A DNA stretch of 64,000 bases from Phycisphaerae bacterium RAS2 (GTDB lineage: Bacteria > Planctomycetota > Phycisphaerae > UBA1845 > UTPLA1). Numbering within the stretch: position 1 is the stretch's first letter; each line of letters starts with the position of its first letter. The DNA lies in contig CP036352.1 of assembly GCA_007753915.1 (NCBI GenBank), forward strand, positions 2,418,001 to 2,482,000, read 5' to 3'. Shown piece after piece: positions 1-64,000 of the stretch. A model generated the notes under the pieces. It saw nothing but the letters and a program-made list of their open reading frames with translations. It was not told the DNA's origin and ran no database searches. Position numbers and translations under genes: made by a program.

Positions 1-848
1 TGCAGGACCATGTTGTAGAATTCGCGCCAGATCAACTCGTCGATCCATTTCTCCGCGCCGGGAGAACCGACCTCGCGCGCGACGCGAATCGCATGGCGAA
101 TCGAAATGGTTCCAAATCGCAAATGCGGACTGATGAACGACACGCCGCGTTGCGCGGGGAAATCGCGCGCGGACCCGTACTCGCCAATTCGTGTCAGGAA
201 CGCGTCAAGCGTCCTTCTCCCCGCCTTGGTCCCGCCGGGCCATTTCAAGTCGCTCTTGGCGAAACCCAGGTCCTCCAGCCCCCACGCGTCGCTCTTTACG
301 CTCGCCGGCGGCATCGCCAGGCGCTTCAAATCGGCCCGCACCGACCGCTCGGACAAATCATCGTCCGTCAGCCTCGCCCGCCATGCGTTGCGATAAGGCG
401 TATAGACCTGAAACGGCCGCCCCGCCGCCGTCAGGACTTCATCCTGTTCGAAAATGACGTGATCCTTGGCGGTTTCCAGCCTCCGGCCCCGCTCCGCAAG
501 CGCCCGGCGCACGCGCTCATCGCGTTTACGCCGCGCCGGTTCGTAATCATGGCTGGCAAAGACCGCGTTCACATTCAATTCGTCCGCCAGTGCGGAAATG
601 GCCTCGCTCGCGCGCCCGTGACGCACAATCAAGCGCGACCCCGCGGCTCGCAACGCGGCATCGATCTCGCTGATGCATTGATGAATGAAATCGACGCGCC
701 GGTCGTCGCGGTCCTCGAGGTGTTCGAGGATCTCACGGTCAAAGACGAAACAGGCAAAGACGCGATCGCACGCACCCACTGCACGTCCCAGCGCTGCGTT
801 GTCTTCAAGCCGCAGGTCGCGCCGCAACCAGACGAGACCGGTGCTCAT
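1..848 (-). CDS. phrB: Deoxyribodipyrimidine photolyase, C-terminal part outside window
   Basis: FAD-dependent repair of cyclobutane pyrimidine dimers using light energy. Reading leftward from ATG at 848, the protein opens with MSTGLVWLRRDLRLEDNAAL, the classic N-terminal photolyase signature of the alpha/beta antenna domain. About 282 residues are visible, ending in WREFYNMVL, the start of the FAD-binding helical domain; the rest lies beyond base 1. The start overlaps the stop of the upstream MerR-type regulator as ATGA, so the two are translationally coupled. Photolyase next to a MerR/cobalamin-domain regulator is a known light-response arrangement (LitR/CarH-type). I am confident of the family; whether it is a class I CPD photolyase or a related cryptochrome cannot be settled without the C-terminal half. 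Confidence 0.93.
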   Translation of the reverse strand, partial: MSTGLVWLRRDLRLEDNAALGRAVGACDRVFACFVFDREILEHLEDRDDRRVDFIHQCISEIDAALRAAGSRLIVRHGRASEAISALADELNVNAVFASHDYEPARRKRDERVRRALAERGRRLETAKDHVIFEQDEVLTAAGRPFQVYTPYRNAWRARLTDDDLSERSVRADLKRLAMPPASVKSDAWGLEDLGFAKSDLKWPGGTKAGRRTLDAFLTRIGEYGSARDFPAQRGVSFISPHLRFGTISIRHAIRVAREVGSPGAEKWIDELIWREFYNMVL

Positions 849-1729
849 TCACGAGCGCTCCGCGCACCCGTCGGATGCAGCGTTTCCACCAGACCGATTA
901 GATGAGAAAGTGTGTCGCAATAGGCCGTGTACTTCATGCCCTGCCGAATGGGCTCTGTCAGCGCTCGACCACCGACGACAATTGGAACGCCCCGCGCGGC
1001 AGCCTCCTGCTGCAGCGCCGCGAAGTTCTTCAAGAACGCCTCCGGTGAGTCGATGTAACAGGAGCTGACCCATAGAAGTCGAGGCTGCACATCGCGGGAC
1101 GCAGCAATGAACGTCTCGACCGGCAGGCCGACGCCATAGCTGTCGGCTCTCCAACCCACCTCGCGCAGGACGAGGGCGACCATCGTCGTGGGGATGAAGT
1201 ACGGATCGTTGCCCAGCGTCGCGCCGATGGCGACCGGCGCGTCGTCCTCCACGGACGGCAGGATGCTCTGCAAATTGACCAGAGTCGTCTTGCACATTTC
1301 GCCCGCGCGGCGCTCCTTGTAGATCTCCGTGTGACCGTGCTGCCAGCGATCACCGATCTCGTGAAAGGCGCGCGCAATTAACTTGTCACAGATCTCGCAC
1401 GTCGTGTGGCCCGCCAGGTACAGGTCAAACGCCATGCGCCACACCGCGTCGCCATCCCCCGCCTCCAGTGCTTCGCGAAACGCCGGCGCCGCCCGTTCGA
1501 GCGATTGCTCGCCTCGGCCGGACGCCGCAGGCAGCCCGAGAATCTCCGGTCGCACCAGCTCGTGACCGCTCGCGCGCAGGTAGCGCACGACTCCCGCGAC
1601 GGTCAACCGTCGGTGGCCTCCTGCCGTGCGCGTCGCGGCAAACATCCCCTTGTCGGTCCAGCGCTTGACCGATGCCTCGCTGACACCGATTGCCTGTGCG
1701 ACCTGCTTTGGAGTTAGGACTTGTTTCAT
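845..1729 (-). CDS. MerR-family regulator with B12-binding-like domain (CarH/LitR-like, atypical)
   Basis: Predicted DNA-binding regulator of 294 residues. Residues 5-50 form a MerR helix-turn-helix (TPKQVAQAIGVSEASVKRW). Residues 85-160 match the helical cap and 165-285 the Rossmann part of CarH-type cobalamin-binding photoreceptors. The CarH hallmarks are altered: the cap motif W-x9-EH reads W129-x9-E139-R140, and the lower-ligand motif DxHxxG reads D175-P-Y177-F-I-P180, so both cobalt-contacting histidines are missing. The later GG motif (VVGG) is kept. It overlaps the photolyase by ATGA, so the pair probably forms one light or stress response unit. Either it senses without cobalamin coordination, or a different ligand is used. 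It could equally be a plain repressor whose sensor domain has decayed. Confidence 0.85.
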   Translation of the reverse strand: MKQVLTPKQVAQAIGVSEASVKRWTDKGMFAATRTAGGHRRLTVAGVVRYLRASGHELVRPEILGLPAASGRGEQSLERAAPAFREALEAGDGDAVWRMAFDLYLAGHTTCEICDKLIARAFHEIGDRWQHGHTEIYKERRAGEMCKTTLVNLQSILPSVEDDAPVAIGATLGNDPYFIPTTMVALVLREVGWRADSYGVGLPVETFIAASRDVQPRLLWVSSCYIDSPEAFLKNFAALQQEAAARGVPIVVGGRALTEPIRQGMKYTAYCDTLSHLIGLVETLHPTGARSARE

Positions 1730-1920
1730 AAAATGAATGCTCTCATTGAATCAGGCTTCAACCCGATGACCCCAGGAGCATATGCACGATTTGAACGAAT
1801 ATCAACTTGGTATTGCTTTCGAAGAAGGCGGGCGATCACCGGAAAGCACATATTTATAGTATTGAAAACAAGTTAAGAGCGATCATGGCCAAGAACTTAA
1901 TTTTCGATTGAACGATTTGA

Positions 1921-2201
1921 TTACTTTTCAGCGGTCACCGAGCACTCGCTTGAATTAGCAAGGAAGGTTTGCGCCGACGTCGAAACGTGTTCGTAGAGCG
2001 ACGCGAGAATCCCCATCAACGGAACCGCGCCACGTGGGAATGGCAGCGGTCCCAAATGCTTCAACGCTGTTTGCGACTCTTCATCCTTGAGCCAACCCGG
2101 CGGGCAGTCCCACCCCGTTCCCCAGAACTCGTCCACCATCACGCGACGATGCGCAGGTGTTGTCTGATCAACCGATTCCATGTGTGTTTCCCTCGCGGTC
2201 A

Positions 2202-2202
<1 letters not shown>
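1921..2202 (-). CDS. Small uncharacterised protein coupled to SNF2 ATPase
   Basis: A 93-residue protein with no family I recognise. Its start ATG at 2202 overlaps the stop of the upstream SNF2 gene as ATGA, a strong sign of translational coupling and a real gene. A second in-frame ATG lies seven codons in. The most structured part is residues 20-45, with the run DEFWGTGWDCPPGW, rich in Trp, Gly and Pro. There is no signal peptide and no clear membrane helix. It may be a subunit or specificity factor of the SNF2 ATPase, but that rests on gene order alone. Confidence 0.6.
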
Positions 2203-5366
<3,164 letters not shown>

Positions 5367-5560
5367 GGCAATTCCATAACCGCCCTCTCGGCGGGCCGAA
5401 AAATCGAACGGAGCATTGTATCAGAAACCTCATTGAATTGGGAGCGTCATTCTCTCGCAGAATCCTTTGAAACTGGAGTGATTCCCGATTGCAATTGCCG
5501 TTAAGAGGTCTTGGGTTCAACAACGACAAGGTCTCCGGAGGTTTCTGGAAGGCATGAGCG

Positions 5561-6088
5561 ATGAAGTGGAAGGGCCGCCATACTCTCGCGCTCCTGCTTG
5601 CCATCGCCGGAACCGCGTTCTATTTCTACTTCGTTCATCGCACTTTAGACCGGAAGGAACTGAATGGATGGAAACTGCGATTTTCCTATCAACGGTTCCA
5701 CTGCCGCGTGTGCCTCGGGGCGGTCGAAGAATTGTCTTATCAAGGGACTGAAGTCTCCATTCCAAACTGGGCGTGGACATCGAGCCAATTCGGCACGCCC
5801 ATGGTAATTATCTCCACTCCGGTCGGGGACTTCCGTGCCTGGAAGGAAACGAAACACTGGCGGCTTGCACACGGCGTCCTTGGCAAGGAAGACTCACCCA
5901 ACGAGATCTCCCTAAGCGAATTGTCACAGGGATGGTATGACGCAATTTCCGATGATCGGTCGAACTACGATCCGATTTTTGGCCCCTTTCAGTTCAAGAA
6001 GAACACGCCTGCTCATTGGTGCGTCGTGGCCAACAATCTTCGCGCTCGCTGGATCGACCCGCTCAAGATCGCTTCCGTCGATTGGTAG
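5561..6088 (+). CDS. Hypothetical membrane-anchored protein
   Basis: A 175-residue orphan. A hydrophobic segment at residues 8-25 (LALLLAIAGTAFYFYFV) reads as an N-terminal anchor or uncleaved signal, with the rest outside the cytoplasm. The mature part is rich in Trp and aromatic residues and contains a CRVC pair at about 49-52. I recognise no family. The start at 5561 is favoured over an overlapping out-of-frame ATG at 5554; GGAGG-like sequence lies upstream near 5536. Codon use appears less GC-biased than the flanking genes, which may indicate an acquired or weakly constrained gene. Confidence 0.6.
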   Translation: MKWKGRHTLALLLAIAGTAFYFYFVHRTLDRKELNGWKLRFSYQRFHCRVCLGAVEELSYQGTEVSIPNWAWTSSQFGTPMVIISTPVGDFRAWKETKHWRLAHGVLGKEDSPNEISLSELSQGWYDAISDDRSNYDPIFGPFQFKKNTPAHWCVVANNLRARWIDPLKIASVDW

Positions 6089-6194
6089 CGCGCGAACTTC
6101 CATTCAAGCGTTGCACTCCGCCACCTCAATACACTGATGCCGATCGACCCGATTTCGGCTAACATGGCCCAGCCTTTAACGGAGTCAGGGCTGC

Positions 6195-6995
6195 ATGGAC
6201 CCCATCGACTGCTATCGACTCATCGGCCGGCGCGCCGTCGTCTGCGGCAGCACGCAGGGCATCGGCCGCGCCTGTGCGATGCAGTTCGCGACGCTCGGCG
6301 CCGCGATCACGCTCGTCGCGCGGGATGAAACCGCCCTCAAACGCGTCGCGACGGAGCTGCCCACGGGCGAGGGGCAATCGCACGATTACGTCGTCGCCGA
6401 TTTTGATGACCCGCCGGCCATCGCCGCCAAAGTCGTCGAACACCTGGGCCGCATCGGCCCCGCGCACATCCTGTTGAATAACTCCGGCGGCCCGCCCTCC
6501 GGGCCGATTGTTGCCGCCGATCCGGAGGCTTTTCTCCGCGCGTTCAACCGGCTCGTCGTCTGCAATCAACTGCTCGCCCGTGCGACACTGGATGGCATGA
6601 AGGCCGATGGCTACGGGCGGATCGTGAACATCATATCGACATCCGTAAAAGAACCGATCCGCGGCCTGGGCGTCTCAAACACCATCCGCGCGGCCGTCGC
6701 CAACTGGGCCAAGACCTGGTCGGTCGAAGTCGCCCCCTTCGGCATCACCGTCAACAACATCCTCCCCGGCTACACCGCCACGGGACGGCTTAACGAGCTG
6801 ATCGCGGCGAAAGCGAAAAACGCGGCGCAGTCCATCGAGCAGGTCACGCAGGAGATGATCGATCGCATCCCGATGGGACGGCTGGGGCGGCCGGAGGAGA
6901 TCGCCGCCGCCGCGGGCTTCCTCGTCTCGCCCGCCGCGTCGTACGTCACCGGCACAAACATCGTCGTCGATGGCGGTCGCACCGGGAGTCTGTGA
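6195..6995 (+). CDS. SDR-fold oxidoreductase lacking the catalytic Tyr-Lys pair
   Basis: A 266-residue short-chain dehydrogenase/reductase fold protein. The nucleotide-binding turn GSTQGIG is at 18-24, NNSGG at 95-99, and the C-terminal VTGTNIVVDGG is typical. The active-site serine region (IISTS, 147-150) is present, but the expected YxxxK is replaced by S161-x3-R165. This matches an SDR subgroup annotated as ketoacyl reductase-like with an imperfect catalytic tetrad. It directly precedes an aldehyde dehydrogenase and a RidA protein; similar SDRs accompany 2-aminomuconate genes in some bacterial kynurenine operons. Its substrate is unknown and catalysis by the usual mechanism is doubtful. 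Confidence 0.88.
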   Translation: MDPIDCYRLIGRRAVVCGSTQGIGRACAMQFATLGAAITLVARDETALKRVATELPTGEGQSHDYVVADFDDPPAIAAKVVEHLGRIGPAHILLNNSGGPPSGPIVAADPEAFLRAFNRLVVCNQLLARATLDGMKADGYGRIVNIISTSVKEPIRGLGVSNTIRAAVANWAKTWSVEVAPFGITVNNILPGYTATGRLNELIAAKAKNAAQSIEQVTQEMIDRIPMGRLGRPEEIAAAAGFLVSPAASYVTGTNIVVDGGRTGSL

Positions 6996-6997
6996 GG

Positions 6998-8455
6998 ATG
7001 GACGTGAAGATCGCGAATTACATCGGCGGGGAACTCGTTGCACCGATCGGCGCGGCCTACCTCGACAACTTCGAGCCGGCCACGGGAAAGGTCTACTCCC
7101 ATGTGCCCGACAGCGACGCACGCGATGTGCAGGCCGCCGTCGATGCCGCCGAAAAGGCTTTTCCCTCGTGGTCGCGCACACCGGCAGCCGATCGGTCGCG
7201 CGTCATCTGTCGAATCGCCGACCTGATCGAATCGAAGCTGGATGAACTGGCCCGGGCCGAGACCATCGACAACGGCAAGCCGCTCTCGCTCTCTCGCTCG
7301 CTCGACATCCCCCGCGCCGCGGCGAACTTCCGATTCTTCGGCACGGCCATTCTGCATTTTCATTCCGAATCGTACGTCACCGACGGCCTCGCGATGAACT
7401 ACATCCTGCGCGGGCCGCGCGGGTTGTGCGGAATCATCTCGCCGTGGAACCTGCCGCTCTATGTGCTGACGTGGAAAATCGCCCCCGCTCTTTCGACGGG
7501 CAACGTGGTCATCGCCAAGCCTTCGGAGCTAACGCCGATGACGGCGTTCCTGCTCTCGCAGATTTGTCGTGAAGCAGGTCTGCCGCCGGGCGTGCTGAAC
7601 ATCGTCCACGGGCGCGGTGCTACGGCTGGCGGCGCCATCTCGGCACACCCGAAGATTTCAACCATCTCGTTCACAGGCGGCACGGTCACGGGCGGCGAGA
7701 TCGCGAAAGTTTGCGCCCCGATGTTCAAGAAAGTGGCGATGGAACTGGGCGGCAAGAATCCTACGATTGTCTTCGACGACGCCGACCTCGACACGGCGGT
7801 CAAGGGAAGCGTGCGGGCGTCGTTCGCTAATCAGGGACAGGTCTGCCTGTGCGGCTCGCGCATCTTCGTGCAGGAAGGCGTCCATGATGAGTTCGTTCGG
7901 CGCTTCGTTGACACCGCGAAGGCGCTGAAAGTCGGCGACCCGCTCGTGGAAGGCACCGACCAGGGCGCGATCGTTTCGAAAACGCAGCTGGAAAAAGTGA
8001 AATTCTATGTTGACCTGGCACGCAAGGAAGGCGGCACGATCCTCGCCGGCGGTGGTCCGCCCGGCGACCTGCCGCCCCGCTGCCGCGATGGCTATTTCCA
8101 CCAGCCGACCGTCATCACCGGGCTCGATTCGTCTTGCCGGGTGAATCAGGAGGAAATCTTCGGCCCGGTCGCGGCGATCCTTCCGTTCAAGGACGAGTCG
8201 GACGTGATCGCACAGGCCAACAGCGTGGAGTACGGCCTCGCATCGAGCGTCTGGACCGGCAGCGTTTCGCGGGCGCATCGGGTGGCGGAACAGATTCAAT
8301 CGGGCACGGTATGGGTCAACAGTTGGATGATCCGCGATCTGCGTGTGCCCTTCGGCGGCATGAAGAAGAGCGGAGTCGGTCGCGAGGGTGGTCTGGAAGC
8401 GCTGCGATTCTTCACCGAGCCAAAAAACGTCTGCATCGGGACATCGACCCCATGA
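6998..8455 (+). CDS. Aldehyde dehydrogenase, 2-aminomuconic / 2-hydroxymuconic semialdehyde type
   Basis: NAD(P)-dependent oxidation of an aldehyde to a carboxylate. This 485-residue ALDH is complete: N151 in SPWNLPLYVLTWKIAPAL, general base E249 in MELGGKNP, and nucleophile C283 in GQVCLCGSR. The N-terminal sequence (YIGGELV) and the SPWNLPLY and QVCLCGSR motifs are typical of the ALDH8 / 2-hydroxymuconic semialdehyde group. The following gene is a RidA protein of the 2-aminomuconate deaminase type, so 2-aminomuconic semialdehyde is the likely substrate. A GTG at 6992, overlapping the SDR stop, is an alternative start; ATG at 6998 is preferred. No upstream ring-cleavage genes (kynureninase, 3-hydroxyanthranilate dioxygenase) are in the window. 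Confidence 0.92.
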   Translation: MDVKIANYIGGELVAPIGAAYLDNFEPATGKVYSHVPDSDARDVQAAVDAAEKAFPSWSRTPAADRSRVICRIADLIESKLDELARAETIDNGKPLSLSRSLDIPRAAANFRFFGTAILHFHSESYVTDGLAMNYILRGPRGLCGIISPWNLPLYVLTWKIAPALSTGNVVIAKPSELTPMTAFLLSQICREAGLPPGVLNIVHGRGATAGGAISAHPKISTISFTGGTVTGGEIAKVCAPMFKKVAMELGGKNPTIVFDDADLDTAVKGSVRASFANQGQVCLCGSRIFVQEGVHDEFVRRFVDTAKALKVGDPLVEGTDQGAIVSKTQLEKVKFYVDLARKEGGTILAGGGPPGDLPPRCRDGYFHQPTVITGLDSSCRVNQEEIFGPVAAILPFKDESDVIAQANSVEYGLASSVWTGSVSRAHRVAEQIQSGTVWVNSWMIRDLRVPFGGMKKSGVGREGGLEALRFFTEPKNVCIGTSTP

Positions 8456-8521
8456 GATCAATTCGATTGACCATATAGCCGGTGAGCTTGCTCGCCGTGG
8501 TGCACGTTGAATCAACATGTC

Positions 8522-8965
8522 ATGATGGGTGCTTCGGAGAATCCCGTGACCGAGAACGACCGAATTGTAAGCTCCCGCGCGCCCGAGCCCGTGGGCGCGT
8601 TTCCGCACGCTCGGCGCGCGGGCAATCTGCTTTTCCTCTCCGGCATCGGACCACGTAAGCGCGCCAGCAAGGAGATTCCCGGCGTCACGCTCAACTCGGC
8701 GGGTGAAATCATCTCATACGACATCGAGGTGCAGACCCGCGCGGTGTTCGAGAATGTCCGGCTCGTGCTCGAAGACGCCGGTTCCGCATGGGAGAACATC
8801 GTCGATGTGCAGGTGTTCCTCACGGACATGAAGCGCGACTTCGCGACCTTCAACAGGCTCTATGCGGACCATTTCGCAACCAATCAGCCAACCCGCACGA
8901 CCATCGAGGTCGGCTCCCTTCCGACTCCCATCGCGGTCGAGCTGAAAGTAATCGCATTAATTTGA
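8522..8965 (+). CDS. RidA-family protein, probable 2-aminomuconate deaminase
   Basis: A trimeric RidA/YjgF-fold enzyme of about 147 residues. The stretches SSRAPEPVGAFPHARR and RTTIEVGSLPTPIAVELKV are the hallmarks of the 2-aminomuconate deaminase branch (AmnD/NbaF-like) rather than general imine deaminases. The conserved arginine (R of TRTTIEV) is present. In the kynurenine pathway this enzyme hydrolyses 2-aminomuconate to 4-oxalocrotonate and ammonia, immediately after the dehydrogenase encoded just upstream. A TTG at 8507 is in frame, but the ATG at 8522 (or 8525) is likelier. The gene closes the three-gene operon. Confidence 0.88.
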   Translation: MMGASENPVTENDRIVSSRAPEPVGAFPHARRAGNLLFLSGIGPRKRASKEIPGVTLNSAGEIISYDIEVQTRAVFENVRLVLEDAGSAWENIVDVQVFLTDMKRDFATFNRLYADHFATNQPTRTTIEVGSLPTPIAVELKVIALI

Positions 8966-9175
8966 CCCCTGCGCATTGGGGAGCAGTAGCTTCCTCGCCT
9001 TTTTTGACCCGCAAACAGCGGTTCAACTGAAGGCGCGATGCCCGGATTTGAATCATAAGTCTTTGTTTTTGAGAGCTACCAAGTCCGATACAGCGTTTCG
9101 CTATCGATCTCTAAGTTTTTATTTTACATATGCTTATGGACGCCCTTCGGGCGGCGGATTCTGTGAGTAAAAAAA

Positions 9176-9310
9176 CAAGGGTACTCTATGGACGAAACCC
9201 TTGGATCGAGGTATATTTTGGTTGGTCCCCTAGAGAGCCTCCTTTCAATTCTCTACTCTCCGGCCCGAGAGGTGGGGACTAAGGACTCGCAGCCCTGCGA
9301 GTCCTTTTTT
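9176..9310 (+). ncRNA. Candidate structured RNA ending in an intrinsic terminator
   Basis: Three nested complementary segments lie in a row: CAAGGGT (9176-9182) with ACCCTTG (9197-9203); GGTCCCC (9224-9230) with GGGGACT (9274-9280, one G-U pair); and a terminator hairpin at 9281-9306 followed by six T. The rightward terminator is about 320 bases past the last rightward gene and the next gene runs leftward, so a separate short transcript of roughly 130-150 nt is plausible. It does not match my memory of 6S RNA, SRP RNA, tmRNA or RNase P. It could instead be a long structured 3' UTR of the RidA operon. Confidence 0.4.
9281..9310 (+). terminator. Rho-independent terminator
   Basis: A perfect stem AAGGACTCGC / GCGAGTCCTT with a six-base loop, followed directly by TTTTTT at 9305-9310. 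There is no T tract in the other direction, so it acts on rightward transcripts. Confidence 0.85.
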
Positions 9311-9323
9311 ATTGCGACCAGCC

Positions 9324-9348
9324 GGGTGTGTCAAGTCCTGACACACCC
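9324..9348. repeat. Palindromic element, 10-bp stem
   Basis: GGGTGTGTCA (9324-9333) and TGACACACCC (9339-9348) form a perfect 10-bp stem with loop AGTCC. There is no T tract on either side. It resembles dispersed intergenic palindromes of planctomycete genomes rather than a terminator. Confidence 0.7.
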
Positions 9349-9467
9349 CCTCAATCCCTTCCCTTCAGTCATCGACCCAATGGGCCCCAGAAAAGCATAG
9401 GGAAAACTCCCTATCGACTGCACTCACTGCCCGATCGTGATTGACAAACGTGTGAATGCGAGCCGCA

Positions 9468-11225
9468 TCAATCATTCCTCGACGCTCGCAAGTAATAGGC
9501 GCCCAGGGATTCCTGGGGCCGTTGCGTCAGGTTTGGCGGATAGGAAATATCCGGTTCCGGCGGAACGGGCGTGACTGCAATCTTTTCATAGATGACAAAC
9601 TGAATCGCGTCCGAGGTTTCGCGCGTTGTCTCGTGTATCCGGCGATAGGATAGATCCGACTCAAACCATTCGCGCGGCAACCGATGGAAATCACTCGCGC
9701 TGTAAGTTGAATCCCAGATCACGATGGTTCCGACCGGCATCGATGCGACGAGCCGCCTGCCTTTGTGGACACGAGGGTCTTCGGCCCAGTCGAAGTAATA
9801 CGCAAACCATGAATTCGTCGCGAAGATCGGACGATCCGAAAGACCCTTCGAATCCATCCAATTCACGATCTGCGCAACCGCGCGGGACGCGCTGTTCATC
9901 CGCAGCGGCCGCACGAGCGAGGCGAATTGAATCACGACCATGCCGGCCAGCCAAACCGCCACGAAGCGACGTATCGCGCGCCCCCGCGCCCCATCACCGA
10001 GCAAGCCGCCGAGTAGTACGATCAGGCACGTCGTCCCCGCGATCATCCGGATCAATACGAGGAATCGCTCATCGCGAATGCCCAATCGACCGGCCCGCCA
10101 TTCAAGCTCCACCGCAAGCCAGGCCACGGCCACGACCCCTGCCATCACGAACCATGGCGATCGAATGCCCGACCGTCTTCCCGTGGCAATCTCATGCTCA
10201 TTGCGCACCGACCATCCTGCCGCAGCGAGAATCGCTGCGAGCGGAGCAATTGTGACCATGAACCGCGCGTAGCCGCCGCTGGCAAAGATCCCCGCCGCCA
10301 TCACGATAATGTGCACAATGACGAACGTCGCGCACAACGCAGGGATGATCCAGGCGCGGGGCGCTGCGCCGCCGGCGTGCTGCGGAGATGCCGAATTCAA
10401 CGAATCGGAGTATCGGGCCGCTGCGACGATGCGCGCACCCGGTAGCGCCAAGGCCGCGAGCACAAACGGCACGGCCACGAACAGATGCGGCAGGTACGCA
10501 AGTACTCCGGTAGGTGGATATTGCGTCGAACCGGACGGCACGAGAAAGAGTTGAAACGGCCACGCTTGATAGGCCGCGAAGAATGCGACATTGTGCAGAA
10601 ACGGGGCAAGCAGTGAAGCGGCCAGCGCGAACAAGCGCCTCTTCACCGGCCCGCCGGACATCAGCACAGCCAAACCCCAGATCGGCAACAACGCCACGGT
10701 CTCATGCCGACTCACGAGCACGAGCGAAAACACGGCGGAGGCCGCGATGGCTCGTCTGCCCAGCAACAAATGGACCGCCGCCGTCAAATAGAACGCGGCG
10801 AAGTTCTCCGTTAACGTCGTCGCCGCGAGCAATGTATTCAAGGGCTGAACGTAACAGAGCAGCACGACCAGCCAACCGGGCGCGATTCTTAGTCGCCGCG
10901 CGATGTGCGCCGCCAGCAACGCCGACCCTGCCGTGACAAACGCTGATAGAATTCGCAGCGCGTGCCAGCCCGCCTGCGGTGAACCGATCCATGCGACCGC
11001 CGCCGCGGGAATCGTGAATCCCGGCCGGCCCCAGATGTTCAACATATAGCCGGGGAAAACGGCCGACCATCGAGCCATCAGGAAGTGCGTCAGATCGTCG
11101 TCGTGATAGGCGCCATCCGACCACGCGCCGAGGAGAATCGTGCCAAACAGTGCGACGGCCAGCACGGCGCGCGTACGGAATCGGTCGAGGTCATCCGTCG
11201 GTTTGTCTGGTGCGATGGCTGTCAA
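9468..11225 (-). CDS. GT-C fold membrane glycosyltransferase / mannosyltransferase-like protein
   Basis: A 585-residue polytopic inner-membrane protein with about ten hydrophobic segments spread over the first 430 residues, then a soluble C-terminal part. The first extracytoplasmic loop carries AYHDDDLTHFLMAR near 39-52; an acidic motif in this loop is the hallmark of lipid-phosphate-sugar-dependent GT-C transferases (PMT/ArnT/DUF2029 type). The WGRPGF that follows fits this loop. It would transfer a sugar from a polyprenyl-phosphate donor to an envelope acceptor. NAD kinase lies 54+ bases upstream on the same strand and is functionally unrelated. Acceptor and sugar are unknown. Confidence 0.75.
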   Translation of the reverse strand: MTAIAPDKPTDDLDRFRTRAVLAVALFGTILLGAWSDGAYHDDDLTHFLMARWSAVFPGYMLNIWGRPGFTIPAAAVAWIGSPQAGWHALRILSAFVTAGSALLAAHIARRLRIAPGWLVVLLCYVQPLNTLLAATTLTENFAAFYLTAAVHLLLGRRAIAASAVFSLVLVSRHETVALLPIWGLAVLMSGGPVKRRLFALAASLLAPFLHNVAFFAAYQAWPFQLFLVPSGSTQYPPTGVLAYLPHLFVAVPFVLAALALPGARIVAAARYSDSLNSASPQHAGGAAPRAWIIPALCATFVIVHIIVMAAGIFASGGYARFMVTIAPLAAILAAAGWSVRNEHEIATGRRSGIRSPWFVMAGVVAVAWLAVELEWRAGRLGIRDERFLVLIRMIAGTTCLIVLLGGLLGDGARGRAIRRFVAVWLAGMVVIQFASLVRPLRMNSASRAVAQIVNWMDSKGLSDRPIFATNSWFAYYFDWAEDPRVHKGRRLVASMPVGTIVIWDSTYSASDFHRLPREWFESDLSYRRIHETTRETSDAIQFVIYEKIAVTPVPPEPDISYPPNLTQRPQESLGAYYLRASRND

Positions 11226-11279
11226 TCGAGGAGAATCGTTTGATGAGTCGTGGCGCGCCTGCGGCCCCGGCAGCCGGCA

Positions 11280-12146
11280 TCACGCCGGCCCGGTAAAGCC
11301 CTGCCCCCATTTGAGCTTCTGCACGAGCAGGTCCCACTGGTGGCGATGGGGATTCATGACAAGCTGAACCTGTTCGGCCGACCGATGCACCAGGAGGCTC
11401 GCGCCGCCGGGGACCGGCCGCACGACCTGGCCGTCAAGCACGACTGCCACGCCGGCGCTGGTCTTGCGCACATCTACCTTCACGCGCACGTCCGGCGCGA
11501 CGACGATCGGCCGATGGGTCAGCGAATGGGGGCACAGCGGCGTCATAACAATGGCACTTACGTCGGGCTGCACGATCGGCCCGCCGCAGGCCATGTTGTG
11601 GGCCGTCGATCCGGTCGGCGTGGCGATGATCAAGCCGTCGCCGATGATGGTGGTCACCGGGTGGTCATCGATGCTGACCGAAAGCCCCACGGTGCGATAC
11701 GGGTCGCCGACACGCAGCACGCAGTCATTCAGCGCGATGCCGCGCCATGTGCTCCCACCGGCGTCCACGAGCAGCACATCGAGCAGCATCCGGCGGCTGA
11801 CGCAATCCGGATCGGTCAGAATGCGATCAAGCTGCGATTCGAACTCGTTCTCATTGAAGCCCGCGAGGTAGCCGAGCTTGCCGAGGTTGACGCCGATGAT
11901 CGGCACCTGCCGATGCTGCATGGCCTGGACGACGTTCAGAATCGTGCCATCCCCGCCGAGGGCGACAACGTAATCGGGTTTCGCCTCATTGATGGCCGCC
12001 GGCTTCCCATCGAGGTCGCTGCCGACGAGCAGACCCTTGCCGTCCAGCCAGCGGGCCAAGCGATCGAACGAGACCTTGACGTTGGCCTTCTGGGCATTGC
12101 CGACCAGAAAGAAACGCGGCGTCTGGTTTCGATGATTGGCAGCCAT
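11280..12146 (-). CDS. nadK: NAD kinase
   Basis: ATP-dependent phosphorylation of NAD to NADP in the cytoplasm. The protein has the diagnostic GGDGT in VVALGGDGTILNVVQAM, the NE/D-type motif in ALNDCVL, and GDGLIIATPTGSTAH, where Ala replaces the usual Ser before TPTGSTA. Length (288 residues) is normal. ATG at 12146 is preferred over an in-frame GTG at 12155. The N-terminal 60 residues are less conserved, as usual in bacterial NadK. It is divergent from the secretion/pilus cluster. Confidence 0.95.
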   Translation of the reverse strand: MAANHRNQTPRFFLVGNAQKANVKVSFDRLARWLDGKGLLVGSDLDGKPAAINEAKPDYVVALGGDGTILNVVQAMQHRQVPIIGVNLGKLGYLAGFNENEFESQLDRILTDPDCVSRRMLLDVLLVDAGGSTWRGIALNDCVLRVGDPYRTVGLSVSIDDHPVTTIIGDGLIIATPTGSTAHNMACGGPIVQPDVSAIVMTPLCPHSLTHRPIVVAPDVRVKVDVRKTSAGVAVVLDGQVVRPVPGGASLLVHRSAEQVQLVMNPHRHQWDLLVQKLKWGQGFTGPA

Positions 12147-12155
12147 GCGGACCAC

Positions 12156-12479
12156 ACCCCGGCTCGGATGCTAAGTGAAACAGAATCAACGTGTTATAGC
12201 TCATGCGCTGCCTCCCTGTCCACCTCGTAAGTACCCAAATGACGCTGAAACGACGCTCAATTCGAGGAGGATGTATCCCCTTTCCTGCTTCAATCCACGT
12301 GTCCGGACGAGGCGCAGAACCCATTGAAGCGACCGATAGTTAACGCGGATTCGAGCCATCTCGCGACCGCGCCTGGGCATAGTCAGACACCTTGCCCCGG
12401 CGAATAATGGAGGGGTCCGCAGGCGGGTCGCGCAAAGTGCAGCGCGGGATCGCCTCTTGCACGCACGGGAGCATGTTCG
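12156..12479. other. Divergent intergenic region between nadK and the pseudopilin cluster
   Basis: About 320 bases without a supported gene. It should hold the promoters of nadK (leftward) and of the GspF-led operon (rightward). I see no clear -35/-10 pair, terminator or repeat. Short leftward frames here are Arg-rich, lack a ribosome binding site and look like noise. Confidence 0.5.
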
Positions 12480-13784
12480 ATGCCGACGTTTCAATTCGAA
12501 GCGATGAATGCCGCGGGGCAGGAAATCAAAGACGAGGTCGACGCCCCGACATCCGAAGACGCGATCGCGAAGATTCGCGCGCAGGGGTACTTCCCGACCA
12601 AGGTGCGCCAGAAAGGCGGCGCGAAGAAGGCGGCGGCCGCCGGGCCGGCCAAGCGTCGAAGCACGGGCGGCATCGGGGGCGTGTCGCAGAAGCAGCTCAC
12701 GCAGTTTACGCGACAGTTGTCAACACTCATGGACGCCGGCCTGCCGATTCTTCGCTCGCTTCGAATTCTCGAGCAGCAACAGAAGCCGGGCGTGCTTCGC
12801 GTGGCGCTGCGATACGTCGCCGAGGACGTGGAGAGCGGCTCGACGCTGTCGGAGGCGATGGCGCGGCACCCGAAGGTGTTCGATCGGCTTTACTCGAACA
12901 TGGTCGCCGCGGGCGAGGCGGGCGGTGTGCTGGACGTGATTCTCCAGCGTCTGGCCGATTTCATGGAGAAGGCGCAGAAGCTGAAGCGTAAGGTGATCGG
13001 CGCGATGGTGTACCCGGTGTGCGTCATCACCTTTGCGTTGCTGATCGTGTCGGGCATCATGTACTTCGTCGTGCCGAAGTTCAAGACGATCTTCGCCGAC
13101 TTTGGCGCGAAGCTGCCGGGGTTGACCATGCTGCTGCTGGGCATGTCGGACTGGATGATCGGCAAGACGACCGATGCCAACGGCAAAGAAGTGGACATGC
13201 TGATCCCCGGCTGGGCATACATCGTGGTCTCGCCGATCGCCTTCTTCGCGGCGTACAAGCTAATTCGACAGTTCAAGGAAGGCCGCTACGCGATGGATGT
13301 CGTGAAGATCAAGGTGCCGATTCTCGGGACCATCCTGTCCAAGACATCGGTCGCGCGTTTCACGCGTACGCTTGGGACGCTCGTGGCGGCCGGTGTGCCG
13401 ATTCTTGAAGCGATCACGATTACCAAGGACACATCCGGGAACGAGGTTTATGCCCGGGCGCTGGCCAAGGTGCACGACGCGATTCGCGAAGGTGAATCGT
13501 TCGCCACGCCGCTCAAGGCGACCAAGGTGGTGGACAACCTCGTCGTCAACATGGTGGACGTCGGCGAAGAGACCGGCGACCTCGACAAAATGCTGATTAA
13601 AGTGGCCGACAACTACGACGACGAAGTCGAAACGCTTGTGGCCGGCCTCGTCAGTCTGCTTGAACCCGTGATGGTCATCGTGCTGGGTGTCATGGTCGGT
13701 TTCATCGTCATCGCGCTGTTCCTGCCGATGGTCAGCCTGGTCAACAACCTGACGGGCGGCGGCGGCGGCGGCGGGGAACTGTGA
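12480..13784 (+). CDS. Type II secretion / type IV pilus inner-membrane protein, GspF/PilC family
   Basis: A 434-residue platform protein that anchors the assembly ATPase and drives pseudopilus or pilus growth. The N-terminus MPTFQFEAMNAAGQEI is typical of GspF/PilC. Two tandem T2SSF domains (about 75-200 and 290-410) each begin with conserved FTRQLSTLMDAGLPI and FTRTLGTLVAAGVPILEAI. Membrane segments lie near 180-200, 245-265 and 385-410. The C-terminus ends in a Gly-rich tail (seven consecutive Gly). It heads a rightward operon of pseudopilins; no GspE/PilB ATPase, secretin or prepilin peptidase is in the window, so those parts are elsewhere. Confidence 0.95.
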   Translation: MPTFQFEAMNAAGQEIKDEVDAPTSEDAIAKIRAQGYFPTKVRQKGGAKKAAAAGPAKRRSTGGIGGVSQKQLTQFTRQLSTLMDAGLPILRSLRILEQQQKPGVLRVALRYVAEDVESGSTLSEAMARHPKVFDRLYSNMVAAGEAGGVLDVILQRLADFMEKAQKLKRKVIGAMVYPVCVITFALLIVSGIMYFVVPKFKTIFADFGAKLPGLTMLLLGMSDWMIGKTTDANGKEVDMLIPGWAYIVVSPIAFFAAYKLIRQFKEGRYAMDVVKIKVPILGTILSKTSVARFTRTLGTLVAAGVPILEAITITKDTSGNEVYARALAKVHDAIREGESFATPLKATKVVDNLVVNMVDVGEETGDLDKMLIKVADNYDDEVETLVAGLVSLLEPVMVIVLGVMVGFIVIALFLPMVSLVNNLTGGGGGGGEL

Positions 13785-13824
13785 TTCCGGCGGCGGAAAG
13801 CAGCGGAAATGAGAGCGCCCGAAA

Positions 13825-14685
13825 ATGCTCAATGGGTTGACCGGAATGCGCAGACGAGCCATGACGCTCATCGAAGTGCTCGTTGTCATCATCATTCTGT
13901 CGGTGCTGGTCGGTGGTGTGCTGGTCAGCAGCCGGCTGATTGGCGATGCGCGAAAGGTCTCCCGCGCGCGGATGCAGCTCAACCTGATCTCGCAGGCCAT
14001 TGAGAAGTACGCGGAGTTCTGGCCCGCGTGGCGATTGTTCGATCCGTCCGTCTACCAGTTTCGGCCGATCGCCGACAAGGGCTGGCCCGACTTCATCGCA
14101 TCGCGGCAATTCCCTTCGCCGCCCTACTCGATGGTGACGAACTTCAACGACGGCCCGCCCTCGATCACGCTGCCGCTTCAGGATTGGAGTCTCGCGTCGA
14201 TCAATCGTGACCTGCTGGCGTCCAATGCATGCCTGGTGTTTGCGCTGACCGCCCGGTCGGGCAAGGGACCTCACTTTGACCGGGACGACGCGAACCTGCT
14301 GGACCTTCGGACCTACAAGGGCGGCATTCCTGAACCCCTCTATCCCGCGCTGGGCGGTGCATCGGCCGATTCGCGCAAGCTGGTGACGGACCCGTGGGGG
14401 ACGCCGATCCGGTATTTCTGGGTCTATCGCGATGCAACGCCCCCGGCCGGCAACCGCGCGCACTTCGGGTACCTTCCGGTGGATTACGGGCCGTATCACG
14501 TCGGAGCGGGCGCGGGGAACATCAACGATCCGGCGTTCTACCAGCCGACGGGCGAAGCAAAAGTCGCCGTAGGCTACGTGCTGGAGTCGGCCGGGCCGAA
14601 TCGGAGATTTGGCAATTTGTGGAAATACAATCCGACGGCGGCTGAACTGGACGATGCCTCGGACAACCTGATGCTGAAACCATGA
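13825..14685 (+). CDS. Pseudopilin with prepilin N-terminal methylation motif
   Basis: A 286-residue secreted pilin-like protein. The positively charged leader ends in RRRA and is followed by MTLIEVLVVIIILSVLVGG, the class III cleavage motif with Glu at +5 (processing expected after Ala14). The C-terminal domain is large and ends with DPWGTPIRYFW-type sequence (around 190-200), reminiscent of GspG. It lies 40 bases after GspF and 10 bases before the next pseudopilin. It would be cleaved by PilD/GspO and assembled into a pseudopilus. The exact G/H/I/J equivalence is uncertain. Confidence 0.85.
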   Translation: MLNGLTGMRRRAMTLIEVLVVIIILSVLVGGVLVSSRLIGDARKVSRARMQLNLISQAIEKYAEFWPAWRLFDPSVYQFRPIADKGWPDFIASRQFPSPPYSMVTNFNDGPPSITLPLQDWSLASINRDLLASNACLVFALTARSGKGPHFDRDDANLLDLRTYKGGIPEPLYPALGGASADSRKLVTDPWGTPIRYFWVYRDATPPAGNRAHFGYLPVDYGPYHVGAGAGNINDPAFYQPTGEAKVAVGYVLESAGPNRRFGNLWKYNPTAAELDDASDNLMLKP

Positions 14686-14695
14686 CGGCGAGAAG

Positions 14696-15610
14696 ATGAT
14701 TCGATCGGCACGACATCCCGGAACGCACCACACGGCAAACCGCGAAGGGCGAACCTCGCGCGGGGCGCGGCTCCGCGCCGGCGGATTCTCGCTGGCCGAG
14801 CTGCTCATCTCGATCCTGATCGTCTCAATTCTGCTGGGCATCAGCGCCTATGCGTTTCAGCGGACCGTGCGGTCGAACATCCTCGCGCAGGCGCGAAACA
14901 ACCTGCTGACCTATGTCAAAGTCGCTCGCGCTTACGCAATGGCCAACAACATCGAAACCATGCTGGTGGTCAATCCGTTCAACGGGCGCTTCGAGCTTTG
15001 GCACCTGAACCCGCCGACTGACGGAGGCCCGTTCGACCCGCTTAGCAACGGCCTGAATCCGCCGCAGACCGACGGCTATGCCTTTGCAAACGTGCTGGAT
15101 CCATCGGCACGGATGCCGCTCAACGCACGCGGCCAACCGGCGGCCATGGTCAACCCGATCGACTACGACGACCCGGTCTATCGCCCCACCGTCGACGATC
15201 CTGACGAAGAAAATCTTGACAATCTGACGTGGACCGCGATTTGTTTCACGGCCGACGGGCAACTGGTCGTGCGTACGCGGCGAATCGCCACGAGAACGTT
15301 CACGATGCGCGATGGAACACCGCGCATGCCGGTTTCGGCCCGCAATCGGCTGCTCGATGAAACGCCCGATCTTTCCCTATCCACGATCGTCACCGGCGAC
15401 GACTCGCCGATCACGTCCACGCGCGGCGTGGTCATCTCGGAGTTCACTCCGATGAGCGAGACGTTGCGCGGCGCGGCGCTGAACCCGGTCAATCTCATCG
15501 GGCGCTGGCTTCTTCTAACGCGACCGGGTCAGCCTTTTGCGGACTTTTCAACTACCGTTGTCTTAAATCGCTTTACCGGCCAGGTTGAGCAGCAGTCCGG
15601 AGCGCAGTGA
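14696..15610 (+). CDS. Pseudopilin, GspH-like
   Basis: A 304-residue protein with a 30-residue basic leader ending in Gly-Gly before FSLAELLISILIVSILLGI, a prepilin motif with Glu at +5. The sequence after the helix (AYAMANNIETMLVVNPFNGRFELW) fits a GspH/FimT-type minor pilin beta-rich domain. An alternative start could shorten the leader. It is 10 bases after the previous pseudopilin and one base before the ATG of the next. It presumably contributes to the pseudopilus tip or shaft. Confidence 0.82.
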   Translation: MIRSARHPGTHHTANREGRTSRGARLRAGGFSLAELLISILIVSILLGISAYAFQRTVRSNILAQARNNLLTYVKVARAYAMANNIETMLVVNPFNGRFELWHLNPPTDGGPFDPLSNGLNPPQTDGYAFANVLDPSARMPLNARGQPAAMVNPIDYDDPVYRPTVDDPDEENLDNLTWTAICFTADGQLVVRTRRIATRTFTMRDGTPRMPVSARNRLLDETPDLSLSTIVTGDDSPITSTRGVVISEFTPMSETLRGAALNPVNLIGRWLLLTRPGQPFADFSTTVVLNRFTGQVEQQSGAQ

Positions 15611-15611
15611 A

Positions 15612-16814
15612 ATGAACCCGACCGGCCCGATCATTCGCCCCTTGATGTCGCGGAGCGCCGCACCGGGCGGTTGCCTGCGCGCCGAAGGTCGAGCCTGCCG
15701 CAGCGGCTTCACCATTCTCGAAGGTACGATCGCGCTGACGATTCTCGGCATCGGCCTCATCATGATCGCGGCGATTTTCCCCGTGGCGCTTTCGCAGCAT
15801 CGCGACAGCGTCGAACTGGCCCGGTCAGCCGAGCTGGCCACCAAAGCAGAAGCACTCATCAAGGCGCGCATCGACCCGACGACGCTCTGGGTCAAGACGC
15901 CGCCTGCCGATCCAAACTGGTACATGCTGGGATCGCTTAATCTGGAGGCCGGTGCGGTCGGATGGGACGAAATGCCCGTCGGGCTGCCTCCCAACTACTT
16001 GATTTCGACGCAGTACGCCAACGTGATCAACGGCGTGACCGAGGCAGACATCGCGACGGCAAATCCGACGGTGTTGACCGCGATGGATGTTCTGGGGGAC
16101 CGTCTCGCGCCGTTCACGCTGGGCGATTCGCTCTCGCCGTTCACTGACGACGAGTTCGGCGAGTCGGCGGGTCGGCTGGCATGGACGGCCTTTTATCGCC
16201 GGCAGGCCACGACGACTTTTTGCACCGCGCTTTGTGCCCAGCGCCGGGGACAATACTTCGCGCAGCAGGACCTCGGCCAGCAAACTCTGAACTGGGCGCA
16301 ACTCGACACGGCCGCCCGGACACCTTACGCCACGCCGATCGCGAACGTCATGCAGTTTCGGCGGCTGCCGGTTCCGTGGCGTGTGTCGGTGGGTTACGCG
16401 CGACCTGCCGGCCCCATCGCCGTGGGCGACCCCAGAAATCGACAACTGGCAAACACGATGACGCCGCTGACCGATCCGCCGCGAATGCTGGGCGGCGGCG
16501 TACCGCTGGGGGTGCTCGCGCCGCGCGGCTCGCGCATCATGATCCAGGGCGCCGTCAACAAAGGTCCAGCGATCGGCCCGGTGCCGACGGTCCCATCGGG
16601 CAGATTGCTCACTGTGGCCGATGTAGTCTATGACGCCGCCGGTTCGCCGACGGTCATTGAAGTGCTGGAGGACATCACCGATCTGCCTTCGTACGATTTT
16701 GAACCCGGCGCGCGCGTCACGTTCGACGTCTGGATCTTTCCGCCCAACGTGCTGCTTTCCGGCACACCAACTTTCGGTCGGGCCTCGCCGTTGGTGGAAT
16801 GGAGGTTCCAGTGA
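15612..16814 (+). CDS. Pseudopilin, minor type
   Basis: A 400-residue protein with leader ending in CRSG and the prepilin motif FTILEGTIALTILGIGLIM, Glu at +5. The remaining roughly 350 residues are unusual in length for a GspI/PilV-like minor pseudopilin and do not resemble a known domain. ATG at 15612 directly follows the previous stop (TGA 15608-15610). It overlaps the next gene by four bases (GTGA). Its operon position between the H-like and J-like proteins suggests the GspI slot. Confidence 0.8.
   Translation: MNPTGPIIRPLMSRSAAPGGCLRAEGRACRSGFTILEGTIALTILGIGLIMIAAIFPVALSQHRDSVELARSAELATKAEALIKARIDPTTLWVKTPPADPNWYMLGSLNLEAGAVGWDEMPVGLPPNYLISTQYANVINGVTEADIATANPTVLTAMDVLGDRLAPFTLGDSLSPFTDDEFGESAGRLAWTAFYRRQATTTFCTALCAQRRGQYFAQQDLGQQTLNWAQLDTAARTPYATPIANVMQFRRLPVPWRVSVGYARPAGPIAVGDPRNRQLANTMTPLTDPPRMLGGGVPLGVLAPRGSRIMIQGAVNKGPAIGPVPTVPSGRLLTVADVVYDAAGSPTVIEVLEDITDLPSYDFEPGARVTFDVWIFPPNVLLSGTPTFGRASPLVEWRFQ
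16801..16805 (+). promoter_or_regulatory. Ribosome binding site deciding a GTG start
   Basis: GGAGG sits five bases before GTG 16811, which overlaps the TGA of the preceding gene. This makes GTG 16811 the better start than ATG 16799, whose own upstream sequence lacks a purine-rich site. Confidence 0.7.
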
Positions 16815-18181
16815 ACCTGCAAACCCTGGGGCAGCGCTCGGCAGCGCGCAACCTTGCGAGGCGCGGCTTCACGATGGTGGAGCTGATGGTCGCAATCGGC
16901 ATTCTGCTTGCAGCCATCCTCGCGGTCTCGCGCATCTTTACCATCAGCTCCGACGTGACGAGCCGGACCGCGGCGCACGCCGAATTGATCGAAGCGGCCG
17001 CCGGAGTGCGCGAACGCCTCGCCGCCGAACTCGCCCGGCTCGCACCCGACAGCCTGCTCGTCATTGACTCACCGCGTCCGACACTGGCCCGCGCAGACAT
17101 TCCCAATGATCGCCGGCTGTTTCGCCTGCGGCACGACCGCCTCGTTTTCGTGACCAACAGCCCGACCCTTTCGACCTATCAATCGCATACGCACCGCTGG
17201 GCCGCCACGCCGGCGATACCGGATCGTTCACCGCCGACCTCTGGTCAGTCAATTGCCTATTTCGGGCCGACCATCGCGGTGCAAGTGGATGGAGTTGAAA
17301 TCTCGTTTGAAGATGATTCGACCGCCCTGGCCGCATCGCAATGGACTTACGGGCATCGCAACACGCTCTTCTTCACCGAGACCCCGTCCAACACCGACCC
17401 GGCCTGGACGCCGATGACGACCAACGCCTTTGAGACCATGCTCACCGGCTCACCGCTGGCCGCGACGCTTCGCGAAGGCGAGACCGATGTCCTCATCGAC
17501 AGCGACCCCGCTTCGATCGAGGGCAGCTACGTCGCGCGATTCAGCGACTTCATTCGGAATCAGTCATTCGTCGATCTCCTGTCGCCGACGCCCGGCATCC
17601 GCGCCCTCTGGGAGCCGCACCTGACGCCCACTACGTTCAGCCTCGTCGACGCGGCGGACCGCGACTTTTACACCCGGCTGGGCGGTGCGCTAAGACACGG
17701 AATGGCCGACGTGCGCATCGAGTGGACCGACGGCCGGCGGGTGAATCCCGACGACCCCAACCCCGCCAATCGCAACTTCAACACGCGCTGGTTCGGCCTG
17801 TTCCCCGACGGCACGCAGGATGTTGACCTGACCCAACCCGACAACGTGACCTACTACGCCTCGCGCCGCCAGAACGCAATCGGCGACACCACCGCGTCGG
17901 AAAATCAGACCTTCGCGAATCAGATTGAGTGGTCCGCGTTCGCCAATGGCGCGAATGTCAACGCCGCGTACCGGGCGATCTGGCGGGCGGATACCTGGGC
18001 CTTCCGGCCCAAGGCCATTCGCGTCACGATTCGCCTGTACGATGCGTTGAGCCGGCTCAAGGACACGTCCACCATTGACCTCGACGAAGACGGCGACCCG
18101 GACCCAGACGGCACGGCCCTGCCGCCATTTGTCGTCACTCGCTACGGCATTGAGCATTCTTTCGTCCTGCCCGTACCGTAA
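16811..18181 (+). CDS. Pseudopilin, GspJ-like
   Basis: A 456-residue protein with a short basic leader ending RRG and the motif FTMVELMVAIGILLAAILAV, Glu at +5. The region after the helix (SSDVTSRTAAHAELIEAAAGVRERL...) recalls GspJ, where helix residues pack against GspK. It is about twice the size of typical GspJ. An ATG at 16799 would add four residues. It ends 178 bases before the giant GspK-like gene, with an AT-rich gap between. Confidence 0.82.
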   Translation: MNLQTLGQRSAARNLARRGFTMVELMVAIGILLAAILAVSRIFTISSDVTSRTAAHAELIEAAAGVRERLAAELARLAPDSLLVIDSPRPTLARADIPNDRRLFRLRHDRLVFVTNSPTLSTYQSHTHRWAATPAIPDRSPPTSGQSIAYFGPTIAVQVDGVEISFEDDSTALAASQWTYGHRNTLFFTETPSNTDPAWTPMTTNAFETMLTGSPLAATLREGETDVLIDSDPASIEGSYVARFSDFIRNQSFVDLLSPTPGIRALWEPHLTPTTFSLVDAADRDFYTRLGGALRHGMADVRIEWTDGRRVNPDDPNPANRNFNTRWFGLFPDGTQDVDLTQPDNVTYYASRRQNAIGDTTASENQTFANQIEWSAFANGANVNAAYRAIWRADTWAFRPKAIRVTIRLYDALSRLKDTSTIDLDEDGDPDPDGTALPPFVVTRYGIEHSFVLPVP

Positions 18182-18359
18182 CTTGTTAATTCATAGCCTT
18201 TTACGATAGAAAATCGCCCAAGCGTCTCGCCATTCCGATATGTGCCCTCGGAATGTTTCACCCTGCCCGTAAATCCCGATCTTGCAACAAGTTCCATGCT
18301 GGCCCGGCACTTGCCGACGGTTGGTGTCTCCCTACATTTCAAGCGAGAGAGGATCGCAC

Positions 18360-21300
18360 ATGGCTGTTAAGCCGTTGCCAATCAAGGACCTGCGTTCACG
18401 CATCCGGTCGCGCCGGGGCGTGATCATGGTCTTTGTGCTGGCGATTCTCACGCTTCTGGCGTTGGTGGGTTTTGTGATGATCTCGCGGACCCACGGCGAG
18501 GCGCGGCGCGTTGCGATGGAGAGCGACAGCGGCGCGGTTCAGTCGGCGATGTCGGGCGTGGTCACATCAATCCAGGAAACCCTCCGTAAAGACATCTGGC
18601 AAAATAACAGCACGGCGTCGCCGCTGCTTAGCAGCGTGCCGCTGAACGGCGCCGGCGGCGACACGATCGGCAAGGACGAAGGCAACGAGCCGTGGGACGC
18701 ACCGGGCATCGATGATCGCTGGCTCGCGTCGACCATGCCCTACCTCACGCTGCAACTCGATCCGGCCCTGCCGGGCTACGGCAAGCCGCGCCTGTTCCAG
18801 ACCGGCCGAATGCTGCCCGACCCGGTCGTCGAAGATCAGGTGCTCACTTGGCCGCACGTTTCCTATCTGGGGAATGACCTGACGCAATCGGCCTCAACAA
18901 ACGCGTTCACCTGGGGGCGCAATGCCCGCAGCGCCGCGGTGGCACAACCCGTGCGGTACAGCGTGGACAACCTGTCCAACGTTCGCGTGCAGCAGATCCC
19001 CCCGCCGGGTTTCAACAACGCGATGGTGACTGGATCGACGACAAATGTCACCATTTCCGAGGCCCGCCAGATCTGGTCCGACGCGTCGCACGCGCTTAGC
19101 CCGCACAATCCCGCGAACACGCCGCCCGCCGGCCTCGTGGCACGGTTCCCCTATTTCGACACCAACGCCGACGGCATAATCGACCTGTACGACGCCGACG
19201 GCGACGGCGTGCCGGATTCCCCATTGAGCTTCTGGGTCCCGCTCGATGGTCGCGACCCGAATTCAGCCAAGCGGCTGTACGCGGCCGTGCGCGTCGTCGA
19301 TCACGGCGCGATGTTGAATGTCAATACGGCGTCGAGCCTGCGGCTGCCCGGCGGAGTCGGCACGGCACTCATGTACGACGAATCGACACCCGACTTGCAG
19401 CGGCGCGGCCGGCGCGTCGGCGAGATGTTGCTGGATGATCTGGTGCATCCGCTGGACGGCGCCTTCGGCAACGATCGCACGCGCAACATGGTCAACAATC
19501 GTTGCGGCGCTGATCCCATCGCATGGGAATACATCATTCGCAGCAAGCTGGCGGGCGGCGCGGCGGCCCCTCCCCCGGTGGCCGGGCCCTATGTCTATCG
19601 CCTGTTCGGCCTGTCGGACGAGGCATCGCTGCGACATCGCGGCATGCTCGTGCCATACGAGCGGCGCGGCGATCTCGCGCTGGATCAGTACGACACGATT
19701 GATCGCGCGCTGGCGGGGAGCCTGCTCTGGACGCGACAGGTTGATGCGTCGGGAAATTACTCGGGTGCAATCGCGCGATGGAATCGCATGTCGGCGAACA
19801 TCATGGGCGCGGCCGGCTCCTACGAGGGGTACGACTCGGCCGGCGGCGCGGGCTGGCGCAAGCTGATGACGGAGGACGAGACGACGGCGGTGCGCCGGCG
19901 CATGATGACGACGGTCAGCCATGAAGTGGCCCTGCCGCCGCGCGGCGTCGCGCTGGATGCATCGGGGGACTACGCATCGAACCTGCTTCCGGCCGCATCG
20001 CCCTGGGCGCCGGTGCGATTCGTCACTTTGCCGAACGTCTACAGCTCGCCGGACTACTCGCTCATGGAGTGGCCGATCATCGGCCGGACGGCCAACCCGA
20101 ACGCCAATGAGAACCTTCGCATTCAGGCCGTCGATCTGAACATGACCTACGCCGGAAACGCCGTGCTGGGCAAGCGCGATTTCATTCTCTACAGTGCCGC
20201 GGCCATGTACCGCGCCCTCGCCGGCGTCAGCCACTATCAGGGCTTCCGCCTCATCGATGACCCGGCGACCGCCTTCGACGAATCGGCCAACCGTGTCTGG
20301 CTGGCGTGGCAGTTCGCGCTGAATCTCGCTGATTATCGCGACGGCGACAACGACCCGACGATGCTCGAGTGGCCGGCCGGTTCGGGGCGATACCTCATCG
20401 GCATCGAGCAGCAGCCGTTCTTCACCGAGGGCTACGCATACCTGATCGCGGGCAATGGCGCGGCCCCCGGCCCGGCGCCGTTCGAAGACCCCGACGCGGA
20501 AGACAAGTGGTTCCACGCGGTCGAGCTGTACGTCCCGCCGCATTACAACATTTCGACGGCTGACTTGTACATTCGCACGCCGGGCGCGCAACCGAATCCC
20601 GGCCTGCTGCCGCTGACGATGTTCACGCGCGTGGTCGGCAGCACGCCGCCGTCGCTGGTCGGTGGCGCGTCGGGGCAATACATCGTTTTGTGCGGCAGTC
20701 TGACCAACAAACCGGCCGCGCTCGTCACGGATTCGTTCTATCGCAACGGCCTGTTCCGCATGGCGGTCGACGGATCGGCATCGGTCGATCTGGTGTACGC
20801 GCCGGGCGGCAATGTGAATGATCCGCGTTCATATGTCGTGGATTCGCTGTCGCCCGCCTACGCAACCAGCTCCGCCCTTAGCTCGACGCCTGACCCGACG
20901 ACGCCCGGGCCGTGGGCCTATCGCCTGCCCGGCATCGCCGCGGGCAATCGCCACGGATTCAGCCTTCGACGCAGCACCAAAGGCTGGCGGTTCGCCACCG
21001 GCTGGCATCACGCATCAGATCAACAGGAACCGGCCCCGTTCCAGCTTCCCGGCTTCGAGGAATCGCTCGGCCGGGCCAACAGTGTCGGATCGCTGGCATT
21101 TGGCAGCGGGCCGGACGTCAATCTGCCCGAGTTGCCGTGGCCGGCGCGCGTCGGCATCGGCACGCCCGGCGACCTGCCGATCGACGGATTCGCAGCCGCG
21201 CAGCCCTATTCGGTCTTTGATTCGCCCGGTGAACTGGGCCGCGTCATGATGCTCGGCCCGATCAACCGACCGACCGGGACCGAACCGCCCTACCTGCCGT

Positions 21301-22439
21301 GGACCACCTGGACGGACCAGCAGATTCCGGTGACCGGCGTACTCGGATTGATCACCAACACGCGCAGCGCGGGGATGGAAGACCTCCCCTCCAACATCAA
21401 GACACGCGTCGCGGTCGGCCGGCCCGATTTCGCCCCGTTCCCTCCGAACGACGGCTTGCCGGAGGATCGATTGTGGGCGCGACGCCTGCTGAACTTTTTC
21501 ACCTGCGCCGGGCCGATGTACGACGGCATCAACAACGACGGCGTCGGTCCGGTGGACGACGTGCTGGACGGCTCGAACATACTCAACCGCATCGCCGGGC
21601 GGATCAATCTCAACACCGCGCCGGTCAGCGTGCTGCGCTCCGTGCCGTTCATGAGCCTGCTGCCCAACTCGTCGGAATACGAGCACCACGCCGGCCCCGT
21701 TGCCAATCCGTATTCCGCGTACAACGCCCAGCCGGCGACCTTCTGGGATCTCGCCAGCGCCATTGTCTCGCGCCGTGAAGAGCGCCTCGTGCCGGTGCGG
21801 TTGTACGATCCGACGCCGGGGCCGGACCAAGGCATGCGCGTCGTGGCGGTCGCAGGCAAAGCGGCCGGCCCCGCGCCGACGCAGCCGCCGCCGGGCGGAT
21901 TAGCGTTTCGCAATGTCGGACAGATTCTCGATCTGGGGCGCACGTCGCCACCGATGAGCGATGTCTATGCGCTGGGACCGGGTAACGACCTGATGTTCCG
22001 ACCGGACCGCTATCTGATGAATCCCGCGGTGACGCTCGGCCAACACATGCTGCCGACTTCCGCGGAGCCTGCGCTGGGCGTGGCGAATGTCTACTCGCCG
22101 GACTACCGCGCGCGACAGGTCGGGCCGAATCAATACGTCGCCGACTACGTCGCGCCGGAAACGGGTTTGTTCATCGAAGACAGCGAAATCGAAACGGCCG
22201 GCATCCGCGCTCGCGACGCTTTCCTCGCGCGGTGGGCCAACGTGTTGACGACACGATCCGATGTGTTCACGGCCTACATCGTGCTGATCGACGAAAACGG
22301 GCAGTATGTGCTGCGTGGCCAGGTGACGCTGGATCGCAGCGAGTGCTTCCGTGAAGACCCGACGCGCTCACCGCGAATTCCGGTGCTGCCGAAGGTCTTG
22401 TTGCACACGGTAACCAGCTATACGGATGACCTTAGGTGA
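18360..22439 (+). CDS. Giant GspK-like minor pseudopilin
   Basis: A 1359-residue protein, about four times the usual GspK. After a basic leader (RSRIRSRRG) comes VIMVFVLAILTLLALVGFVMI, a prepilin-type helix lacking Glu+5, as is normal for the tip protein GspK. The early region SRTHGEARRVAMESDSGAVQSAM fits GspK alpha-domain starts. Near residues 267-287 there is a double Asp-rich calcium-loop motif (DTNADGIIDLYDADGDGVPD) like EF-hand or thrombospondin type 3 loops. ILNRIAGRINLNTAPVSVL near residue 1075 is a helix-hairpin-helix-type GspK signature. ATG at 18360 has AGAGAGG upstream. Very large GspK-like proteins occur in planctomycetes; function as tip complex is inferred. Confidence 0.82.
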   Translation: MAVKPLPIKDLRSRIRSRRGVIMVFVLAILTLLALVGFVMISRTHGEARRVAMESDSGAVQSAMSGVVTSIQETLRKDIWQNNSTASPLLSSVPLNGAGGDTIGKDEGNEPWDAPGIDDRWLASTMPYLTLQLDPALPGYGKPRLFQTGRMLPDPVVEDQVLTWPHVSYLGNDLTQSASTNAFTWGRNARSAAVAQPVRYSVDNLSNVRVQQIPPPGFNNAMVTGSTTNVTISEARQIWSDASHALSPHNPANTPPAGLVARFPYFDTNADGIIDLYDADGDGVPDSPLSFWVPLDGRDPNSAKRLYAAVRVVDHGAMLNVNTASSLRLPGGVGTALMYDESTPDLQRRGRRVGEMLLDDLVHPLDGAFGNDRTRNMVNNRCGADPIAWEYIIRSKLAGGAAAPPPVAGPYVYRLFGLSDEASLRHRGMLVPYERRGDLALDQYDTIDRALAGSLLWTRQVDASGNYSGAIARWNRMSANIMGAAGSYEGYDSAGGAGWRKLMTEDETTAVRRRMMTTVSHEVALPPRGVALDASGDYASNLLPAASPWAPVRFVTLPNVYSSPDYSLMEWPIIGRTANPNANENLRIQAVDLNMTYAGNAVLGKRDFILYSAAAMYRALAGVSHYQGFRLIDDPATAFDESANRVWLAWQFALNLADYRDGDNDPTMLEWPAGSGRYLIGIEQQPFFTEGYAYLIAGNGAAPGPAPFEDPDAEDKWFHAVELYVPPHYNISTADLYIRTPGAQPNPGLLPLTMFTRVVGSTPPSLVGGASGQYIVLCGSLTNKPAALVTDSFYRNGLFRMAVDGSASVDLVYAPGGNVNDPRSYVVDSLSPAYATSSALSSTPDPTTPGPWAYRLPGIAAGNRHGFSLRRSTKGWRFATGWHHASDQQEPAPFQLPGFEESLGRANSVGSLAFGSGPDVNLPELPWPARVGIGTPGDLPIDGFAAAQPYSVFDSPGELGRVMMLGPINRPTGTEPPYLPWTTWTDQQIPVTGVLGLITNTRSAGMEDLPSNIKTRVAVGRPDFAPFPPNDGLPEDRLWARRLLNFFTCAGPMYDGINNDGVGPVDDVLDGSNILNRIAGRINLNTAPVSVLRSVPFMSLLPNSSEYEHHAGPVANPYSAYNAQPATFWDLASAIVSRREERLVPVRLYDPTPGPDQGMRVVAVAGKAAGPAPTQPPPGGLAFRNVGQILDLGRTSPPMSDVYALGPGNDLMFRPDRYLMNPAVTLGQHMLPTSAEPALGVANVYSPDYRARQVGPNQYVADYVAPETGLFIEDSEIETAGIRARDAFLARWANVLTTRSDVFTAYIVLIDENGQYVLRGQVTLDRSECFREDPTRSPRIPVLPKVLLHTVTSYTDDLR

Positions 22440-22660
22440 CGCCGAGGGCAGAATTGCCGCCGAGAACACAAGCACGCCGCGAGTTGAAAACCGCCGCACC
22501 GGATGACCATGCCGGACATCTGGGAGCAGCTATAAAGAGGGTGGCGGCCCGACCTTACCGGGCCATCCGGCTTTACATGCGTCCAAGTGCCCGCCTACAA
22601 TAAGGATGGGTACCAGCCGTACGAAATCATACCGTCGTTCGTCCTGAAGGAGAGTTAGTC

Positions 22661-23665
22661 ATGAGGTTGCAAAACAAGACACGCCGAGCCTTTACGCTCA
22701 TTGAGCTGCTGACGGTGATGGCGATCATCACCCTGCTGATCGGCATTCTGACGCCGGCGCTGGGCGCGGCCCGCGATCGCGCGCGGCAGACGGCGATCAA
22801 GGCCCAGCTCAACGCGATGGAAGTTGGCCTCGAGTCGTTCAACGGCGTGGAGGGTTTCTACCCGCCGTCTAACGCGTACTTGATGGCCAACAATCCAGCC
22901 GCTCCGGGCACGCAGTTGCAGCAGCCGGGTTGGGAAGTGCAGACCGGCGCGACGGTTCTGCAGGGCGCGCACCTGCTGCTCGACGCGCTGGTCGGCCGCG
23001 ATTTCCTCGGCTACGACCCCAAGGCAGCGGTACCGGGCCACGGACCGAACACCTATGACCGCTGGAACGCCATCAACGATCGGCGACAGCCGTATATTCC
23101 GGTCGACGGCATCGACACCACGTCGCTGACCGATCCGCCTGAAGACAAGTTCGGTACGGTTCCCAACACGCTGGGCGACCCGCAGCCGACGATCCACAAC
23201 GTGCTTTGCCGTGTGTTCCGCGATCGATTTGGCTGGCCGATCCTGTACTACCGCGCGAATCCCTCGGCCAACTCCAACACGCCGATCATCAATCAGACCG
23301 ACGCGGTGCCGGCGCCGGATCCCAGCGGCTTTTTTGGCAACGGTGTCTATGACGGCCTGGATAATGAAATCTTCACGAGCTACAACAACGCCGGGCCGAT
23401 CGCGAATCGCCATCGGATTTCAGACGCGGTGACGCCGCTTACATCGGCCGACTACAACATGCTCGAAGCGATCAACCACAATTTCGCGGAGTTCATTCGC
23501 TCGTTCCGGTCGAGCTCCTACCAGCCGCCGCCCAACGATCAACAGTTGGCGTTCCCGCGCCCCGTGAAGTCGGATCGCATGATCCTGCTTAGCGCCGGCA
23601 AGGACGGCATCTACGGCACGCTGGACGACGTGGGCAATTTCCCCGTTTTGTCGACGGAACGCTGA
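22661..23665 (+). CDS. Prepilin-type pseudopilin, GspG-like
   Basis: A 334-residue protein with a short leader (MRLQNKTRRA) and FTLIELLTVMAIITLLIGIL, a textbook class III prepilin motif with Glu at +5. An AGGAGAG ribosome binding site precedes ATG 22661. The C-terminal ILLSAGKDGIYGTLDDVGNF matches the GspG-family end motif (SAGxDGxxGTxDD) that contributes to calcium binding in major pseudopilins. It follows the GspK-like gene by 221 bases and precedes an intrinsic terminator, so it may be separately transcribed. It is the best candidate for a major pseudopilin here. Confidence 0.87.
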   Translation: MRLQNKTRRAFTLIELLTVMAIITLLIGILTPALGAARDRARQTAIKAQLNAMEVGLESFNGVEGFYPPSNAYLMANNPAAPGTQLQQPGWEVQTGATVLQGAHLLLDALVGRDFLGYDPKAAVPGHGPNTYDRWNAINDRRQPYIPVDGIDTTSLTDPPEDKFGTVPNTLGDPQPTIHNVLCRVFRDRFGWPILYYRANPSANSNTPIINQTDAVPAPDPSGFFGNGVYDGLDNEIFTSYNNAGPIANRHRISDAVTPLTSADYNMLEAINHNFAEFIRSFRSSSYQPPPNDQQLAFPRPVKSDRMILLSAGKDGIYGTLDDVGNFPVLSTER

Positions 23666-23687
23666 TCGGCGCGGCGCACCGATTGGA

Positions 23688-23705
23688 TTCCCGCTCTCGC
23701 GGGAA
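23688..23705. repeat. Short palindrome of the widespread ATTCCCGC..GCGGGAA type
   Basis: TTCCCGC (23688-23694) and GCGGGAA (23699-23705) form a 7-bp stem with a TCTC loop. The surrounding GGATTCCCGC and GGGAACAACG resemble a dispersed intergenic repeat found in many bacteria. Confidence 0.55.
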
Positions 23706-23743
23706 CAACGTTGTGTCGGTTTCGCTCGTTTGAGTGTCCCCCA

Positions 23744-23773
23744 AAGCCCCAGGCATTTGCTTGGGGCTTTTTT
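23744..23773 (+). terminator. Rho-independent terminator after the pseudopilin cluster
   Basis: AAGCCCCAGGC / GCTTGGGGCTT stem (11 bp with one G-U) around an ATTT loop, followed by TTTTTT at 23768-23773. It ends the rightward pseudopilin transcript before a leftward gene. Confidence 0.88.
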
Positions 23774-23850
23774 ATGCGAGCGAGTGCCGGTATTGGGATC
23801 AATTCGACCTGCGGCTCGCGGCTCGTTTCCTCCTGCTCACGGCCTATGGC

Positions 23851-24597
23851 TTAGGGCTTCGCCGGCCCTAGCGCCTTGTCGGTTTCCTCGCGGCAGCGTT
23901 TGTAGTCGCGGTTGATCTGCGTGAGCTTCGGATCCAATTCGGCGATCTCTTTCAGTTTCTCATCCGCCTCGCGCCATCGCTTCTCGTCGACGTCGTCGCG
24001 AACTTCCTTCAGCAACATTCGAACTCGGTCCTCCTTGCGCATCTGCGGAGCGATCTGCCGCTCAACGCCGTGCGTCAGGAACTGCACCAGCTTTACGCTG
24101 CCGTACACACCGCCGCCCAGCACCGTCGCGATCAGCACGTACTTGACGAACAGGTTGCTCATCACCGCCCCGAATGCGTCAGCGATCTTTACGACCAGCG
24201 TCCGCTTCTTGGGCAACTCCTCGGTCGGACGCTTCTTCTTGCCCTCGGCTTCGGCCTTCTTGTCGGCCTCGGTCTTGCCGCGGCCGGTGAGCTGGTCGTA
24301 GCTCTCGATGAGTTTGTTCTGTTCGGACTTGTACGCGGCTTCGTCTTCGAGGGACTTCTGCTTGCGTTTCTGGGCTTCTTCGTAGCGGGCGAGCGCGGCC
24401 ACGACATTCGGGCCGTCATCGCTGCCGGGCTTTGCCGACTTGCCGGCCGGCTTTGCAACCGAGGGTTTGGAGGGCGCCGCGCCGTCTTCCGGCACGCGTA
24501 GGGGGGACTTGCATTCCGGGCATCGCACGGCCTTGCCGGCAAGGTGTTCCTTCACCTTGAAGTGTTTCCCGCACTTGCAGGCAACGTGGATGGACAT
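23851..24597 (-). CDS. Zinc-ribbon, coiled-coil membrane protein of unknown function
   Basis: A 248-residue protein. Residues 7-29 hold a zinc ribbon with C7-x-C9 and C26-x-x-C29 (the second pair in RCPEC). Residues 65-125 are charged and alanine-rich, likely coiled coil. One membrane span covers about 150-173 (FVKYVLIATVLGGGVYGSV). The C-terminal 65 residues are charged and TPR-like (DDVDEKRWREADEKLKEI). ATG 24597 starts exactly at the zinc ribbon, so longer upstream frames were discarded. Proteins with N-terminal zinc ribbons and single spans are common in planctomycetes, role unknown. It is convergent with the pseudopilin operon. Confidence 0.78.
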   Translation of the reverse strand: MSIHVACKCGKHFKVKEHLAGKAVRCPECKSPLRVPEDGAAPSKPSVAKPAGKSAKPGSDDGPNVVAALARYEEAQKRKQKSLEDEAAYKSEQNKLIESYDQLTGRGKTEADKKAEAEGKKKRPTEELPKKRTLVVKIADAFGAVMSNLFVKYVLIATVLGGGVYGSVKLVQFLTHGVERQIAPQMRKEDRVRMLLKEVRDDVDEKRWREADEKLKEIAELDPKLTQINRDYKRCREETDKALGPAKP

Positions 24598-24786
24598 GTG
24601 GCAGTCAGCTCTTTGCCGTACCGGTTCGGGCCGGGATTCAATTGGTGCCGGGAGTACAGGCCCTCTGCATGGATTATTGGCAGGCTGGTGCGTAAACGCA
24701 AGTTTCCGGCAGTCTCGGTGGCTCTTGACGCGACGCGCCTCGCGGCTTGACCGCGTCCCCCACGGCTGTACGATCATGCGACCATC

Positions 24787-25380
24787 ATGCCTCGTCGTTC
24801 CCCCATCAACCAGTGCTGGCCGTTTCGCCCGGCGATGACACTCGTCGAGATGGCGATTGTCTTGTGCGTGGTCAGCGCCGCGGTGTACCTGCTGGTTGGT
24901 TGGACCGGTCAGCTACAGCAGCGCGCCAAGCGCGACCTCGCGGTGCGATTGCTGTCGGACCTGGACAAGGCGCTGTGGCGATACTCGCGCGCGACCGGGA
25001 GCTATCCCCCTTCATACGGCCCGGACTCGGCGATCTCGGCCACGGTTTGTTTTCTTGATCACGACAGGACGCGACCGATCATGGAGGCCCTGCCGGACAG
25101 CCTTTGGCGCGGCCCAGGCCGGCGAACGCTGGTGGACCCGTGGGGAACGCAACTTCAATATCACGATGCGAAGTCGCGCTCGCCGCTTGTGAAGGCCAAC
25201 GGCGGCCGCCCCGTGTTTGTTTCGGCCGGGCCGGATCGGGATTTCGGCGAGGCGAACGCGGCGGGCAAGGGTGACAACCTTCGAAGCGATGATCCCGGGC
25301 CGGACGGATTCCGGCTGCACGACTCGCTGCGTGAATCGATGGAGGAGGAGGGAGCCGCGGGTGGCAAAAAAGGTAATTGA
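24787..25380 (+). CDS. Pseudopilin, GspG-like, overlapping pgk
   Basis: A 197-residue protein with a leader ending RPA and the motif MTLVEMAIVLCVVSAAVYLL, Glu at +5. The DPWGTQLQYHD and FVSAGPDRDFGEA segments are conserved GspG-family elements (DPWG and SAGPD motifs). It is physically separate from the main pseudopilin operon. Its last 20 bases overlap the start of phosphoglycerate kinase, and the pgk ribosome binding site lies inside its coding sequence. This links a secretion component to a glycolytic operon by translation coupling. Confidence 0.83.
   Translation: MPRRSPINQCWPFRPAMTLVEMAIVLCVVSAAVYLLVGWTGQLQQRAKRDLAVRLLSDLDKALWRYSRATGSYPPSYGPDSAISATVCFLDHDRTRPIMEALPDSLWRGPGRRTLVDPWGTQLQYHDAKSRSPLVKANGGRPVFVSAGPDRDFGEANAAGKGDNLRSDDPGPDGFRLHDSLRESMEEEGAAGGKKGN
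25341..25354 (+). promoter_or_regulatory. Purine-rich ribosome binding site for pgk inside the pseudopilin gene
   Basis: A GGAGGAGGAGGGAG run sits 6-8 bases before GTG 25361. It encodes the Glu-rich MEEEGA end of the upstream protein and supports GTG 25361 as the pgk start. Confidence 0.7.
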
Positions 25381-26605
25381 TCAGGTAGACGTCAGCGGGC
25401 GGCGCGTTCTGATGCGCGTGGACTACAACGTCCCGATGGAAGGCGGCGCGATCACCGACGACCGGCGCATCCGTCAGTCGCTGGAGTCGGTTCGCAGCGT
25501 GGTGGATCGCGGCGGCAAGCTCGTATTGATGAGTCACCTGGGGCGACCCAAGGGCAAGGGCGTTGAGCCGGAGTTCAGCCTCGCGCCGATCGCGCGACAT
25601 CTGGGAACGCTGCTCCAGCGCGACGTGGCGTTCGCTGCCGATTGTGTCGGCCCGGCTGCCGAGCAGGCTGTCGCCGCGATGAAGAATGGCGGCGTCCTGC
25701 TGCTGGAGAATCTTCGTTTTCATGCGGCGGAGACGCTGATCGACTCCGCGAAGAAGAACCCCGACAAAAAGCCGACGGCCGAACAGCAAGCCGCGATTGA
25801 GTCTTTTGCCGCGGGGCTGGCCCGGCATGCGGATATCTATTGCAACAACGCATTCGGAACTTGTCACCGCAAGCACGTGAGCATGTACGACGTGCCGATG
25901 CGGCTGGGGGCGGGGCGTCGCGTGTGCGGCCACCTGGTGCAGAAAGAGTTGAAGTTCCTCGGCGAAGCGACGACGAATCCGCGGCGGCCGTTCGTGGCGA
26001 TCCTCGGCGGCGCGAAAGTCTCCGACAAGATCGGCGTCATCGAACGTTTGTTGCCGCGCGTTGATGCAATTCTGATCGGCGGCGCGATGAGTTACACGTT
26101 CTACGCAGCGAAGGGCCTGGGCGTCGGCGCGAGTCTCTGCGAGCGCGACAAGATCGACCTGGCGCGCGGCCTGCTGGACAAGGCGGGCACAAAGCTGCAT
26201 CTGCCGCAGGACAGCGTTTGCGCGGCGAAGATCGAAACAGGCGCGGCGACCTCGACCCACGCCGGCAGCGTTCCGGAGGGTCTGATGGGTCTGGACGTCG
26301 GACCTGCGACGGCCGTCGCGTACGCGAAGCAGATCGAATCCGCCACGACGGTGCTGTGGAACGGCCCGATGGGCGTGTTTGAGACGCCTCCGTTCGACGC
26401 GGGCACGCTGGCGGTGGCGCGGTCGATGGCGAGTGCGACGCAGCGCGGCGCGACGACGATTGTCGGTGGCGGCGATTCAGCGGCGGCGGTCGATGCGGCC
26501 GGGCTCGCGGAATCGATGTCGCACATTTCAACGGGCGGCGGCGCGAGTCTTGAATACCTTGAGCGCGGTTCGTTCGCCACGCTTGACCTATTGGACGAAG
26601 CCTGA
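25361..26605 (+). CDS. pgk: Phosphoglycerate kinase
   Basis: Glycolytic transfer of phosphate from 1,3-bisphosphoglycerate to ADP. The 414-residue protein shows [12 protein letters not shown] (substrate-binding), [16 protein letters not shown], the hinge sequence [29 protein letters not shown] and the nucleotide-binding WNGPMGVFE and GGGDSAAAV. The usual NDAFGTAHRAH reads [11 protein letters not shown], a mild deviation. GTG at 25361 is chosen because homology starts at VAKKVIDQV and a strong ribosome binding site precedes it. It overlaps a pseudopilin gene by 20 bases and is followed by a phosphatase-fold protein 21 bases later. Confidence 0.97.
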
Positions 26606-26626
26606 TCCGCCCGGACCGAACCCGCC

Positions 26627-27193
26627 ATGCCTAAACTGATACTGGTTGCATCGGGCGAAACCGACTGGCGCTTGCAGGAGCGCCTCGCAGGAGACGTGGA
26701 CCTCGCGCTGAATGAAACCGGTCGCAAGCAATCGCTGGCCGCGGCTCAGGCGATCGCGCCGCTGATGCCGCAAGTGATTCGATGTGGTCCGGAGCAGGCG
26801 ACACATCAGTCGGCGGCGTTGATCGCGCACGAATTGGCGATGAAGTTTCGCGCGGCGCCGGAGCTTCGCGAAGTGGACCTCGGCGTGTGGGAGGGGCTTA
26901 CGCTTGACGAGTTCAACAAGCGGTTCAACCGGGTCGCCAAACAATGGCGGCTTGATGCCACTTCGGTTGAGCCGCCAGACGGAGAATCCATCCCTTCGGC
27001 TGAAGCGCGGCTGCTGTCGGGCTTACGCAAAGTGCTGAAGCGGCACAAGTCCGAAACGATTGCGTTGGTGCTGGGGCCGATGGCCTTGGCAGTCCTTCGC
27101 TGCCGGCTGGTCGATGGGCACAACGACAATTTCTGGGAGTATTTTGAAGCATCCCCGTCGCACTACGTAATCGATCCGAGTCCTTCGTTGTAA
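26627..27193 (+). CDS. Histidine-phosphatase-fold protein lacking catalytic histidines
   Basis: A 188-residue member of the phosphoglycerate mutase / histidine phosphatase superfamily by overall pattern: LILVASGETDW, ALNETGRKQSLAAA, REVDLGVWEGLTLDE. The diagnostic RHG of LVRHGET is replaced by A8-S9-G10, so the nucleophilic histidine is gone. The second histidine (SHG near the C-terminus) is L149 in ALVLGPMALAV. The phosphate-binding SPLxRAxQT reads CGPEQATHQSA without the arginine. It is therefore almost certainly not a mutase or phosphatase. It sits between pgk and the aldolase in one operon, 21 bases after pgk, so a regulatory or binding role on glycolysis is conceivable. Confidence 0.85.
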   Translation: MPKLILVASGETDWRLQERLAGDVDLALNETGRKQSLAAAQAIAPLMPQVIRCGPEQATHQSAALIAHELAMKFRAAPELREVDLGVWEGLTLDEFNKRFNRVAKQWRLDATSVEPPDGESIPSAEARLLSGLRKVLKRHKSETIALVLGPMALAVLRCRLVDGHNDNFWEYFEASPSHYVIDPSPSL

Positions 27194-27305
27194 ACTGCAT
27201 GCGTCCAGCGGCGACCGGGGCGCGGGGAGATTGCCCGGCGGCTGCTTGATGACCGCGCTCCAGTTGAAGTATCATCCACGACCGAGGGGGAACAGGAGCG
27301 ACACC

Positions 27306-28223
27306 ATGACCGAGCGCGTACGAGAAATCCTGGGCTGGTACCGAAGCGAGAATCCCGGCGTCCTGACCAACCTGGCGCGGATGCTGAATCACGGTCGACT
27401 GGGCGGGACCGGTCGCATGGTCATTCTGCCGGTCGATCAGGGCTGGGAGCACGGCCCGGCGCGGAGCTTCGGCCCCAACGACGCCGGCTACGATCCGCAC
27501 TATCACTTCAAGATCGCGATTGAGGCGGGCTTGAATGCCTATGCTGCGCCGCTGGGATTCCTGGAGGCCGGCGCGGCTGATTTCGCGGGCGACGTTCCAC
27601 TGATTCTCAAGGCGAACAACCACGACTCGCTGGCGGACGAAAAAGATTCGTGGCAGGCGCTGACGGCGTCGGTGAAGGACGCGCTGCGGCTGGGGTGCGT
27701 CGGCGTCGGCATGACGATCTATCCCGGCTCGGCGCTACGCAAGCAGATGTACGAAGAAGTCCGCGCGTACGCCGAAGAGGCCAAGGCAAACGGACTGGCC
27801 GTGGTCGTCTGGAGCTATCCGCGCGGCACGAGCTTGAGCAAAGAGGGCGAGACGGCCATCGACGTGGCGGGCTACGCGGCGCAGATCGCATGCCAGCTTG
27901 GTGCGACAATTGTCAAGGTGAAACTGCCGTCGGCGCACATCGAGCAGGATGCGGCCCGGAAGGTGTACGAAAAAGAGAAGATCGTCATCGGCACACTGGC
28001 GGATCGCGTGAAACACGTGACGCAGTGCGCCTTCGCCGGCAAGCGCGTGGTGATTTTCAGCGGCGGCGCGAAGAACGACAACGACGCAGCGGTTTTTGAC
28101 GAATGCAAGGCCATCCGCGACGGCGGCGGCTTCGGCTCGATCATCGGGCGCAATACGTTCCAGCGGAAGAAGAACGATGCGCTGAAGTTCCTTGACGAGA
28201 TTCTGAAGATTTACGGCAAATAA
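27306..28223 (+). CDS. fbaB: Class I fructose-bisphosphate aldolase, DhnA/FbaB type
   Basis: Schiff-base aldolase that interconverts fructose 1,6-bisphosphate with two triose phosphates. The 305-residue sequence matches the archaeal-type / E. coli FbaB group: ILPVDQGWEHGPA at the N-terminus, VVWSYPRGT, the likely Schiff-base lysine in ATIVKVKLPS, and the C-terminal VIFSGGAKN and GGGFGSIIGRN phosphate-binding strands. ATG 27306 is preceded by an AGGAG-type site; in-frame upstream starts lack one. It ends the pseudopilin-pgk-phosphatase-fold-aldolase run and is followed by a strong terminator. Confidence 0.95.
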   Translation: MTERVREILGWYRSENPGVLTNLARMLNHGRLGGTGRMVILPVDQGWEHGPARSFGPNDAGYDPHYHFKIAIEAGLNAYAAPLGFLEAGAADFAGDVPLILKANNHDSLADEKDSWQALTASVKDALRLGCVGVGMTIYPGSALRKQMYEEVRAYAEEAKANGLAVVVWSYPRGTSLSKEGETAIDVAGYAAQIACQLGATIVKVKLPSAHIEQDAARKVYEKEKIVIGTLADRVKHVTQCAFAGKRVVIFSGGAKNDNDAAVFDECKAIRDGGGFGSIIGRNTFQRKKNDALKFLDEILKIYGK

Positions 28224-28294
28224 TACGAGCGTTCTGCCCTGTACGTGCAATTCGAGGATTGCACCGCGGGTGATCGAATTGGTGCTGCATCAAT

Positions 28295-28331
28295 GAAGCC
28301 GGCGGATTGCAATCCGTCGGCTTCCGTTTTT
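28295..28331 (+). terminator. Rho-independent terminator after fbaB
   Basis: A stem of about 14 bp, GAAGCCGGCGGATT / AATCCGTCGGCTTC (one G-U), closed by GC, followed by CGTTTTT at 28325-28331. It stops the glycolytic operon before the convergent phosphohexomutase gene. Confidence 0.88.
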
Positions 28332-28343
28332 AGTGAGCGTCAC

Positions 28344-30137
28344 TCATTTTACGTTTGACGCAAACTGTTCCATCTCCTTCGCAATCGCGGCGATCCGATC
28401 GTTTGCCGCTCCTCGAGCCGCCGCCAGATCGCGCGAGTCGATCCGCGCGAGAATGTAAAACTTGATCTTCGGCTCGGTGCCGCTTGGCCGGGCGATGACT
28501 TTCGTCCCGTCGTCGAGCGTGAAGATCAACACATCGCTCGGCGGCAGGTTGTAATGGCCAATGACCGTTCCCCGTCCGTCGCGAATCTCGTCCGACTTCA
28601 CGTCGCCGATGGACACGACCGGGCGGCCGGCGATTTGTTTTGGCGGAGCGATTCGCAAGGACGCCATCAGCGCCGTGATGCGTGCCGCGCCGTCTGCACC
28701 GGGCATCGTGAAGCTCTTTGCGCCTTCCGCGTAATACCCGTGCATCAGGAACAGCTCATCAAGCAGGCCCGCGAGCGACTTGCTCTCCTTCGCCAGCACC
28801 GCCGCCAATTCCGCGAGCATCGCCGCTGACGTGACCGCGTCTTTGTCGCGCGTGAAGGTGCAGGGCATGTAGCCGTAGCTTTCTTCCGCGCCGAACAGAA
28901 ACTGTCGCGCGGGCTTGCCAGGCTCGCCGGCCTGCTCGTCCTTTCGAATGGCCTCTGCGATCCACTTGAAGCCTGTCAGCGTTTCAACGACTTGCACACC
29001 ATAGGATCGCGCGATCACTTTCATTAGGTCGCCCGACACGATGGTGGAGAGTACGACGCCGTTGGACGGCAGCTTGCCGCTGCGCTTCAACTGCTCGCAG
29101 ATGTACCAGGTCAGCAGCGCGGCGATGTGGTTGCCCGTCAGCAGACGATAATCGCCGCCGGCCTCGCGCACGGCGATGCCCATGCGATCGGCGTCGGGGT
29201 CGGTAGCGAGGACCAGCTCGGCGTTCTCACGGCGAGCCAGGGCGAGTGCCATTTCAAATGCCGCGGGTTCTTCGGGGTTCGGTGATTTCACCGTGGGAAA
29301 CGCGCCATCGGGTTTCATTTGTTCGTTGACAAGGTGTACGCGCGAGAAACCTCGGCGAGCCAGGGCCTCGGGGATCAGCGTCGCGCCGGTCCCGTGCAAC
29401 GGCGTGTATACCACACCGGTCCGCGGGCCGAATTCGCGGCATGCTTCGGGATTCAAACAGGATGCCTGCACACAATCGAGAAACGCTTCGTCCAGGGCTC
29501 GCCCGATCATGCGGATCAAGCCCGTCGACTTCGCGGACTGGAAATCGCTCGATTTCACGTTCGAGAATGCCCCGACTCGGCGGACTTCGTCGATGATCTC
29601 GGCGTCGATCGGAGGCGTCACCTGCGCGCCGTCGTTCCAGTAGGCCTTGAAGCCGTTGTATTCGGGCGGGTTGTGACTGGCGGTGATAACGACGCCCGCC
29701 GTGCAACCGAGATGCCGCACAGCGAAGGACAACTGCGGCGTCGGGCGGAGCGCTTCGAACAGGTGCGCCGTGATGCCGTTGCCGGCCATGACGCACGCGA
29801 CACGCCGCGCGAAGGCCTCGCTGTTGTGACGACAATCGTATGCAATCGCGCAGCCGGCGCGTTTCGCCGCTTCGCCCTGCCGCGCGATCACGGCAGCCAG
29901 TCCCTGCGCAGCCGCGCCGACTGTGTAGACGTTCATGCGGTTGATGCCCGCGCCCATGATGCCGCGCAGGCCGCCCGTGCCAAACTCCAGGTCGCGATGA
30001 AAACGATCGGTCAGTTCGCGCTGGTCCCCGGCAGCGATTAATCGGCGAATCTCATCCTTGTCTGTCTCGGCAATCGCCGGGTCGGCCAGCCAGGCCTCGG
30101 CCCTGCGAAGAGCCGCATTTTCAATCTCGTTGTTCAT
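28344..30137 (-). CDS. Phosphoglucomutase / phosphomannomutase (alpha-D-phosphohexomutase)
   Basis: Interconverts hexose 1- and 6-phosphates. The 597-residue protein has the N-terminal FGTGGLRGIMGAGINRMN, the phosphoserine loop TASHNPPEYNGFKAYW, the metal loop ATDPDADRMG, the sugar-binding GAEESYGY and the phosphate-binding RPSGTEPKIKFY. Size and motif spacing match the PgcA / eukaryote-type PGM2 branch. ATG at 30137 (MNNEIEN) is favoured; ATG at 30146 would add three residues. It converges on the fbaB terminator and the pair shares carbon metabolism. Sugar specificity cannot be read from motifs alone. Confidence 0.95.
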   Translation of the reverse strand: MNNEIENAALRRAEAWLADPAIAETDKDEIRRLIAAGDQRELTDRFHRDLEFGTGGLRGIMGAGINRMNVYTVGAAAQGLAAVIARQGEAAKRAGCAIAYDCRHNSEAFARRVACVMAGNGITAHLFEALRPTPQLSFAVRHLGCTAGVVITASHNPPEYNGFKAYWNDGAQVTPPIDAEIIDEVRRVGAFSNVKSSDFQSAKSTGLIRMIGRALDEAFLDCVQASCLNPEACREFGPRTGVVYTPLHGTGATLIPEALARRGFSRVHLVNEQMKPDGAFPTVKSPNPEEPAAFEMALALARRENAELVLATDPDADRMGIAVREAGGDYRLLTGNHIAALLTWYICEQLKRSGKLPSNGVVLSTIVSGDLMKVIARSYGVQVVETLTGFKWIAEAIRKDEQAGEPGKPARQFLFGAEESYGYMPCTFTRDKDAVTSAAMLAELAAVLAKESKSLAGLLDELFLMHGYYAEGAKSFTMPGADGAARITALMASLRIAPPKQIAGRPVVSIGDVKSDEIRDGRGTVIGHYNLPPSDVLIFTLDDGTKVIARPSGTEPKIKFYILARIDSRDLAAARGAANDRIAAIAKEMEQFASNVK

Positions 30138-30263
30138 GGCTGGCATGATAAGGCAATTGAACAAAGTCCAAACCCGCCATGGCGGTATTGGTTGTGTTTG
30201 GGCCAATCCGCATCCGGGAGACGAACTTTCGCCGTGGCAGGCGAATCGGAATACTCCCGCGCC

Positions 30264-30292
30264 GGGAGCCTGCTCCCTGACGGCCGCGGCTC
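30264..30292. repeat. Copy of dispersed GCTCCCTGACGG repeat with adjoining hairpin
   Basis: GCTCCCTGACGGCCGCGGCTC at 30272-30292 (first 20 bases diagnostic) has related copies at 36546-36566 (reverse) and 42245-42265. It is preceded by GGGAGC (30264-30269), which pairs with GCTCCC (30272-30277). Confidence 0.6.
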
Positions 30293-30380
30293 GGACCGAA
30301 ACACTTTCGCCAGCAGAACCACTGGTCGCGGAAGGGTTGAACGCCGGGGCAGACCGCATAGAATACGGGTCCGACATCGC

Positions 30381-30453
30381 GGGCGATTAGCTCAGTTGGC
30401 AGAGCGTTCGGATCACACCCGAAAGGTCACAGGTTCAAGTCCTGTATCGCCCA
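30381..30453 (+). tRNA. tRNA-Val (CAC)
   Basis: Acceptor arms GGGCGAT and ATCGCCC pair perfectly. D arm GCTCAGTTGGCAGAGC, anticodon stem TTCGG/CCGAA with loop ATCACAC (anticodon CAC), and T arm ACAGGTTCAAGTCCTGT are all intact. The discriminator is A and the CCA end is not encoded. Confidence 0.96.
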
Positions 30454-30501
30454 GTCCCGCTTTCGCAGACCGGCCCAGCTCCGCCGGGGCAAGCGGCTAC
30501 G

Positions 30502-30584
30502 GCCGAAGTGGCGGAATGGCATACGCGCCGGTTTCAAAAACCGGTTCCCGTAAGGGATTGAGGGTTCGAGTCCCTCCTTCGGCA
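30502..30584 (+). tRNA. tRNA-Leu (CAA)
   Basis: Acceptor GCCGAAG pairs with CTTCGGC. The anticodon stem CCGGT/ACCGG encloses TTCAAAA, giving anticodon CAA. A long variable arm (TTCCCGTAAGGGATT) marks a class II tRNA, and the T arm GAGGGTTCGAGTCCCTC is perfect. The discriminator is A and CCA is not encoded. It is 48 bases after tRNA-Val, probably one transcript. Confidence 0.96.
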
Positions 30585-30792
30585 ATCTTTGCAGGTTCAC
30601 CCCCCTCCTTTCAATCGTTGCGCCGCCCGCCGTACCCATCACGCTTCGGTTCATGCTGATTCACTTTCATTGCGTTACTTCGACGCGAGGGCACGCCGAT
30701 TCGGGCTTATCTCCCGGTCGCAACCCCGCCGATGACACTGATGGAGTGATGCCGGTTTCAAGTCGTGCCACCGCCAGGGTTCTTAAATCGTG

Positions 30793-31992
30793 ATGTCCAT
30801 CTCCACCCAGTCCCGCTTGCGTTCCGGCGGGGGAAAACGGGCCATCAGTCTCCGCCGCCGCATCCTCTTCCTGTCAATCGTTTTCTTCGCGCTCGCCGCT
30901 GTGCTTGAGCTTGGCACGCGCGGGTACAACCGCCTCCGTACGGGTCGCTGGACCATCGGTGATCCGGAGCGTGCCGCGGTCAACGCGGGCCTCTACACGA
31001 GCAACATCTGGACCGGACAGATTCCACGGCCCGGAGCAATCGTGGAGTTTCCCGGCCGCAGCATCCACATCAATAGCATGGGCTTTCGTGGTTACGAATT
31101 TGCGCCACACAAGTCGGCGGGAACCGTCCGCATCGCCTGCCTCGGCGGCTCAACAACGTTTGACGTGAAAGTCAGCGACGATGCGCGCACGTGGCCGGCC
31201 CAGATGGAGGCCGTTCTTCGCGCGCGGCATGGAATCCGCAACATCGAAGTCATCAACGCGGCGACGTGCGGCTACTCACTTCAACGGTCGCTGATCGACC
31301 TGACGACGCGCGTGCTCGACGTGCGGCCTGACTGGATCATCTGCTACGCGGGCGTGAACGATCTCGCCGCGGCCCATCGACCCGACCACCAGGTCGGTCA
31401 GTCGCAATTCGCAACCATCACGCCGCTGGAGATTCCGTGGTATCGCCGGCTGATGGGCACGAGCGAATTCTGCAACGAAGTGGTGTCCCGCCTTCGGTAC
31501 GCCCGCCAGCTCAAGTACGGCAACTGGGAAGGCCGGCCGATCGAGCGAAGCGACGAACCGGATCCGAAGGGAATCGCCGCATTCGGCCGCAATCTTAAGA
31601 CACTTGTGGGAATATGCCGGGCCCACGACATCCGCCTGGCGCTGGTCACCGTGCGCACGGCTTACGCCCCGATGCAACCGATGGACGTGCAATTGGAACT
31701 GGCCCGCATGGACCTGATGGATCACTCCAACCTGTCGCTGCAGGGGCACTACCGGGGCTATGCGATGATCAACCAGGTGATTCGCGAGGTCGGCCGGGCC
31801 TACCAGGTGCCGGTGATCGACCAGGCGACGGCGCTGCCGGCGGGCGACATGCACTTCGCCGACTCGGTGCACTTCAACGATGCCGGCGCCGCGGCACTGG
31901 CGATGCTGGCGGCCGACGAGCTGGCCCCCCACCTCAAGCCCGCCACGCTGCCGGGCGAGCCGATCGTCGTCTCTCCGACTATCGCAGAATAA
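30793..31992 (+). CDS. SGNH/GDSL-type hydrolase, membrane-anchored
   Basis: A protein of about 399 residues. An N-terminal span (ILFLSIVFFALAAVLELGT, about 25-43) places the domain outside the cytoplasm. The SGNH blocks are visible: nucleophile Ser in CLGGSTTFD, oxyanion Gly in NAATCGYS, Asn in YAGVNDLAA, and the catalytic Asp/His in DSVHFNDAG. Such proteins act as esterases or O-acetyl-modifying enzymes on envelope or exopolysaccharides. A GTG three bases upstream is an equal start. Its 3' end overlaps the convergent small membrane gene by 14 bases. Confidence 0.85.
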   Translation: MSISTQSRLRSGGGKRAISLRRRILFLSIVFFALAAVLELGTRGYNRLRTGRWTIGDPERAAVNAGLYTSNIWTGQIPRPGAIVEFPGRSIHINSMGFRGYEFAPHKSAGTVRIACLGGSTTFDVKVSDDARTWPAQMEAVLRARHGIRNIEVINAATCGYSLQRSLIDLTTRVLDVRPDWIICYAGVNDLAAAHRPDHQVGQSQFATITPLEIPWYRRLMGTSEFCNEVVSRLRYARQLKYGNWEGRPIERSDEPDPKGIAAFGRNLKTLVGICRAHDIRLALVTVRTAYAPMQPMDVQLELARMDLMDHSNLSLQGHYRGYAMINQVIREVGRAYQVPVIDQATALPAGDMHFADSVHFNDAGAAALAMLAADELAPHLKPATLPGEPIVVSPTIAE

Positions 31993-32425
31993 GAAGCGCC
32001 GCGAGCGAGGCGACGGCGACGAGGCTCAAGATCGTCGCGGCGATCGTCTGCCGGCGCGATTGCTTCGCGCGATGCCGCAATAGACTGGCATGCGCATCGC
32101 GGATCAAGGCCTGCCATTCTGACGCACTGGGCGACCGGGCCAGTTCAATCTTCACACCGGCAGCATCCCATCGATCCATATCGGCGTGATTCTTCCAGAC
32201 CATCTCCCAAAGCGCGTCGAGATCCGCGAACAACACAGTCGCGAACCGCCCAGTCGACAACTCGCTGTTCAGTTCGTCGTCGTCCTTGATCTCAAACCAC
32301 GCAGGCTCGCCCTCCGATCGCATGGACAAGTATCGCAGAAGTGCGTCCTGGCCGGCCGCATCGCTCGCCCGGCGCGCGGCGAGTTGCCCTCTCGATTGTT
32401 GCACGCCGGTGCTCGAGTTGTTCAT
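31979..32425 (-). CDS. Small membrane protein with C-terminal anchor, unknown function
   Basis: A 148-residue protein with a single C-terminal hydrophobic segment (TIAATILSLVAVASLAALLIL, about 127-147) directly at the end, a tail-anchor topology with the bulk in the cytoplasm. The soluble part is acidic in the middle (EIKDDDELNSEL). I recognise no family. Its ATG overlaps the stop of the CPBP protease gene as ATGA, so the two are coupled. A role with the protease and the acyltransferase upstream is suggested only by this coupling. Confidence 0.7.
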   Translation of the reverse strand: MNNSSTGVQQSRGQLAARRASDAAGQDALLRYLSMRSEGEPAWFEIKDDDELNSELSTGRFATVLFADLDALWEMVWKNHADMDRWDAAGVKIELARSPSASEWQALIRDAHASLLRHRAKQSRRQTIAATILSLVAVASLAALLILR

Positions 32426-33222
32426 GGGGCAATGCCTCCGAAGGCATGATGCACGATGGCGGTCAGCGTGACGAGCGCCGCGATACCGACCACGCCGGCA
32501 AAGGGAAAAATGCTCGCACCGGTGAGCCACGCCGGCCCGGCATAGCGGACAAACGGCCGCACACCCATGATGACGAGAATGCCGCCTGCATGCAGCCCGG
32601 CCGCGAGCCAAAGCGAACCGGTTTCGAGAAATGCGACGCCCAACAAGACACCGAGGGCAATGTGACCGGGAAACGTCCAATGGCGCTTCACTGCACGGAC
32701 GTAGTGCGCGATGGCAAAGACCAACGCGCTGATTGCGACGGCCGAGCCCGGCGACCAATTTGAGCGGAGCAGGTCCGCCATGAGTACACCGCGAAACAAA
32801 AACTCCTCAACGAAGGCGCCAAACATCGCCGTCGGCCCAAGCAGAACGAGGCGGCGAATCCATTTCTTCCGCGCGTGATGAACCTCGACCACAAGCCGCT
32901 GCGTGGCAAGCCAGATCACGAACAGCACAGACAGGAACAGTGCCGCCGATGCGACACCGTAGCCGAAGTGTTCCGCGGCCGGCGCCGGAGGGAGCAAGCG
33001 ACCGTAGTACGCAATGATCGCTTCGCCACGCACGACCGGGTACAACACGATGACCGCAAGCAGGCCAACCTGCGTCGCAATGCGCACGGCCAGACGCAGG
33101 TGCTTCGCGCCTCCGCGAGAATCAATACGCCAACGAAGGGGTTGTCGCGCCGCTGCCAGGCAGACGGACTGCACCGACCAAAGCACGATGGGAATCGCCA
33201 GGAGCATGAGCACAGCGGTCAT
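32422..33222 (-). CDS. CPBP-family intramembrane glutamic protease
   Basis: A 266-residue polytopic membrane protein. The three CPBP (Abi) motifs are present: EExxxR as VEEFLFRG near 138-145, FxxxH as FAIAH near 170, and a later histidine in AAGLHAGG near 208. The family includes Rce1-like CAAX proteases and bacteriocin self-immunity proteins. It is the middle gene of an operon coupled by ATGA overlaps on both sides, between an LPLAT-like acyltransferase and a small anchored protein, suggesting a role in envelope lipid or protein processing. Substrate unknown. Confidence 0.88.
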   Translation of the reverse strand: MTAVLMLLAIPIVLWSVQSVCLAAARQPLRWRIDSRGGAKHLRLAVRIATQVGLLAVIVLYPVVRGEAIIAYYGRLLPPAPAAEHFGYGVASAALFLSVLFVIWLATQRLVVEVHHARKKWIRRLVLLGPTAMFGAFVEEFLFRGVLMADLLRSNWSPGSAVAISALVFAIAHYVRAVKRHWTFPGHIALGVLLGVAFLETGSLWLAAGLHAGGILVIMGVRPFVRYAGPAWLTGASIFPFAGVVGIAALVTLTAIVHHAFGGIAP

Positions 33223-34319
33223 GGCGCGACGCTCCCGATGTTCGCCAACACATTCGAATTGGATGACATTGAATGGGGCACCGGCGTCAGCGCAACGTAT
33301 CGCTCATCCGTGCCCTGGAACACTCGCGTCCAGCGGCTGTCGCCCCAGAGAAACCACGCATCGGGCGACGCTCGCAGGAACCGCTCGAATCCACCCGCCC
33401 ACTGCTGCATCGCCGCCGCCAATCCGGCCTTGCGCCCGCCCTCGGCGCGCGATTTCGCGCGGACCTCAATTGGCGCCTCGGCATACAAAACCTGTCGGCC
33501 GTTCTCGATTCGCCCGAACAACGGAATCAACGGCGCGTCGGCCAGCATCGCAATCGACGCCGGACCGCTCGGCAAATACATGCGGCGGCCAAGCAGATCC
33601 ACCGGTACGCCCTTGTCGGATTTCTGCGCGATGTCGGGCGTCATGACCAGCGCGGCCCCGCGCTGCAAAGCCTCGACGCACGCGGCCGCGCGGCTCGTCG
33701 GGTCGGAGGCCGTTGGTTGCTCGATGATGAGCGGTAATCTTGCCGCGTCACACCAGATGCGCTTGAGCCGCAAGCGCCGCGCGTCGGCCGTCCAGCGCAG
33801 GTAAACGCTGATCGGCGTCTGTTGATTGAGCCGGGCGAGCGTGAGGAGAAAGTTGCACGTGTGCGCCGCAGCGACGATCGCACCCCGTCCAGCCGATAGC
33901 GCCTCGCTGATGATCACGGTCGATGGATCAAGTTCGATGTGCCGGGCGGCCAATTCAGCCACGCGCTCGGGTCGGCGCTGATGTTTGAAGACCATCGCCG
34001 AACACGCAAGATGCAGCCCGACCTGATCGAAGTACGCAGCAGCGGCATCGGGCCAGTTGACACCCGCGGCGAGGAGATTTCGCCGAACGAGCGATCCGAG
34101 TTTCGGCACGTGCGGCCCCAACTTCGCAATCGCGCAACCCGTGACACGAATGAGACCGGCGGGCAGAATCGGCGCGCAGGCACACGCGGCGTTCGTCGCC
34201 TGACTCGTAAACCACCGTCGAAGGCCGCGGGCGGAGATCGGAAGCCTCCCTGCGATAACGTGGAGCGCGGCGAATTGCGCTCGTGGCGATTCAGTCGATA
34301 TTTTAGAGGCCCAACGCAC
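33219..34319 (-). CDS. LpxL/HtrB-like lysophospholipid acyltransferase, atypical active site
   Basis: About 366 residues, similar in layout to lipid A lauroyl/myristoyl acyltransferases. The catalytic HxxxxE motif reads H153-TCNF-L158, so the histidine is kept but the glutamate is lost. Later conserved parts such as GAALVMTPDIAQ and PSGPASIAMLADAPLIP (the place of the usual pocket-lining block) are present, and the C-terminal WFLWGDSRWTR matches the family's W(I/L)W-x-HRRW region. The start is uncertain: no ATG fits, and GTG 34319 is the best in-frame candidate. Its end overlaps the CPBP gene as ATGA. One of three such proteins in this window. Confidence 0.75.
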   Translation of the reverse strand: MRWASKISTESPRAQFAALHVIAGRLPISARGLRRWFTSQATNAACACAPILPAGLIRVTGCAIAKLGPHVPKLGSLVRRNLLAAGVNWPDAAAAYFDQVGLHLACSAMVFKHQRRPERVAELAARHIELDPSTVIISEALSAGRGAIVAAAHTCNFLLTLARLNQQTPISVYLRWTADARRLRLKRIWCDAARLPLIIEQPTASDPTSRAAACVEALQRGAALVMTPDIAQKSDKGVPVDLLGRRMYLPSGPASIAMLADAPLIPLFGRIENGRQVLYAEAPIEVRAKSRAEGGRKAGLAAAMQQWAGGFERFLRASPDAWFLWGDSRWTRVFQGTDERYVALTPVPHSMSSNSNVLANIGSVAP

Positions 34320-34430
34320 GTCTCTCAATTCGCATGGAAGCCGGTTCTGTCCTGATGAATTGATCCGGTTAGAATCTTCGCCTTCCGGTTTGCGAGCCTT
34401 TTTCGAAATCCCATTGGAGGAGCGTTTTCC

Positions 34431-36500
34431 ATGTTCCGCTGCATCGTCCGCCGATTCGTCGTCGCACTGTTTCCGCTTGTCGCCTTGGCAGCATCGGCCG
34501 CCGCCGAGCCGCACCCGTTCAGCATTCATGACATGCTGGCCATGAAGCGAATCGGTGTGCCGGTCCTGTCGCCCGATGAACAGCGCATCGTGTTCACGCT
34601 CCGTACGACCGACCTCGATGCCAACAAGGGCCGCACCGATCTCTGGATCGTCGGCGTGGACGGCGAGAATCTGCGCCAGCTCACCTCCCACCCCGACGCC
34701 GACGGCAGCCCGCAATGGAGTCGCGACGGCAAGTTCATCTACTTCCTCTCCACGCGCGGCGGGTCATCGCAGGTGTGGCGCATGTCGCCCGACGGCGGCG
34801 AGGCGACGCAGGTCACCAGTCAACCTCTCGACGTCGCGGGGTTTCTGCTTTCGCCCGACGGCAAGCGTCTGGCCATCGCGATGGAAGTCTATCCCGATCT
34901 GCGCAAGCCGGCCCAGACCAAGGCCCGGCTCGACGAAGAAGCGAAGAAAAAGACGAGCGGGCGTGTGTACGACCGTCTCTTTTTCCGCCACTGGGACACC
35001 TGGAAGGACGGCCGTCGCTCGCATTTGTTCATCGTTCCGGTCGATGAGAAGGGTCGCGCCGTCGATGACGAAGTGGTGGACATCACAGCGGGTATGGACG
35101 CCGACATCCCCAGCAAACCGTTCGGCGGCATGGAGGAAATTGCCTTCTCACACGATAGCAGCGAGATTGTGTTCGCCGCCCGCGATGTCGGCCGTACGGA
35201 GGCCTGGTCAACGAACCTCGACCTTTTCGTCGCGACGGTTGACGGAAAGAGCCAGCCGCGTCGGCTCACGAAGGAGAACGAGGCGCTGGACACGTCACCC
35301 GTCTTCTCGCCCGACGGCAAGGCGCTCGCATACCTCGCGATGTCGCGCCCGGGATACGAGGCTGATCGGCAGCGGATCATGATGATGGATTGGCCCGGCG
35401 GAAAGCCGATGGTTCTGGCGGAGTCGTGGGATCGCTCGGCGTCGGAGATTGCCTGGGCGGCCGATGGGCGCAGCCTGTTCGTCACGGCGCAGAACATCGG
35501 GCAGCATTCGTTGTTTCACATTGATCTCGTGACGCAGGAGGTCAAGCCGATCGTGTGGGAAGGCACCGTACACAATCCAATGCCGGCGAAGGATCGCGTG
35601 TACTACACGCTGAACAGTCTCACATCGCCCGCCGAATTGATGAGCACGTCGCTCGCGGGGAAGGACGTCCGCGCGGTGACGAAGATCAACGCGCCGATGC
35701 TGGCGGAGGCGAAGCTCGGCGATCCGGAACAGTTCGCCTTCGAGGGCGCGGGCGGCGATCAGGTCTATGCGTATGTCGTCAAACCGGCGGATTTCGACCC
35801 GGGTAAAAAATACCCCGTCGCGTTTCTCATCCACGGCGGGCCGCAAGGCTCCTTCGGCAACGACTTTCACTATCGCTGGAACCCGCAGGCCTACGCCGGC
35901 GCGGGCTATGCGGCTGTCATGGTCGATTTCCACGGTTCGACGGGATACGGGCAGGCATTTTGCGATGCGATCCGCGGAGACTGGGGCGGCAAGCCGCTGG
36001 AGGACTTGAAGAAGGGGCTGGACGCAGCGATCAAACGCTACCCGTGGATGGACGGCGATCGCGTCGCGGCGCTCGGGGCGTCGTACGGCGGGTACATGAT
36101 CAACTGGATCGCCGGCAACTGGCCGGATCGCTTCAAATGTCTTGTTTGCCACGACGGGAATCTCTGCGAGCGGCTGGCGTACTTCGATACCGAGGAGCTT
36201 TGGTTCCCCGAGTGGGATCACATGGGCAATCCGTGGGAGAACCCGGATCACTATGACAAGCACAACCCGATCAACCATGTCGGCAAGTGGAAGACGCCGA
36301 TGCTGGTGATCCACGGCGGACTGGATTACCGCGTAGTCGATACGCAGGGCATGTCGACGTTCACCGCGCTCCAGCGCCGCGGCATCCCGAGTAAGTTTCT
36401 GTACTTCCCCGATGAGAATCACTGGGTGCTCAAGCCGGCGAACAGCATTTTGTGGCACGAGACGGTGATTGGCTGGCTGGATCAGTGGACGAAGGAATGA
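34431..36500 (+). CDS. Secreted S9-family serine peptidase (DPP5/acylaminoacyl peptidase-like)
   Basis: A 689-residue exported prolyl-oligopeptidase-type enzyme. Residues 1-25 are a signal peptide ending AASAAAEPHP. Residues 30-410 contain WD40-like beta-propeller repeats (LSPDEQRIVFT, WSRDGKFIYFL, LSPDGKRLAIA, FSPDGKALAYL). The C-terminal alpha/beta hydrolase domain has the nucleophile in GASYGGYM, Asp in HGGLDYRV and His in DENHWVL. Length and motifs match dipeptidyl-peptidase 5-like enzymes that trim dipeptides in the periplasm, consistent with the peptide-transport genes 15 kb downstream. Its TGA runs straight into an octamer repeat array. Confidence 0.93.
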   Translation: MFRCIVRRFVVALFPLVALAASAAAEPHPFSIHDMLAMKRIGVPVLSPDEQRIVFTLRTTDLDANKGRTDLWIVGVDGENLRQLTSHPDADGSPQWSRDGKFIYFLSTRGGSSQVWRMSPDGGEATQVTSQPLDVAGFLLSPDGKRLAIAMEVYPDLRKPAQTKARLDEEAKKKTSGRVYDRLFFRHWDTWKDGRRSHLFIVPVDEKGRAVDDEVVDITAGMDADIPSKPFGGMEEIAFSHDSSEIVFAARDVGRTEAWSTNLDLFVATVDGKSQPRRLTKENEALDTSPVFSPDGKALAYLAMSRPGYEADRQRIMMMDWPGGKPMVLAESWDRSASEIAWAADGRSLFVTAQNIGQHSLFHIDLVTQEVKPIVWEGTVHNPMPAKDRVYYTLNSLTSPAELMSTSLAGKDVRAVTKINAPMLAEAKLGDPEQFAFEGAGGDQVYAYVVKPADFDPGKKYPVAFLIHGGPQGSFGNDFHYRWNPQAYAGAGYAAVMVDFHGSTGYGQAFCDAIRGDWGGKPLEDLKKGLDAAIKRYPWMDGDRVAALGASYGGYMINWIAGNWPDRFKCLVCHDGNLCERLAYFDTEELWFPEWDHMGNPWENPDHYDKHNPINHVGKWKTPMLVIHGGLDYRVVDTQGMSTFTALQRRGIPSKFLYFPDENHWVLKPANSILWHETVIGWLDQWTKE

Positions 36501-36539
36501 AACGTCGAAACGTCGCAACGTCAAAACGTCTAAAAGTCG
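36500..36539 (+). repeat. Octamer tandem array at the 3' end of the S9 peptidase gene
   Basis: Five consecutive 8-mers: AAACGTCG, AAACGTCG, CAACGTCA, AAACGTCT, AAAAGTCG. The first base is the last base of the TGA stop codon. A similar array sits in mirror position after the convergent TIR-like gene. Confidence 0.85.
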
Positions 36540-36992
36540 AAATCAGAGCGGCGACCGTCAGGGAGCGGGTGTGCTGCCTTAAGCCGAGCAGTACGTAGGG
36601 TGCGTCCTCGACGCACCATGGGGTCGCCTCACTGCTGCTGACTGATTGGGCGTTGGGTGGGCATTGCCCGCCATCGTTGACTCGCCGTTCACGCCGGCTC
36701 GCGCCTAATAGATAATTGCAAAACGGTTCATCGCCGCGACCATACGGGGACCAGCGTCGCGAGCCCTTTCGAGCCGGGTCAGTCATGACCCGGAAAGCAG
36801 ACGATTCCGTTTCGCCGATTCTGTTCCACTGAATCCGTCCCGCCGATTCGATTCCGCTGAATCCATTCCGCCGCATGACTGCGGCGGCTCGGACTGTTGC
36901 GGCGGCGTGCTGCGCCACCTTACCGGTTCGGGCGGATGCGCGCATCCCCAATTCGATGTCTTGACGTTTCGACTTTTCGACGTTTGGTCGTT
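36501..36992. other. Repeat-rich intergenic region between convergent genes
   Basis: About 490 bases with no supported gene. It holds octamer arrays at both ends, a reverse copy of the GCTCCCTGACGG family (36546-36566), palindrome GGTGCGTC-CTC-GACGCACC (36599-36617), palindrome GGTGGGCATTGCCCGCC (36656-36672), palindrome CCGGGTCA-GTCA-TGACCCGG (36774-36793), and a 28-bp tandem duplication (36815-36870). No intrinsic terminator with a T tract is evident. Confidence 0.75.
36815..36870. repeat. 28-bp tandem duplication, two imperfect copies
   Basis: Units at 36815-36842 and 36843-36870 share CCGATTC, TTCC, CTGAATCC and TCCCG/TTCCG blocks, with about six differences. A partial related segment (CGATTCCG) precedes them. 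Confidence 0.7.
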
Positions 36993-36993
36993 T
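36954..36993 (-). repeat. Octamer tandem array at the 3' end of the TIR-like gene
   Basis: Read on the minus strand from 36993: AAACGACC, AAACGTCG, AAAAGTCG, AAACGTCA, AGACATCG. The first A is the last base of the TGA stop of the leftward TIR-like gene, mirroring the array after the S9 peptidase. Confidence 0.85.
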
Positions 36994-37529
36994 CAGTCTT
37001 CCCACTGCGTATAGTCATCCGTCGTCTTTTTCTCCGTCATCACCCAGTCGATCGCTTCGGCCACATTCTGCCGACGGAAGCGCGTGAACATGCCGCCCGC
37101 GTTGCGCATCGGCCCGGGGATCTCGTCGTGCTCGTGCAGCAGCACGCCGACGAAGTGCGGCCGCGGAGTCAGCTCCCGCGCCGTCTGCAATTCCCAGTTC
37201 ACCCAGTCGCTCTGGGCCGTCAGGTAGGAGATGACGCACAGCACGATGTTCGCTCGGGCGAGTTGCTCGCGGACAGCCTGCCGGTGCGGCTCGGCGTCGT
37301 GCGAATCGACGGATGCGGCGACGCGCGCGACATACGCCGCGAGGTCGCGATTGACGACGGGAAACTCCAGCAGCTTCTCGGCGCACGCAAGCTGGTCGGG
37401 ATCGAAGCAGAGATACACCTTCACGTCGTCAGCGGAATAGTCGGCCGGCGCAGCGGCGTCTTTGCCCGGCGAATCCGGCGACCCAGCGTCCGTCCCGTGG
37501 TCGTGATCGTGGTCGGCGTGGTCGTGCAT
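36993..37529 (-). CDS. TIR-like domain protein (DUF1863/ThsB type) with His-rich N-terminus
   Basis: A 178-residue cytoplasmic protein. Residues 2-11 alternate histidine with Asp or Ala (MHDHADHDHDHG), a possible metal-binding tail. Residues 36-160 match the MTH538/ThsB TIR-like fold: VKVYLCFDPDQ as first strand, IVLCVISYLTAQSDW, and the conserved WVNWE with E113 in the place of the TIR catalytic glutamate. TIR domains of this type cleave NAD or make cyclic ADP-ribose signals in anti-phage systems. No ThsA-like effector, SIR2 or SLOG protein is nearby, so it is a solitary TIR gene. Start at 37529 is chosen because the His-rich tail begins there. Confidence 0.7.
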   Translation of the reverse strand: MHDHADHDHDHGTDAGSPDSPGKDAAAPADYSADDVKVYLCFDPDQLACAEKLLEFPVVNRDLAAYVARVAASVDSHDAEPHRQAVREQLARANIVLCVISYLTAQSDWVNWELQTARELTPRPHFVGVLLHEHDEIPGPMRNAGGMFTRFRRQNVAEAIDWVMTEKKTTDDYTQWED

Positions 37530-37593
37530 GGGGATTAGCGATTCTCGGATTCGCACTGCTTGAGGCCGTGGCACGCAACTGCGTTCCACTCAT

Positions 37594-37710
37594 AGCCCCG
37601 AGCGCCAGCGAGCGGGCACCCGGTGTTATCGACCTGATGGAAACACCGTCGCATCGATTCATTCATCCCGGAATAATAATCACAGTGCCCACTCGCTGGC
37701 GCTCGGGGCT
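37594..37710. repeat. 25-bp inverted repeat, one mismatch, 67-base spacer
   Basis: Left arm 37594-37618 and right arm 37686-37710 share AGCCCCGAGCGCCAGCGAG then C or T, then GGGCA. GGGTTTTTT follows the right arm, but both flanking genes run leftward, so it does not terminate a known transcript. AGCCCCGAGCGCCAGCGAG-type units are typical dispersed repeats of planctomycete genomes. Confidence 0.8.
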
Positions 37711-37740
37711 GGGTTTTTTCATATGCAACCGAAGACGACG

Positions 37741-39036
37741 TCAGGCCGCGCGAGCGCCCAGCGCGCGGGACATCGCGATCGCCAGCGCGTCGAACACCAA
37801 TCCGACGTTGGCGTTCAGCTCCAACTGGCGCTCGGCGGCCGACACGGCACGAATTGCATCACCAATTCGCCGCGCTGACGCACCAGCCGCAATCGCCCTC
37901 GCCTGCCCCGCCTCCGTCAGCGCGTGCGGTGCAACCCCGGCCGCGATTCGTAGCGCATCGCCCAGCAGCGCCCCCAGGACCGCCAACAAAAGCCGCTGCC
38001 CCTCGCGGACGGTGCGCGCGTCCGGGCCGGTCTCTATCTCATCGTCATCGACCGCGTCGTCAATATCGTCGTCGTCATCGACGGCATTTTCGCTCTTCGA
38101 TTTGGGCGGCGCCGCGGGGCGCTTTACTTTGGCAATGGGGGCTTCGTCTGCCTCGTCGTCGTCTTCGGTTTCGTCCGGCGGCTTGAATCCGGTCAGCAGC
38201 TTGGCCAGTTCCTGCCACTGCCGGCTGGTGCCGAGCGGGTCCACCGTCACACTCCGCAGCGAGGCCAGCACTGCATCGCGCTGGGCCACAACCTCGCCAC
38301 GCGTCAGTTGCATCGCCGCGCCAAGGCTGCCCTGCGACAGGGCGGCGAGAAAGCGGGCCTCGTCCGGGTCCGTCGCGCCGCGCGCGATCAATTCCTGCAC
38401 GATGAAATCAGCCGGCAACGCCTGAAACGCCACATGGTGACAGCGCGAGCGCGTCGTCGGCAACAGCTCGTCGGCGCTGGAGGCAATGAGAATGAGATAA
38501 CTGTGGCCCGGCGGCTCTTCAAGTGTCTTGAGCATGGCATTCTGCGCCCCGATGCTCAACCGCTCGGCCTCCGACACGAGGAAGACCTTCGCCCGCCCGC
38601 GCGACGGCCGCAGCGTCACAGCGTCCAGCAGGAAGTGGCGAATGACCTCGACGGAATGCTCAAGTGCCTTGCGTTTCTGAACGCCCTTGTCAGGGTGATG
38701 GCGATTCAGACCACGATAAATCGGGTGATAATCCGGGTGCGTGCCGGCCGCGAACATGCGACAGTCCTCGCACGCGCCGCACGCGTCCAGCACCGTCGGC
38801 TCAACCGGCAAGGGCATTGGTTCGCTCGGCGCAAACAACCCCCCGTCTTCGGAGTCTACCGCGTCATCGCGCCGCGCGGCGCACAGCAGGTATTGCGACA
38901 ATCGCTCCGCAAACAATTGTCGCCCCACCCCCGGCCGCCCCGTGAACAGATAGGCATGCGGCATGCGGCCCGATTGCAGCGCCCGCCGCACGCGTTCCAT
39001 CGCCGCGCTTTGATGCTTCACGTCGTCAAAAGGCAC
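37741..39036 (-). CDS. holB: DNA polymerase III subunit delta-prime
   Basis: A 431-residue clamp-loader subunit. The N-terminal AAA+ region shows MPHAYLFTGRPGVGRQ (degenerate Walker A, as expected for delta-prime), zinc-binding cysteines in DACGACEDC, VFLVSEAERLSIGAQNAMLKTLEEPP and the SRC sensor (TTRSRCH). Between the AAA+ core and the C-terminal helical collar is an acidic insert of about 60 residues (ETEDDDEADE, DDDDDIDD) not seen in typical HolB. It is the last gene of an overlapping lipA-tmk-holB operon, overlapping tmk by 11 bases; tmk-holB pairing is common in bacteria. Confidence 0.93.
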   Translation of the reverse strand: MPFDDVKHQSAAMERVRRALQSGRMPHAYLFTGRPGVGRQLFAERLSQYLLCAARRDDAVDSEDGGLFAPSEPMPLPVEPTVLDACGACEDCRMFAAGTHPDYHPIYRGLNRHHPDKGVQKRKALEHSVEVIRHFLLDAVTLRPSRGRAKVFLVSEAERLSIGAQNAMLKTLEEPPGHSYLILIASSADELLPTTRSRCHHVAFQALPADFIVQELIARGATDPDEARFLAALSQGSLGAAMQLTRGEVVAQRDAVLASLRSVTVDPLGTSRQWQELAKLLTGFKPPDETEDDDEADEAPIAKVKRPAAPPKSKSENAVDDDDDIDDAVDDDEIETGPDARTVREGQRLLLAVLGALLGDALRIAAGVAPHALTEAGQARAIAAGASARRIGDAIRAVSAAERQLELNANVGLVFDALAIAMSRALGARAA

Positions 39037-39778
39037 GGGCCAATGCCTCCATCACGCGCGCCTCGACTTCCTCCACGCTGCCGTGGCCATCGACAATGGC
39101 CATCGGCCGCGGATACAGGCCGGGCAGATCGAGAAACATCTGGCGCACTTTCTGGTGAAACTCCATCGGACGCGCTTCCATCGCATCGGTGTGGGCATCG
39201 TGAAAGAGCACCGGGTGCCCCACCGCACCCTTCTTCTTCTGCTCGTTCAATCGCTCGGCATTGGATTTGCGCCCGGTGCGACTGAAACCTGTGTCCGGCG
39301 GCAGGTCGATCACGATTGTCAGATCGGGCCACGTGTTGTCGATGGCGAATCGCGCAAGCTCGATCACGCGCTTCGGGTCGTATCCCGCCGCACCCTGATA
39401 GGCGCAGGTCGCCGAGACGAATCGGTCGCATAGCACGACGTGTCCCGCAGCCAGCGCCGGATCGATCACCTCGCGCGCGAGTTGCGCCCGCGACGCCATG
39501 AACAGAAACGCCTCGCAGCGCACGTCCATCGCCGACAGGTCGTAGTCGAGGAGTACGTGACGAATGCGATCGCCGATCACCGTCCCGCCCGGGTCGCGCG
39601 CCATCACGACCGTCAACCCCGCGGCGGCGAGCGCCTCGTGAAGGCGCTTGAGCTGCGCGCCCTTGCCGGCGCCATCGACGCCGTCGAAGACGATGAACTT
39701 CCCCCGCAGACGCGTGAGATCAAACGGCGAGTCAGCTTGCCCGTGCGGCATGGATCGCTTCATAGACGGCATCGGCAT
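39026..39778 (-). CDS. tmk: Thymidylate kinase
   Basis: Phosphorylates dTMP to dTDP. The Walker A loop VFDGVDGAGKGAQLKRL is near residue 31-47, followed by the DPGGT in RDPGGTVIGDRIR and the DRF motif in LCDRFVSATCAYQGA. The protein is about 250 residues, some 40 longer than usual, owing to an extended LID region (SRTGRKSNAERLNEQKKKGA) and a longer C-terminal half. The start at 39778 overlaps the lipA end by 47 bases; later in-frame ATGs at 39763 or 39751 would reduce this. It is followed by holB with an 11-base overlap. Confidence 0.95.
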   Translation of the reverse strand: MPMPSMKRSMPHGQADSPFDLTRLRGKFIVFDGVDGAGKGAQLKRLHEALAAAGLTVVMARDPGGTVIGDRIRHVLLDYDLSAMDVRCEAFLFMASRAQLAREVIDPALAAGHVVLCDRFVSATCAYQGAAGYDPKRVIELARFAIDNTWPDLTIVIDLPPDTGFSRTGRKSNAERLNEQKKKGAVGHPVLFHDAHTDAMEARPMEFHQKVRQMFLDLPGLYPRPMAIVDGHGSVEEVEARVMEALARAF

Positions 39779-40640
39779 TGTAACTGGACCGGACGAACGG
39801 ACCGCTCGCTACGGACAAGAAACCCATGTCGCGCGCTTCGAGGCCGATCTCCTCGAACTCCTCCGGCGGCACATACCGCACAACCGGCACGTGCAGGTCG
39901 GACGGTCGAAGATACTGGCCGACGGTCAGGATGTCGACGCCCACGTCGCGAAGGTCCTGCATCGTGCGGGTCAGTTCGGCGCGTGTCTCGCCCAGCCCCA
40001 CCATCAGGCCGCTCTTGGTGAACAGCGACGGGCGGATTTCCTTCACGCGGCGAAGCACATCAAGACTGCGCCGGTAGCGCGCGGCCGGGCGAATGAACGG
40101 CGAGAGGCGCTCAACCGTTTCCTGATTGTGGTTATAGATATCCGGCCCCGCGTCGCAGAGGGTCTGCAACAGCTCGTCGCGCGCATGAAAGTCGGCCGGC
40201 AGCACCTCGATCGCGCAGTCGGGCACGGCGGCGCGAATCCCCCGCACGCACTGGGCAAAATGCCCCGCGCCCTCGTCGGGCAGGTCATCGCGCGCCACGG
40301 CGGTGATGACGACGTGGCGCAGCATCAGTTCAGAAACCGCATTGGCCAGCCGGATCGGTTCATCCGCTTCGGGTGGGTCGGGCCTGGCGGTGTCCACGGC
40401 GCAGAACAGGCAGCGGCGCGTGCACTTGTCGCCAAGGATCATGAACGTGGCGTGGCGCTTGGACCAGCATTCGATGAGATTCGGGCAGTGGGCTTCCTCG
40501 CAGACGGTGGCCACGCCCGACCGCTCGACAATGTCGCGCGTGTGCAGCAGGATGTCGCCGGTGGGCAGCCGCTTCTTGAGCCAGGGCGGCAGGCGCGGGC
40601 CTCCGGGTTTGGGGGTCGGGAGTACGTTCAAACGCACCAT
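39732..40640 (-). CDS. lipA: Lipoyl synthase
   Basis: Radical-SAM enzyme inserting two sulfurs into protein-bound octanoyl groups. The 302-residue protein has the auxiliary-cluster cysteines (CEEAHCPNLIEC), the radical SAM CTRRCLFC motif and the C-terminal RSSYNADAV, where a conserved serine ligates the auxiliary cluster (RSSY). Motif NHNQETVERL is typical. ATG at 40640 (MVRLNVLPTPKPGG) fits the family start. It leads a leftward operon with tmk and holB, a combination with no obvious pathway link. No lipB is nearby. Confidence 0.97.
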   Translation of the reverse strand: MVRLNVLPTPKPGGPRLPPWLKKRLPTGDILLHTRDIVERSGVATVCEEAHCPNLIECWSKRHATFMILGDKCTRRCLFCAVDTARPDPPEADEPIRLANAVSELMLRHVVITAVARDDLPDEGAGHFAQCVRGIRAAVPDCAIEVLPADFHARDELLQTLCDAGPDIYNHNQETVERLSPFIRPAARYRRSLDVLRRVKEIRPSLFTKSGLMVGLGETRAELTRTMQDLRDVGVDILTVGQYLRPSDLHVPVVRYVPPEEFEEIGLEARDMGFLSVASGPFVRSSYNADAVYEAIHAARAS

Positions 40641-40700
40641 ACCGGGATTGTATCGGACAGCGTCGCGTGCGGGCAAACCGCCGCCGAATGGGCGATAAGT

Positions 40701-40709
40701 TGCTATAAT
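40701..40709 (+). promoter_or_regulatory. Extended -10 promoter for the universal stress gene
   Basis: TTGCTATAAT (TGnTATAAT, 40701-40709) lies about 60 bases before ATG 40766. There is no good -35 at the usual distance, as tolerated for extended -10 promoters. It points rightward, away from the divergent lipA. Confidence 0.6.
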
Positions 40710-40765
40710 TTCGCGTCGAGTGATTGTCGCGCCGATCGGCCCCATTTCTTCGGAGGCGCCCGCCC

Positions 40766-41233
40766 ATGAAACTCGAACGCATCCTTTTCCCGACGGACTT
40801 TTCAGAATTGTCGTTGCACGCATTGACCCACGCTCGCTCTTTTGCGGAGTCGTACAAGGCTGAATTGCACGTGTTGCACGTCGTCGATGATGCATATCAA
40901 TACTGGATGCCGATGGGACCGGGCAGCGTGCCCGTCGGGCCGCCGATGGAGGAGCTAATCAGCCTCGCCAACAGTGAACTCGGCAAGTTTGCGAAAGAGC
41001 ACTTGAGCGATGCCGCATTCAAAGTCGTTACCGTGTCCGCCGCCGGGCGGCCGTTCATGGAAATCATCAAGTACGCGCGGGAGCGCGACATGGATATGAT
41101 TGTTATGGGCACGCACGGTCGCAGCGGCCTGCGCCACGCGTTGCTGGGCAGCGTTGTTGAGAAAGTGGTGCGCAAGGCTCCCTGCCCCGTGCTGACGATT
41201 CGCGATCCCAGTCACGAATTCGAAATGCCCTGA
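40766..41233 (+). CDS. Universal stress protein, UspA family
   Basis: A 155-residue single-domain Usp. The N-terminal MKLERILFPTDFSELSLHAL and the C-terminal ATP-binding motif GTHGRSGLRHALLGSVVEKV (G-2x-G-9x-G-S type) are both present, so it is likely an ATP-binding Usp. GGAGG precedes ATG 40766 and an extended -10 promoter lies upstream. Family members respond to starvation, hypoxia or redox stress. A gene of unknown function starts 31 bases later and may be cotranscribed. Confidence 0.93.
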   Translation: MKLERILFPTDFSELSLHALTHARSFAESYKAELHVLHVVDDAYQYWMPMGPGSVPVGPPMEELISLANSELGKFAKEHLSDAAFKVVTVSAAGRPFMEIIKYARERDMDMIVMGTHGRSGLRHALLGSVVEKVVRKAPCPVLTIRDPSHEFEMP

Positions 41234-41264
41234 CCACCGCGCGCCGGCTTAATCGGAGTGGGAT

Positions 41265-42179
41265 TTGTTGAAGACACAGGCGACGCCTCTCGCCGCGAGT
41301 CACTTCGCGGACAACCCCAACCAGTCCGAAACGCTCGCGCACTGTCTGGCGGCGATCTGCGCCGGCTGGCAGCGCGATGCGACATACGGAGAACTCTGCT
41401 GCGCGCTGGGGACCGCGATGATGGTTTCCTGCTCCCGGTCAGCGCGATCAGTCGACCGCTGGAACATATTCGGCCGTCATGCGTTTGTGGAGGAGGCGTC
41501 GCGCGAATTGGGCGTGGAGTTGCGCCCGTTGCACCCGCCGCAGGCCGCACCGTCGCCGCCCGCACCCGACGAGTTTGATCTTCACTGGCGTGACAGTTAT
41601 GTGCCGCTTGTGCGCCTGTCCCTGGCGCGCGGCGAACCGGTGCTGGCGTGGATGGGCTGGCCGCCGCCTCACGACTCGCAATGGGGAGTCATAACGGCGA
41701 TTGACATTGACGGCGTCGCGCGCGGCTTAACGCCGGGGTGCGGCAGCGAGCCGGTCAGGCTCGTGGGTCCGGCAGTGCAGGCCTATTGCGCGAGTGCGGC
41801 CGAGCAAATACGGCGCCCGAATCAGGACCGACTCGAATCAATGCTCCGGCGATTCGGGAGCATCGTTCGCAACGAATTACAAGTTGATTTTGGCGTCATG
41901 ACCGGCGTGGCGGCGCTGGCGGCGCTGCGAGAAGAAACAAACCCCGAGATAATCTCTCCCGTATTGAGACGTATGGCGGCAGATCGTGCGGCAGCCATTC
42001 CGACTCTCCGCGCACTTGCGACGGGCGCCAACACGAGCTTTCAGTCACTTCTTGACCACGTGGCACACGCGATGGACCGACAGTGCGAGTGCGTCGCCCG
42101 GATCGAACAGCTATCCGCCGAGGAGCTTGTCGGCAGCCTCATCGAGCTTGAATCGAGAATTGCAGCCCTGCTGCCTTGA
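41265..42179 (+). CDS. Unknown protein, possibly papain/BtrH-like fold
   Basis: A 304-residue protein starting with TTG (41265 or 41268) behind a GGAG-like site. The N-terminal 120 residues contain ATYGELCCALGTAMMVS, WNIFGRHAFVEEA and later WMGWPPPHDSQWGVITAIDID, a Cys / Trp / His-x-Trp-Gly pattern reminiscent of C39-like or BtrH-type cysteine peptidase folds. The C-terminal half is helical with a repeated SIVRNELQ, LDHVAHAMDRQ heptad feel. No signal peptide. The family guess is weak; I would treat it as hypothetical, probably in one unit with the universal stress gene. Confidence 0.6.
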   Translation: MLKTQATPLAASHFADNPNQSETLAHCLAAICAGWQRDATYGELCCALGTAMMVSCSRSARSVDRWNIFGRHAFVEEASRELGVELRPLHPPQAAPSPPAPDEFDLHWRDSYVPLVRLSLARGEPVLAWMGWPPPHDSQWGVITAIDIDGVARGLTPGCGSEPVRLVGPAVQAYCASAAEQIRRPNQDRLESMLRRFGSIVRNELQVDFGVMTGVAALAALREETNPEIISPVLRRMAADRAAAIPTLRALATGANTSFQSLLDHVAHAMDRQCECVARIEQLSAEELVGSLIELESRIAALLP

Positions 42180-42244
42180 ACAATCGGGTTTGAGGAATTA
42201 GCCATTTGAAGAGGGTGCCGCGAGTCCAATGCGTCTCCCAGCGC

Positions 42245-42265
42245 GCTCTCTAAAGGTCGCGGCTC
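42245..42265. repeat. Degenerate copy of the GCTCCCTGACGG dispersed repeat
   Basis: GCTCTCTAAAGGTCGCGGCT plus C matches the consensus with three differences. It lies between convergent genes. Confidence 0.45.
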
Positions 42266-42336
42266 GGAAGGATCAATGCCCGGTTCTCGGATCGGGGCGC
42301 GCAGCTACGACTCGAAGGGCTGAAAGGCCGCTTTCC

Positions 42337-42606
42337 TCATTCAAACGTACGCCGGCGGGCGTTGCGCAGATCGCAACTCGGCGCGTCATCGTTCCCAATC
42401 CAGCGGTCCCACGCTCCGTGGTCTGAAACATCCACACCATCCGCCCGGGCCTTGCGCTGAAGGTAGTTCTGCAGCTCAATGAGGAAATCGGTGTCCATCA
42501 ATTCCGGGTGGTCGCCGAGGTGCTGATGCAGGACGCGATAAATCAGCTTCAGTTCCTCGCCGTCCAGCGCGGCAATCACGCCTTCGCCCTTTTCCTCAAA
42601 ACTCAT
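42337..42606 (-). CDS. Small conserved-looking hypothetical protein
   Basis: An 89-residue acidic cytoplasmic protein (MSFEEKGEGVIAALDGEELK). GGGAGGAG sits upstream of ATG 42606 at good spacing, so this start is preferred over a longer frame. The pattern EELKLIYRVLHQHLGDHPELMDTDFLIELQNYLQRKA suggests an all-helical fold. It follows the 661-residue gene by about 25 bases on the same strand and may be cotranscribed. No function can be proposed. Confidence 0.65.
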   Translation of the reverse strand: MSFEEKGEGVIAALDGEELKLIYRVLHQHLGDHPELMDTDFLIELQNYLQRKARADGVDVSDHGAWDRWIGNDDAPSCDLRNARRRTFE

Positions 42607-42631
42607 GCCGGCTCCTCCCGCAAACCGGGCA

Positions 42632-44617
42632 TTATAGCTGCGGGACCGGCTCTCGGGTCTCCGCTTTTTCACGGGATTCCATTGGTTCGCGCGGGCGCGG
42701 TTTGCGACTGATCGTCTGCGGCTGCGGCCTGGGCTTCATTTCCTGCTGCAATGCCATGTTGGCCATACCGTTGAGCAGCGGGCCGTATTGCTTCAGCACT
42801 TCGTTCAGATTCGGCAAGCCGGCAAGACTCGTACGCACACTGAATTGGCTCGGCCCTTGTTCGACCGCGATGCAGGCCACGGTGTCGCGGCAGTAACCGG
42901 CCACCTGTTGCGCCACCATCGCGACGCCCTGATCGCCGGAATCGACCGCCACTGCGGCACAACGCCCGACGTGCGCCACGCCCATGATCGTGCAATCGGC
43001 CGGAAGCTTTGCGATCACCGCGCCGAGCTGCTCGTCCTTGAGAATCGACTCGCCCTTGGTCGATGCGCGAATCGCGGATTTCAATGCCGTGCGCGTCAGG
43101 CCGAGCGCGATGCAACCGTCAAGCTCGGCAAGGTAAATTGCGCCGACCGACGGAATCTGATACGCCGTGACCGGCGTCTCGCCGATCTTGAGCTGCCGCG
43201 ACGGAGACGGCTCGTGCCCTTCCACGAGGCCCGGCAGCGAAAGAAATTGATCCCACAAGGCCCGGCTTCGCGCGACATCGTTCACGGCGATGATCATGCC
43301 CACATTCGGAACGATCTCCAGCTCCGAGTCCCCTTCGCCCTTCTGCATCTTGCCCGGCACAATGAACGCGCAGACTTCCTGAATGTTGCCAAAGAACTCA
43401 CGGCCGATGTCCAGTGCGCTGATCGCCGGTGTCGCATTCGGAGACGCAAGCGTCTCCGCGGAATTCGCTCGGCCGTTCGACGCAGTGTCCAGTGCGAAAT
43501 TTGCCACCGCCGGATTGAGGCCGAATCCGATAACCGCAGCCGCGTCCATCGGGACCTTCGCGAGGCCCTTGCGCGACATCGGCGGGAGGCGTGTGAGGTT
43601 GTACGCGATGCTGCGGTGATTGTCGGCCAGGCGCAGCGTGATGCGCGAGTTGAGCACGCCATTCTGAATGCCCCACGAATACGACGCCCAGCGGAAGCTC
43701 TTGAGGTCGGCAACGGCGTCGACGACGGCCATTTCCTTGCGGTCGCCCTCGCTCATGTGCCCTTGTGCAACTTTCAGAATCGCCTGAATGTCGGCCAGCG
43801 CAAAGATCGTTGCGCCGTCGCGTGAGGCCATCAGTTCGGACATGTCCGGTCGCGAAGCCAGGGACGGTGCGCTGCTGTCGTTCAGGCGCGTTACCACGCC
43901 CTCGACCAGGTCGCGACTGGAGCCGACAATCAACAGCGCCTCGGTCAGCACGCCGACGACGCGAACGCCCTCGATCGTGACGCCGAAGGTCGGCAGGTCC
44001 ATGATTTTCTCGGTGGTCGGTGCGAATTGAAACGCCGTCTCAAGCAGACCGCGCAGGAGATTCACGTCGCCGTGATGAATGACCATCACGCCGCGCGGGT
44101 TGTCGCCGCTCTCGGGATCGATTCCCGTGATGGAAACCGCCGCGCCGCCGAAGCTGCGCAGCACTTCAAACAATGCCGGACTGATGACCACTTGCTGCGG
44201 AACGTGAAAGAGCGCATTCGCGTCCTTGCTCGGTCGTTGTGCGAGCACCTGGCTCATGTCCTTGGTCGTGAGGCCTACCATCGCGGCCAGTTTTTCGAAC
44301 ACCTCCCCGGGCCGGCTCAATTCGACATAACCCAGCGCGTCGGGCGGCATGATCGTCGCGAAGTTTTGCGCCACGAGGTGATCGCGGCAGCGGTTGGCCC
44401 CGGCTCGCGCCACGGCTTGCTGACCCGCCGGCAAGTCGGATTCGATTGCCGCGAGGTACAGCTCGCGCGCAGCGGCGTAATCGCGATCCTGATGTTCAAG
44501 GAAGTAGGCCCGGTACAGGTCCGGCCGTTCGGCGTAAGTCTCCGCGGCCGGCATCAGGGTGGCAGTGAGTGATGCAATGGAGAACGTCGCTCGGATCAGA
44601 AGATAGGACGCGGTCAT
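42632..44617 (-). CDS. Exported protein of unknown function (DUF3352-like)
   Basis: A 661-residue protein with a signal-like N-terminus (MTASYLLIRATFSIASLTATL) and cleavage plausible after PAAETYA. Residues 30-75 hold one TPR-like helix pair (YRAYFLEHQDRDYAAARELYLAAI). The remainder alternates LxxVxG beta and helical segments like DUF3352-type proteins (e.g. LRGLLETAFQF, LIVGSSRDLVEGVVTRL, ALGLTRTALKSAIRA). The C-terminal 40 residues are Pro/Arg/Glu rich. GGAGG sits six bases before ATG 44617. It probably resides in the periplasm; substrate and role are unknown. Confidence 0.72.
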   Translation of the reverse strand: MTASYLLIRATFSIASLTATLMPAAETYAERPDLYRAYFLEHQDRDYAAARELYLAAIESDLPAGQQAVARAGANRCRDHLVAQNFATIMPPDALGYVELSRPGEVFEKLAAMVGLTTKDMSQVLAQRPSKDANALFHVPQQVVISPALFEVLRSFGGAAVSITGIDPESGDNPRGVMVIHHGDVNLLRGLLETAFQFAPTTEKIMDLPTFGVTIEGVRVVGVLTEALLIVGSSRDLVEGVVTRLNDSSAPSLASRPDMSELMASRDGATIFALADIQAILKVAQGHMSEGDRKEMAVVDAVADLKSFRWASYSWGIQNGVLNSRITLRLADNHRSIAYNLTRLPPMSRKGLAKVPMDAAAVIGFGLNPAVANFALDTASNGRANSAETLASPNATPAISALDIGREFFGNIQEVCAFIVPGKMQKGEGDSELEIVPNVGMIIAVNDVARSRALWDQFLSLPGLVEGHEPSPSRQLKIGETPVTAYQIPSVGAIYLAELDGCIALGLTRTALKSAIRASTKGESILKDEQLGAVIAKLPADCTIMGVAHVGRCAAVAVDSGDQGVAMVAQQVAGYCRDTVACIAVEQGPSQFSVRTSLAGLPNLNEVLKQYGPLLNGMANMALQQEMKPRPQPQTISRKPRPREPMESREKAETREPVPQL

Positions 44618-44836
44618 TTCATACCTCCAGGCCAGGCTCGCAGAAATCACTCAAGACGATGCAGCTCGACGAATCACGCACGGCGACAGGGACCGGGCGC
44701 GCAGTGAGAACGCAAACACCTGCCCCATATTGTAACGATTAGACGGAATATTCTTTTCGGGCGCGGAAATTCTGCGGAGTTTGCGATAAGGCAAAGGCCC
44801 GGGGCGGCGTGAAAAGCGACCCCGGAATTACCCCTG

Positions 44837-46510
44837 TTAGGATGTCGGCTGGTGTGGCCGGCCCGTTGCGGGGTTGAGCGGAAGCGAAGGGCTGCCGCCG
44901 GGGACAACGCCCGATCCGGAACCGACCCCCGGTGCGCCGTGAAAGACCGGCATACCGCCCAGGGGCAGCGTCATTCCCATCACAGAATGCGAGGGCAATT
45001 GAGCCGTCGGGATCGCCTGGAGCGCGATTTGACGGAGCGCCGCTTCCGCGGGGGCGAAATCGCGATCTTCCTGTTCGCGGACCGCATCGCAACCGGCCGC
45101 CAGGTGCTGCATCAGTCGCCAGAATCGAACCCAGATTCGTTCGGCAGCCGCGGCGTCGCACGCCACGTCGTATGCGGCACGAAGACCGGACAAGGCGACG
45201 TGGGCCGGCATTCGCGCTTCACCATTCGATTCAATCCAACGGTAATCCGCATCGCTCGAGCTCGACGCTTGTGACGCGAGCAGCCATTCACGCACACGCT
45301 GGCAGCGCTGTGCGTCGTTCGCCAGGAACGGCTCGACGACATCCACAAGCCGCGCCGATCCCAGCGCCGTCATGGGCGAAAAGGCTGCAATCTGCGCGAC
45401 GGCGCGGCAGTCCATCGTCCAGCGGCCCCACGCAGCACCAAGCGACGCACCGTAACGCTCAAAATCGCCAAACGTCTGACGAAGCGACCGCTCCCAGTGG
45501 TTCGCGGCATCCGCGAAGTTCAGCAGGTGCAAAGTCTGAATCATGACTTGCCACCGAATCAGCGGCGGCGGCGCGAACGATGCCGGCGAGACCGTTGCAA
45601 CCGTCGCGGGCGAGGCGCCCCATTGTTCGACTGTTCCGCTCAAGTAGGCCGGTCCAAGCTTGATCGTGGCGAACACATCGGCGAAAACGCAATGGCTCCA
45701 TCGCGCCCAAATCGGCGACGAGCTCGGCCATGCCGCGGCAGTCGATGCTCCGCCCCCCCCGATCGCTGCAAATCTCGATTCGATTTCGTACGTCAGATTG
45801 AGATCACTCTCAATGCATCGCCCCGCCTCGTGAGCGAGGTCCACCAGGTTCCACGGCTCGGCCAATCGCCGGCGGGGAACCGCGACCAGGGACAACGGCA
45901 GCTGGCGGCCGCAGCAGGATGCGGCCACCGCGTGCTGACGCCAGGAGTGAATGCTTTCGGCGTCGTCGGTGACATAGGCGAGCGGCGAGCGCGAGAGCGC
46001 CTCGCGCGGAATCAACCCGCGCTGATGCGCCGCCTTGACCGCCGGCAGATAGAGGCTGCGCAGGATGGCATCGATCGCGCAGAGCTTTTGGTGATACTCG
46101 TGGCTGGCGTGCTGCGCAAGGCAACGGAAGAAGAAGCCGAGCGTTTCTTCGTTCGGTTCGACCACGCGGTACTCGATGTCCGAGAGTACGGCCACGCACT
46201 CCTGGCCGAGCCCCTGTTCCAGCAGCGCGGCTGCGTGATCCAATCGCGCGCGAATTTGCTCAAGGACAAAGTCGTACCACTTCGTTACCGTCTGAATCTG
46301 CGCGGAGACCGGCCGCAGCCGCGACCGCGACAATTCCAGGTCAGCCTGAAAGGCCGACTCCTCGGCCGGCGTCATCCGACCGAGGAGCGGCGTCTTCCAG
46401 TCATGGGGCACATGGTCGTTGTAAAGCGCCCAGCGCCGGAGGCAGGTTTGCAGTTCCACCGCCCTGCACCGCAGGCTGCTCATTCGTTGCCGAATCAGGT
46501 TCATCGCCAT
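44837..46510 (-). CDS. Unknown protein with degenerate metallopeptidase-like core
   Basis: A 557-residue soluble protein. Residues 206-300 recall planctomycete zinc peptidases whose core reads HExxH ... E-V-F-A-D ... GPA. Here the zinc helix is H227-E-A-G-R231, with the second histidine replaced by Arg, and the third-ligand position is C274 in HCVFADVFATIKLGPAYLS. So the fold may be kept without a normal zinc site. The N-terminal 160 residues are helical, and the C-terminal 50 are Gly/Pro/Ser rich and probably disordered. AAGGA precedes ATG 46510. It follows the uncharged protein gene by 63 bases on the same strand. Confidence 0.6.
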   Translation of the reverse strand: MAMNLIRQRMSSLRCRAVELQTCLRRWALYNDHVPHDWKTPLLGRMTPAEESAFQADLELSRSRLRPVSAQIQTVTKWYDFVLEQIRARLDHAAALLEQGLGQECVAVLSDIEYRVVEPNEETLGFFFRCLAQHASHEYHQKLCAIDAILRSLYLPAVKAAHQRGLIPREALSRSPLAYVTDDAESIHSWRQHAVAASCCGRQLPLSLVAVPRRRLAEPWNLVDLAHEAGRCIESDLNLTYEIESRFAAIGGGGASTAAAWPSSSPIWARWSHCVFADVFATIKLGPAYLSGTVEQWGASPATVATVSPASFAPPPLIRWQVMIQTLHLLNFADAANHWERSLRQTFGDFERYGASLGAAWGRWTMDCRAVAQIAAFSPMTALGSARLVDVVEPFLANDAQRCQRVREWLLASQASSSSDADYRWIESNGEARMPAHVALSGLRAAYDVACDAAAAERIWVRFWRLMQHLAAGCDAVREQEDRDFAPAEAALRQIALQAIPTAQLPSHSVMGMTLPLGGMPVFHGAPGVGSGSGVVPGGSPSLPLNPATGRPHQPTS

Positions 46511-46573
46511 CGTCCTTCCTGGGATTCACCCCAACGCATGGACCCCTTCATCATCAAGCAATCGTCCGCGCGA

Positions 46574-47671
46574 TCAGTTGCAGCATGTCGGCGAATAGGC
46601 CGACGGTGTCGTGCAATAACCGCTGTTGATGAACGGCGTCGTGTTCCAGCCGGCGAACGTGTTCATGGAGTGGCCGAACACGCTCGGAGTCCGATTGAAC
46701 AGCCACGGCGTGTTCACCACGTTGTTCCACGGAGTCGGAACCGGGTTCGTGCCGTACGCCGCCGCCAGATTCCAGGCGGGGTTAAACGTTCCGAAGGAAA
46801 CACCCGGATTGAAAGCGTTGACCGGAAACCCGTTGTAGCTGTTCCAGTTGTTCAGCCACGGGTTGCCGACGGTGTTGAAGCTCGGATTCACGAACGACGT
46901 CGGCGTGCCGACGTTCGACGCGAAGAAGGGGTTGACGGTGCTGAAGTTCGCCGCGCCGAACGTGTTGAACGGCGTCGCGAGGTTCGGGATGGTGTTGTGG
47001 AAGTTGTTGGGAAAGCAAAAGGGATTGGGTTGGCCTCCCCACAACCCGACCGGCGAAGAGAACATGTGGGGAATGGTGTTCACGTACGGGAAGCCCGCCT
47101 GGGTGAAACCGTTGAAGCCGATCGCCGGGTTAAACGTCGGGATCACGCTGGAGAACGGATGGCTGACCCAGTTCGGCGTGTTGACGTACGGGTTGAACGC
47201 GTACGGGCTGGTGATCGGCGTGTTGAAGCCGAACGTATTCGGCGTGCCGAAGGCGGGGATCCCGAAGCCGTTCACACCCATCCCGAACGTGTTGATGGGA
47301 GCGGTGACATACGGATTGACGGTCGGGACTTGGCCGTAGCCCGTGAACGAATTCACGTTGCAGCCCCACGGCGTGTTGACGATCGGAGTCGGATAGTACG
47401 ACGGGATGCCGAACGTCGTCGGCGTGTTGCAGACGTAGGGATTGACGCCGATGGTTCCAAACGTGGGGTTGTACACACCGGTCGTCTGAACGGGAATCTG
47501 TCCGATCGGGTTGAACGCCGTGGGCGTGCCGTAGTTCACGCCGGGAATGCCGGTCGTGGGGATCGCGCCGACGTTGTTCTCGGGGATCCGCGACTGGCCG
47601 TTCATGCCGGGGGCCTGGCCCTCCAGCGTGGCGGTGCCGCCCTGAAATCCATAAGGCTGAAACATAGACAT
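46574..47671 (-). CDS. Low-complexity Asn/Pro/Phe/Gly/Thr-rich protein almost free of charge
   Basis: A 365-residue protein with only four charged residues (E17, R28, E31 and one Arg near 324), no Lys and no Asp. It is built of irregular repeats of VNTP, NPF/NPY, FNT, GTP and FG units. Cysteines are scattered, with CC two residues from the C-terminus. No signal peptide or membrane span is evident. AGGAG lies just before ATG 47671. Composition resembles silk-like, prion-like or FG-repeat phase-separating proteins, or spore/coat structural proteins; no homologous family is recognised. It is upstream of, and likely cotranscribed with, the degenerate-metallopeptidase gene. Confidence 0.75.
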   Translation of the reverse strand: MSMFQPYGFQGGTATLEGQAPGMNGQSRIPENNVGAIPTTGIPGVNYGTPTAFNPIGQIPVQTTGVYNPTFGTIGVNPYVCNTPTTFGIPSYYPTPIVNTPWGCNVNSFTGYGQVPTVNPYVTAPINTFGMGVNGFGIPAFGTPNTFGFNTPITSPYAFNPYVNTPNWVSHPFSSVIPTFNPAIGFNGFTQAGFPYVNTIPHMFSSPVGLWGGQPNPFCFPNNFHNTIPNLATPFNTFGAANFSTVNPFFASNVGTPTSFVNPSFNTVGNPWLNNWNSYNGFPVNAFNPGVSFGTFNPAWNLAAAYGTNPVPTPWNNVVNTPWLFNRTPSVFGHSMNTFAGWNTTPFINSGYCTTPSAYSPTCCN

Positions 47672-48328
47672 TCTTCTCCTTGCCCGCAGGCAAAAGCGGT
47701 GCGGCGGGGCTGGCGTTGTCGGTCCTTCCGATTCGACCCGGTGACCGCCCCGGGTCTCAACACAGCCGCGCCCGATTCTCTGTGAAGGCCGGATTCCTTT
47801 TTCCGCCGCGCTCGCCGGCGAGTGCCGACTCAACGCAAAGCGATCTAATAGGTTGTCCGTCCGCCATTTATCGACGGTGATGACCGGCCGCCATGTGCGA
47901 ATGCACAGTCGCTTGAATAAGAATTCATTCGCGCAAATGGAGCCGTGAGAGGCGTCACAACCCCCTAGTCCGTAGGATGACGCCAACCCGTCACGGCAAT
48001 ACTGAAATGACGGCTTCCGGGCTTCGACCAATCGCCATACAGCCCGCCCGATACCCCAAATGCCGGATGAAACTACTTGACGTCGACCGATTCGGCACAA
48101 GATCGCCGCCGATTCCATCGAAGGGCCGGCCGGGCCGCGCAGTTTCGGCGCATGCCGTCCGCGACGCCGCCGCGATTCTTAGTACTGGAAATGCGGCATC
48201 CTGCCGATGCCAAAACGAACCGCATTATCAGTGCGATTATCCCTGCTGCTGCCCGCTCGGCCCGCATTCGGAGGCCGCCCTCCCCCGTCCGGGCTGAATT
48301 CCGGCTGCAAAGTCACTAGAATGCGCCC
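47672..48328. other. Divergent intergenic region, about 650 bases
   Basis: No supported gene. It should hold promoters for the leftward low-complexity gene and the rightward LON-domain gene. A perfect 12-bp palindrome CTCGCCGGCGAG lies at 47811-47822. Frames running through the region lack ribosome binding sites and recognisable sequence. Confidence 0.5.
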
Positions 48329-49042
48329 ATGGGTGAAGTGACGAACGGGACGGGTTCCGGGGTCGATCTTGGGCGATGGATTCCCATCTTCCCCCTGCCC
48401 AGCACTGTGCTGCTCCCCCGAGTGGTCCTCCCACTGCATATCTTCGAGACGCGCTATCGGCGGATGATGAAAGATGCCCTTGCCGATCAACGTGCCCTTT
48501 GCGTTGCGCTTCTGATGCCCGGGTACGAAGCAAAGTACCACACCCTGGAGGCCGCCATTCAGCCGGTTGTCGGAGTCGGTCGCATCCTGAAATCTGAAAA
48601 GACGGACGACGGTCGCTACTACTTCCTGCTCCAGGGCGCTTCGCGCGCACGCTTGTTGGACGAGGATCGGAGCGGCCCCTATCGCCGGGGGTTGCTGGAA
48701 CCGTTGGTGCCGCGCCCGCTGACCTGTGAGGATGAATGTGCGCTGCGACAGGAGATCCGAACGCTGCTCGCCGCGCCGCCGCTGGCAGAAATCGCCCAGC
48801 AATCACAATGGATGTCTTTATTCAAATGCAATGACCTGACCCTTTCCGATGTCCTCGATGTGCTCGCCTCGTCGCTGCTGACCTGTCCCGATGAAAAGCA
48901 GGCGTTTCTCTCCGAACCGTGTGTCCTCCGCCGTGCGGGCGTGATACGCGATGTCCTCCGGCTGCTTTCCAGCGAGCTGATGGTCGCCAACGCGCGCTGC
49001 ACCAAGCCGCGCTCCTGGCCGCCAAAGTGTTGCGATAATTAG
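48329..49042 (+). CDS. LON N-terminal (substrate-binding) domain protein
   Basis: A 237-residue stand-alone LON substrate-binding domain. The opening IPIFPLPSTVLLPRVVLPLHIFETRYRRM is the family hallmark, followed by IQPVVGVGRILKSEKTDDGRYYFLLQGASRARLL. There is no AAA+ or protease domain, so this is not Lon protease itself. Such proteins are widespread and poorly characterised, possibly protein-quality adaptors. It stands alone, divergent from the low-complexity gene. Confidence 0.9.
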   Translation: MGEVTNGTGSGVDLGRWIPIFPLPSTVLLPRVVLPLHIFETRYRRMMKDALADQRALCVALLMPGYEAKYHTLEAAIQPVVGVGRILKSEKTDDGRYYFLLQGASRARLLDEDRSGPYRRGLLEPLVPRPLTCEDECALRQEIRTLLAAPPLAEIAQQSQWMSLFKCNDLTLSDVLDVLASSLLTCPDEKQAFLSEPCVLRRAGVIRDVLRLLSSELMVANARCTKPRSWPPKCCDN

Positions 49043-49275
49043 CCCTGGTGTGATTCCATCATTGGTAGCAACACAGGCGCCAGTCCTTCATCAAGCATCT
49101 GATTCACCGAGTGGCTTTGCGATTGCGGCGGCCATGGATCGCCAACGTTCCGCTTGCTGGATTGCCCCTGCTCACGAGTGCCGGGCGGCTGGGGGCTGGC
49201 AGACGCGGTGCGAGGCGGGTAGGATGGGTCGTGTCGGGTTCGGCAGTGTGCCGCGGCTCGACGGGAGGATGCAAC

Positions 49276-49470
49276 GTGCGCAAACGGATTTCGCCGTGGA
49301 AGATCGCCCGATGGAGCGGGATCGGTTCGGCCTTGGCACTCTACCAGGTCGGCTGCCTGCCGGATGGTTCCTTCGCGCAAGTGACGGCGGAGAACGTCAT
49401 CCTCACCTTTGCCGTCGGGATCACCTCGATCACATCCATCTTGTTCAACAATCTCTTTGGCCTCTTTTGA
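49276..49470 (+). CDS. Tiny lipoprotein-like protein with GCLPD motif
   Basis: A 64-residue protein starting GTG 49276 behind a GGGAGG site. An Arg/Lys-rich n-region is followed by a short hydrophobic stretch and the sequence LYQVGCLPDG, then a hydrophobic C-terminal tail (ILTFAVGITSITSILFNNLF). The VGC could be a weak lipobox. The next gene has the same plan (basic start, GTGCFPDP, hydrophobic tail ending in NIF), so they are likely related. Proteins of this type occur in planctomycetes but have no known function. A longer in-frame start at 49111 lacks a comparable site. Confidence 0.6.
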   Translation: MRKRISPWKIARWSGIGSALALYQVGCLPDGSFAQVTAENVILTFAVGITSITSILFNNLFGLF

Positions 49471-49482
49471 TGGAGCCAGACC

Positions 49483-49719
49483 ATGCGCCGGAGTCATCGA
49501 ACGGATTCGAATCCTCGCGTTGAACGATCCACCGCCGCGATCCGCTGGCATCGCCGCGCGCGCAGGCTGCTGCTGGCCGCGGCCGCCCTGCCGCTGCTGC
49601 AAGGCACGGGTTGCTTTCCCGACCCGATCGGCGCGCTGAACTTCCAGCTTCAGCAGCTCGTCAACACGACGCTCATCGACTGGGTCAGCGTCATCGTCGC
49701 CAACATCTTCCGGCTGTAG
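49483..49719 (+). CDS. Tiny lipoprotein-like protein with GCFPD motif
   Basis: A 78-residue protein starting 12 bases after the previous stop. The N-terminal 30 residues are strongly basic, then LLLAAAALPLLQGTGCFPDP, a possible lipobox or signal end at TGC, then an amphipathic tail (LQQLVNTTLIDWVSVIVANIF). Its resemblance to the preceding gene suggests tandem duplication. The mature region after Cys would be only about 35 residues, so it may be a membrane-associated peptide or regulatory subunit. It is unrelated to the following peptidase T. Confidence 0.6.
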   Translation: MRRSHRTDSNPRVERSTAAIRWHRRARRLLLAAAALPLLQGTGCFPDPIGALNFQLQQLVNTTLIDWVSVIVANIFRL

Positions 49720-49805
49720 AATGGCCTGCCCCTGCGGCGGAGGCCGGACGTGCGAACGGCTTGAATGGGTTCCGACGGGTCGCCGCGAACCGGGAGGTGC
49801 GAACG

Positions 49806-51035
49806 ATGGACACGCTGCTTGATCGCTTTCTTCGATACGTCAAAGTCGAATCGACCGCCGCGGAAGATTCCAAGACTTATCCCAGCACGCCCGGACAGCT
49901 TGAGATGGGCAAGCTGCTGGCGAGCGAGCTGCGCGATCTGAAGATCGCTGACGCAGCGCAGGATGAACACGGCATCGTGATGGGGACGGTGCCGGGGAAC
50001 GTGCCCGGCGCACCGACGATCTGCTGGTGTTCGCACGTCGATACCTCACCGGAGTTCACGGCGAAGGACGTCAAGCCGCAGATAATCAAGAACTACGACG
50101 GCAAAGATATCACGCTGCCTGGCGACAAGTCGCGCGTCATCAAAGTCGCCGAGTGCGACGCGCTCAAGCATCTCAAGGGCAAGACGCTTATCACCACCGA
50201 CGGGACGACCCTGCTGGGGGCCGACGACAAGGCCGGCGTGGCGGTCATCATGACGGCTGCGGCGCACCTGATCGCGCACCCCGAGTTGAAGCACGGACCG
50301 ATCCGCGTCGTGTTCACCTGCGACGAGGAGATTGGGCACGGCACGGACAAGCTTGATCTCAAGAAGATCGGCGCGCATGTCGCCTACACCCTCGACGGCG
50401 AGGACGAGGGCAACATCGAGAACGAGACGTGGTCGGCCGACCTGGCGACGGTGACGATCACGGGCAAGAACATTCACCCCGGCTTCGCCAAAGGGCGGAT
50501 GATCAACGCGATTCGACTGGCGGCGGAGTTCATCGCGCAGATTCCGATGGACATGGCCCCGGAGACGACGGAAGGCCGCGTTGGATTTTTGCATCCGTAT
50601 GTATTGGACGGCGGCGTACCCGAAGTGCGGCTGAAGGTGCTGCTGCGGAGTTTCGTGACGGCCGAGTTAAAGCAGCAGGCGGATCGGCTTCGCGCGATCG
50701 CCGATGCGGTGATGAAGAAGCATCCGGGCTGCGCGATCAAGATCGAGCAGACCGAGCAATACCGCAACATGCTGGAGTATCTGGCCAAGGAACCGCGTGC
50801 GACGAAGCTGGCCGAGCAGGCGATGAAGAACGCCGGCCTGACGCCGAAATACCAGTCGATCCGCGGTGGGACGGACGGCTCGAAGTTGAGCGAGAAAGGC
50901 CTGCCGACGCCGAACCTGTCGGTCGGCATGCACAATTTTCACTCGCCGCTGGAGTTCGCGTGCCTCGAGCAGATGGAAAGCTCGGTTAAGGTGCTGGTGG
51001 AGCTGGCGCAGCTATGGGGGAAGGAGAAAGTCTAG
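49806..51035 (+). CDS. pepT: Peptidase T (tripeptidase)
   Basis: Dinuclear-zinc aminotripeptidase of the M20 family, cytoplasmic. All ligands are present: His in CWCSHVDTSPE, the bridging Asp in TTLLGADDKAGVAV, Glu-Glu in VFTCDEEIGHG, Asp in YTLDGEDEG, and the last His in MHNFHSPLE. The 409-residue length is normal. ATG at 49806 follows GGGAGG. It precedes an OPT peptide transporter and two POT transporters, forming a peptide uptake and degradation group. Confidence is high. Confidence 0.97.
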   Translation: MDTLLDRFLRYVKVESTAAEDSKTYPSTPGQLEMGKLLASELRDLKIADAAQDEHGIVMGTVPGNVPGAPTICWCSHVDTSPEFTAKDVKPQIIKNYDGKDITLPGDKSRVIKVAECDALKHLKGKTLITTDGTTLLGADDKAGVAVIMTAAAHLIAHPELKHGPIRVVFTCDEEIGHGTDKLDLKKIGAHVAYTLDGEDEGNIENETWSADLATVTITGKNIHPGFAKGRMINAIRLAAEFIAQIPMDMAPETTEGRVGFLHPYVLDGGVPEVRLKVLLRSFVTAELKQQADRLRAIADAVMKKHPGCAIKIEQTEQYRNMLEYLAKEPRATKLAEQAMKNAGLTPKYQSIRGGTDGSKLSEKGLPTPNLSVGMHNFHSPLEFACLEQMESSVKVLVELAQLWGKEKV

Positions 51036-51057
51036 GTCAATGAAGAACGGAGAATTG

Positions 51058-51193
51058 AGAATGTAGAAAGCCGGCGCGATTTCGAAGGGCGTACCGCGTT
51101 CAAGCCATTTCCCTCAAGGGGAGAGTGTTAGCGCGTGGCCCTTGGCTCTTTGGCCGGCCCTCGGCTCATTCGAGGAAGTGCGTTTCTACATTC
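51058..51193. repeat. Inverted GAATGTAGAAA / TTTCTACATTC pair
   Basis: GAATGTAGAAA at about 51058-51068 and TTTCTACATTC at about 51183-51193 are exact reverse complements about 115 bases apart in the gap before the OPT gene. The flanks (GGAGAATTGAGAATG and CATTCTGCATTCC) are partly complementary too. Confidence 0.5.
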
Positions 51194-51265
51194 CCCATTC
51201 TGCATTCCACATTTTCTGTTCCGTCGCCTACTTGGCAGATCCGCATCCCTTCCCGGAACCCATTC

Positions 51266-53440
51266 ATGTCCGACCCAAATGTCGTCGCAACGCACCTTCC
51301 AGAGAATGCCTACCGCGAGTTGAAGCCCGGCGAGACGTACACGCCGATGGTCCCGGCTTCGGTGACCGTCCCCGAGATCACCGGGCGCTCGATCGCCTTC
51401 GGCATCATCATGAACGTCATCTTCTCGATGGCGGCGACGTACCTCGCGCTGAAGGTCGGCCAAGGCATCGAGACGGCGATTCCGATTTCGATCCTGTCGG
51501 TCGGGCTGGCCGGTGTATTGGCCCGCGCTGGTTTTCGGAAGAGTTCATTGCTGGAAAACGTCAATGTCCTGGCGATCAGTACGACCAGCGGCATCGTCGC
51601 CGGCGGCACGGTTTTCACCATGCCGGCAATTTATCTGTTGAAGCTGAACGAGAACCTGAAACTCACGGATACACAACTGTTTCTTCAGATTTTTTTCGTG
51701 CCGTTTCTGGGCGCGGTCCTCGGGGTCGTATTTCTGGTGCCTTTCCGCGGATATTTCGTGCGTTTGATGCACGGCAAGCTGCCATTTCCTGAAGCCACGG
51801 CGACGAATGAAATTCTTGCCACCGGTGCGGGCGGCGGCGGCGGGCAAGCCTGGGTGCTGATCTACTCTTTCCTGCTGGCCGTTGTCTACAACTTCATCTC
51901 CGTCGCGATGAAGGTGTTCAACGCCGTGTTCACAACAGGTGAAACCACCCTGTCCGTCGGCAAACGCACGATTGAAACATACGCTTTCCCACGACTGGAG
52001 TCGTTCACCAAAAGCGTGAAAGCGGTCTTCTCGCTCGGCACGAGCGCCGCGTTTCTCGGCTTGGGATTCATCATCGGCCTGCGATATGCCACCATCATCT
52101 GCTGCGGTTCGTTCGTTTCGTGTTTTGTCCTGGTGCCGCTCTTTGCCGGCGCCGATCTGTCGCAACTTCAAACGCTGAATCCCGCCATCAAAGGAACTTC
52201 TCCAGAGGCCATCTTCAGCTACATCCCGCGCATCATTGGAATCGGCGGGATTTTTGCCGCAGGCCTTATCTCCATCATCAAGATGAGCAAGATTATCTTC
52301 ACGGCGCTGCGCGAAGCGATCGGCGGTCTGTTGCGATCTCGTGGGGATAGCGCGCACCCTGCTCGAACCGAACATGACATGAGTTACACCACGCTGCTGC
52401 TGCTCCTGCTTGGCACGACGCTTGCGATGTTCCTGTATTTCCGGTTTAGCGTGCTGGCCACCCTCGCAGATGCCACGCGACTTTCTCTTATCGCCACCCT
52501 GCTCGCACTGATTCTATCCTTCCTCTTCACGACGGTTTCGGCCTGGGCGATCGCCATGATCTCCACGACGCCCCTGTCAGGCATGACGGTGACGACGATC
52601 ATCATCACAGCCGCTGCACTGCTGGGCGCGGGTCTTCCCAAAGGGGATGTGGGAATGATGGCTGTGCTGCTGGTCGGCGGCGTTGTCTGTACCGCACTGT
52701 CGATGGCCGCCACTCTCGTGACCGAGTTCAAGATCGGTTACTGGATCGGCGCAACGCCACGAAAGATCCAATGGTCGGCCATTCTCTCCGCGCTGCTCGC
52801 CTCCGCGCTCGTAACAGCCACGATCATGGTACTGGCATACAAACCAGGTTACATAAAGACTGATGTAAATCTTGATCCACTGACCGCGCCACAGGCCAAC
52901 CTCATGAAAAGCACGCTGGAAAGCTTCGTCGGCTCCGGTGGACAGGTTCCCTGGACGCTATACGCGACCGGTGCCGTACTCGCCGTCATCGTCAATTATC
53001 TTGGAATCTCTCCGCTGGCGTTCATGCTGGGCATGTACTTGCCGATGCACATCAATACGCCAATCCTAGTCGGAGCAATTGTCGCCGCGCTGGTCGGCCG
53101 TGGCAACGAAAAAGACCCGCGCACCAAGGCTCGGAAGGATAAAGGTGTGCTTGTCGCATCGGGTCTCATCGCCGGCGCCGCGATCATTGACGTGTTGATC
53201 AATGCCCTCGCTATTTTCGACGAACAAAAGCTTGCGACGAGCGCCTCGCCCCAAGGCCGCGTCATGCCCTGGCTGGACATGCCGCGCCGCTGGTTGGAAA
53301 CGGCAACCTCACCAGAAGATCTGGCCCGCTACACGAATACGCTCGGCCTGGTAGCATTTTTGGTGCTCTGCTTGTTGGTTTACCTGGATTGCCGCCGCGC
53401 AAAACCCGGTGCATCGACCGGTCCGTCGTTGCAGCATTAA
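51266..53440 (+). CDS. OPT-family oligopeptide transporter
   Basis: A 724-residue polytopic membrane transporter with about 14-16 spans. The N-terminal cytoplasmic segment (KPGETYTPMVPASVTVPEIT) and the HGKLPFPEATATNEILATG motif are typical of bacterial OPT proteins, which import oligopeptides or metal chelates by proton symport. ATG 51266 follows a poor site; the longer upstream frame overlaps a repeat and was rejected. Position after pepT supports a peptide substrate. The neighbouring POT transporters on both strands strengthen that view. Confidence 0.9.
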   Translation: MSDPNVVATHLPENAYRELKPGETYTPMVPASVTVPEITGRSIAFGIIMNVIFSMAATYLALKVGQGIETAIPISILSVGLAGVLARAGFRKSSLLENVNVLAISTTSGIVAGGTVFTMPAIYLLKLNENLKLTDTQLFLQIFFVPFLGAVLGVVFLVPFRGYFVRLMHGKLPFPEATATNEILATGAGGGGGQAWVLIYSFLLAVVYNFISVAMKVFNAVFTTGETTLSVGKRTIETYAFPRLESFTKSVKAVFSLGTSAAFLGLGFIIGLRYATIICCGSFVSCFVLVPLFAGADLSQLQTLNPAIKGTSPEAIFSYIPRIIGIGGIFAAGLISIIKMSKIIFTALREAIGGLLRSRGDSAHPARTEHDMSYTTLLLLLLGTTLAMFLYFRFSVLATLADATRLSLIATLLALILSFLFTTVSAWAIAMISTTPLSGMTVTTIIITAAALLGAGLPKGDVGMMAVLLVGGVVCTALSMAATLVTEFKIGYWIGATPRKIQWSAILSALLASALVTATIMVLAYKPGYIKTDVNLDPLTAPQANLMKSTLESFVGSGGQVPWTLYATGAVLAVIVNYLGISPLAFMLGMYLPMHINTPILVGAIVAALVGRGNEKDPRTKARKDKGVLVASGLIAGAAIIDVLINALAIFDEQKLATSASPQGRVMPWLDMPRRWLETATSPEDLARYTNTLGLVAFLVLCLLVYLDCRRAKPGASTGPSLQH

Positions 53441-53457
53441 GCCGTGCCTGAAAACAT

Positions 53458-53494
53458 CCTCTCTCCCTTTAAGAGAGAGAGGCCAGAGGTGAGG
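53458..53494. repeat. Dispersed GAGAG...GGTGAGGG-type repeat
   Basis: CCTCTCTC (53458-53465) pairs with GAGAGAGG (53475-53482), then CCAGAGGTGAGGG follows. This matches the common bacterial intergenic CCTCTCCC...GGGAGAGGGC..GGTGAGGG element in degenerate form. Confidence 0.5.
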
Positions 53495-53551
53495 GTTTGA
53501 TTCTTAATCGCGAGACTCTCCCCGTGTTCAACTCCCTGTTCATTTGGTGAC

Positions 53552-55075
53552 ATGATGACGACCGCGCCGGCCGCCGCAGAACAACCGCCCGCAACCGAGC
53601 CGCGTACACGCTTTCCATTCCGCTTCTGGCTGCTGAACACCATCGAGGCCGGTGAACGCCTCGCGTTCTACTTGGTCTGGCCGATTCTCATGATCTACAT
53701 CGCCCAGGCCGACGACCCGGGCGGGCTGCATCGATCACAGGACGACAAGGGGACGCTCATCTTTTGGTTTTCGCTCGTCCAGATCATTCTTCCCATCATC
53801 AGCGGAGGCTATGCCGACCGCTACGGGTTCAAACTCTCGCTCATTATTTCGATGCTCATCAGCACAAGCGGGTACGCCGTGATGGCGATGGAGCATTCGT
53901 TTCGCGCAGCCTTCTGGGGCATGATGCTCGTTGGCGTTGGCGCGGCGTTCTTCAAGCCCGCGATTCAGGGCTCGCTCTCGCATTTGCTCACGCGGCAACA
54001 GTCTTCCCTCGGCTGGGGCATCTTTTATTGGGTCGTCAACATCGGCGCGATGGTCGGCCACTGGCTTAGCCCGCTTGTCCTCTTGAACCCCACGACAGCG
54101 AACACCTATCGCAACTTGTTTCTTATCGCCGCCGGCTGCTGCCTGTTCAACATGATCGCGCTGTTACTGGTGTTTCGAGACATCCCGAGCGGCGCTGCCA
54201 AGGACACGCACCCGCTGCGTGTGCTTTGGCTGACTGTCAAGAACATCATCGATCCACGCCTCTTGGCGTGGCTTCTCATCATGTCATGCTTCTGGATGAT
54301 GATGTACCAACTCTGGGACACCCAGCCCAATTTCATACGAGACTGGATCAACAGCGAATCACTCGCCCGCGCGATGCCGTTCGATACATGGCGAGAGACC
54401 GGCTCCGACGGGCTTTTGCGCGTGCCGCAGCAGGTGCTGCTGTCGCTCAACTCCATGTTGATCGTCGCGTTTGTCGTTCCGGTGTCTCATCTCGTACGAA
54501 CGATGCGCAGCCTCACGGCCATGCTCGGCGGAATGATCGTGGTGACGTTTGGCGTTCTGACCGCAGGGACGACGCAGAGCGCTTGGGTTCTGCTTTTCGG
54601 CATTACCATGTTCTCGCTGGGCGAGATGCTGGTCGGCCCGAAGAAAAGCGAGTACTTAGCGCTGATCGCGCCTACCGGAAAGAAGGCACTCTACCTAGGT
54701 TATGTCGTGATTCCGACCGGCATCGGCCGCGGCGTCGGGAACAAGATTTCCGGTTGGCTGTATCGCGAGGTCGGCGAGAAGGCAAATCTTTCACTTCGTT
54801 ACCTGATGGAAAAAACGCCGTTCGGCCAAGGCAAACAGTGGAACGGTCGCACCGACTCACTGGAAGACGCCGCCGGTGTAACGCGAACGGAGGCATTCAC
54901 GAAGTTGCAGGAGGTAACGGGCCTCGGTGCGAACGAAGCGACGCAGCTCTTGTGGGATACCTATCACCCGCAGTACTGGTTCTGGCTTCCTTTTGTTGCA
55001 GTTGGCGTTCTCGCGGCGATTGCGTTGTATATCTTCGGGCGAATGGCGCGACGCTGGGCGGACATGAACGCGTGA
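53552..55075 (+). CDS. MFS / POT-type peptide transporter
   Basis: A 507-residue inner-membrane major facilitator with about 12-14 spans. FRFWLLNTIEAGERLAFYLVWP at the N-terminus aligns with the POT ExxERFxYYG motif (here EAGERLAFY), and GVGAAFFKPAIQGSLSHL fits the second POT signature. It therefore probably imports di- or tripeptides, though the sequence is divergent. Two Met codons open the frame (53552 and 53555). Its stop lies at the edge of a terminator that serves the opposite strand. Confidence 0.82.
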   Translation: MMTTAPAAAEQPPATEPRTRFPFRFWLLNTIEAGERLAFYLVWPILMIYIAQADDPGGLHRSQDDKGTLIFWFSLVQIILPIISGGYADRYGFKLSLIISMLISTSGYAVMAMEHSFRAAFWGMMLVGVGAAFFKPAIQGSLSHLLTRQQSSLGWGIFYWVVNIGAMVGHWLSPLVLLNPTTANTYRNLFLIAAGCCLFNMIALLLVFRDIPSGAAKDTHPLRVLWLTVKNIIDPRLLAWLLIMSCFWMMMYQLWDTQPNFIRDWINSESLARAMPFDTWRETGSDGLLRVPQQVLLSLNSMLIVAFVVPVSHLVRTMRSLTAMLGGMIVVTFGVLTAGTTQSAWVLLFGITMFSLGEMLVGPKKSEYLALIAPTGKKALYLGYVVIPTGIGRGVGNKISGWLYREVGEKANLSLRYLMEKTPFGQGKQWNGRTDSLEDAAGVTRTEAFTKLQEVTGLGANEATQLLWDTYHPQYWFWLPFVAVGVLAAIALYIFGRMARRWADMNA

Positions 55076-55110
55076 AAAAAGAAGCCGGCGGATGGCAGCC
55101 CGCCGGCTTC
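55076..55110 (-). terminator. Rho-independent terminator for the leftward POT gene
   Basis: Stem GAAGCCGGCGG (55081-55091) / CCGCCGGCTTC (55100-55110) with an 8-base loop; on the minus strand it is followed by TTTTTT (55080-55075). It starts right at the stop of the rightward transporter. Confidence 0.85.
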
Positions 55111-55165
55111 GAATGCTCGCGTCATTAAAACTCAAGAGCGATGCGTCATTGCAGTTCGCAATGGC

Positions 55166-56719
55166 TCACGCACGCTTCTTGGATTCCGCGACCACCGGGA
55201 ATGCGCCCGCGTGATCGTTGTGGCTTTCGATTCTCGCCTTCTCCCACCGCTTGATGATGGGATAGATGACCAGCAACAAGACCGCACAGGCGATCGACGT
55301 CACAAAGATGACCGTATAGAGCTTGCTGTAGCCCCAGTCGGCCGAGTAGCCGGCCAGCTTGCCGCCGATGACGTGCGCGAAGGCCGCCGAAAGGAACCAC
55401 ATCCCCATCAGCAGACCGGCGAGCCGGGTCGGCGCCATCTTGGTAACCATTGAAAGACCGACCGGCGACAAGCACAGCTCACCCGTCGTGTGGAAGAAGT
55501 ACGCCAGTAGCAACAAAAGCAGGCTTGCTTTCGCGCCGCCCTCCGCCTGCTTGGCAGCCAGCACCAGCGCGACAAACCCAAGACCGAGCTGGACCAAGGC
55601 GAGGACAAACTTCATCGCGCTGGAAGGATCGCGCCCGACGCGCCCCAGCCGCAGCCAAATGACCGAAAACACCGGAGCAAGCAACACGATGAACAGCGCA
55701 TTGACTGCCTGAAACGCCGAAGCAGGAATCTCCCAGCCGAATACGGTCCGGTCAACGTGGCGGTCGGTGAACAAGTTGATCGAACTTCCGGCCTGCTCAA
55801 AAAACGCCCAGAACGCGATCGAGAATGTCGTCAGGATGACAACCACAAGGGTGCCCTCGCGTTCAGTCTTGCTCGATCGAAATGCCTCCCAAAGGATGTA
55901 TGCGATGAACGCGAAGCCGATAATCGGCGCGGCGTAGGCCTCCACGAAGTGCGGTTCAGACACAAGGAACGCACCGATCGGTATGAAGGCAATGATGCCT
56001 CCATACAGCAGCATGGACTTGGCCAGTCCGCCCCCGCCGGCTGCGGTTGCCGAAACAGGCGGCAGCCCGCGCTCACCAAGGTGCTTCGTGAACAGCGTGA
56101 AACAAAGCAGACCGATGACCATGCCGACGCCGGCAAGGCCGAAACCGTAGTGGTATCCGTATCGCTCGCCGATGATGCCGCAGATGATGGGCGAAAGAAA
56201 CGCTCCGATGTTGATCCCCATGTAGAAGATCGTGAACGCACCGTCACGCCGCGGGTCGCCCTGCTTGTACAGCGTCCCGACCATCGTCGATATGTTCGGC
56301 TTGAAGAAGCCGTTGCCCGCGACGATGAATGCGATGCAGGTGTAGAAGGTCCACTTGCTGTTCGGCAGAATGTTCAGCCCGGCAGACAACAGGCCGAACT
56401 GGCCGCAGGCCATCAGGATGCCGCCGAGCACAATCGAGCGGCGATAGCCGAGCATCCGATCGGCGATCATGCCGCCGATGAGCGGCGTCGCGTAGATCAA
56501 GCCGTTGATGGCGCCGTACGACGTCGTCGCGAACTTGTCTTCAAACATGAACCATTTGGTCATGTAGAAGATCAGCAGCGCGCGCATGCCGTAGAAGTTG
56601 AATCGTTCCCACAATTCGGCGAAGAAGAGGACAAACAGCCCCAGCGGGTGCCCTAAGAACGTGCGTTCGCGGCCGGCGTCCCCGGCGTATTCTACGCTGC
56701 TGCCGCCTGAATGGCTCAT
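55166..56719 (-). CDS. POT-family proton-dependent peptide transporter
   Basis: A 517-residue MFS transporter with about 14 spans. It carries the full POT signature: LWERFNFYGMRALLIFYM (ExxERFxYYG) near residue 36, GNGFFKPNISTM, FYMGINIGAF and FFEQAGSSINLF. Proton-coupled import of di- and tripeptides such as DtpT/DtpD is expected. It converges with the divergent POT-like gene at a shared hairpin terminator. With pepT and OPT, this makes three peptide importers plus one peptidase within 7 kb. Confidence 0.95.
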   Translation of the reverse strand: MSHSGGSSVEYAGDAGRERTFLGHPLGLFVLFFAELWERFNFYGMRALLIFYMTKWFMFEDKFATTSYGAINGLIYATPLIGGMIADRMLGYRRSIVLGGILMACGQFGLLSAGLNILPNSKWTFYTCIAFIVAGNGFFKPNISTMVGTLYKQGDPRRDGAFTIFYMGINIGAFLSPIICGIIGERYGYHYGFGLAGVGMVIGLLCFTLFTKHLGERGLPPVSATAAGGGGLAKSMLLYGGIIAFIPIGAFLVSEPHFVEAYAAPIIGFAFIAYILWEAFRSSKTEREGTLVVVILTTFSIAFWAFFEQAGSSINLFTDRHVDRTVFGWEIPASAFQAVNALFIVLLAPVFSVIWLRLGRVGRDPSSAMKFVLALVQLGLGFVALVLAAKQAEGGAKASLLLLLLAYFFHTTGELCLSPVGLSMVTKMAPTRLAGLLMGMWFLSAAFAHVIGGKLAGYSADWGYSKLYTVIFVTSIACAVLLLVIYPIIKRWEKARIESHNDHAGAFPVVAESKKRA

Positions 56720-57074
56720 GGATTCGATCTCCAGGTCCTTCGCTGTTTGACCGCCGCTTGTGGGCTTCCCATAGCGGCGAGTCTAACCGACACGGCGGGT
56801 TGGTCCAGCGCCTTCGGGCCGGATCAAGCAGCCTCATTGAAAGGAAAGAGTTGGCGTTCGCCGGTCTCGATTGCATGCGCAACCGGCTCTTTTTGCACAT
56901 GATTGCACACGCGATCGGCTAATTGCCCAATCAAATGCTTGCGCAATCTGCTCCTCATCTGCTTGGTTGCTCGCGCGAATGGCTCCCTTGCGAACGCTAA
57001 CAAACGCCCGATAAGCCTGCGGCGCGACCTTTTATCTAACGAGTGCCGTGTGCCGGGCCGTTATGGGGGCTGCT
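56720..57074. other. Divergent intergenic region, about 350 bases
   Basis: No supported gene. It should hold promoters for the leftward POT gene and the rightward small secreted protein. A TTGC-ATGC-GCAA palindrome lies near 56870-56881, with related TTGC/GCAA elements at about 56908 and 56940; these could be operators. Nothing else is evident. Confidence 0.45.
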
Positions 57075-57347
57075 ATGAATACTTCCAACAACCCAACACC
57101 GTCGAACGAATCCGGCACGCCTTCGAACGCAACCGTCAACGCCGGCGAATCGCATGTCGAGACCGGCCGGTTCTGGTCTCGCGTGCTGACGATGACGGGG
57201 CTGACCATCCTGGGCATCACGCCTTGGGCCAATGCCGCCCTGCCGCAGCCGGACCTGCCGGCGGTCTGCCCGCCGCTGACGGCCTTCGCACACCCCACGT
57301 TGTTCGATGTATTCTGGGGGACGACGCCGATCAAGTTTCCGTATTGA
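57075..57347 (+). CDS. Small secreted protein
   Basis: A 90-residue protein. ATG 57075 follows GGGGG-rich sequence. The first 35 residues are Ser/Asn/Thr/Pro rich, then a hydrophobic segment (VLTMTGLTILGITPWANA, about 41-58) ends in ANAALPQP, a plausible signal peptidase site preceded by an unusually long n-region. The mature C-terminal part (LPAVCPPLTAFAHPTLFDVFW) has one Cys and many Pro. No family recognised. It may belong with the tiny GC(F/L)PD proteins at 49.3-49.7 kb in size and export, but the sequences differ. Confidence 0.55.
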   Translation: MNTSNNPTPSNESGTPSNATVNAGESHVETGRFWSRVLTMTGLTILGITPWANAALPQPDLPAVCPPLTAFAHPTLFDVFWGTTPIKFPY

Positions 57348-57510
57348 GCGCGCTGCCGCACCACAACAACGCGGCGTCAAACCGAAGCACCCGCTGACAA
57401 AGAGCCGATTGCGAACGCAATCGAGGTTCGGGGATTCCCGTTCAAAGAGAGTGCTGTTCGCGCGAGCGCGCAAGGTCCTAGTTGTTCGAACTCAAATCGG
57501 AATTGAATCG

Positions 57511-58470
57511 CTATCCGTTCACCGGTGCGATTCGCCGCGGCTCTAAGAACGTGACTTCATTTCGCGACGACGCGTGTGCCCTGGATTCCACACTGGACCG
57601 TGCGGACTCGCCATCCTGCGGCACGTTCCACAAGTATTGAGATGGCTCCTCCCAGACGGCGCGCTCAAGCGATGCGAGCAAGTCACGTGTCAGATCGCCT
57701 TCGTTCATTGCAGCGCGCCATTCGTGTGTCGAGTGCAACGCAAGCGTAAAGCGCGTCGGCTGCGGCTCGCGGCGACACGTCACCACGGCCACGGGCACGT
57801 CGTACCATCGTGCCAGCCGCTCCATTGTGGGGTACGCCTGCAAATCCGCTCCGAGAAATCTCGACGGAACCCCCGGACCACGACGGCGCGACTGCTCGCA
57901 CACCATCAAAACCGCCCCGCCGCGCTGCAACACCGCCGGAATCTCGCGCGCCGCACGCGCGCGATCCACAATTCGAATGCCTTCGATGCGCGACAGATCG
58001 CGCTGCCACGCCGCGAGGCCCGGTTGCGCGGCCGTGTCCGCCACAACGTGAATCGGCCGGAAAATCTGCCCCAGCGCGAACGCTCCCATTGTCAGACTGC
58101 CGTAATAACCCGTGGCCAGCAGGCAGCCGCGCCGGTCCGTGGCGAGCCGCTCCAGTTGATCGCGCCCATCCACGCGGAACATCGCCTCCCACCGGTCCGG
58201 CCGCATAAGCCGTCGCGTGAAGAGCACCTCCACCCAGAAGCGAGCGACGTGTTCGTACATTTGCTCGACCGTGACATCCGTAGCGATGCTTCGGGCGCCC
58301 ACCGCGGCGACGATTCGCCGGCGCGCGAGTTGCCCTCCCGGCGTGTTCATCCGGCAAACACCGCGCGCAATCGCTGCCGCAAGGCGCGTCGTCGCGCGCA
58401 TCCCCAGCGCGCGCAGCGTCGGCGCGATCACCCAGCGCAGGTAAGCGTGTCGAGCGGATTCAAGGCTCAT
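57511..58470 (-). CDS. LPLAT-superfamily acyltransferase-like protein with lost catalytic motif
   Basis: A 319-residue protein similar in size and order of motifs to LpxL/HtrB acyltransferases. The catalytic HxGNWE position reads G121-Y122-Y-G-S-L-T127, so both the histidine and the glutamate are gone. GGAVLMVCEQSRRRGPGVPSRFLGADL corresponds to the LPLAT substrate-pocket motif, and PSQYLWNVPQ aligns with the C-terminal PEQYLWIHRR of the family. It is the last gene of a leftward envelope operon (after a GT4 transferase). It may bind lipid without transferring acyl groups. Confidence 0.75.
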   Translation of the reverse strand: MSLESARHAYLRWVIAPTLRALGMRATTRLAAAIARGVCRMNTPGGQLARRRIVAAVGARSIATDVTVEQMYEHVARFWVEVLFTRRLMRPDRWEAMFRVDGRDQLERLATDRRGCLLATGYYGSLTMGAFALGQIFRPIHVVADTAAQPGLAAWQRDLSRIEGIRIVDRARAAREIPAVLQRGGAVLMVCEQSRRRGPGVPSRFLGADLQAYPTMERLARWYDVPVAVVTCRREPQPTRFTLALHSTHEWRAAMNEGDLTRDLLASLERAVWEEPSQYLWNVPQDGESARSSVESRAHASSRNEVTFLEPRRIAPVNG

Positions 58471-58545
58471 CAGGAGTAATATCGGATTTTTTGCGGCGGC
58501 AGGCTGACGTCTTGCAATCGATCAGAAATGGGCGGGCCGGATCCG

Positions 58546-59667
58546 CTAGGCCACCATCGCCGAATCGTTGATTCCGTCGCCCGGCGGCCGGCCGGATCGC
58601 AAATTGTCGTAGAGTCGTTCGTAGTTGTCGGCATACTGGCGCAGGCTGAAGACCTCATACGCCTGGGCGCGGGCTGTGTCGGTCACGGTGCGGGCGAGCG
58701 CCGAATCCTCGATCGCGGTGAGCAACCGCGCCGCCAGCAGTTTCGGCTCGGCCCGCTTCACGAGCAGTCCATTGGATCGATCGGCGATCATTTCGGCGAT
58801 GCTGCGAACGGCCGACCCGACAATCACCAGCCGGGCAGCCATGGCGGATGCGAGCGGCTCGACGCAAACCTCTTCCCGTGCGGGCGCGAGAAAGACATCG
58901 GCGCAGGCCGCGAGTTGCGGCCAGGTGAGCCGGTCGCCGGGAACAATGACCATCGCTTCGACGCCGATCGATCGGACAAATCGCAGAAGTCGCTTCGTTT
59001 CGTGCGATTCATACGGCAGGATGACACGCAGGTTGCGGTGAATCTGCCTGACAATCGCCGCCGCCCAGAGACCGTAATACTGCCCACCGTCGCGCGAGGC
59101 CGGCCCATGCATCAGGACCACCGGCCCATCACCGGGCGCGATGGATGCGCGAAGTTCGCTGTTTTGCGCCGCGTTGACGGCCTTGAAATCCGCCGGTCCA
59201 CGAATCACGACGACGCGCGTCGGCGCAACACCGGCCGTGAGCAGGCGCGACCGAATCACTTGCGTCGCCGCGACGACAACAACTTGCGTCGGTGCCGCCA
59301 GCACGACGCGCGCGACGCTTCGCGCTTCGGCCGGGTCGAGCACGGTCACAACGCGCGGCCCAGCCCCAGGGATCGCCGCCGCGGCAGCCAGCGCAGACTC
59401 TCCCCACGCATGAACAATGCCCGCACCGCTGCGCGATGCAAGTTGATTCAACCGCGGTGCATAATGAAACCATCGGCCCAGGCGCAGCGGCGTCGCCGCG
59501 ACCAGCTCATTCAGGTATTCCGCCTGCCGCCGGGCTGACTGCCCGTGGATGCAGCACAAGGGGTGCAAGTCGGCCCCGCCGAGTCGCGCGCGCAACGCAC
59601 CCACCGCCTGCAGAGTTGTCACATCGCAAGTGCCGTCCAATACGTGAAGGACAGGAGGAGTTGACAT
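58546..59667 (-). CDS. GT4-type glycosyltransferase
   Basis: A 373-residue GT-B fold glycosyltransferase. The N-terminal MSTPPVLHVLDGTCDVTTL and GAGIVHAWGESALAAAAA form the acceptor-side Rossmann domain. The C-terminal donor domain ends with EEVCVEPLASAMAARLVIVGS, the E-x7-E type sugar-nucleotide motif with a Cys in place of the usual Gly. Typical role is addition of a sugar to an envelope or lipopolysaccharide core acceptor. It starts eight bases after the upstream lipoprotein gene and is followed by an LPLAT-like protein, in line with envelope biosynthesis. Confidence 0.8.
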   Translation of the reverse strand: MSTPPVLHVLDGTCDVTTLQAVGALRARLGGADLHPLCCIHGQSARRQAEYLNELVAATPLRLGRWFHYAPRLNQLASRSGAGIVHAWGESALAAAAAIPGAGPRVVTVLDPAEARSVARVVLAAPTQVVVVAATQVIRSRLLTAGVAPTRVVVIRGPADFKAVNAAQNSELRASIAPGDGPVVLMHGPASRDGGQYYGLWAAAIVRQIHRNLRVILPYESHETKRLLRFVRSIGVEAMVIVPGDRLTWPQLAACADVFLAPAREEVCVEPLASAMAARLVIVGSAVRSIAEMIADRSNGLLVKRAEPKLLAARLLTAIEDSALARTVTDTARAQAYEVFSLRQYADNYERLYDNLRSGRPPGDGINDSAMVA

Positions 59668-59675
59668 CGCGCGCG

Positions 59676-60329
59676 TTATTTCTCCATCTCGCGATGGCCG
59701 TAGAACATGAGTGCGACTTCCTTGCCGAGCTTGATGCCCAGCTCCGTGGCAATGTCGCCGGCGGATTTGTCGCCGTCCATCGGGGTCGGGTCGGTCGTCA
59801 CAACGATGCGCTTGCCGGCTTCGCTGTCGGGCCAGACGCGCGCTTCCTTTTTCCGGTCGGTCGAGATGACTTTAACACGAACAGCGTATTCACCGCGAAA
59901 GATCGGCGCGCCCGGTTCGGATTGCAGACTGAAGCGATCCACGCGCAGGTACAGCACATTGGCGGCGCCCAGCTTCTCGCCGATCTGCCGGATCGACAGC
60001 TTCGCGTAATCTTTGTCGGACTGCATCATCCGTCGCCAGTCCTCGATCGGCACGATCTTGTCGTTGACATTTTTCGCGATGAAGACCGTGGCGATCGTTT
60101 TATGCGTCTCGTTGATCGCCCGCGGCTCGGTCACATGCCCATCGCGATCGTCGATCAGCACCAGCAGGGGTTCATTGGGAATCTTGTATTGCGCATCGAT
60201 GTACTCGCCGCCGGTGATGTTGGCCCACGCTCCGGCCATCGGCACGCATCCGCCCGCGCCCGCAAGCAGGACCGACCAACACAGCCCCTGCACAACTCGA
60301 ATCATGTTTTTTGAAAAAGACTCTGGCAT
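59676..60329 (-). CDS. Probable lipoprotein, unknown function
   Basis: A 217-residue protein. The N-terminal signal ends in LLAGAGGC, a lipobox, so it is likely a lipid-anchored envelope protein. Its middle contains IGEKLGAANVLYLRVDRFSL and GEYAVRVKVISTDRKKEARVWP, which align in order with the neighbouring lipoprotein at 60339 (KQLKCDMVLKVDLLEY, GRVRGTVNLYECGEG). The two thus look like tandem paralogues. A later ATG at 60305 is an alternative start. Possible analogy to curli/LptE-type envelope lipoproteins is a guess. Confidence 0.7.
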   Translation of the reverse strand: MPESFSKNMIRVVQGLCWSVLLAGAGGCVPMAGAWANITGGEYIDAQYKIPNEPLLVLIDDRDGHVTEPRAINETHKTIATVFIAKNVNDKIVPIEDWRRMMQSDKDYAKLSIRQIGEKLGAANVLYLRVDRFSLQSEPGAPIFRGEYAVRVKVISTDRKKEARVWPDSEAGKRIVVTTDPTPMDGDKSAGDIATELGIKLGKEVALMFYGHREMEK

Positions 60330-60338
60330 GTAACGGCC

Positions 60339-60983
60339 TCACCGGCGCTCCGGGCCGCGGAGCGATTCCTCATGATCGTAGAACTTCTTCGCCGTGGCCT
60401 GGCCGAACTGCGCCACGGCTTCGCGCATCAGCTCGCCATCCGAGAGATCGTTGATCGAGCTTTGGCGATCCGTCGGAAAGTTCGCGACGATCTCCGTTTC
60501 GTACACAGCCTCGGTCATGGCGCCCTCGCCGCACTCGTACAGGTTGACGGTGCCGCGCACGCGCCCGCGGCGCAGTTCCTTCGTCGCCGCCGCGCGCGTC
60601 GTGTATTCAAGCAAATCGACCTTCAAGACCATGTCGCACTTCAGCTGCTTGCACAACTCGGGCGCGCGCATCGACTCCCAGTCCAGGCCGCTGTCTTCCT
60701 GAAACTCCTGCACGTCTCGGCTGGGAATCAGCACGGCGTCGGGAAGGTGCTTCTTCAATTCATAAGTAATCGCGTCGCACACGCGGCGACGGGCCTTCGG
60801 ATCGATGTCCAGCGTCGTGCGATCCGCCCAGACCAGCACAGCCACGCGCCGATTCCCGATCTTGTTGTACTCCGCCTGGACCGGCCGACCCTTCTCTGGG
60901 TCCGTGAAGAAATACGCCAATTGACATCCGGCCCACGGCGCGGACATCGTCAGAATGAGAAACACCGCCATCATTCGCCGCAT
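60339..60983 (-). CDS. Probable lipoprotein, paralogue of its neighbour
   Basis: A 214-residue protein with a signal peptide ending APWAGC (lipobox). The globular part starts at RRVAVLVWADRTTLDID and contains the VLIPSRDVQEF and CDMVLKVDLLEYTTRAA segments, resembling CsgG/TolB-N-like fold order (strand, helix with VxxxxxV, strand). It overlaps neither neighbour; the gap to the next lipoprotein is nine bases. Probably an outer-membrane-associated lipoprotein of the envelope operon. Confidence 0.7.
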   Translation of the reverse strand: MRRMMAVFLILTMSAPWAGCQLAYFFTDPEKGRPVQAEYNKIGNRRVAVLVWADRTTLDIDPKARRRVCDAITYELKKHLPDAVLIPSRDVQEFQEDSGLDWESMRAPELCKQLKCDMVLKVDLLEYTTRAAATKELRRGRVRGTVNLYECGEGAMTEAVYETEIVANFPTDRQSSINDLSDGELMREAVAQFGQATAKKFYDHEESLRGPERR

Positions 60984-60995
60984 CGACCCACCGCC

Positions 60996-61535
60996 TCACC
61001 GCAACGGATACGCGCCCGTTGCAAAGCCCATCGCCAGCTTGATCGCCCACCCCCCAACCAGCACGAATCCGACCGTCAGGCTCAACCGCACCGCGCCGAC
61101 TCGCTCCCAGTTAATCGTCACGATCTCTCCGCGCATCGCAGCAATCAGCGATGCCACCATCAGCACGACCGTCACAATGCACAGCAGGAAGCCCGCCGGC
61201 TGGGCCTTCAACGACGCAAGCGGTTGCCCGTGCATCAGATACGCGAACGAAGTTGTCATTCCGCAGGTCGGACACGGCAGGCCCGCCATGAACACAAATC
61301 CGCACGGTTCCATTCCGAGGGCTTCGTGTGTGCCATACCCTCGCGCGTCGGGCTTGAGCACAGTAGCCACGGTCAGAACGCCCCCGCAGGCGATACCAAC
61401 CAGCGCCCAGGTCGCCCGCAGCGCCGCCCGCAGCCGAACCGGCGGACCAAGCCATGGCCCGGTACTTGGCCGGATGATCGGCGGGGGAATGGGGCGGGCA
61501 ATCTGCACGGTCGCATTGTGGTCGATGGACGACAT
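60996..61535 (-). CDS. DUF2752 membrane protein
   Basis: A 179-residue membrane protein. The DUF2752 hallmark PCPTCGMTTSF (Cys-x-x-Cys) lies near 107-117, flanked by transmembrane segments. The first 35 residues are Pro-rich and cytoplasmic. DUF2752 proteins are common in Bacteroidetes, Planctomycetes and others, function unknown. It heads the leftward envelope operon, 12 bases before the lipoprotein pair. Confidence 0.85.
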   Translation of the reverse strand: MSSIDHNATVQIARPIPPPIIRPSTGPWLGPPVRLRAALRATWALVGIACGGVLTVATVLKPDARGYGTHEALGMEPCGFVFMAGLPCPTCGMTTSFAYLMHGQPLASLKAQPAGFLLCIVTVVLMVASLIAAMRGEIVTINWERVGAVRLSLTVGFVLVGGWAIKLAMGFATGAYPLR

Positions 61536-61723
61536 TTCGCAAGGCGGGCGTGGCCATCGCGGCTCACCGGCCGGTTCACACGCTTCATGGCGGCGGGTGC
61601 TGATTCACCTTCTCAATCTTAGGCACGGCCTTTTGGTTAAGTTGGGAAATCTCACAGGCGTTGATGGGTCCGCTTCGCCCCCGCGTATAATCGAAACCGA
61701 ACCGCCCACGAGGAGACTCGTAC

Positions 61724-62566
61724 TTGAGCGCACCGACCGACCATTCGATTGCCGACGCCTTGCGCGATCGGTTCGAGTCCGATGCGATTCTTGGCGCACG
61801 CGTCCTGCCGATTGCACCGAGGCAGCCCGTTACCCCCGCGCGCGGGGCCGCTGCTCGCTCCGGCACGCCGGCCCGGCAGAATGCGCCCGCGGGTCCGGTG
61901 CGGCGCATCGCGTCCATCTCCGAGTCGGAACACGTCGCGCGCTCGTCGGCGCTTGCGGTCATCGACGACGGCGAAGTAAAAAGTTGCGCGAAATGCGGCC
62001 TGCACGCCGGGCGGACGAAGACGGTCTTCGGCGTCGGCAGTCCGGCCGCGCGAGTGATGTTCGTCGGCGAAGCGCCGGGCTTCAATGAGGATCAACAAGG
62101 TATTCCGTTCGTCGGGGAAGCAGGCAACCTGCTCACGAAGATGATCGAAGCCGGCATGGGGCTGAATCGGGACGATGTCTACATCTGCAATGTCATTAAG
62201 TGCCGCCCGCCAAACAACCGCACGCCCGCGCCCGATGAGATTCACGCCTGCAAGGATTATCTGTACCGCCAGATTCGCATCATTCGCCCGGAAGTGATCG
62301 TCGCCCTCGGCGCGCCGGCCACGCAAACGCTGCTCGAAACCAAGCTGGGGATTACCAAACTACGCGGCCAGTGGCATGAGTTCCGCGTGCCGGCGGCGCG
62401 AGGTGACGCATCCGAGGCATCGGGCGACGAGGCGTTACCGCCGATCCCGCTCATGCCGACCTTTCACCCGGCGTACCTGCTTCGAAGCCCATCGGAAAAA
62501 GGCAAAGCGTGGGAGGACATTCAGCAAGTCATGCAACGATTGGGGTTGCCGATTCGCAGAACGTAG
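61724..62566 (+). CDS. Family 4 uracil-DNA glycosylase
   Basis: Removes uracil from DNA. The 280-residue protein starts at TTG 61724 with GAGGAG upstream. Residues 1-75 are a poorly conserved, Pro/Ala/Arg-rich extension. The core has the iron-sulfur cysteines (CAKCGLH and CNVIKCRPP), motif A GEAPGFNEDQQGIPFVG, and motif B FHPAYLLR near the C-terminus. The DQQG and NNRTP elements match family 4 enzymes. The last codons and stop fall on a dispersed repeat unit. Confidence in the family is high. Confidence 0.93.
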   Translation: MSAPTDHSIADALRDRFESDAILGARVLPIAPRQPVTPARGAAARSGTPARQNAPAGPVRRIASISESEHVARSSALAVIDDGEVKSCAKCGLHAGRTKTVFGVGSPAARVMFVGEAPGFNEDQQGIPFVGEAGNLLTKMIEAGMGLNRDDVYICNVIKCRPPNNRTPAPDEIHACKDYLYRQIRIIRPEVIVALGAPATQTLLETKLGITKLRGQWHEFRVPAARGDASEASGDEALPPIPLMPTFHPAYLLRSPSEKGKAWEDIQQVMQRLGLPIRRT

Positions 62567-62610
62567 CGTGCGTCCTCGCCACTCTACGCAGAATGCGTCC
62601 TAGACGCATT
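62561..62610. repeat. Dispersed ACGTAGCGTGCGTCCTCG unit plus palindrome
   Basis: ACGTAGCGTGCGTCCTCG (62561-62578) differs by one base from ACGTAGGGTGCGTCCTCG at 36593-36610. It is followed by AATGCGTC-CTA-GACGCATT (62592-62610), the same palindrome design as 36599-36617. The stop of the glycosylase gene lies inside the unit. Confidence 0.65.
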
Positions 62611-62719
62611 ATTTCAAGCCTTTGTGCGCCGACCCTTCTTGAGCAACGGGTGCACTGATAAGGGGCCATGCGGCCACGCCAAGATACCAGGGTACACGAT
62701 GGAGAGTGAGGCGTGTCAT

Positions 62720-63184
62720 ATGACGATGGGTCGCACAACCGCGCTTGCTTTCATCGGAGCTCTGGCAGGAATTGGTTTAAGCGGCTGCAAGCCAAACAGC
62801 CGTCCTCCCTCAAGCAGTAACTGGACCAAGCTGAGAGCAATCTCCATTTGCCCTCAATACGTCAAGTCAAACGATGATTTGAGCGGTCCAACCGAGATCA
62901 AGACAGATGTTTCAATTGAAGATATCGGCGATTTGAATCAATTCGCGGCAATAACAAAGAGCCTGGAGGGAAGCTGGGAAGAACTTGATGGAGCAATCGG
63001 TGCGCTTCCACTCTTGACTTTCGAGGCGACGCGCAACAGCGGCGAGACGGAGTACTTCATGGTCATTGGCGGAAATCATATTCTGCACTCTGGATGGCTC
63101 GCGAGACTATCAGGCGAGCAATCGCAATTCTTTAGAACGCTCGCACAACGGGCCTTCGAACAACATAACAACAATCGTCAATAG
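62720..63184 (+). CDS. Probable lipoprotein, orphan, low-GC
   Basis: A 154-residue protein. ATG 62720 gives a signal with lipobox GIGLSGC near residue 19. The mature part is acidic and hydrophilic (SIEDIGDLNQFAAITK), followed by LLTFEATRNSGETEYFMVIGGNHILHSGWLARL. Composition and codon use look more AT-rich than surrounding genes. No family is recognised. An ATG at 62699 is an alternative start. Possibly acquired. Confidence 0.55.
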   Translation: MTMGRTTALAFIGALAGIGLSGCKPNSRPPSSSNWTKLRAISICPQYVKSNDDLSGPTEIKTDVSIEDIGDLNQFAAITKSLEGSWEELDGAIGALPLLTFEATRNSGETEYFMVIGGNHILHSGWLARLSGEQSQFFRTLAQRAFEQHNNNRQ

Positions 63185-63223
63185 TTTGGAGCCTTGGGAA
63201 AGGTCCGCACAGCGGCCCCTACG

Positions 63224-64000
63224 CTAGGAGCCGCCCGCGGCTTCTAGCTCTTCTTTCGGTCGGCTCTTCCAACGGCGATGGATCCACAGGTATTGCTCGG
63301 GCGCCTGTCGAATCATGTTCTCCATCGCCGCCGAGAACGTCTGCGTGATCCAGAGTAATTCGTCGGGCTGGCCGTCCCATTCCGTCGGATGAATAATGCG
63401 CTCGACGTGAATCTCGTACTCGAACCGTCGCGGGCGCAGCCGCCGGGCGCAGCCGACGATGATCGGCACGCGGTGCGAGATCGCCAGCAGGCCAATGGAT
63501 TTGTACGTCGATGCCTTGCGCCCGAAGAAATCGACAAAAAGTCCCTTGCTTCCGGCGTTCTGATCGGCGATGAAGCACAGCGTCCCGTTATTCTCCAGTA
63601 CCTCCTGCGCCGAGCGCGTCACGCCCTTCTTATACAACAGGCGCAGGCCGCTCCGCTCGCGCCGGTCGAGCAGAAACGAATTGATGTACTCGTTGTCCAG
63701 CGGGCGCATGACCGCGTCGATGTCGAAGCCCAGCGTGGCGAGCGTGTAACCGAGCAGCTCCCAGTTGCCGTAGTGGCCGGTGATCATGATGCAGCCGCGG
63801 CGGGCCAGCAGCTCACGGATCGCCCCCGACAAATCGCCGAGGCAGACGTGCCGCGCCCAGGTCCACTGCGTGATGTAGCGCGGCGCGAGCAGCACCTCGA
63901 CCGCGAGCATGGCGATCTGCTGCATCGAGGCCAGGGCGACCTGCTCGACGCGAGGCGTGTCCCATTCCGGGAAAGCGAGGCGGATATGCGTCTCGGCGCG
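63224..64000 (-). CDS. Lipid A biosynthesis (LpxL/HtrB-type) acyltransferase, N-terminus outside window
   Basis: An inner-membrane acyltransferase transferring secondary acyl chains to lipid A-like precursors. About 259 residues are visible, running off base 64000; the start codon is not in the window. It has the canonical catalytic motif GHYGNWELLGY, the substrate loop NGTLCFIADQNAG, GLFVDFFGRKASTY, and the C-terminal QYLWIHRRWKSRP. Compared with the two atypical paralogues in the window, this one is intact. It is likely the functional enzyme of the set. Confidence 0.92.
   Translation of the reverse strand, partial: RAETHIRLAFPEWDTPRVEQVALASMQQIAMLAVEVLLAPRYITQWTWARHVCLGDLSGAIRELLARRGCIMITGHYGNWELLGYTLATLGFDIDAVMRPLDNEYINSFLLDRRERSGLRLLYKKGVTRSAQEVLENNGTLCFIADQNAGSKGLFVDFFGRKASTYKSIGLLAISHRVPIIVGCARRLRPRRFEYEIHVERIIHPTEWDGQPDELLWITQTFSAAMENMIRQAPEQYLWIHRRWKSRPKEELEAAGGS

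Follow-up and report, generated by a model that had tools for sequence, protein, structure and literature searches.

A nearly uncharged protein and a predicted pseudo-zincin form a conserved two-gene unit in one family of Planctomycetota

Introduction

The planctomycete Phycisphaerae bacterium RAS2 carries a gene, here called LC, for a protein of 365 residues that is almost devoid of charge, and to judge from sequence and synteny this gene is one half of a conserved two-gene unit whose other half encodes a helical pseudo-zincin. The pair lies in the stretch of DNA analysed here, 64,000 nucleotides of contig CP036352.1 (assembly GCA_007753915.1, positions 2,418,001 to 2,482,000 of the forward strand), hereafter referred to as the window, in which positions are counted from the first letter. 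In our judgement, bacteria rarely make such nearly charge-free chains of several hundred residues, and no description of this gene pair was found among the openly licensed papers in PMC. The physical principle proposed for the two-gene unit is known from eukaryotes. The reading that we favour, with a probability of roughly 0.48, is that LC is a self-associating polymer with the pseudo-peptidase as its controller.

Planctomycetota are a phylum long discussed for unusual cell compartments. If LC self-assembles, the pair would represent a minimal bacterial combination of a sticky disordered protein and a dedicated controller, small enough to be rebuilt in E. coli, and it would provide a test of whether Nup98-type physics, with no charge and with aromatic stickers, has arisen outside eukaryotes. 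The partner, for its part, would be a clean case of a peptidase turned pseudoenzyme and tied to one low-complexity protein.

The LC gene and its product

The features of the LC gene, all on the minus strand, are the following.

46574..47671, minus strand: LC gene, encoding a nearly uncharged protein of 365 residues rich in Asn, Pro, Thr, Gly and Phe (from the reading of the frame, dN/dS and counterparts beside 13 of 13 partner genes)
47676..47681, minus strand: Shine-Dalgarno sequence AAGGAG of LC, separated from the ATG by four bases
47579..47671, minus strand: conserved N-terminal residues 1-31, which comprise the tag N24-G25-Q-S-R28 and three of the four charged residues; [N/D]G-x(2-3)-R is present in 13 of 13 homologues
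46694..47578, minus strand: charge-free interior of 295 consecutive residues with irregular NP-aromatic, P-aromatic and FG units
46577..46585, minus strand: C-terminal CCN; all 13 homologues have a Cys at one of their final three positions

The LC frame opens with ATG and closes with TGA, and its translation bears out the first-pass annotation, which had been made from the sequence alone and had counted only four charged residues: there is no Lys and no Asp, and the two Glu (E17, E31) and two Arg (R28, R327) stand against 14.0% Asn, 13.7% Pro, 12.3% Thr, 11.0% Gly and 9.9% Phe. The irregular VNTP, NPF/NPY and FG units described there come to three VNTP, six NP-aromatic (two of them NPF) and nine FG in the window protein. 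The terminal CCN and the good ribosome binding site that had been read from the sequence are both in place, the near-terminal Cys as a family feature and the N-terminal tag being new here, and the reported lack of a signal peptide agrees with our finding no hydrophobic leader visible by eye at the start of LC. Neither Pfam nor NCBIfam gave a match to the window protein at E <= 0.1. How unusual the composition is can be seen from the window and 17 related stretches (18 in total, 339,951 bases), which contain 790 stop-to-stop frames of at least 150 amino acids: a 150-residue stretch with at most two charged residues occurs in 12 of these frames, and all 12 are LC or its syntenic counterparts. 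The composition is thus far beyond chance.

The frame also evolves as a gene. Compared with the sister species (G001), with which it shares 81% protein identity, LC has a dN/dS of 0.31 and not a single gap across 364 aligned codons, and in a second species pair (G014/G006) the dN/dS is 0.16, with two gaps that comprise whole codons only. The frame is open at 13 of 13 loci; as chosen, the start codon is GTG in G001 and ATG in the other 12, and it is preceded by AGGAG at 12 of the 13 loci and by CGGAGG at the remaining one, so that all contain GGAG. On these codon-level comparisons LC is a real protein-coding gene under purifying selection, and the frameshifts in relatives that the first-pass annotation had named as the mark of a spurious frame are absent from the two aligned pairs. 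The idea that LC is such a frame, a by-product of composition or of an antisense gene, can draw on a long plus-strand ORF that overlaps it, but the dN/dS values, the restriction of gaps to whole codons, the Shine-Dalgarno sequence ahead of 13 of 13 starts and the N- and C-terminal features kept at 13 loci leave it with a negligible probability, and we regard it as ruled out by codon-level selection together with the conserved termini. The plus-strand ORF itself (45497-47785, 762 amino acids), which runs antisense to both LC and its partner and could be mis-annotated as a gene, is in our judgement probably no more than a shadow left by GC richness at third codon positions.

Codon usage offers a hint about expression. 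The share of C-ending Phe, Asn and Tyr codons is 0.78 in LC, compared with 0.52-0.74 in eight other genes of the window, the starts being self-chosen. This bias is only suggestive. Low synonymous divergence, another possible sign of high expression, is seen for LC in one species pair (dS 0.33 vs 0.68-0.99 for three neighbours) and not in the other (0.55 vs 0.49 for the partner).

A family revealed through the partner gene

A direct search with LC gave matches in 3 of the 61 genomes, one of these being the source of LC itself, and none in the named genome collection, which taken alone suggests an orphan gene. This impression was overturned once the neighbouring gene was used as an anchor. A single-sequence search with the partner returned 13 places in 12 of the 61 genomes, all in the window's own taxonomic family within the Planctomycetota; the partner is thus present in 12 of 17 family genomes, twice in one of them (G012, whose second unit is denoted G012b) and in one copy in the other 11. 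At all 13 places an LC gene of the same orientation precedes the partner, 64-145 nt away from the partner's MN start; in the window, 69 bases separate the LC stop codon from that start. The upstream frame is very low in charge and rich in Asn, Pro, Phe, Gly and Thr in 12 of the 13 cases, that of G012b being Pro/Phe-rich and less extreme, and all 13 proteins have the N-terminal tag and the near-terminal Cys in common. Direct sequence search hides this family, since LC evolves too fast for it, and only the linked, slowly evolving partner exposes it.

The genes beyond the pair vary between genera, and the pair alone is constant. The suggestion of the first-pass annotation that the degenerate peptidase downstream is the partner of LC, together with its advice to check the synteny with that protein, is therefore well supported by the retention of the pair at 13 of 13 loci in 12 genomes, with LC upstream at each. 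A profile built from the LC N-terminal segment (12 rows, G012b omitted) finds, as it must by construction, one strong place in each of its 12 source genomes (E 2e-20 to 5e-14), and in the five family genomes that have no partner it gives nothing below E 0.04. Matches at E 0.04-1 were judged to be chance, three such loci having been inspected and none being LC-like, and the same judgement was passed on two marginal matches (E 0.005-0.007) that a search of the whole order, with its 114 genomes, gave outside the family; the frames concerned have 85 and 136 amino acids. A full-length LC profile brought no additional copies to light among the 17 family genomes; as it misses the known copies of G001 and G002, which are not among its rows, its negatives are weak. 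Both genes are missing from 5 of the 17 family genomes, of which two are <90% complete. Outside the family, no full-length partner was found in the order (114 genomes), in a draw of 397 genomes from the class or in one of 294 from the phylum, and the matches obtained there (G108, G592, G115, G213 at two places, G308 and G388) are partial. Ten loci in the named collection all belong, by title, to Planctomycetota MAGs, among them four Phycisphaerae/Phycisphaerales and one Planctomycetaceae. Viral contigs yielded no relative, and an origin from a mobile element was accordingly set aside.

Conserved ends and a drifting interior

LC homologues range from 365 to 517 amino acids, and their interior drifts in sequence while its composition is held. 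The N-terminal segment reads about GGTATLDPQxxGMNGxxRIxE in the closer members, and the Arg of the tag falls at residue 24-28 in 12 of the 13 proteins and at residue 37 in G012b, where DG replaces NG. Charged residues number 2-6 per protein in 12 of 13, corresponding to 0.3-0.8% R+K, 0.3-1.1% D+E and 0.5-1.6% in total (0.5% for each sign in the window protein), and 34 in G012b, from which it follows that the absence of charge is not strictly required. This second unit of G012 (L028, about 11191-12657) encodes a paralogous LC with 22% proline and repeats such as DPFKAFDPLKAF, a Pro/Phe-rich polymer of a different, charge-bearing composition. In three other genomes (G015, G013 and G002; L005, L020 and L024) the LC interior contains, at about residues 290-400, a piece of similar appearance in which [GS]IDP is followed further on by an Arg; it accounts for two of the few charges outside the N-terminal segment.

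Within the interior the order of the units is non-random. When the 13 proteins were pooled and compared with within-protein shuffles, a test in which the counts are non-independent owing to the relatedness of the sequences, NP[FWY] was observed 94 times vs 12.1 in the shuffles, [VI]NP[FWY] 36 vs 1.3, TP[FW] 64 vs 8.1 and FG 120 vs 46.9; PP, in turn, is avoided (13 vs 120.4), as are adjacent hydrophobics (295 vs 518.3). Even spacing of the aromatics is significant (p <= 0.02) in 5 of the 13 proteins only, with p = 0.25 in the window protein and a tendency toward clustering in G015, and it is therefore not claimed as a family trait. A regular repeat or solenoid was rejected, the spacing of aromatics, Pro, Asn and Gly having no clear period; what is seen instead is exclusion at short lags and scattered small peaks. 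The AlphaFold2 model of LC has a mean pLDDT of 41.8 and no residue at or above 70, from an 11-row alignment whose shallow depth also lowers confidence; this is consistent with LC being intrinsically disordered, which is how we take it.

The partner, a degenerate zincin

The partner gene and the two positions on which its assignment turns are as follows.

44837..46510, minus strand: partner gene, encoding a predicted helical pseudo-zincin of 557 residues; start MAMN, with the conserved start MN at 46504
45818..45832, minus strand: HEAGR, the degenerate HExxH of the partner; none of the 13 homologues keeps the second His
45689..45691, minus strand: Cys274 of the partner, in the column that holds the putative third-ligand Glu in six distant relatives

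In each of the 13 partners R, L, A or V stands where the second His would be, and C, V, T or I fills the aligned column downstream, compared with Glu in 6 of 6 distant relatives, where the motif context suggests that this Glu is a zinc ligand. By motif, then, the partner is a pseudo-zincin and not an active zincin, and in calling it degenerate the first-pass annotation was right, both residues being lost in 13 of 13 and kept in the six distant relatives. The His-Glu pair of the old motif is kept in 10 of the 13 partners, so that residual metal binding or some other chemistry remains conceivable. The partner is much more conserved than LC: its mean column identity is 60% (13 sequences, over their length), compared with 28% for LC (11 rows), and its dN/dS is 0.23 in the G000/G001 pair, that is, between the window and its sister species, and 0.03 in G014/G006.

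The AlphaFold2 model of the partner (pLDDT 79, pTM 0.79) is nearly all helix: long helices make up the N-terminal part (residues 2-163), the HE motif lies in the central part, and the helical C-terminal part carries a low-confidence tail. A signal peptide could not be made out by eye. The partner protein of the window has no match in Pfam or NCBIfam at E <= 0.1, and the weak Pfam matches scattered among the 13 partners (TPR_14 and PPR_2 with three each, YfdX, DUF2605 and DUF6208 with one each; best E 0.011) were disbelieved. The partner profile found no PDB sequence at E <= 10, and Foldseek gave no match to the model at E <= 0.001. Among structural comparisons, weak LTA4H rows (Z 5.4-5.5, rmsd 4.6-4.7, 148 residues aligned, model 228-474 on chain 289-530) could be reconciled with a zincin core but sit at the noise level for helical models; the VIA rows (best Z 8.3, to a designed protein) involve mostly partner residues 1-134 and were dismissed as chance level for helical bundles. 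That a family is missing from these rows carries no weight as evidence.

The six distant relatives are Planctomycetota proteins (L059, L060, L061, L062 with two genes, and L063) that have an intact HExxH and the segment W-x2-E-x3-D. Their matches to the partner profile (E 5e-8 to 1e-20) fall within positions 122-402 and take in both the HE motif and the W-x6-D segment, and Pfam assigns them no family with a believable score, so that they apparently constitute an undescribed zincin peptidase family related to the partner. Near these proteins, which keep the HExxH and the downstream Glu, no LC-like frame was present in the five stretches read; loss of the site and the link to LC thus go together in the partner family.

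Proposed mechanism and alternative explanations

In the reading that we favour, LC would be a disordered, charge-depleted sticker-and-spacer polymer, with aromatics in NP-F/Y/W, TP-F and FG units acting as stickers and stretches of Asn, Thr, Gly, Pro and Ser as spacers, that condenses or polymerises in the cytoplasm. Self-association would be expected of a disordered chain so hydrophobic and so free of charge. The conserved N-terminal tag NG-x(2-3)-R, home to most of the charges of LC, may serve as a docking or sorting signal, and the near-terminal Cys might cross-link, bind metal or anchor the chain. The conservation of the partner, its adjacency and its dead site suggest a binding protein for LC: a helical former zinc peptidase, minus two ligand positions, that would no longer cut LC but bind it, perhaps holding an extended Pro/aromatic peptide in the former substrate cleft, and that would thereby nucleate, cap or limit LC assembly. 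Self-assembly, disorder, cytoplasmic location and the role of the Cys are what we infer, and the binding of LC by its partner is deduced from genetics.

Three other explanations give the same pair a different purpose. LC may be an exported material, that is, a surface or extracellular fibre, sheath or adhesive, in which the N-terminal segment would act as a non-classical export tag, the Cys would cross-link and the pseudo-peptidase would be an export chaperone. The tag and the near-terminal Cys in 13 of 13 proteins, the hydrophobic, charge-poor chain and an interior that diverges fast, as is typical of exposed proteins, would all suit such a role, but neither the 13 LC starts nor the partner has a signal peptide visible by eye, and no recurring secretion gene was noticed in the first 50 residues of the neighbouring ORFs of 11 stretches, which makes export unlikely in our view. 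It is also conceivable, if rather improbable, that the chief role belongs to the pseudo-peptidase, as sensor or scaffold, and that LC is a disordered peptide ligand or lid that fills that protein's dead active site and has no function as a material. Inactive enzymes commonly become binding proteins, and the partner is by far the better conserved of the two (60% over 13 rows vs 28% over 11 rows); yet a chain of 365-517 residues with a strong order of aromatic units exceeds the need of one cleft, and the length of LC and the number of its units vary while the core of the partner is stable. An addiction-like arrangement, in which LC is an inert aggregator, or one that is toxic when unchecked, and the partner its dedicated antagonist or chaperone, appears very improbable: a two-gene unit that is doubled in one genome and absent from 5 of 17 family genomes has the look of such a pair, but at full length the unit is confined to one taxonomic family among the genomes searched, has no relative in the viral contigs searched, stands in one copy in 11 of 12 genomes and has a slowly evolving partner. 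Set beside these, a self-assembling material, as the first-pass annotation had inferred, under the control of a pseudo-peptidase is our best guess for LC; nothing observed speaks directly for the coat or compartment former that the annotation had considered possible.

Comparison with known systems

The closest physical parallel is provided by the FG domains of Nup98, which contain 0-0.5% DE and 0.1-2.3% RK with one FG per about 12.5 residues (PMC4283134), are about 500 residues long with spacers of G, T, S, A, N, Q and P and a near-globular hydrophobicity, and phase-separate spontaneously, also when expressed in bacteria (PMC4283134, PMC9579204). LC resembles them in being hydrophobic, charge-depleted (in 12 of 13 proteins, G012b being the exception), probably disordered, built with the same spacer letters, 365-517 residues long and furnished with aromatic units. 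It differs, apart from being bacterial, in that GLFG is absent from 13 of 13 LC proteins and FxFG present in four, in the density of FG (one per about 41 residues in the window protein, 9 in 365 amino acids) with many NP-aromatic units, and in its higher proline (13.7% in the window protein). Measured against the published ranges, D+E lies above 0-0.5% in 7 of the 12 low-charge proteins, and FILVMP amounts to 37-42% in 12 of 13 and to 54% in G012b vs 18-26%. No anchoring module like the autoproteolytic Nucleoporin2 domain was found by Pfam at E <= 0.1 in the window LC, and a 2010 survey reports no Nup homologues in planctomycetes (PMC2951903). The resemblance to FG-nucleoporins proposed by the first-pass annotation therefore holds for the charge, which is about as low as in Nup98, and fails for the units, since GLFG is lacking, FG is sparse and NP-aromatic units stand in their place; an FG nucleoporin in the proper sense, with dense FG or GLFG, LC is not. 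That this lineage has independently evolved a Nup98-like charge-depleted condensate or gel, forming a dedicated cytoplasmic compartment or selective barrier with NP-aromatic stickers and, as organiser, a repurposed dead protease able to recognise the polymer, in effect a bacterial membraneless organelle encoded by two genes, is a bolder reading that we hold to be unlikely.

Two further likenesses suggested at the outset, to prion-like and to silk-like proteins, turned out to be poor fits. Classical prion-like domains combine high Q+N with low proline. LC is Asn-rich and has aromatics with uncharged spacers, as in the yeast Q/N-rich and FUS/hnRNPA1 types, but its proline is 11-22%, its Asn+Gln 9-18% and its aromatic spacing even in 5 of 13 proteins only, and the window LC is not attached to a recognised domain. 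Spidroin-like silks have poly-Ala blocks or GPGGX repeats, and neither AAAA nor GPGG occurs in any of the 13 LC proteins. Both identities were thus rejected on their defining feature. Two further phase-separating accessory proteins, compared here by description, are CsgF of curli export (PMC10133297) and PYCO1, a pyrenoid linker that links Rubisco in a diatom (PMC10288592). They share with the proposed LC the use of sticker residues to drive assembly and of a disordered linker that works with structured partners, and they differ in their curli and Rubisco settings.

Neighbouring genes and the leader hairpin

No secretion, curli or Rubisco gene was noticed to recur beside the pair, as judged from the opening 50 residues of the ORFs around it, for 11 of the stretches, and a Pfam scan of the window neighbours only. 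Divergent from LC in the window lies a gene for a stand-alone Lon substrate-binding domain (PF02190, 48329-49042, plus strand), which adjoins LC in 6 of the 13 stretches and was not found within the other seven, some of which are short. The partner is followed by a gene for a 672-residue protein (42632-44650, minus strand) without a Pfam or NCBIfam match; its conservation in comparison with the sister species is strong (dN/dS 0.09), and beyond the window genome and G001 none of the remaining 11 stretches yielded it.

The leader of LC contains one further element.

47680..47693, minus strand: possible hairpin TTGCC-TGCG-GGCAA, abutting the LC Shine-Dalgarno sequence; in relatives this place is taken by stems that pair likewise but differ in sequence

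A perfect stem of at least 5 bp ending 0-3 bases before GGAG is found in 8 of 13 LC leaders vs 4 of 101 other ORFs preceded by a Shine-Dalgarno sequence (Fisher 1e-6), and a stem of at least 4 bp in 10 of 13 vs 10 of 101 (Fisher 6e-7), figures for which the 13 leaders are related and the 101 controls are mechanical ORFs of the same stretches, at least one being an internal start in an LC frame. Five genomes share the stem TTGCC/GGCAA, while TCGCAC/GTGCGA, GCCG/CGGC, TTTCCGA/TCGGAAA and TCCCGA/TCGGGA each occur in a single genome; the 4-bp stem of G012b is arranged differently, and the leaders of G007, G014 and G006 (3 of 13) have none. When the ten leaders were folded from -60 to +12, the whole stem appeared in the MFE structure of 5, and from -40 to +12 the stem formed in full or short of a single pair in 8, the stem being absent from both folds in the window (G000) and in G012b; the pair probability of the window hairpin is 0.00.

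The pattern TTGCC-N(3-6)-GGCAAGGAG occurs 17 times across the 17 genomes, compared with 4 for the reversed control, and as only 5 of them stand at LC and 12 elsewhere, the hairpin was rejected as an LC-specific control element. Five of the 12 other matches precede another frame of at least 150 amino acids, and the hairpin-plus-Shine-Dalgarno pattern is perhaps a wider translation element in the family; it may tune LC output in some genomes, a suggestion that we offer as a lead outside the proposed mechanism and that leaves the odds given to the explanations above as they were. One of the frames behind the pattern elsewhere (among L104-L120 without L110, L111, L114, L115 and L116) begins MTDKIIGDGITFDDVLLVPARSG and is presumably that of an IMP dehydrogenase.
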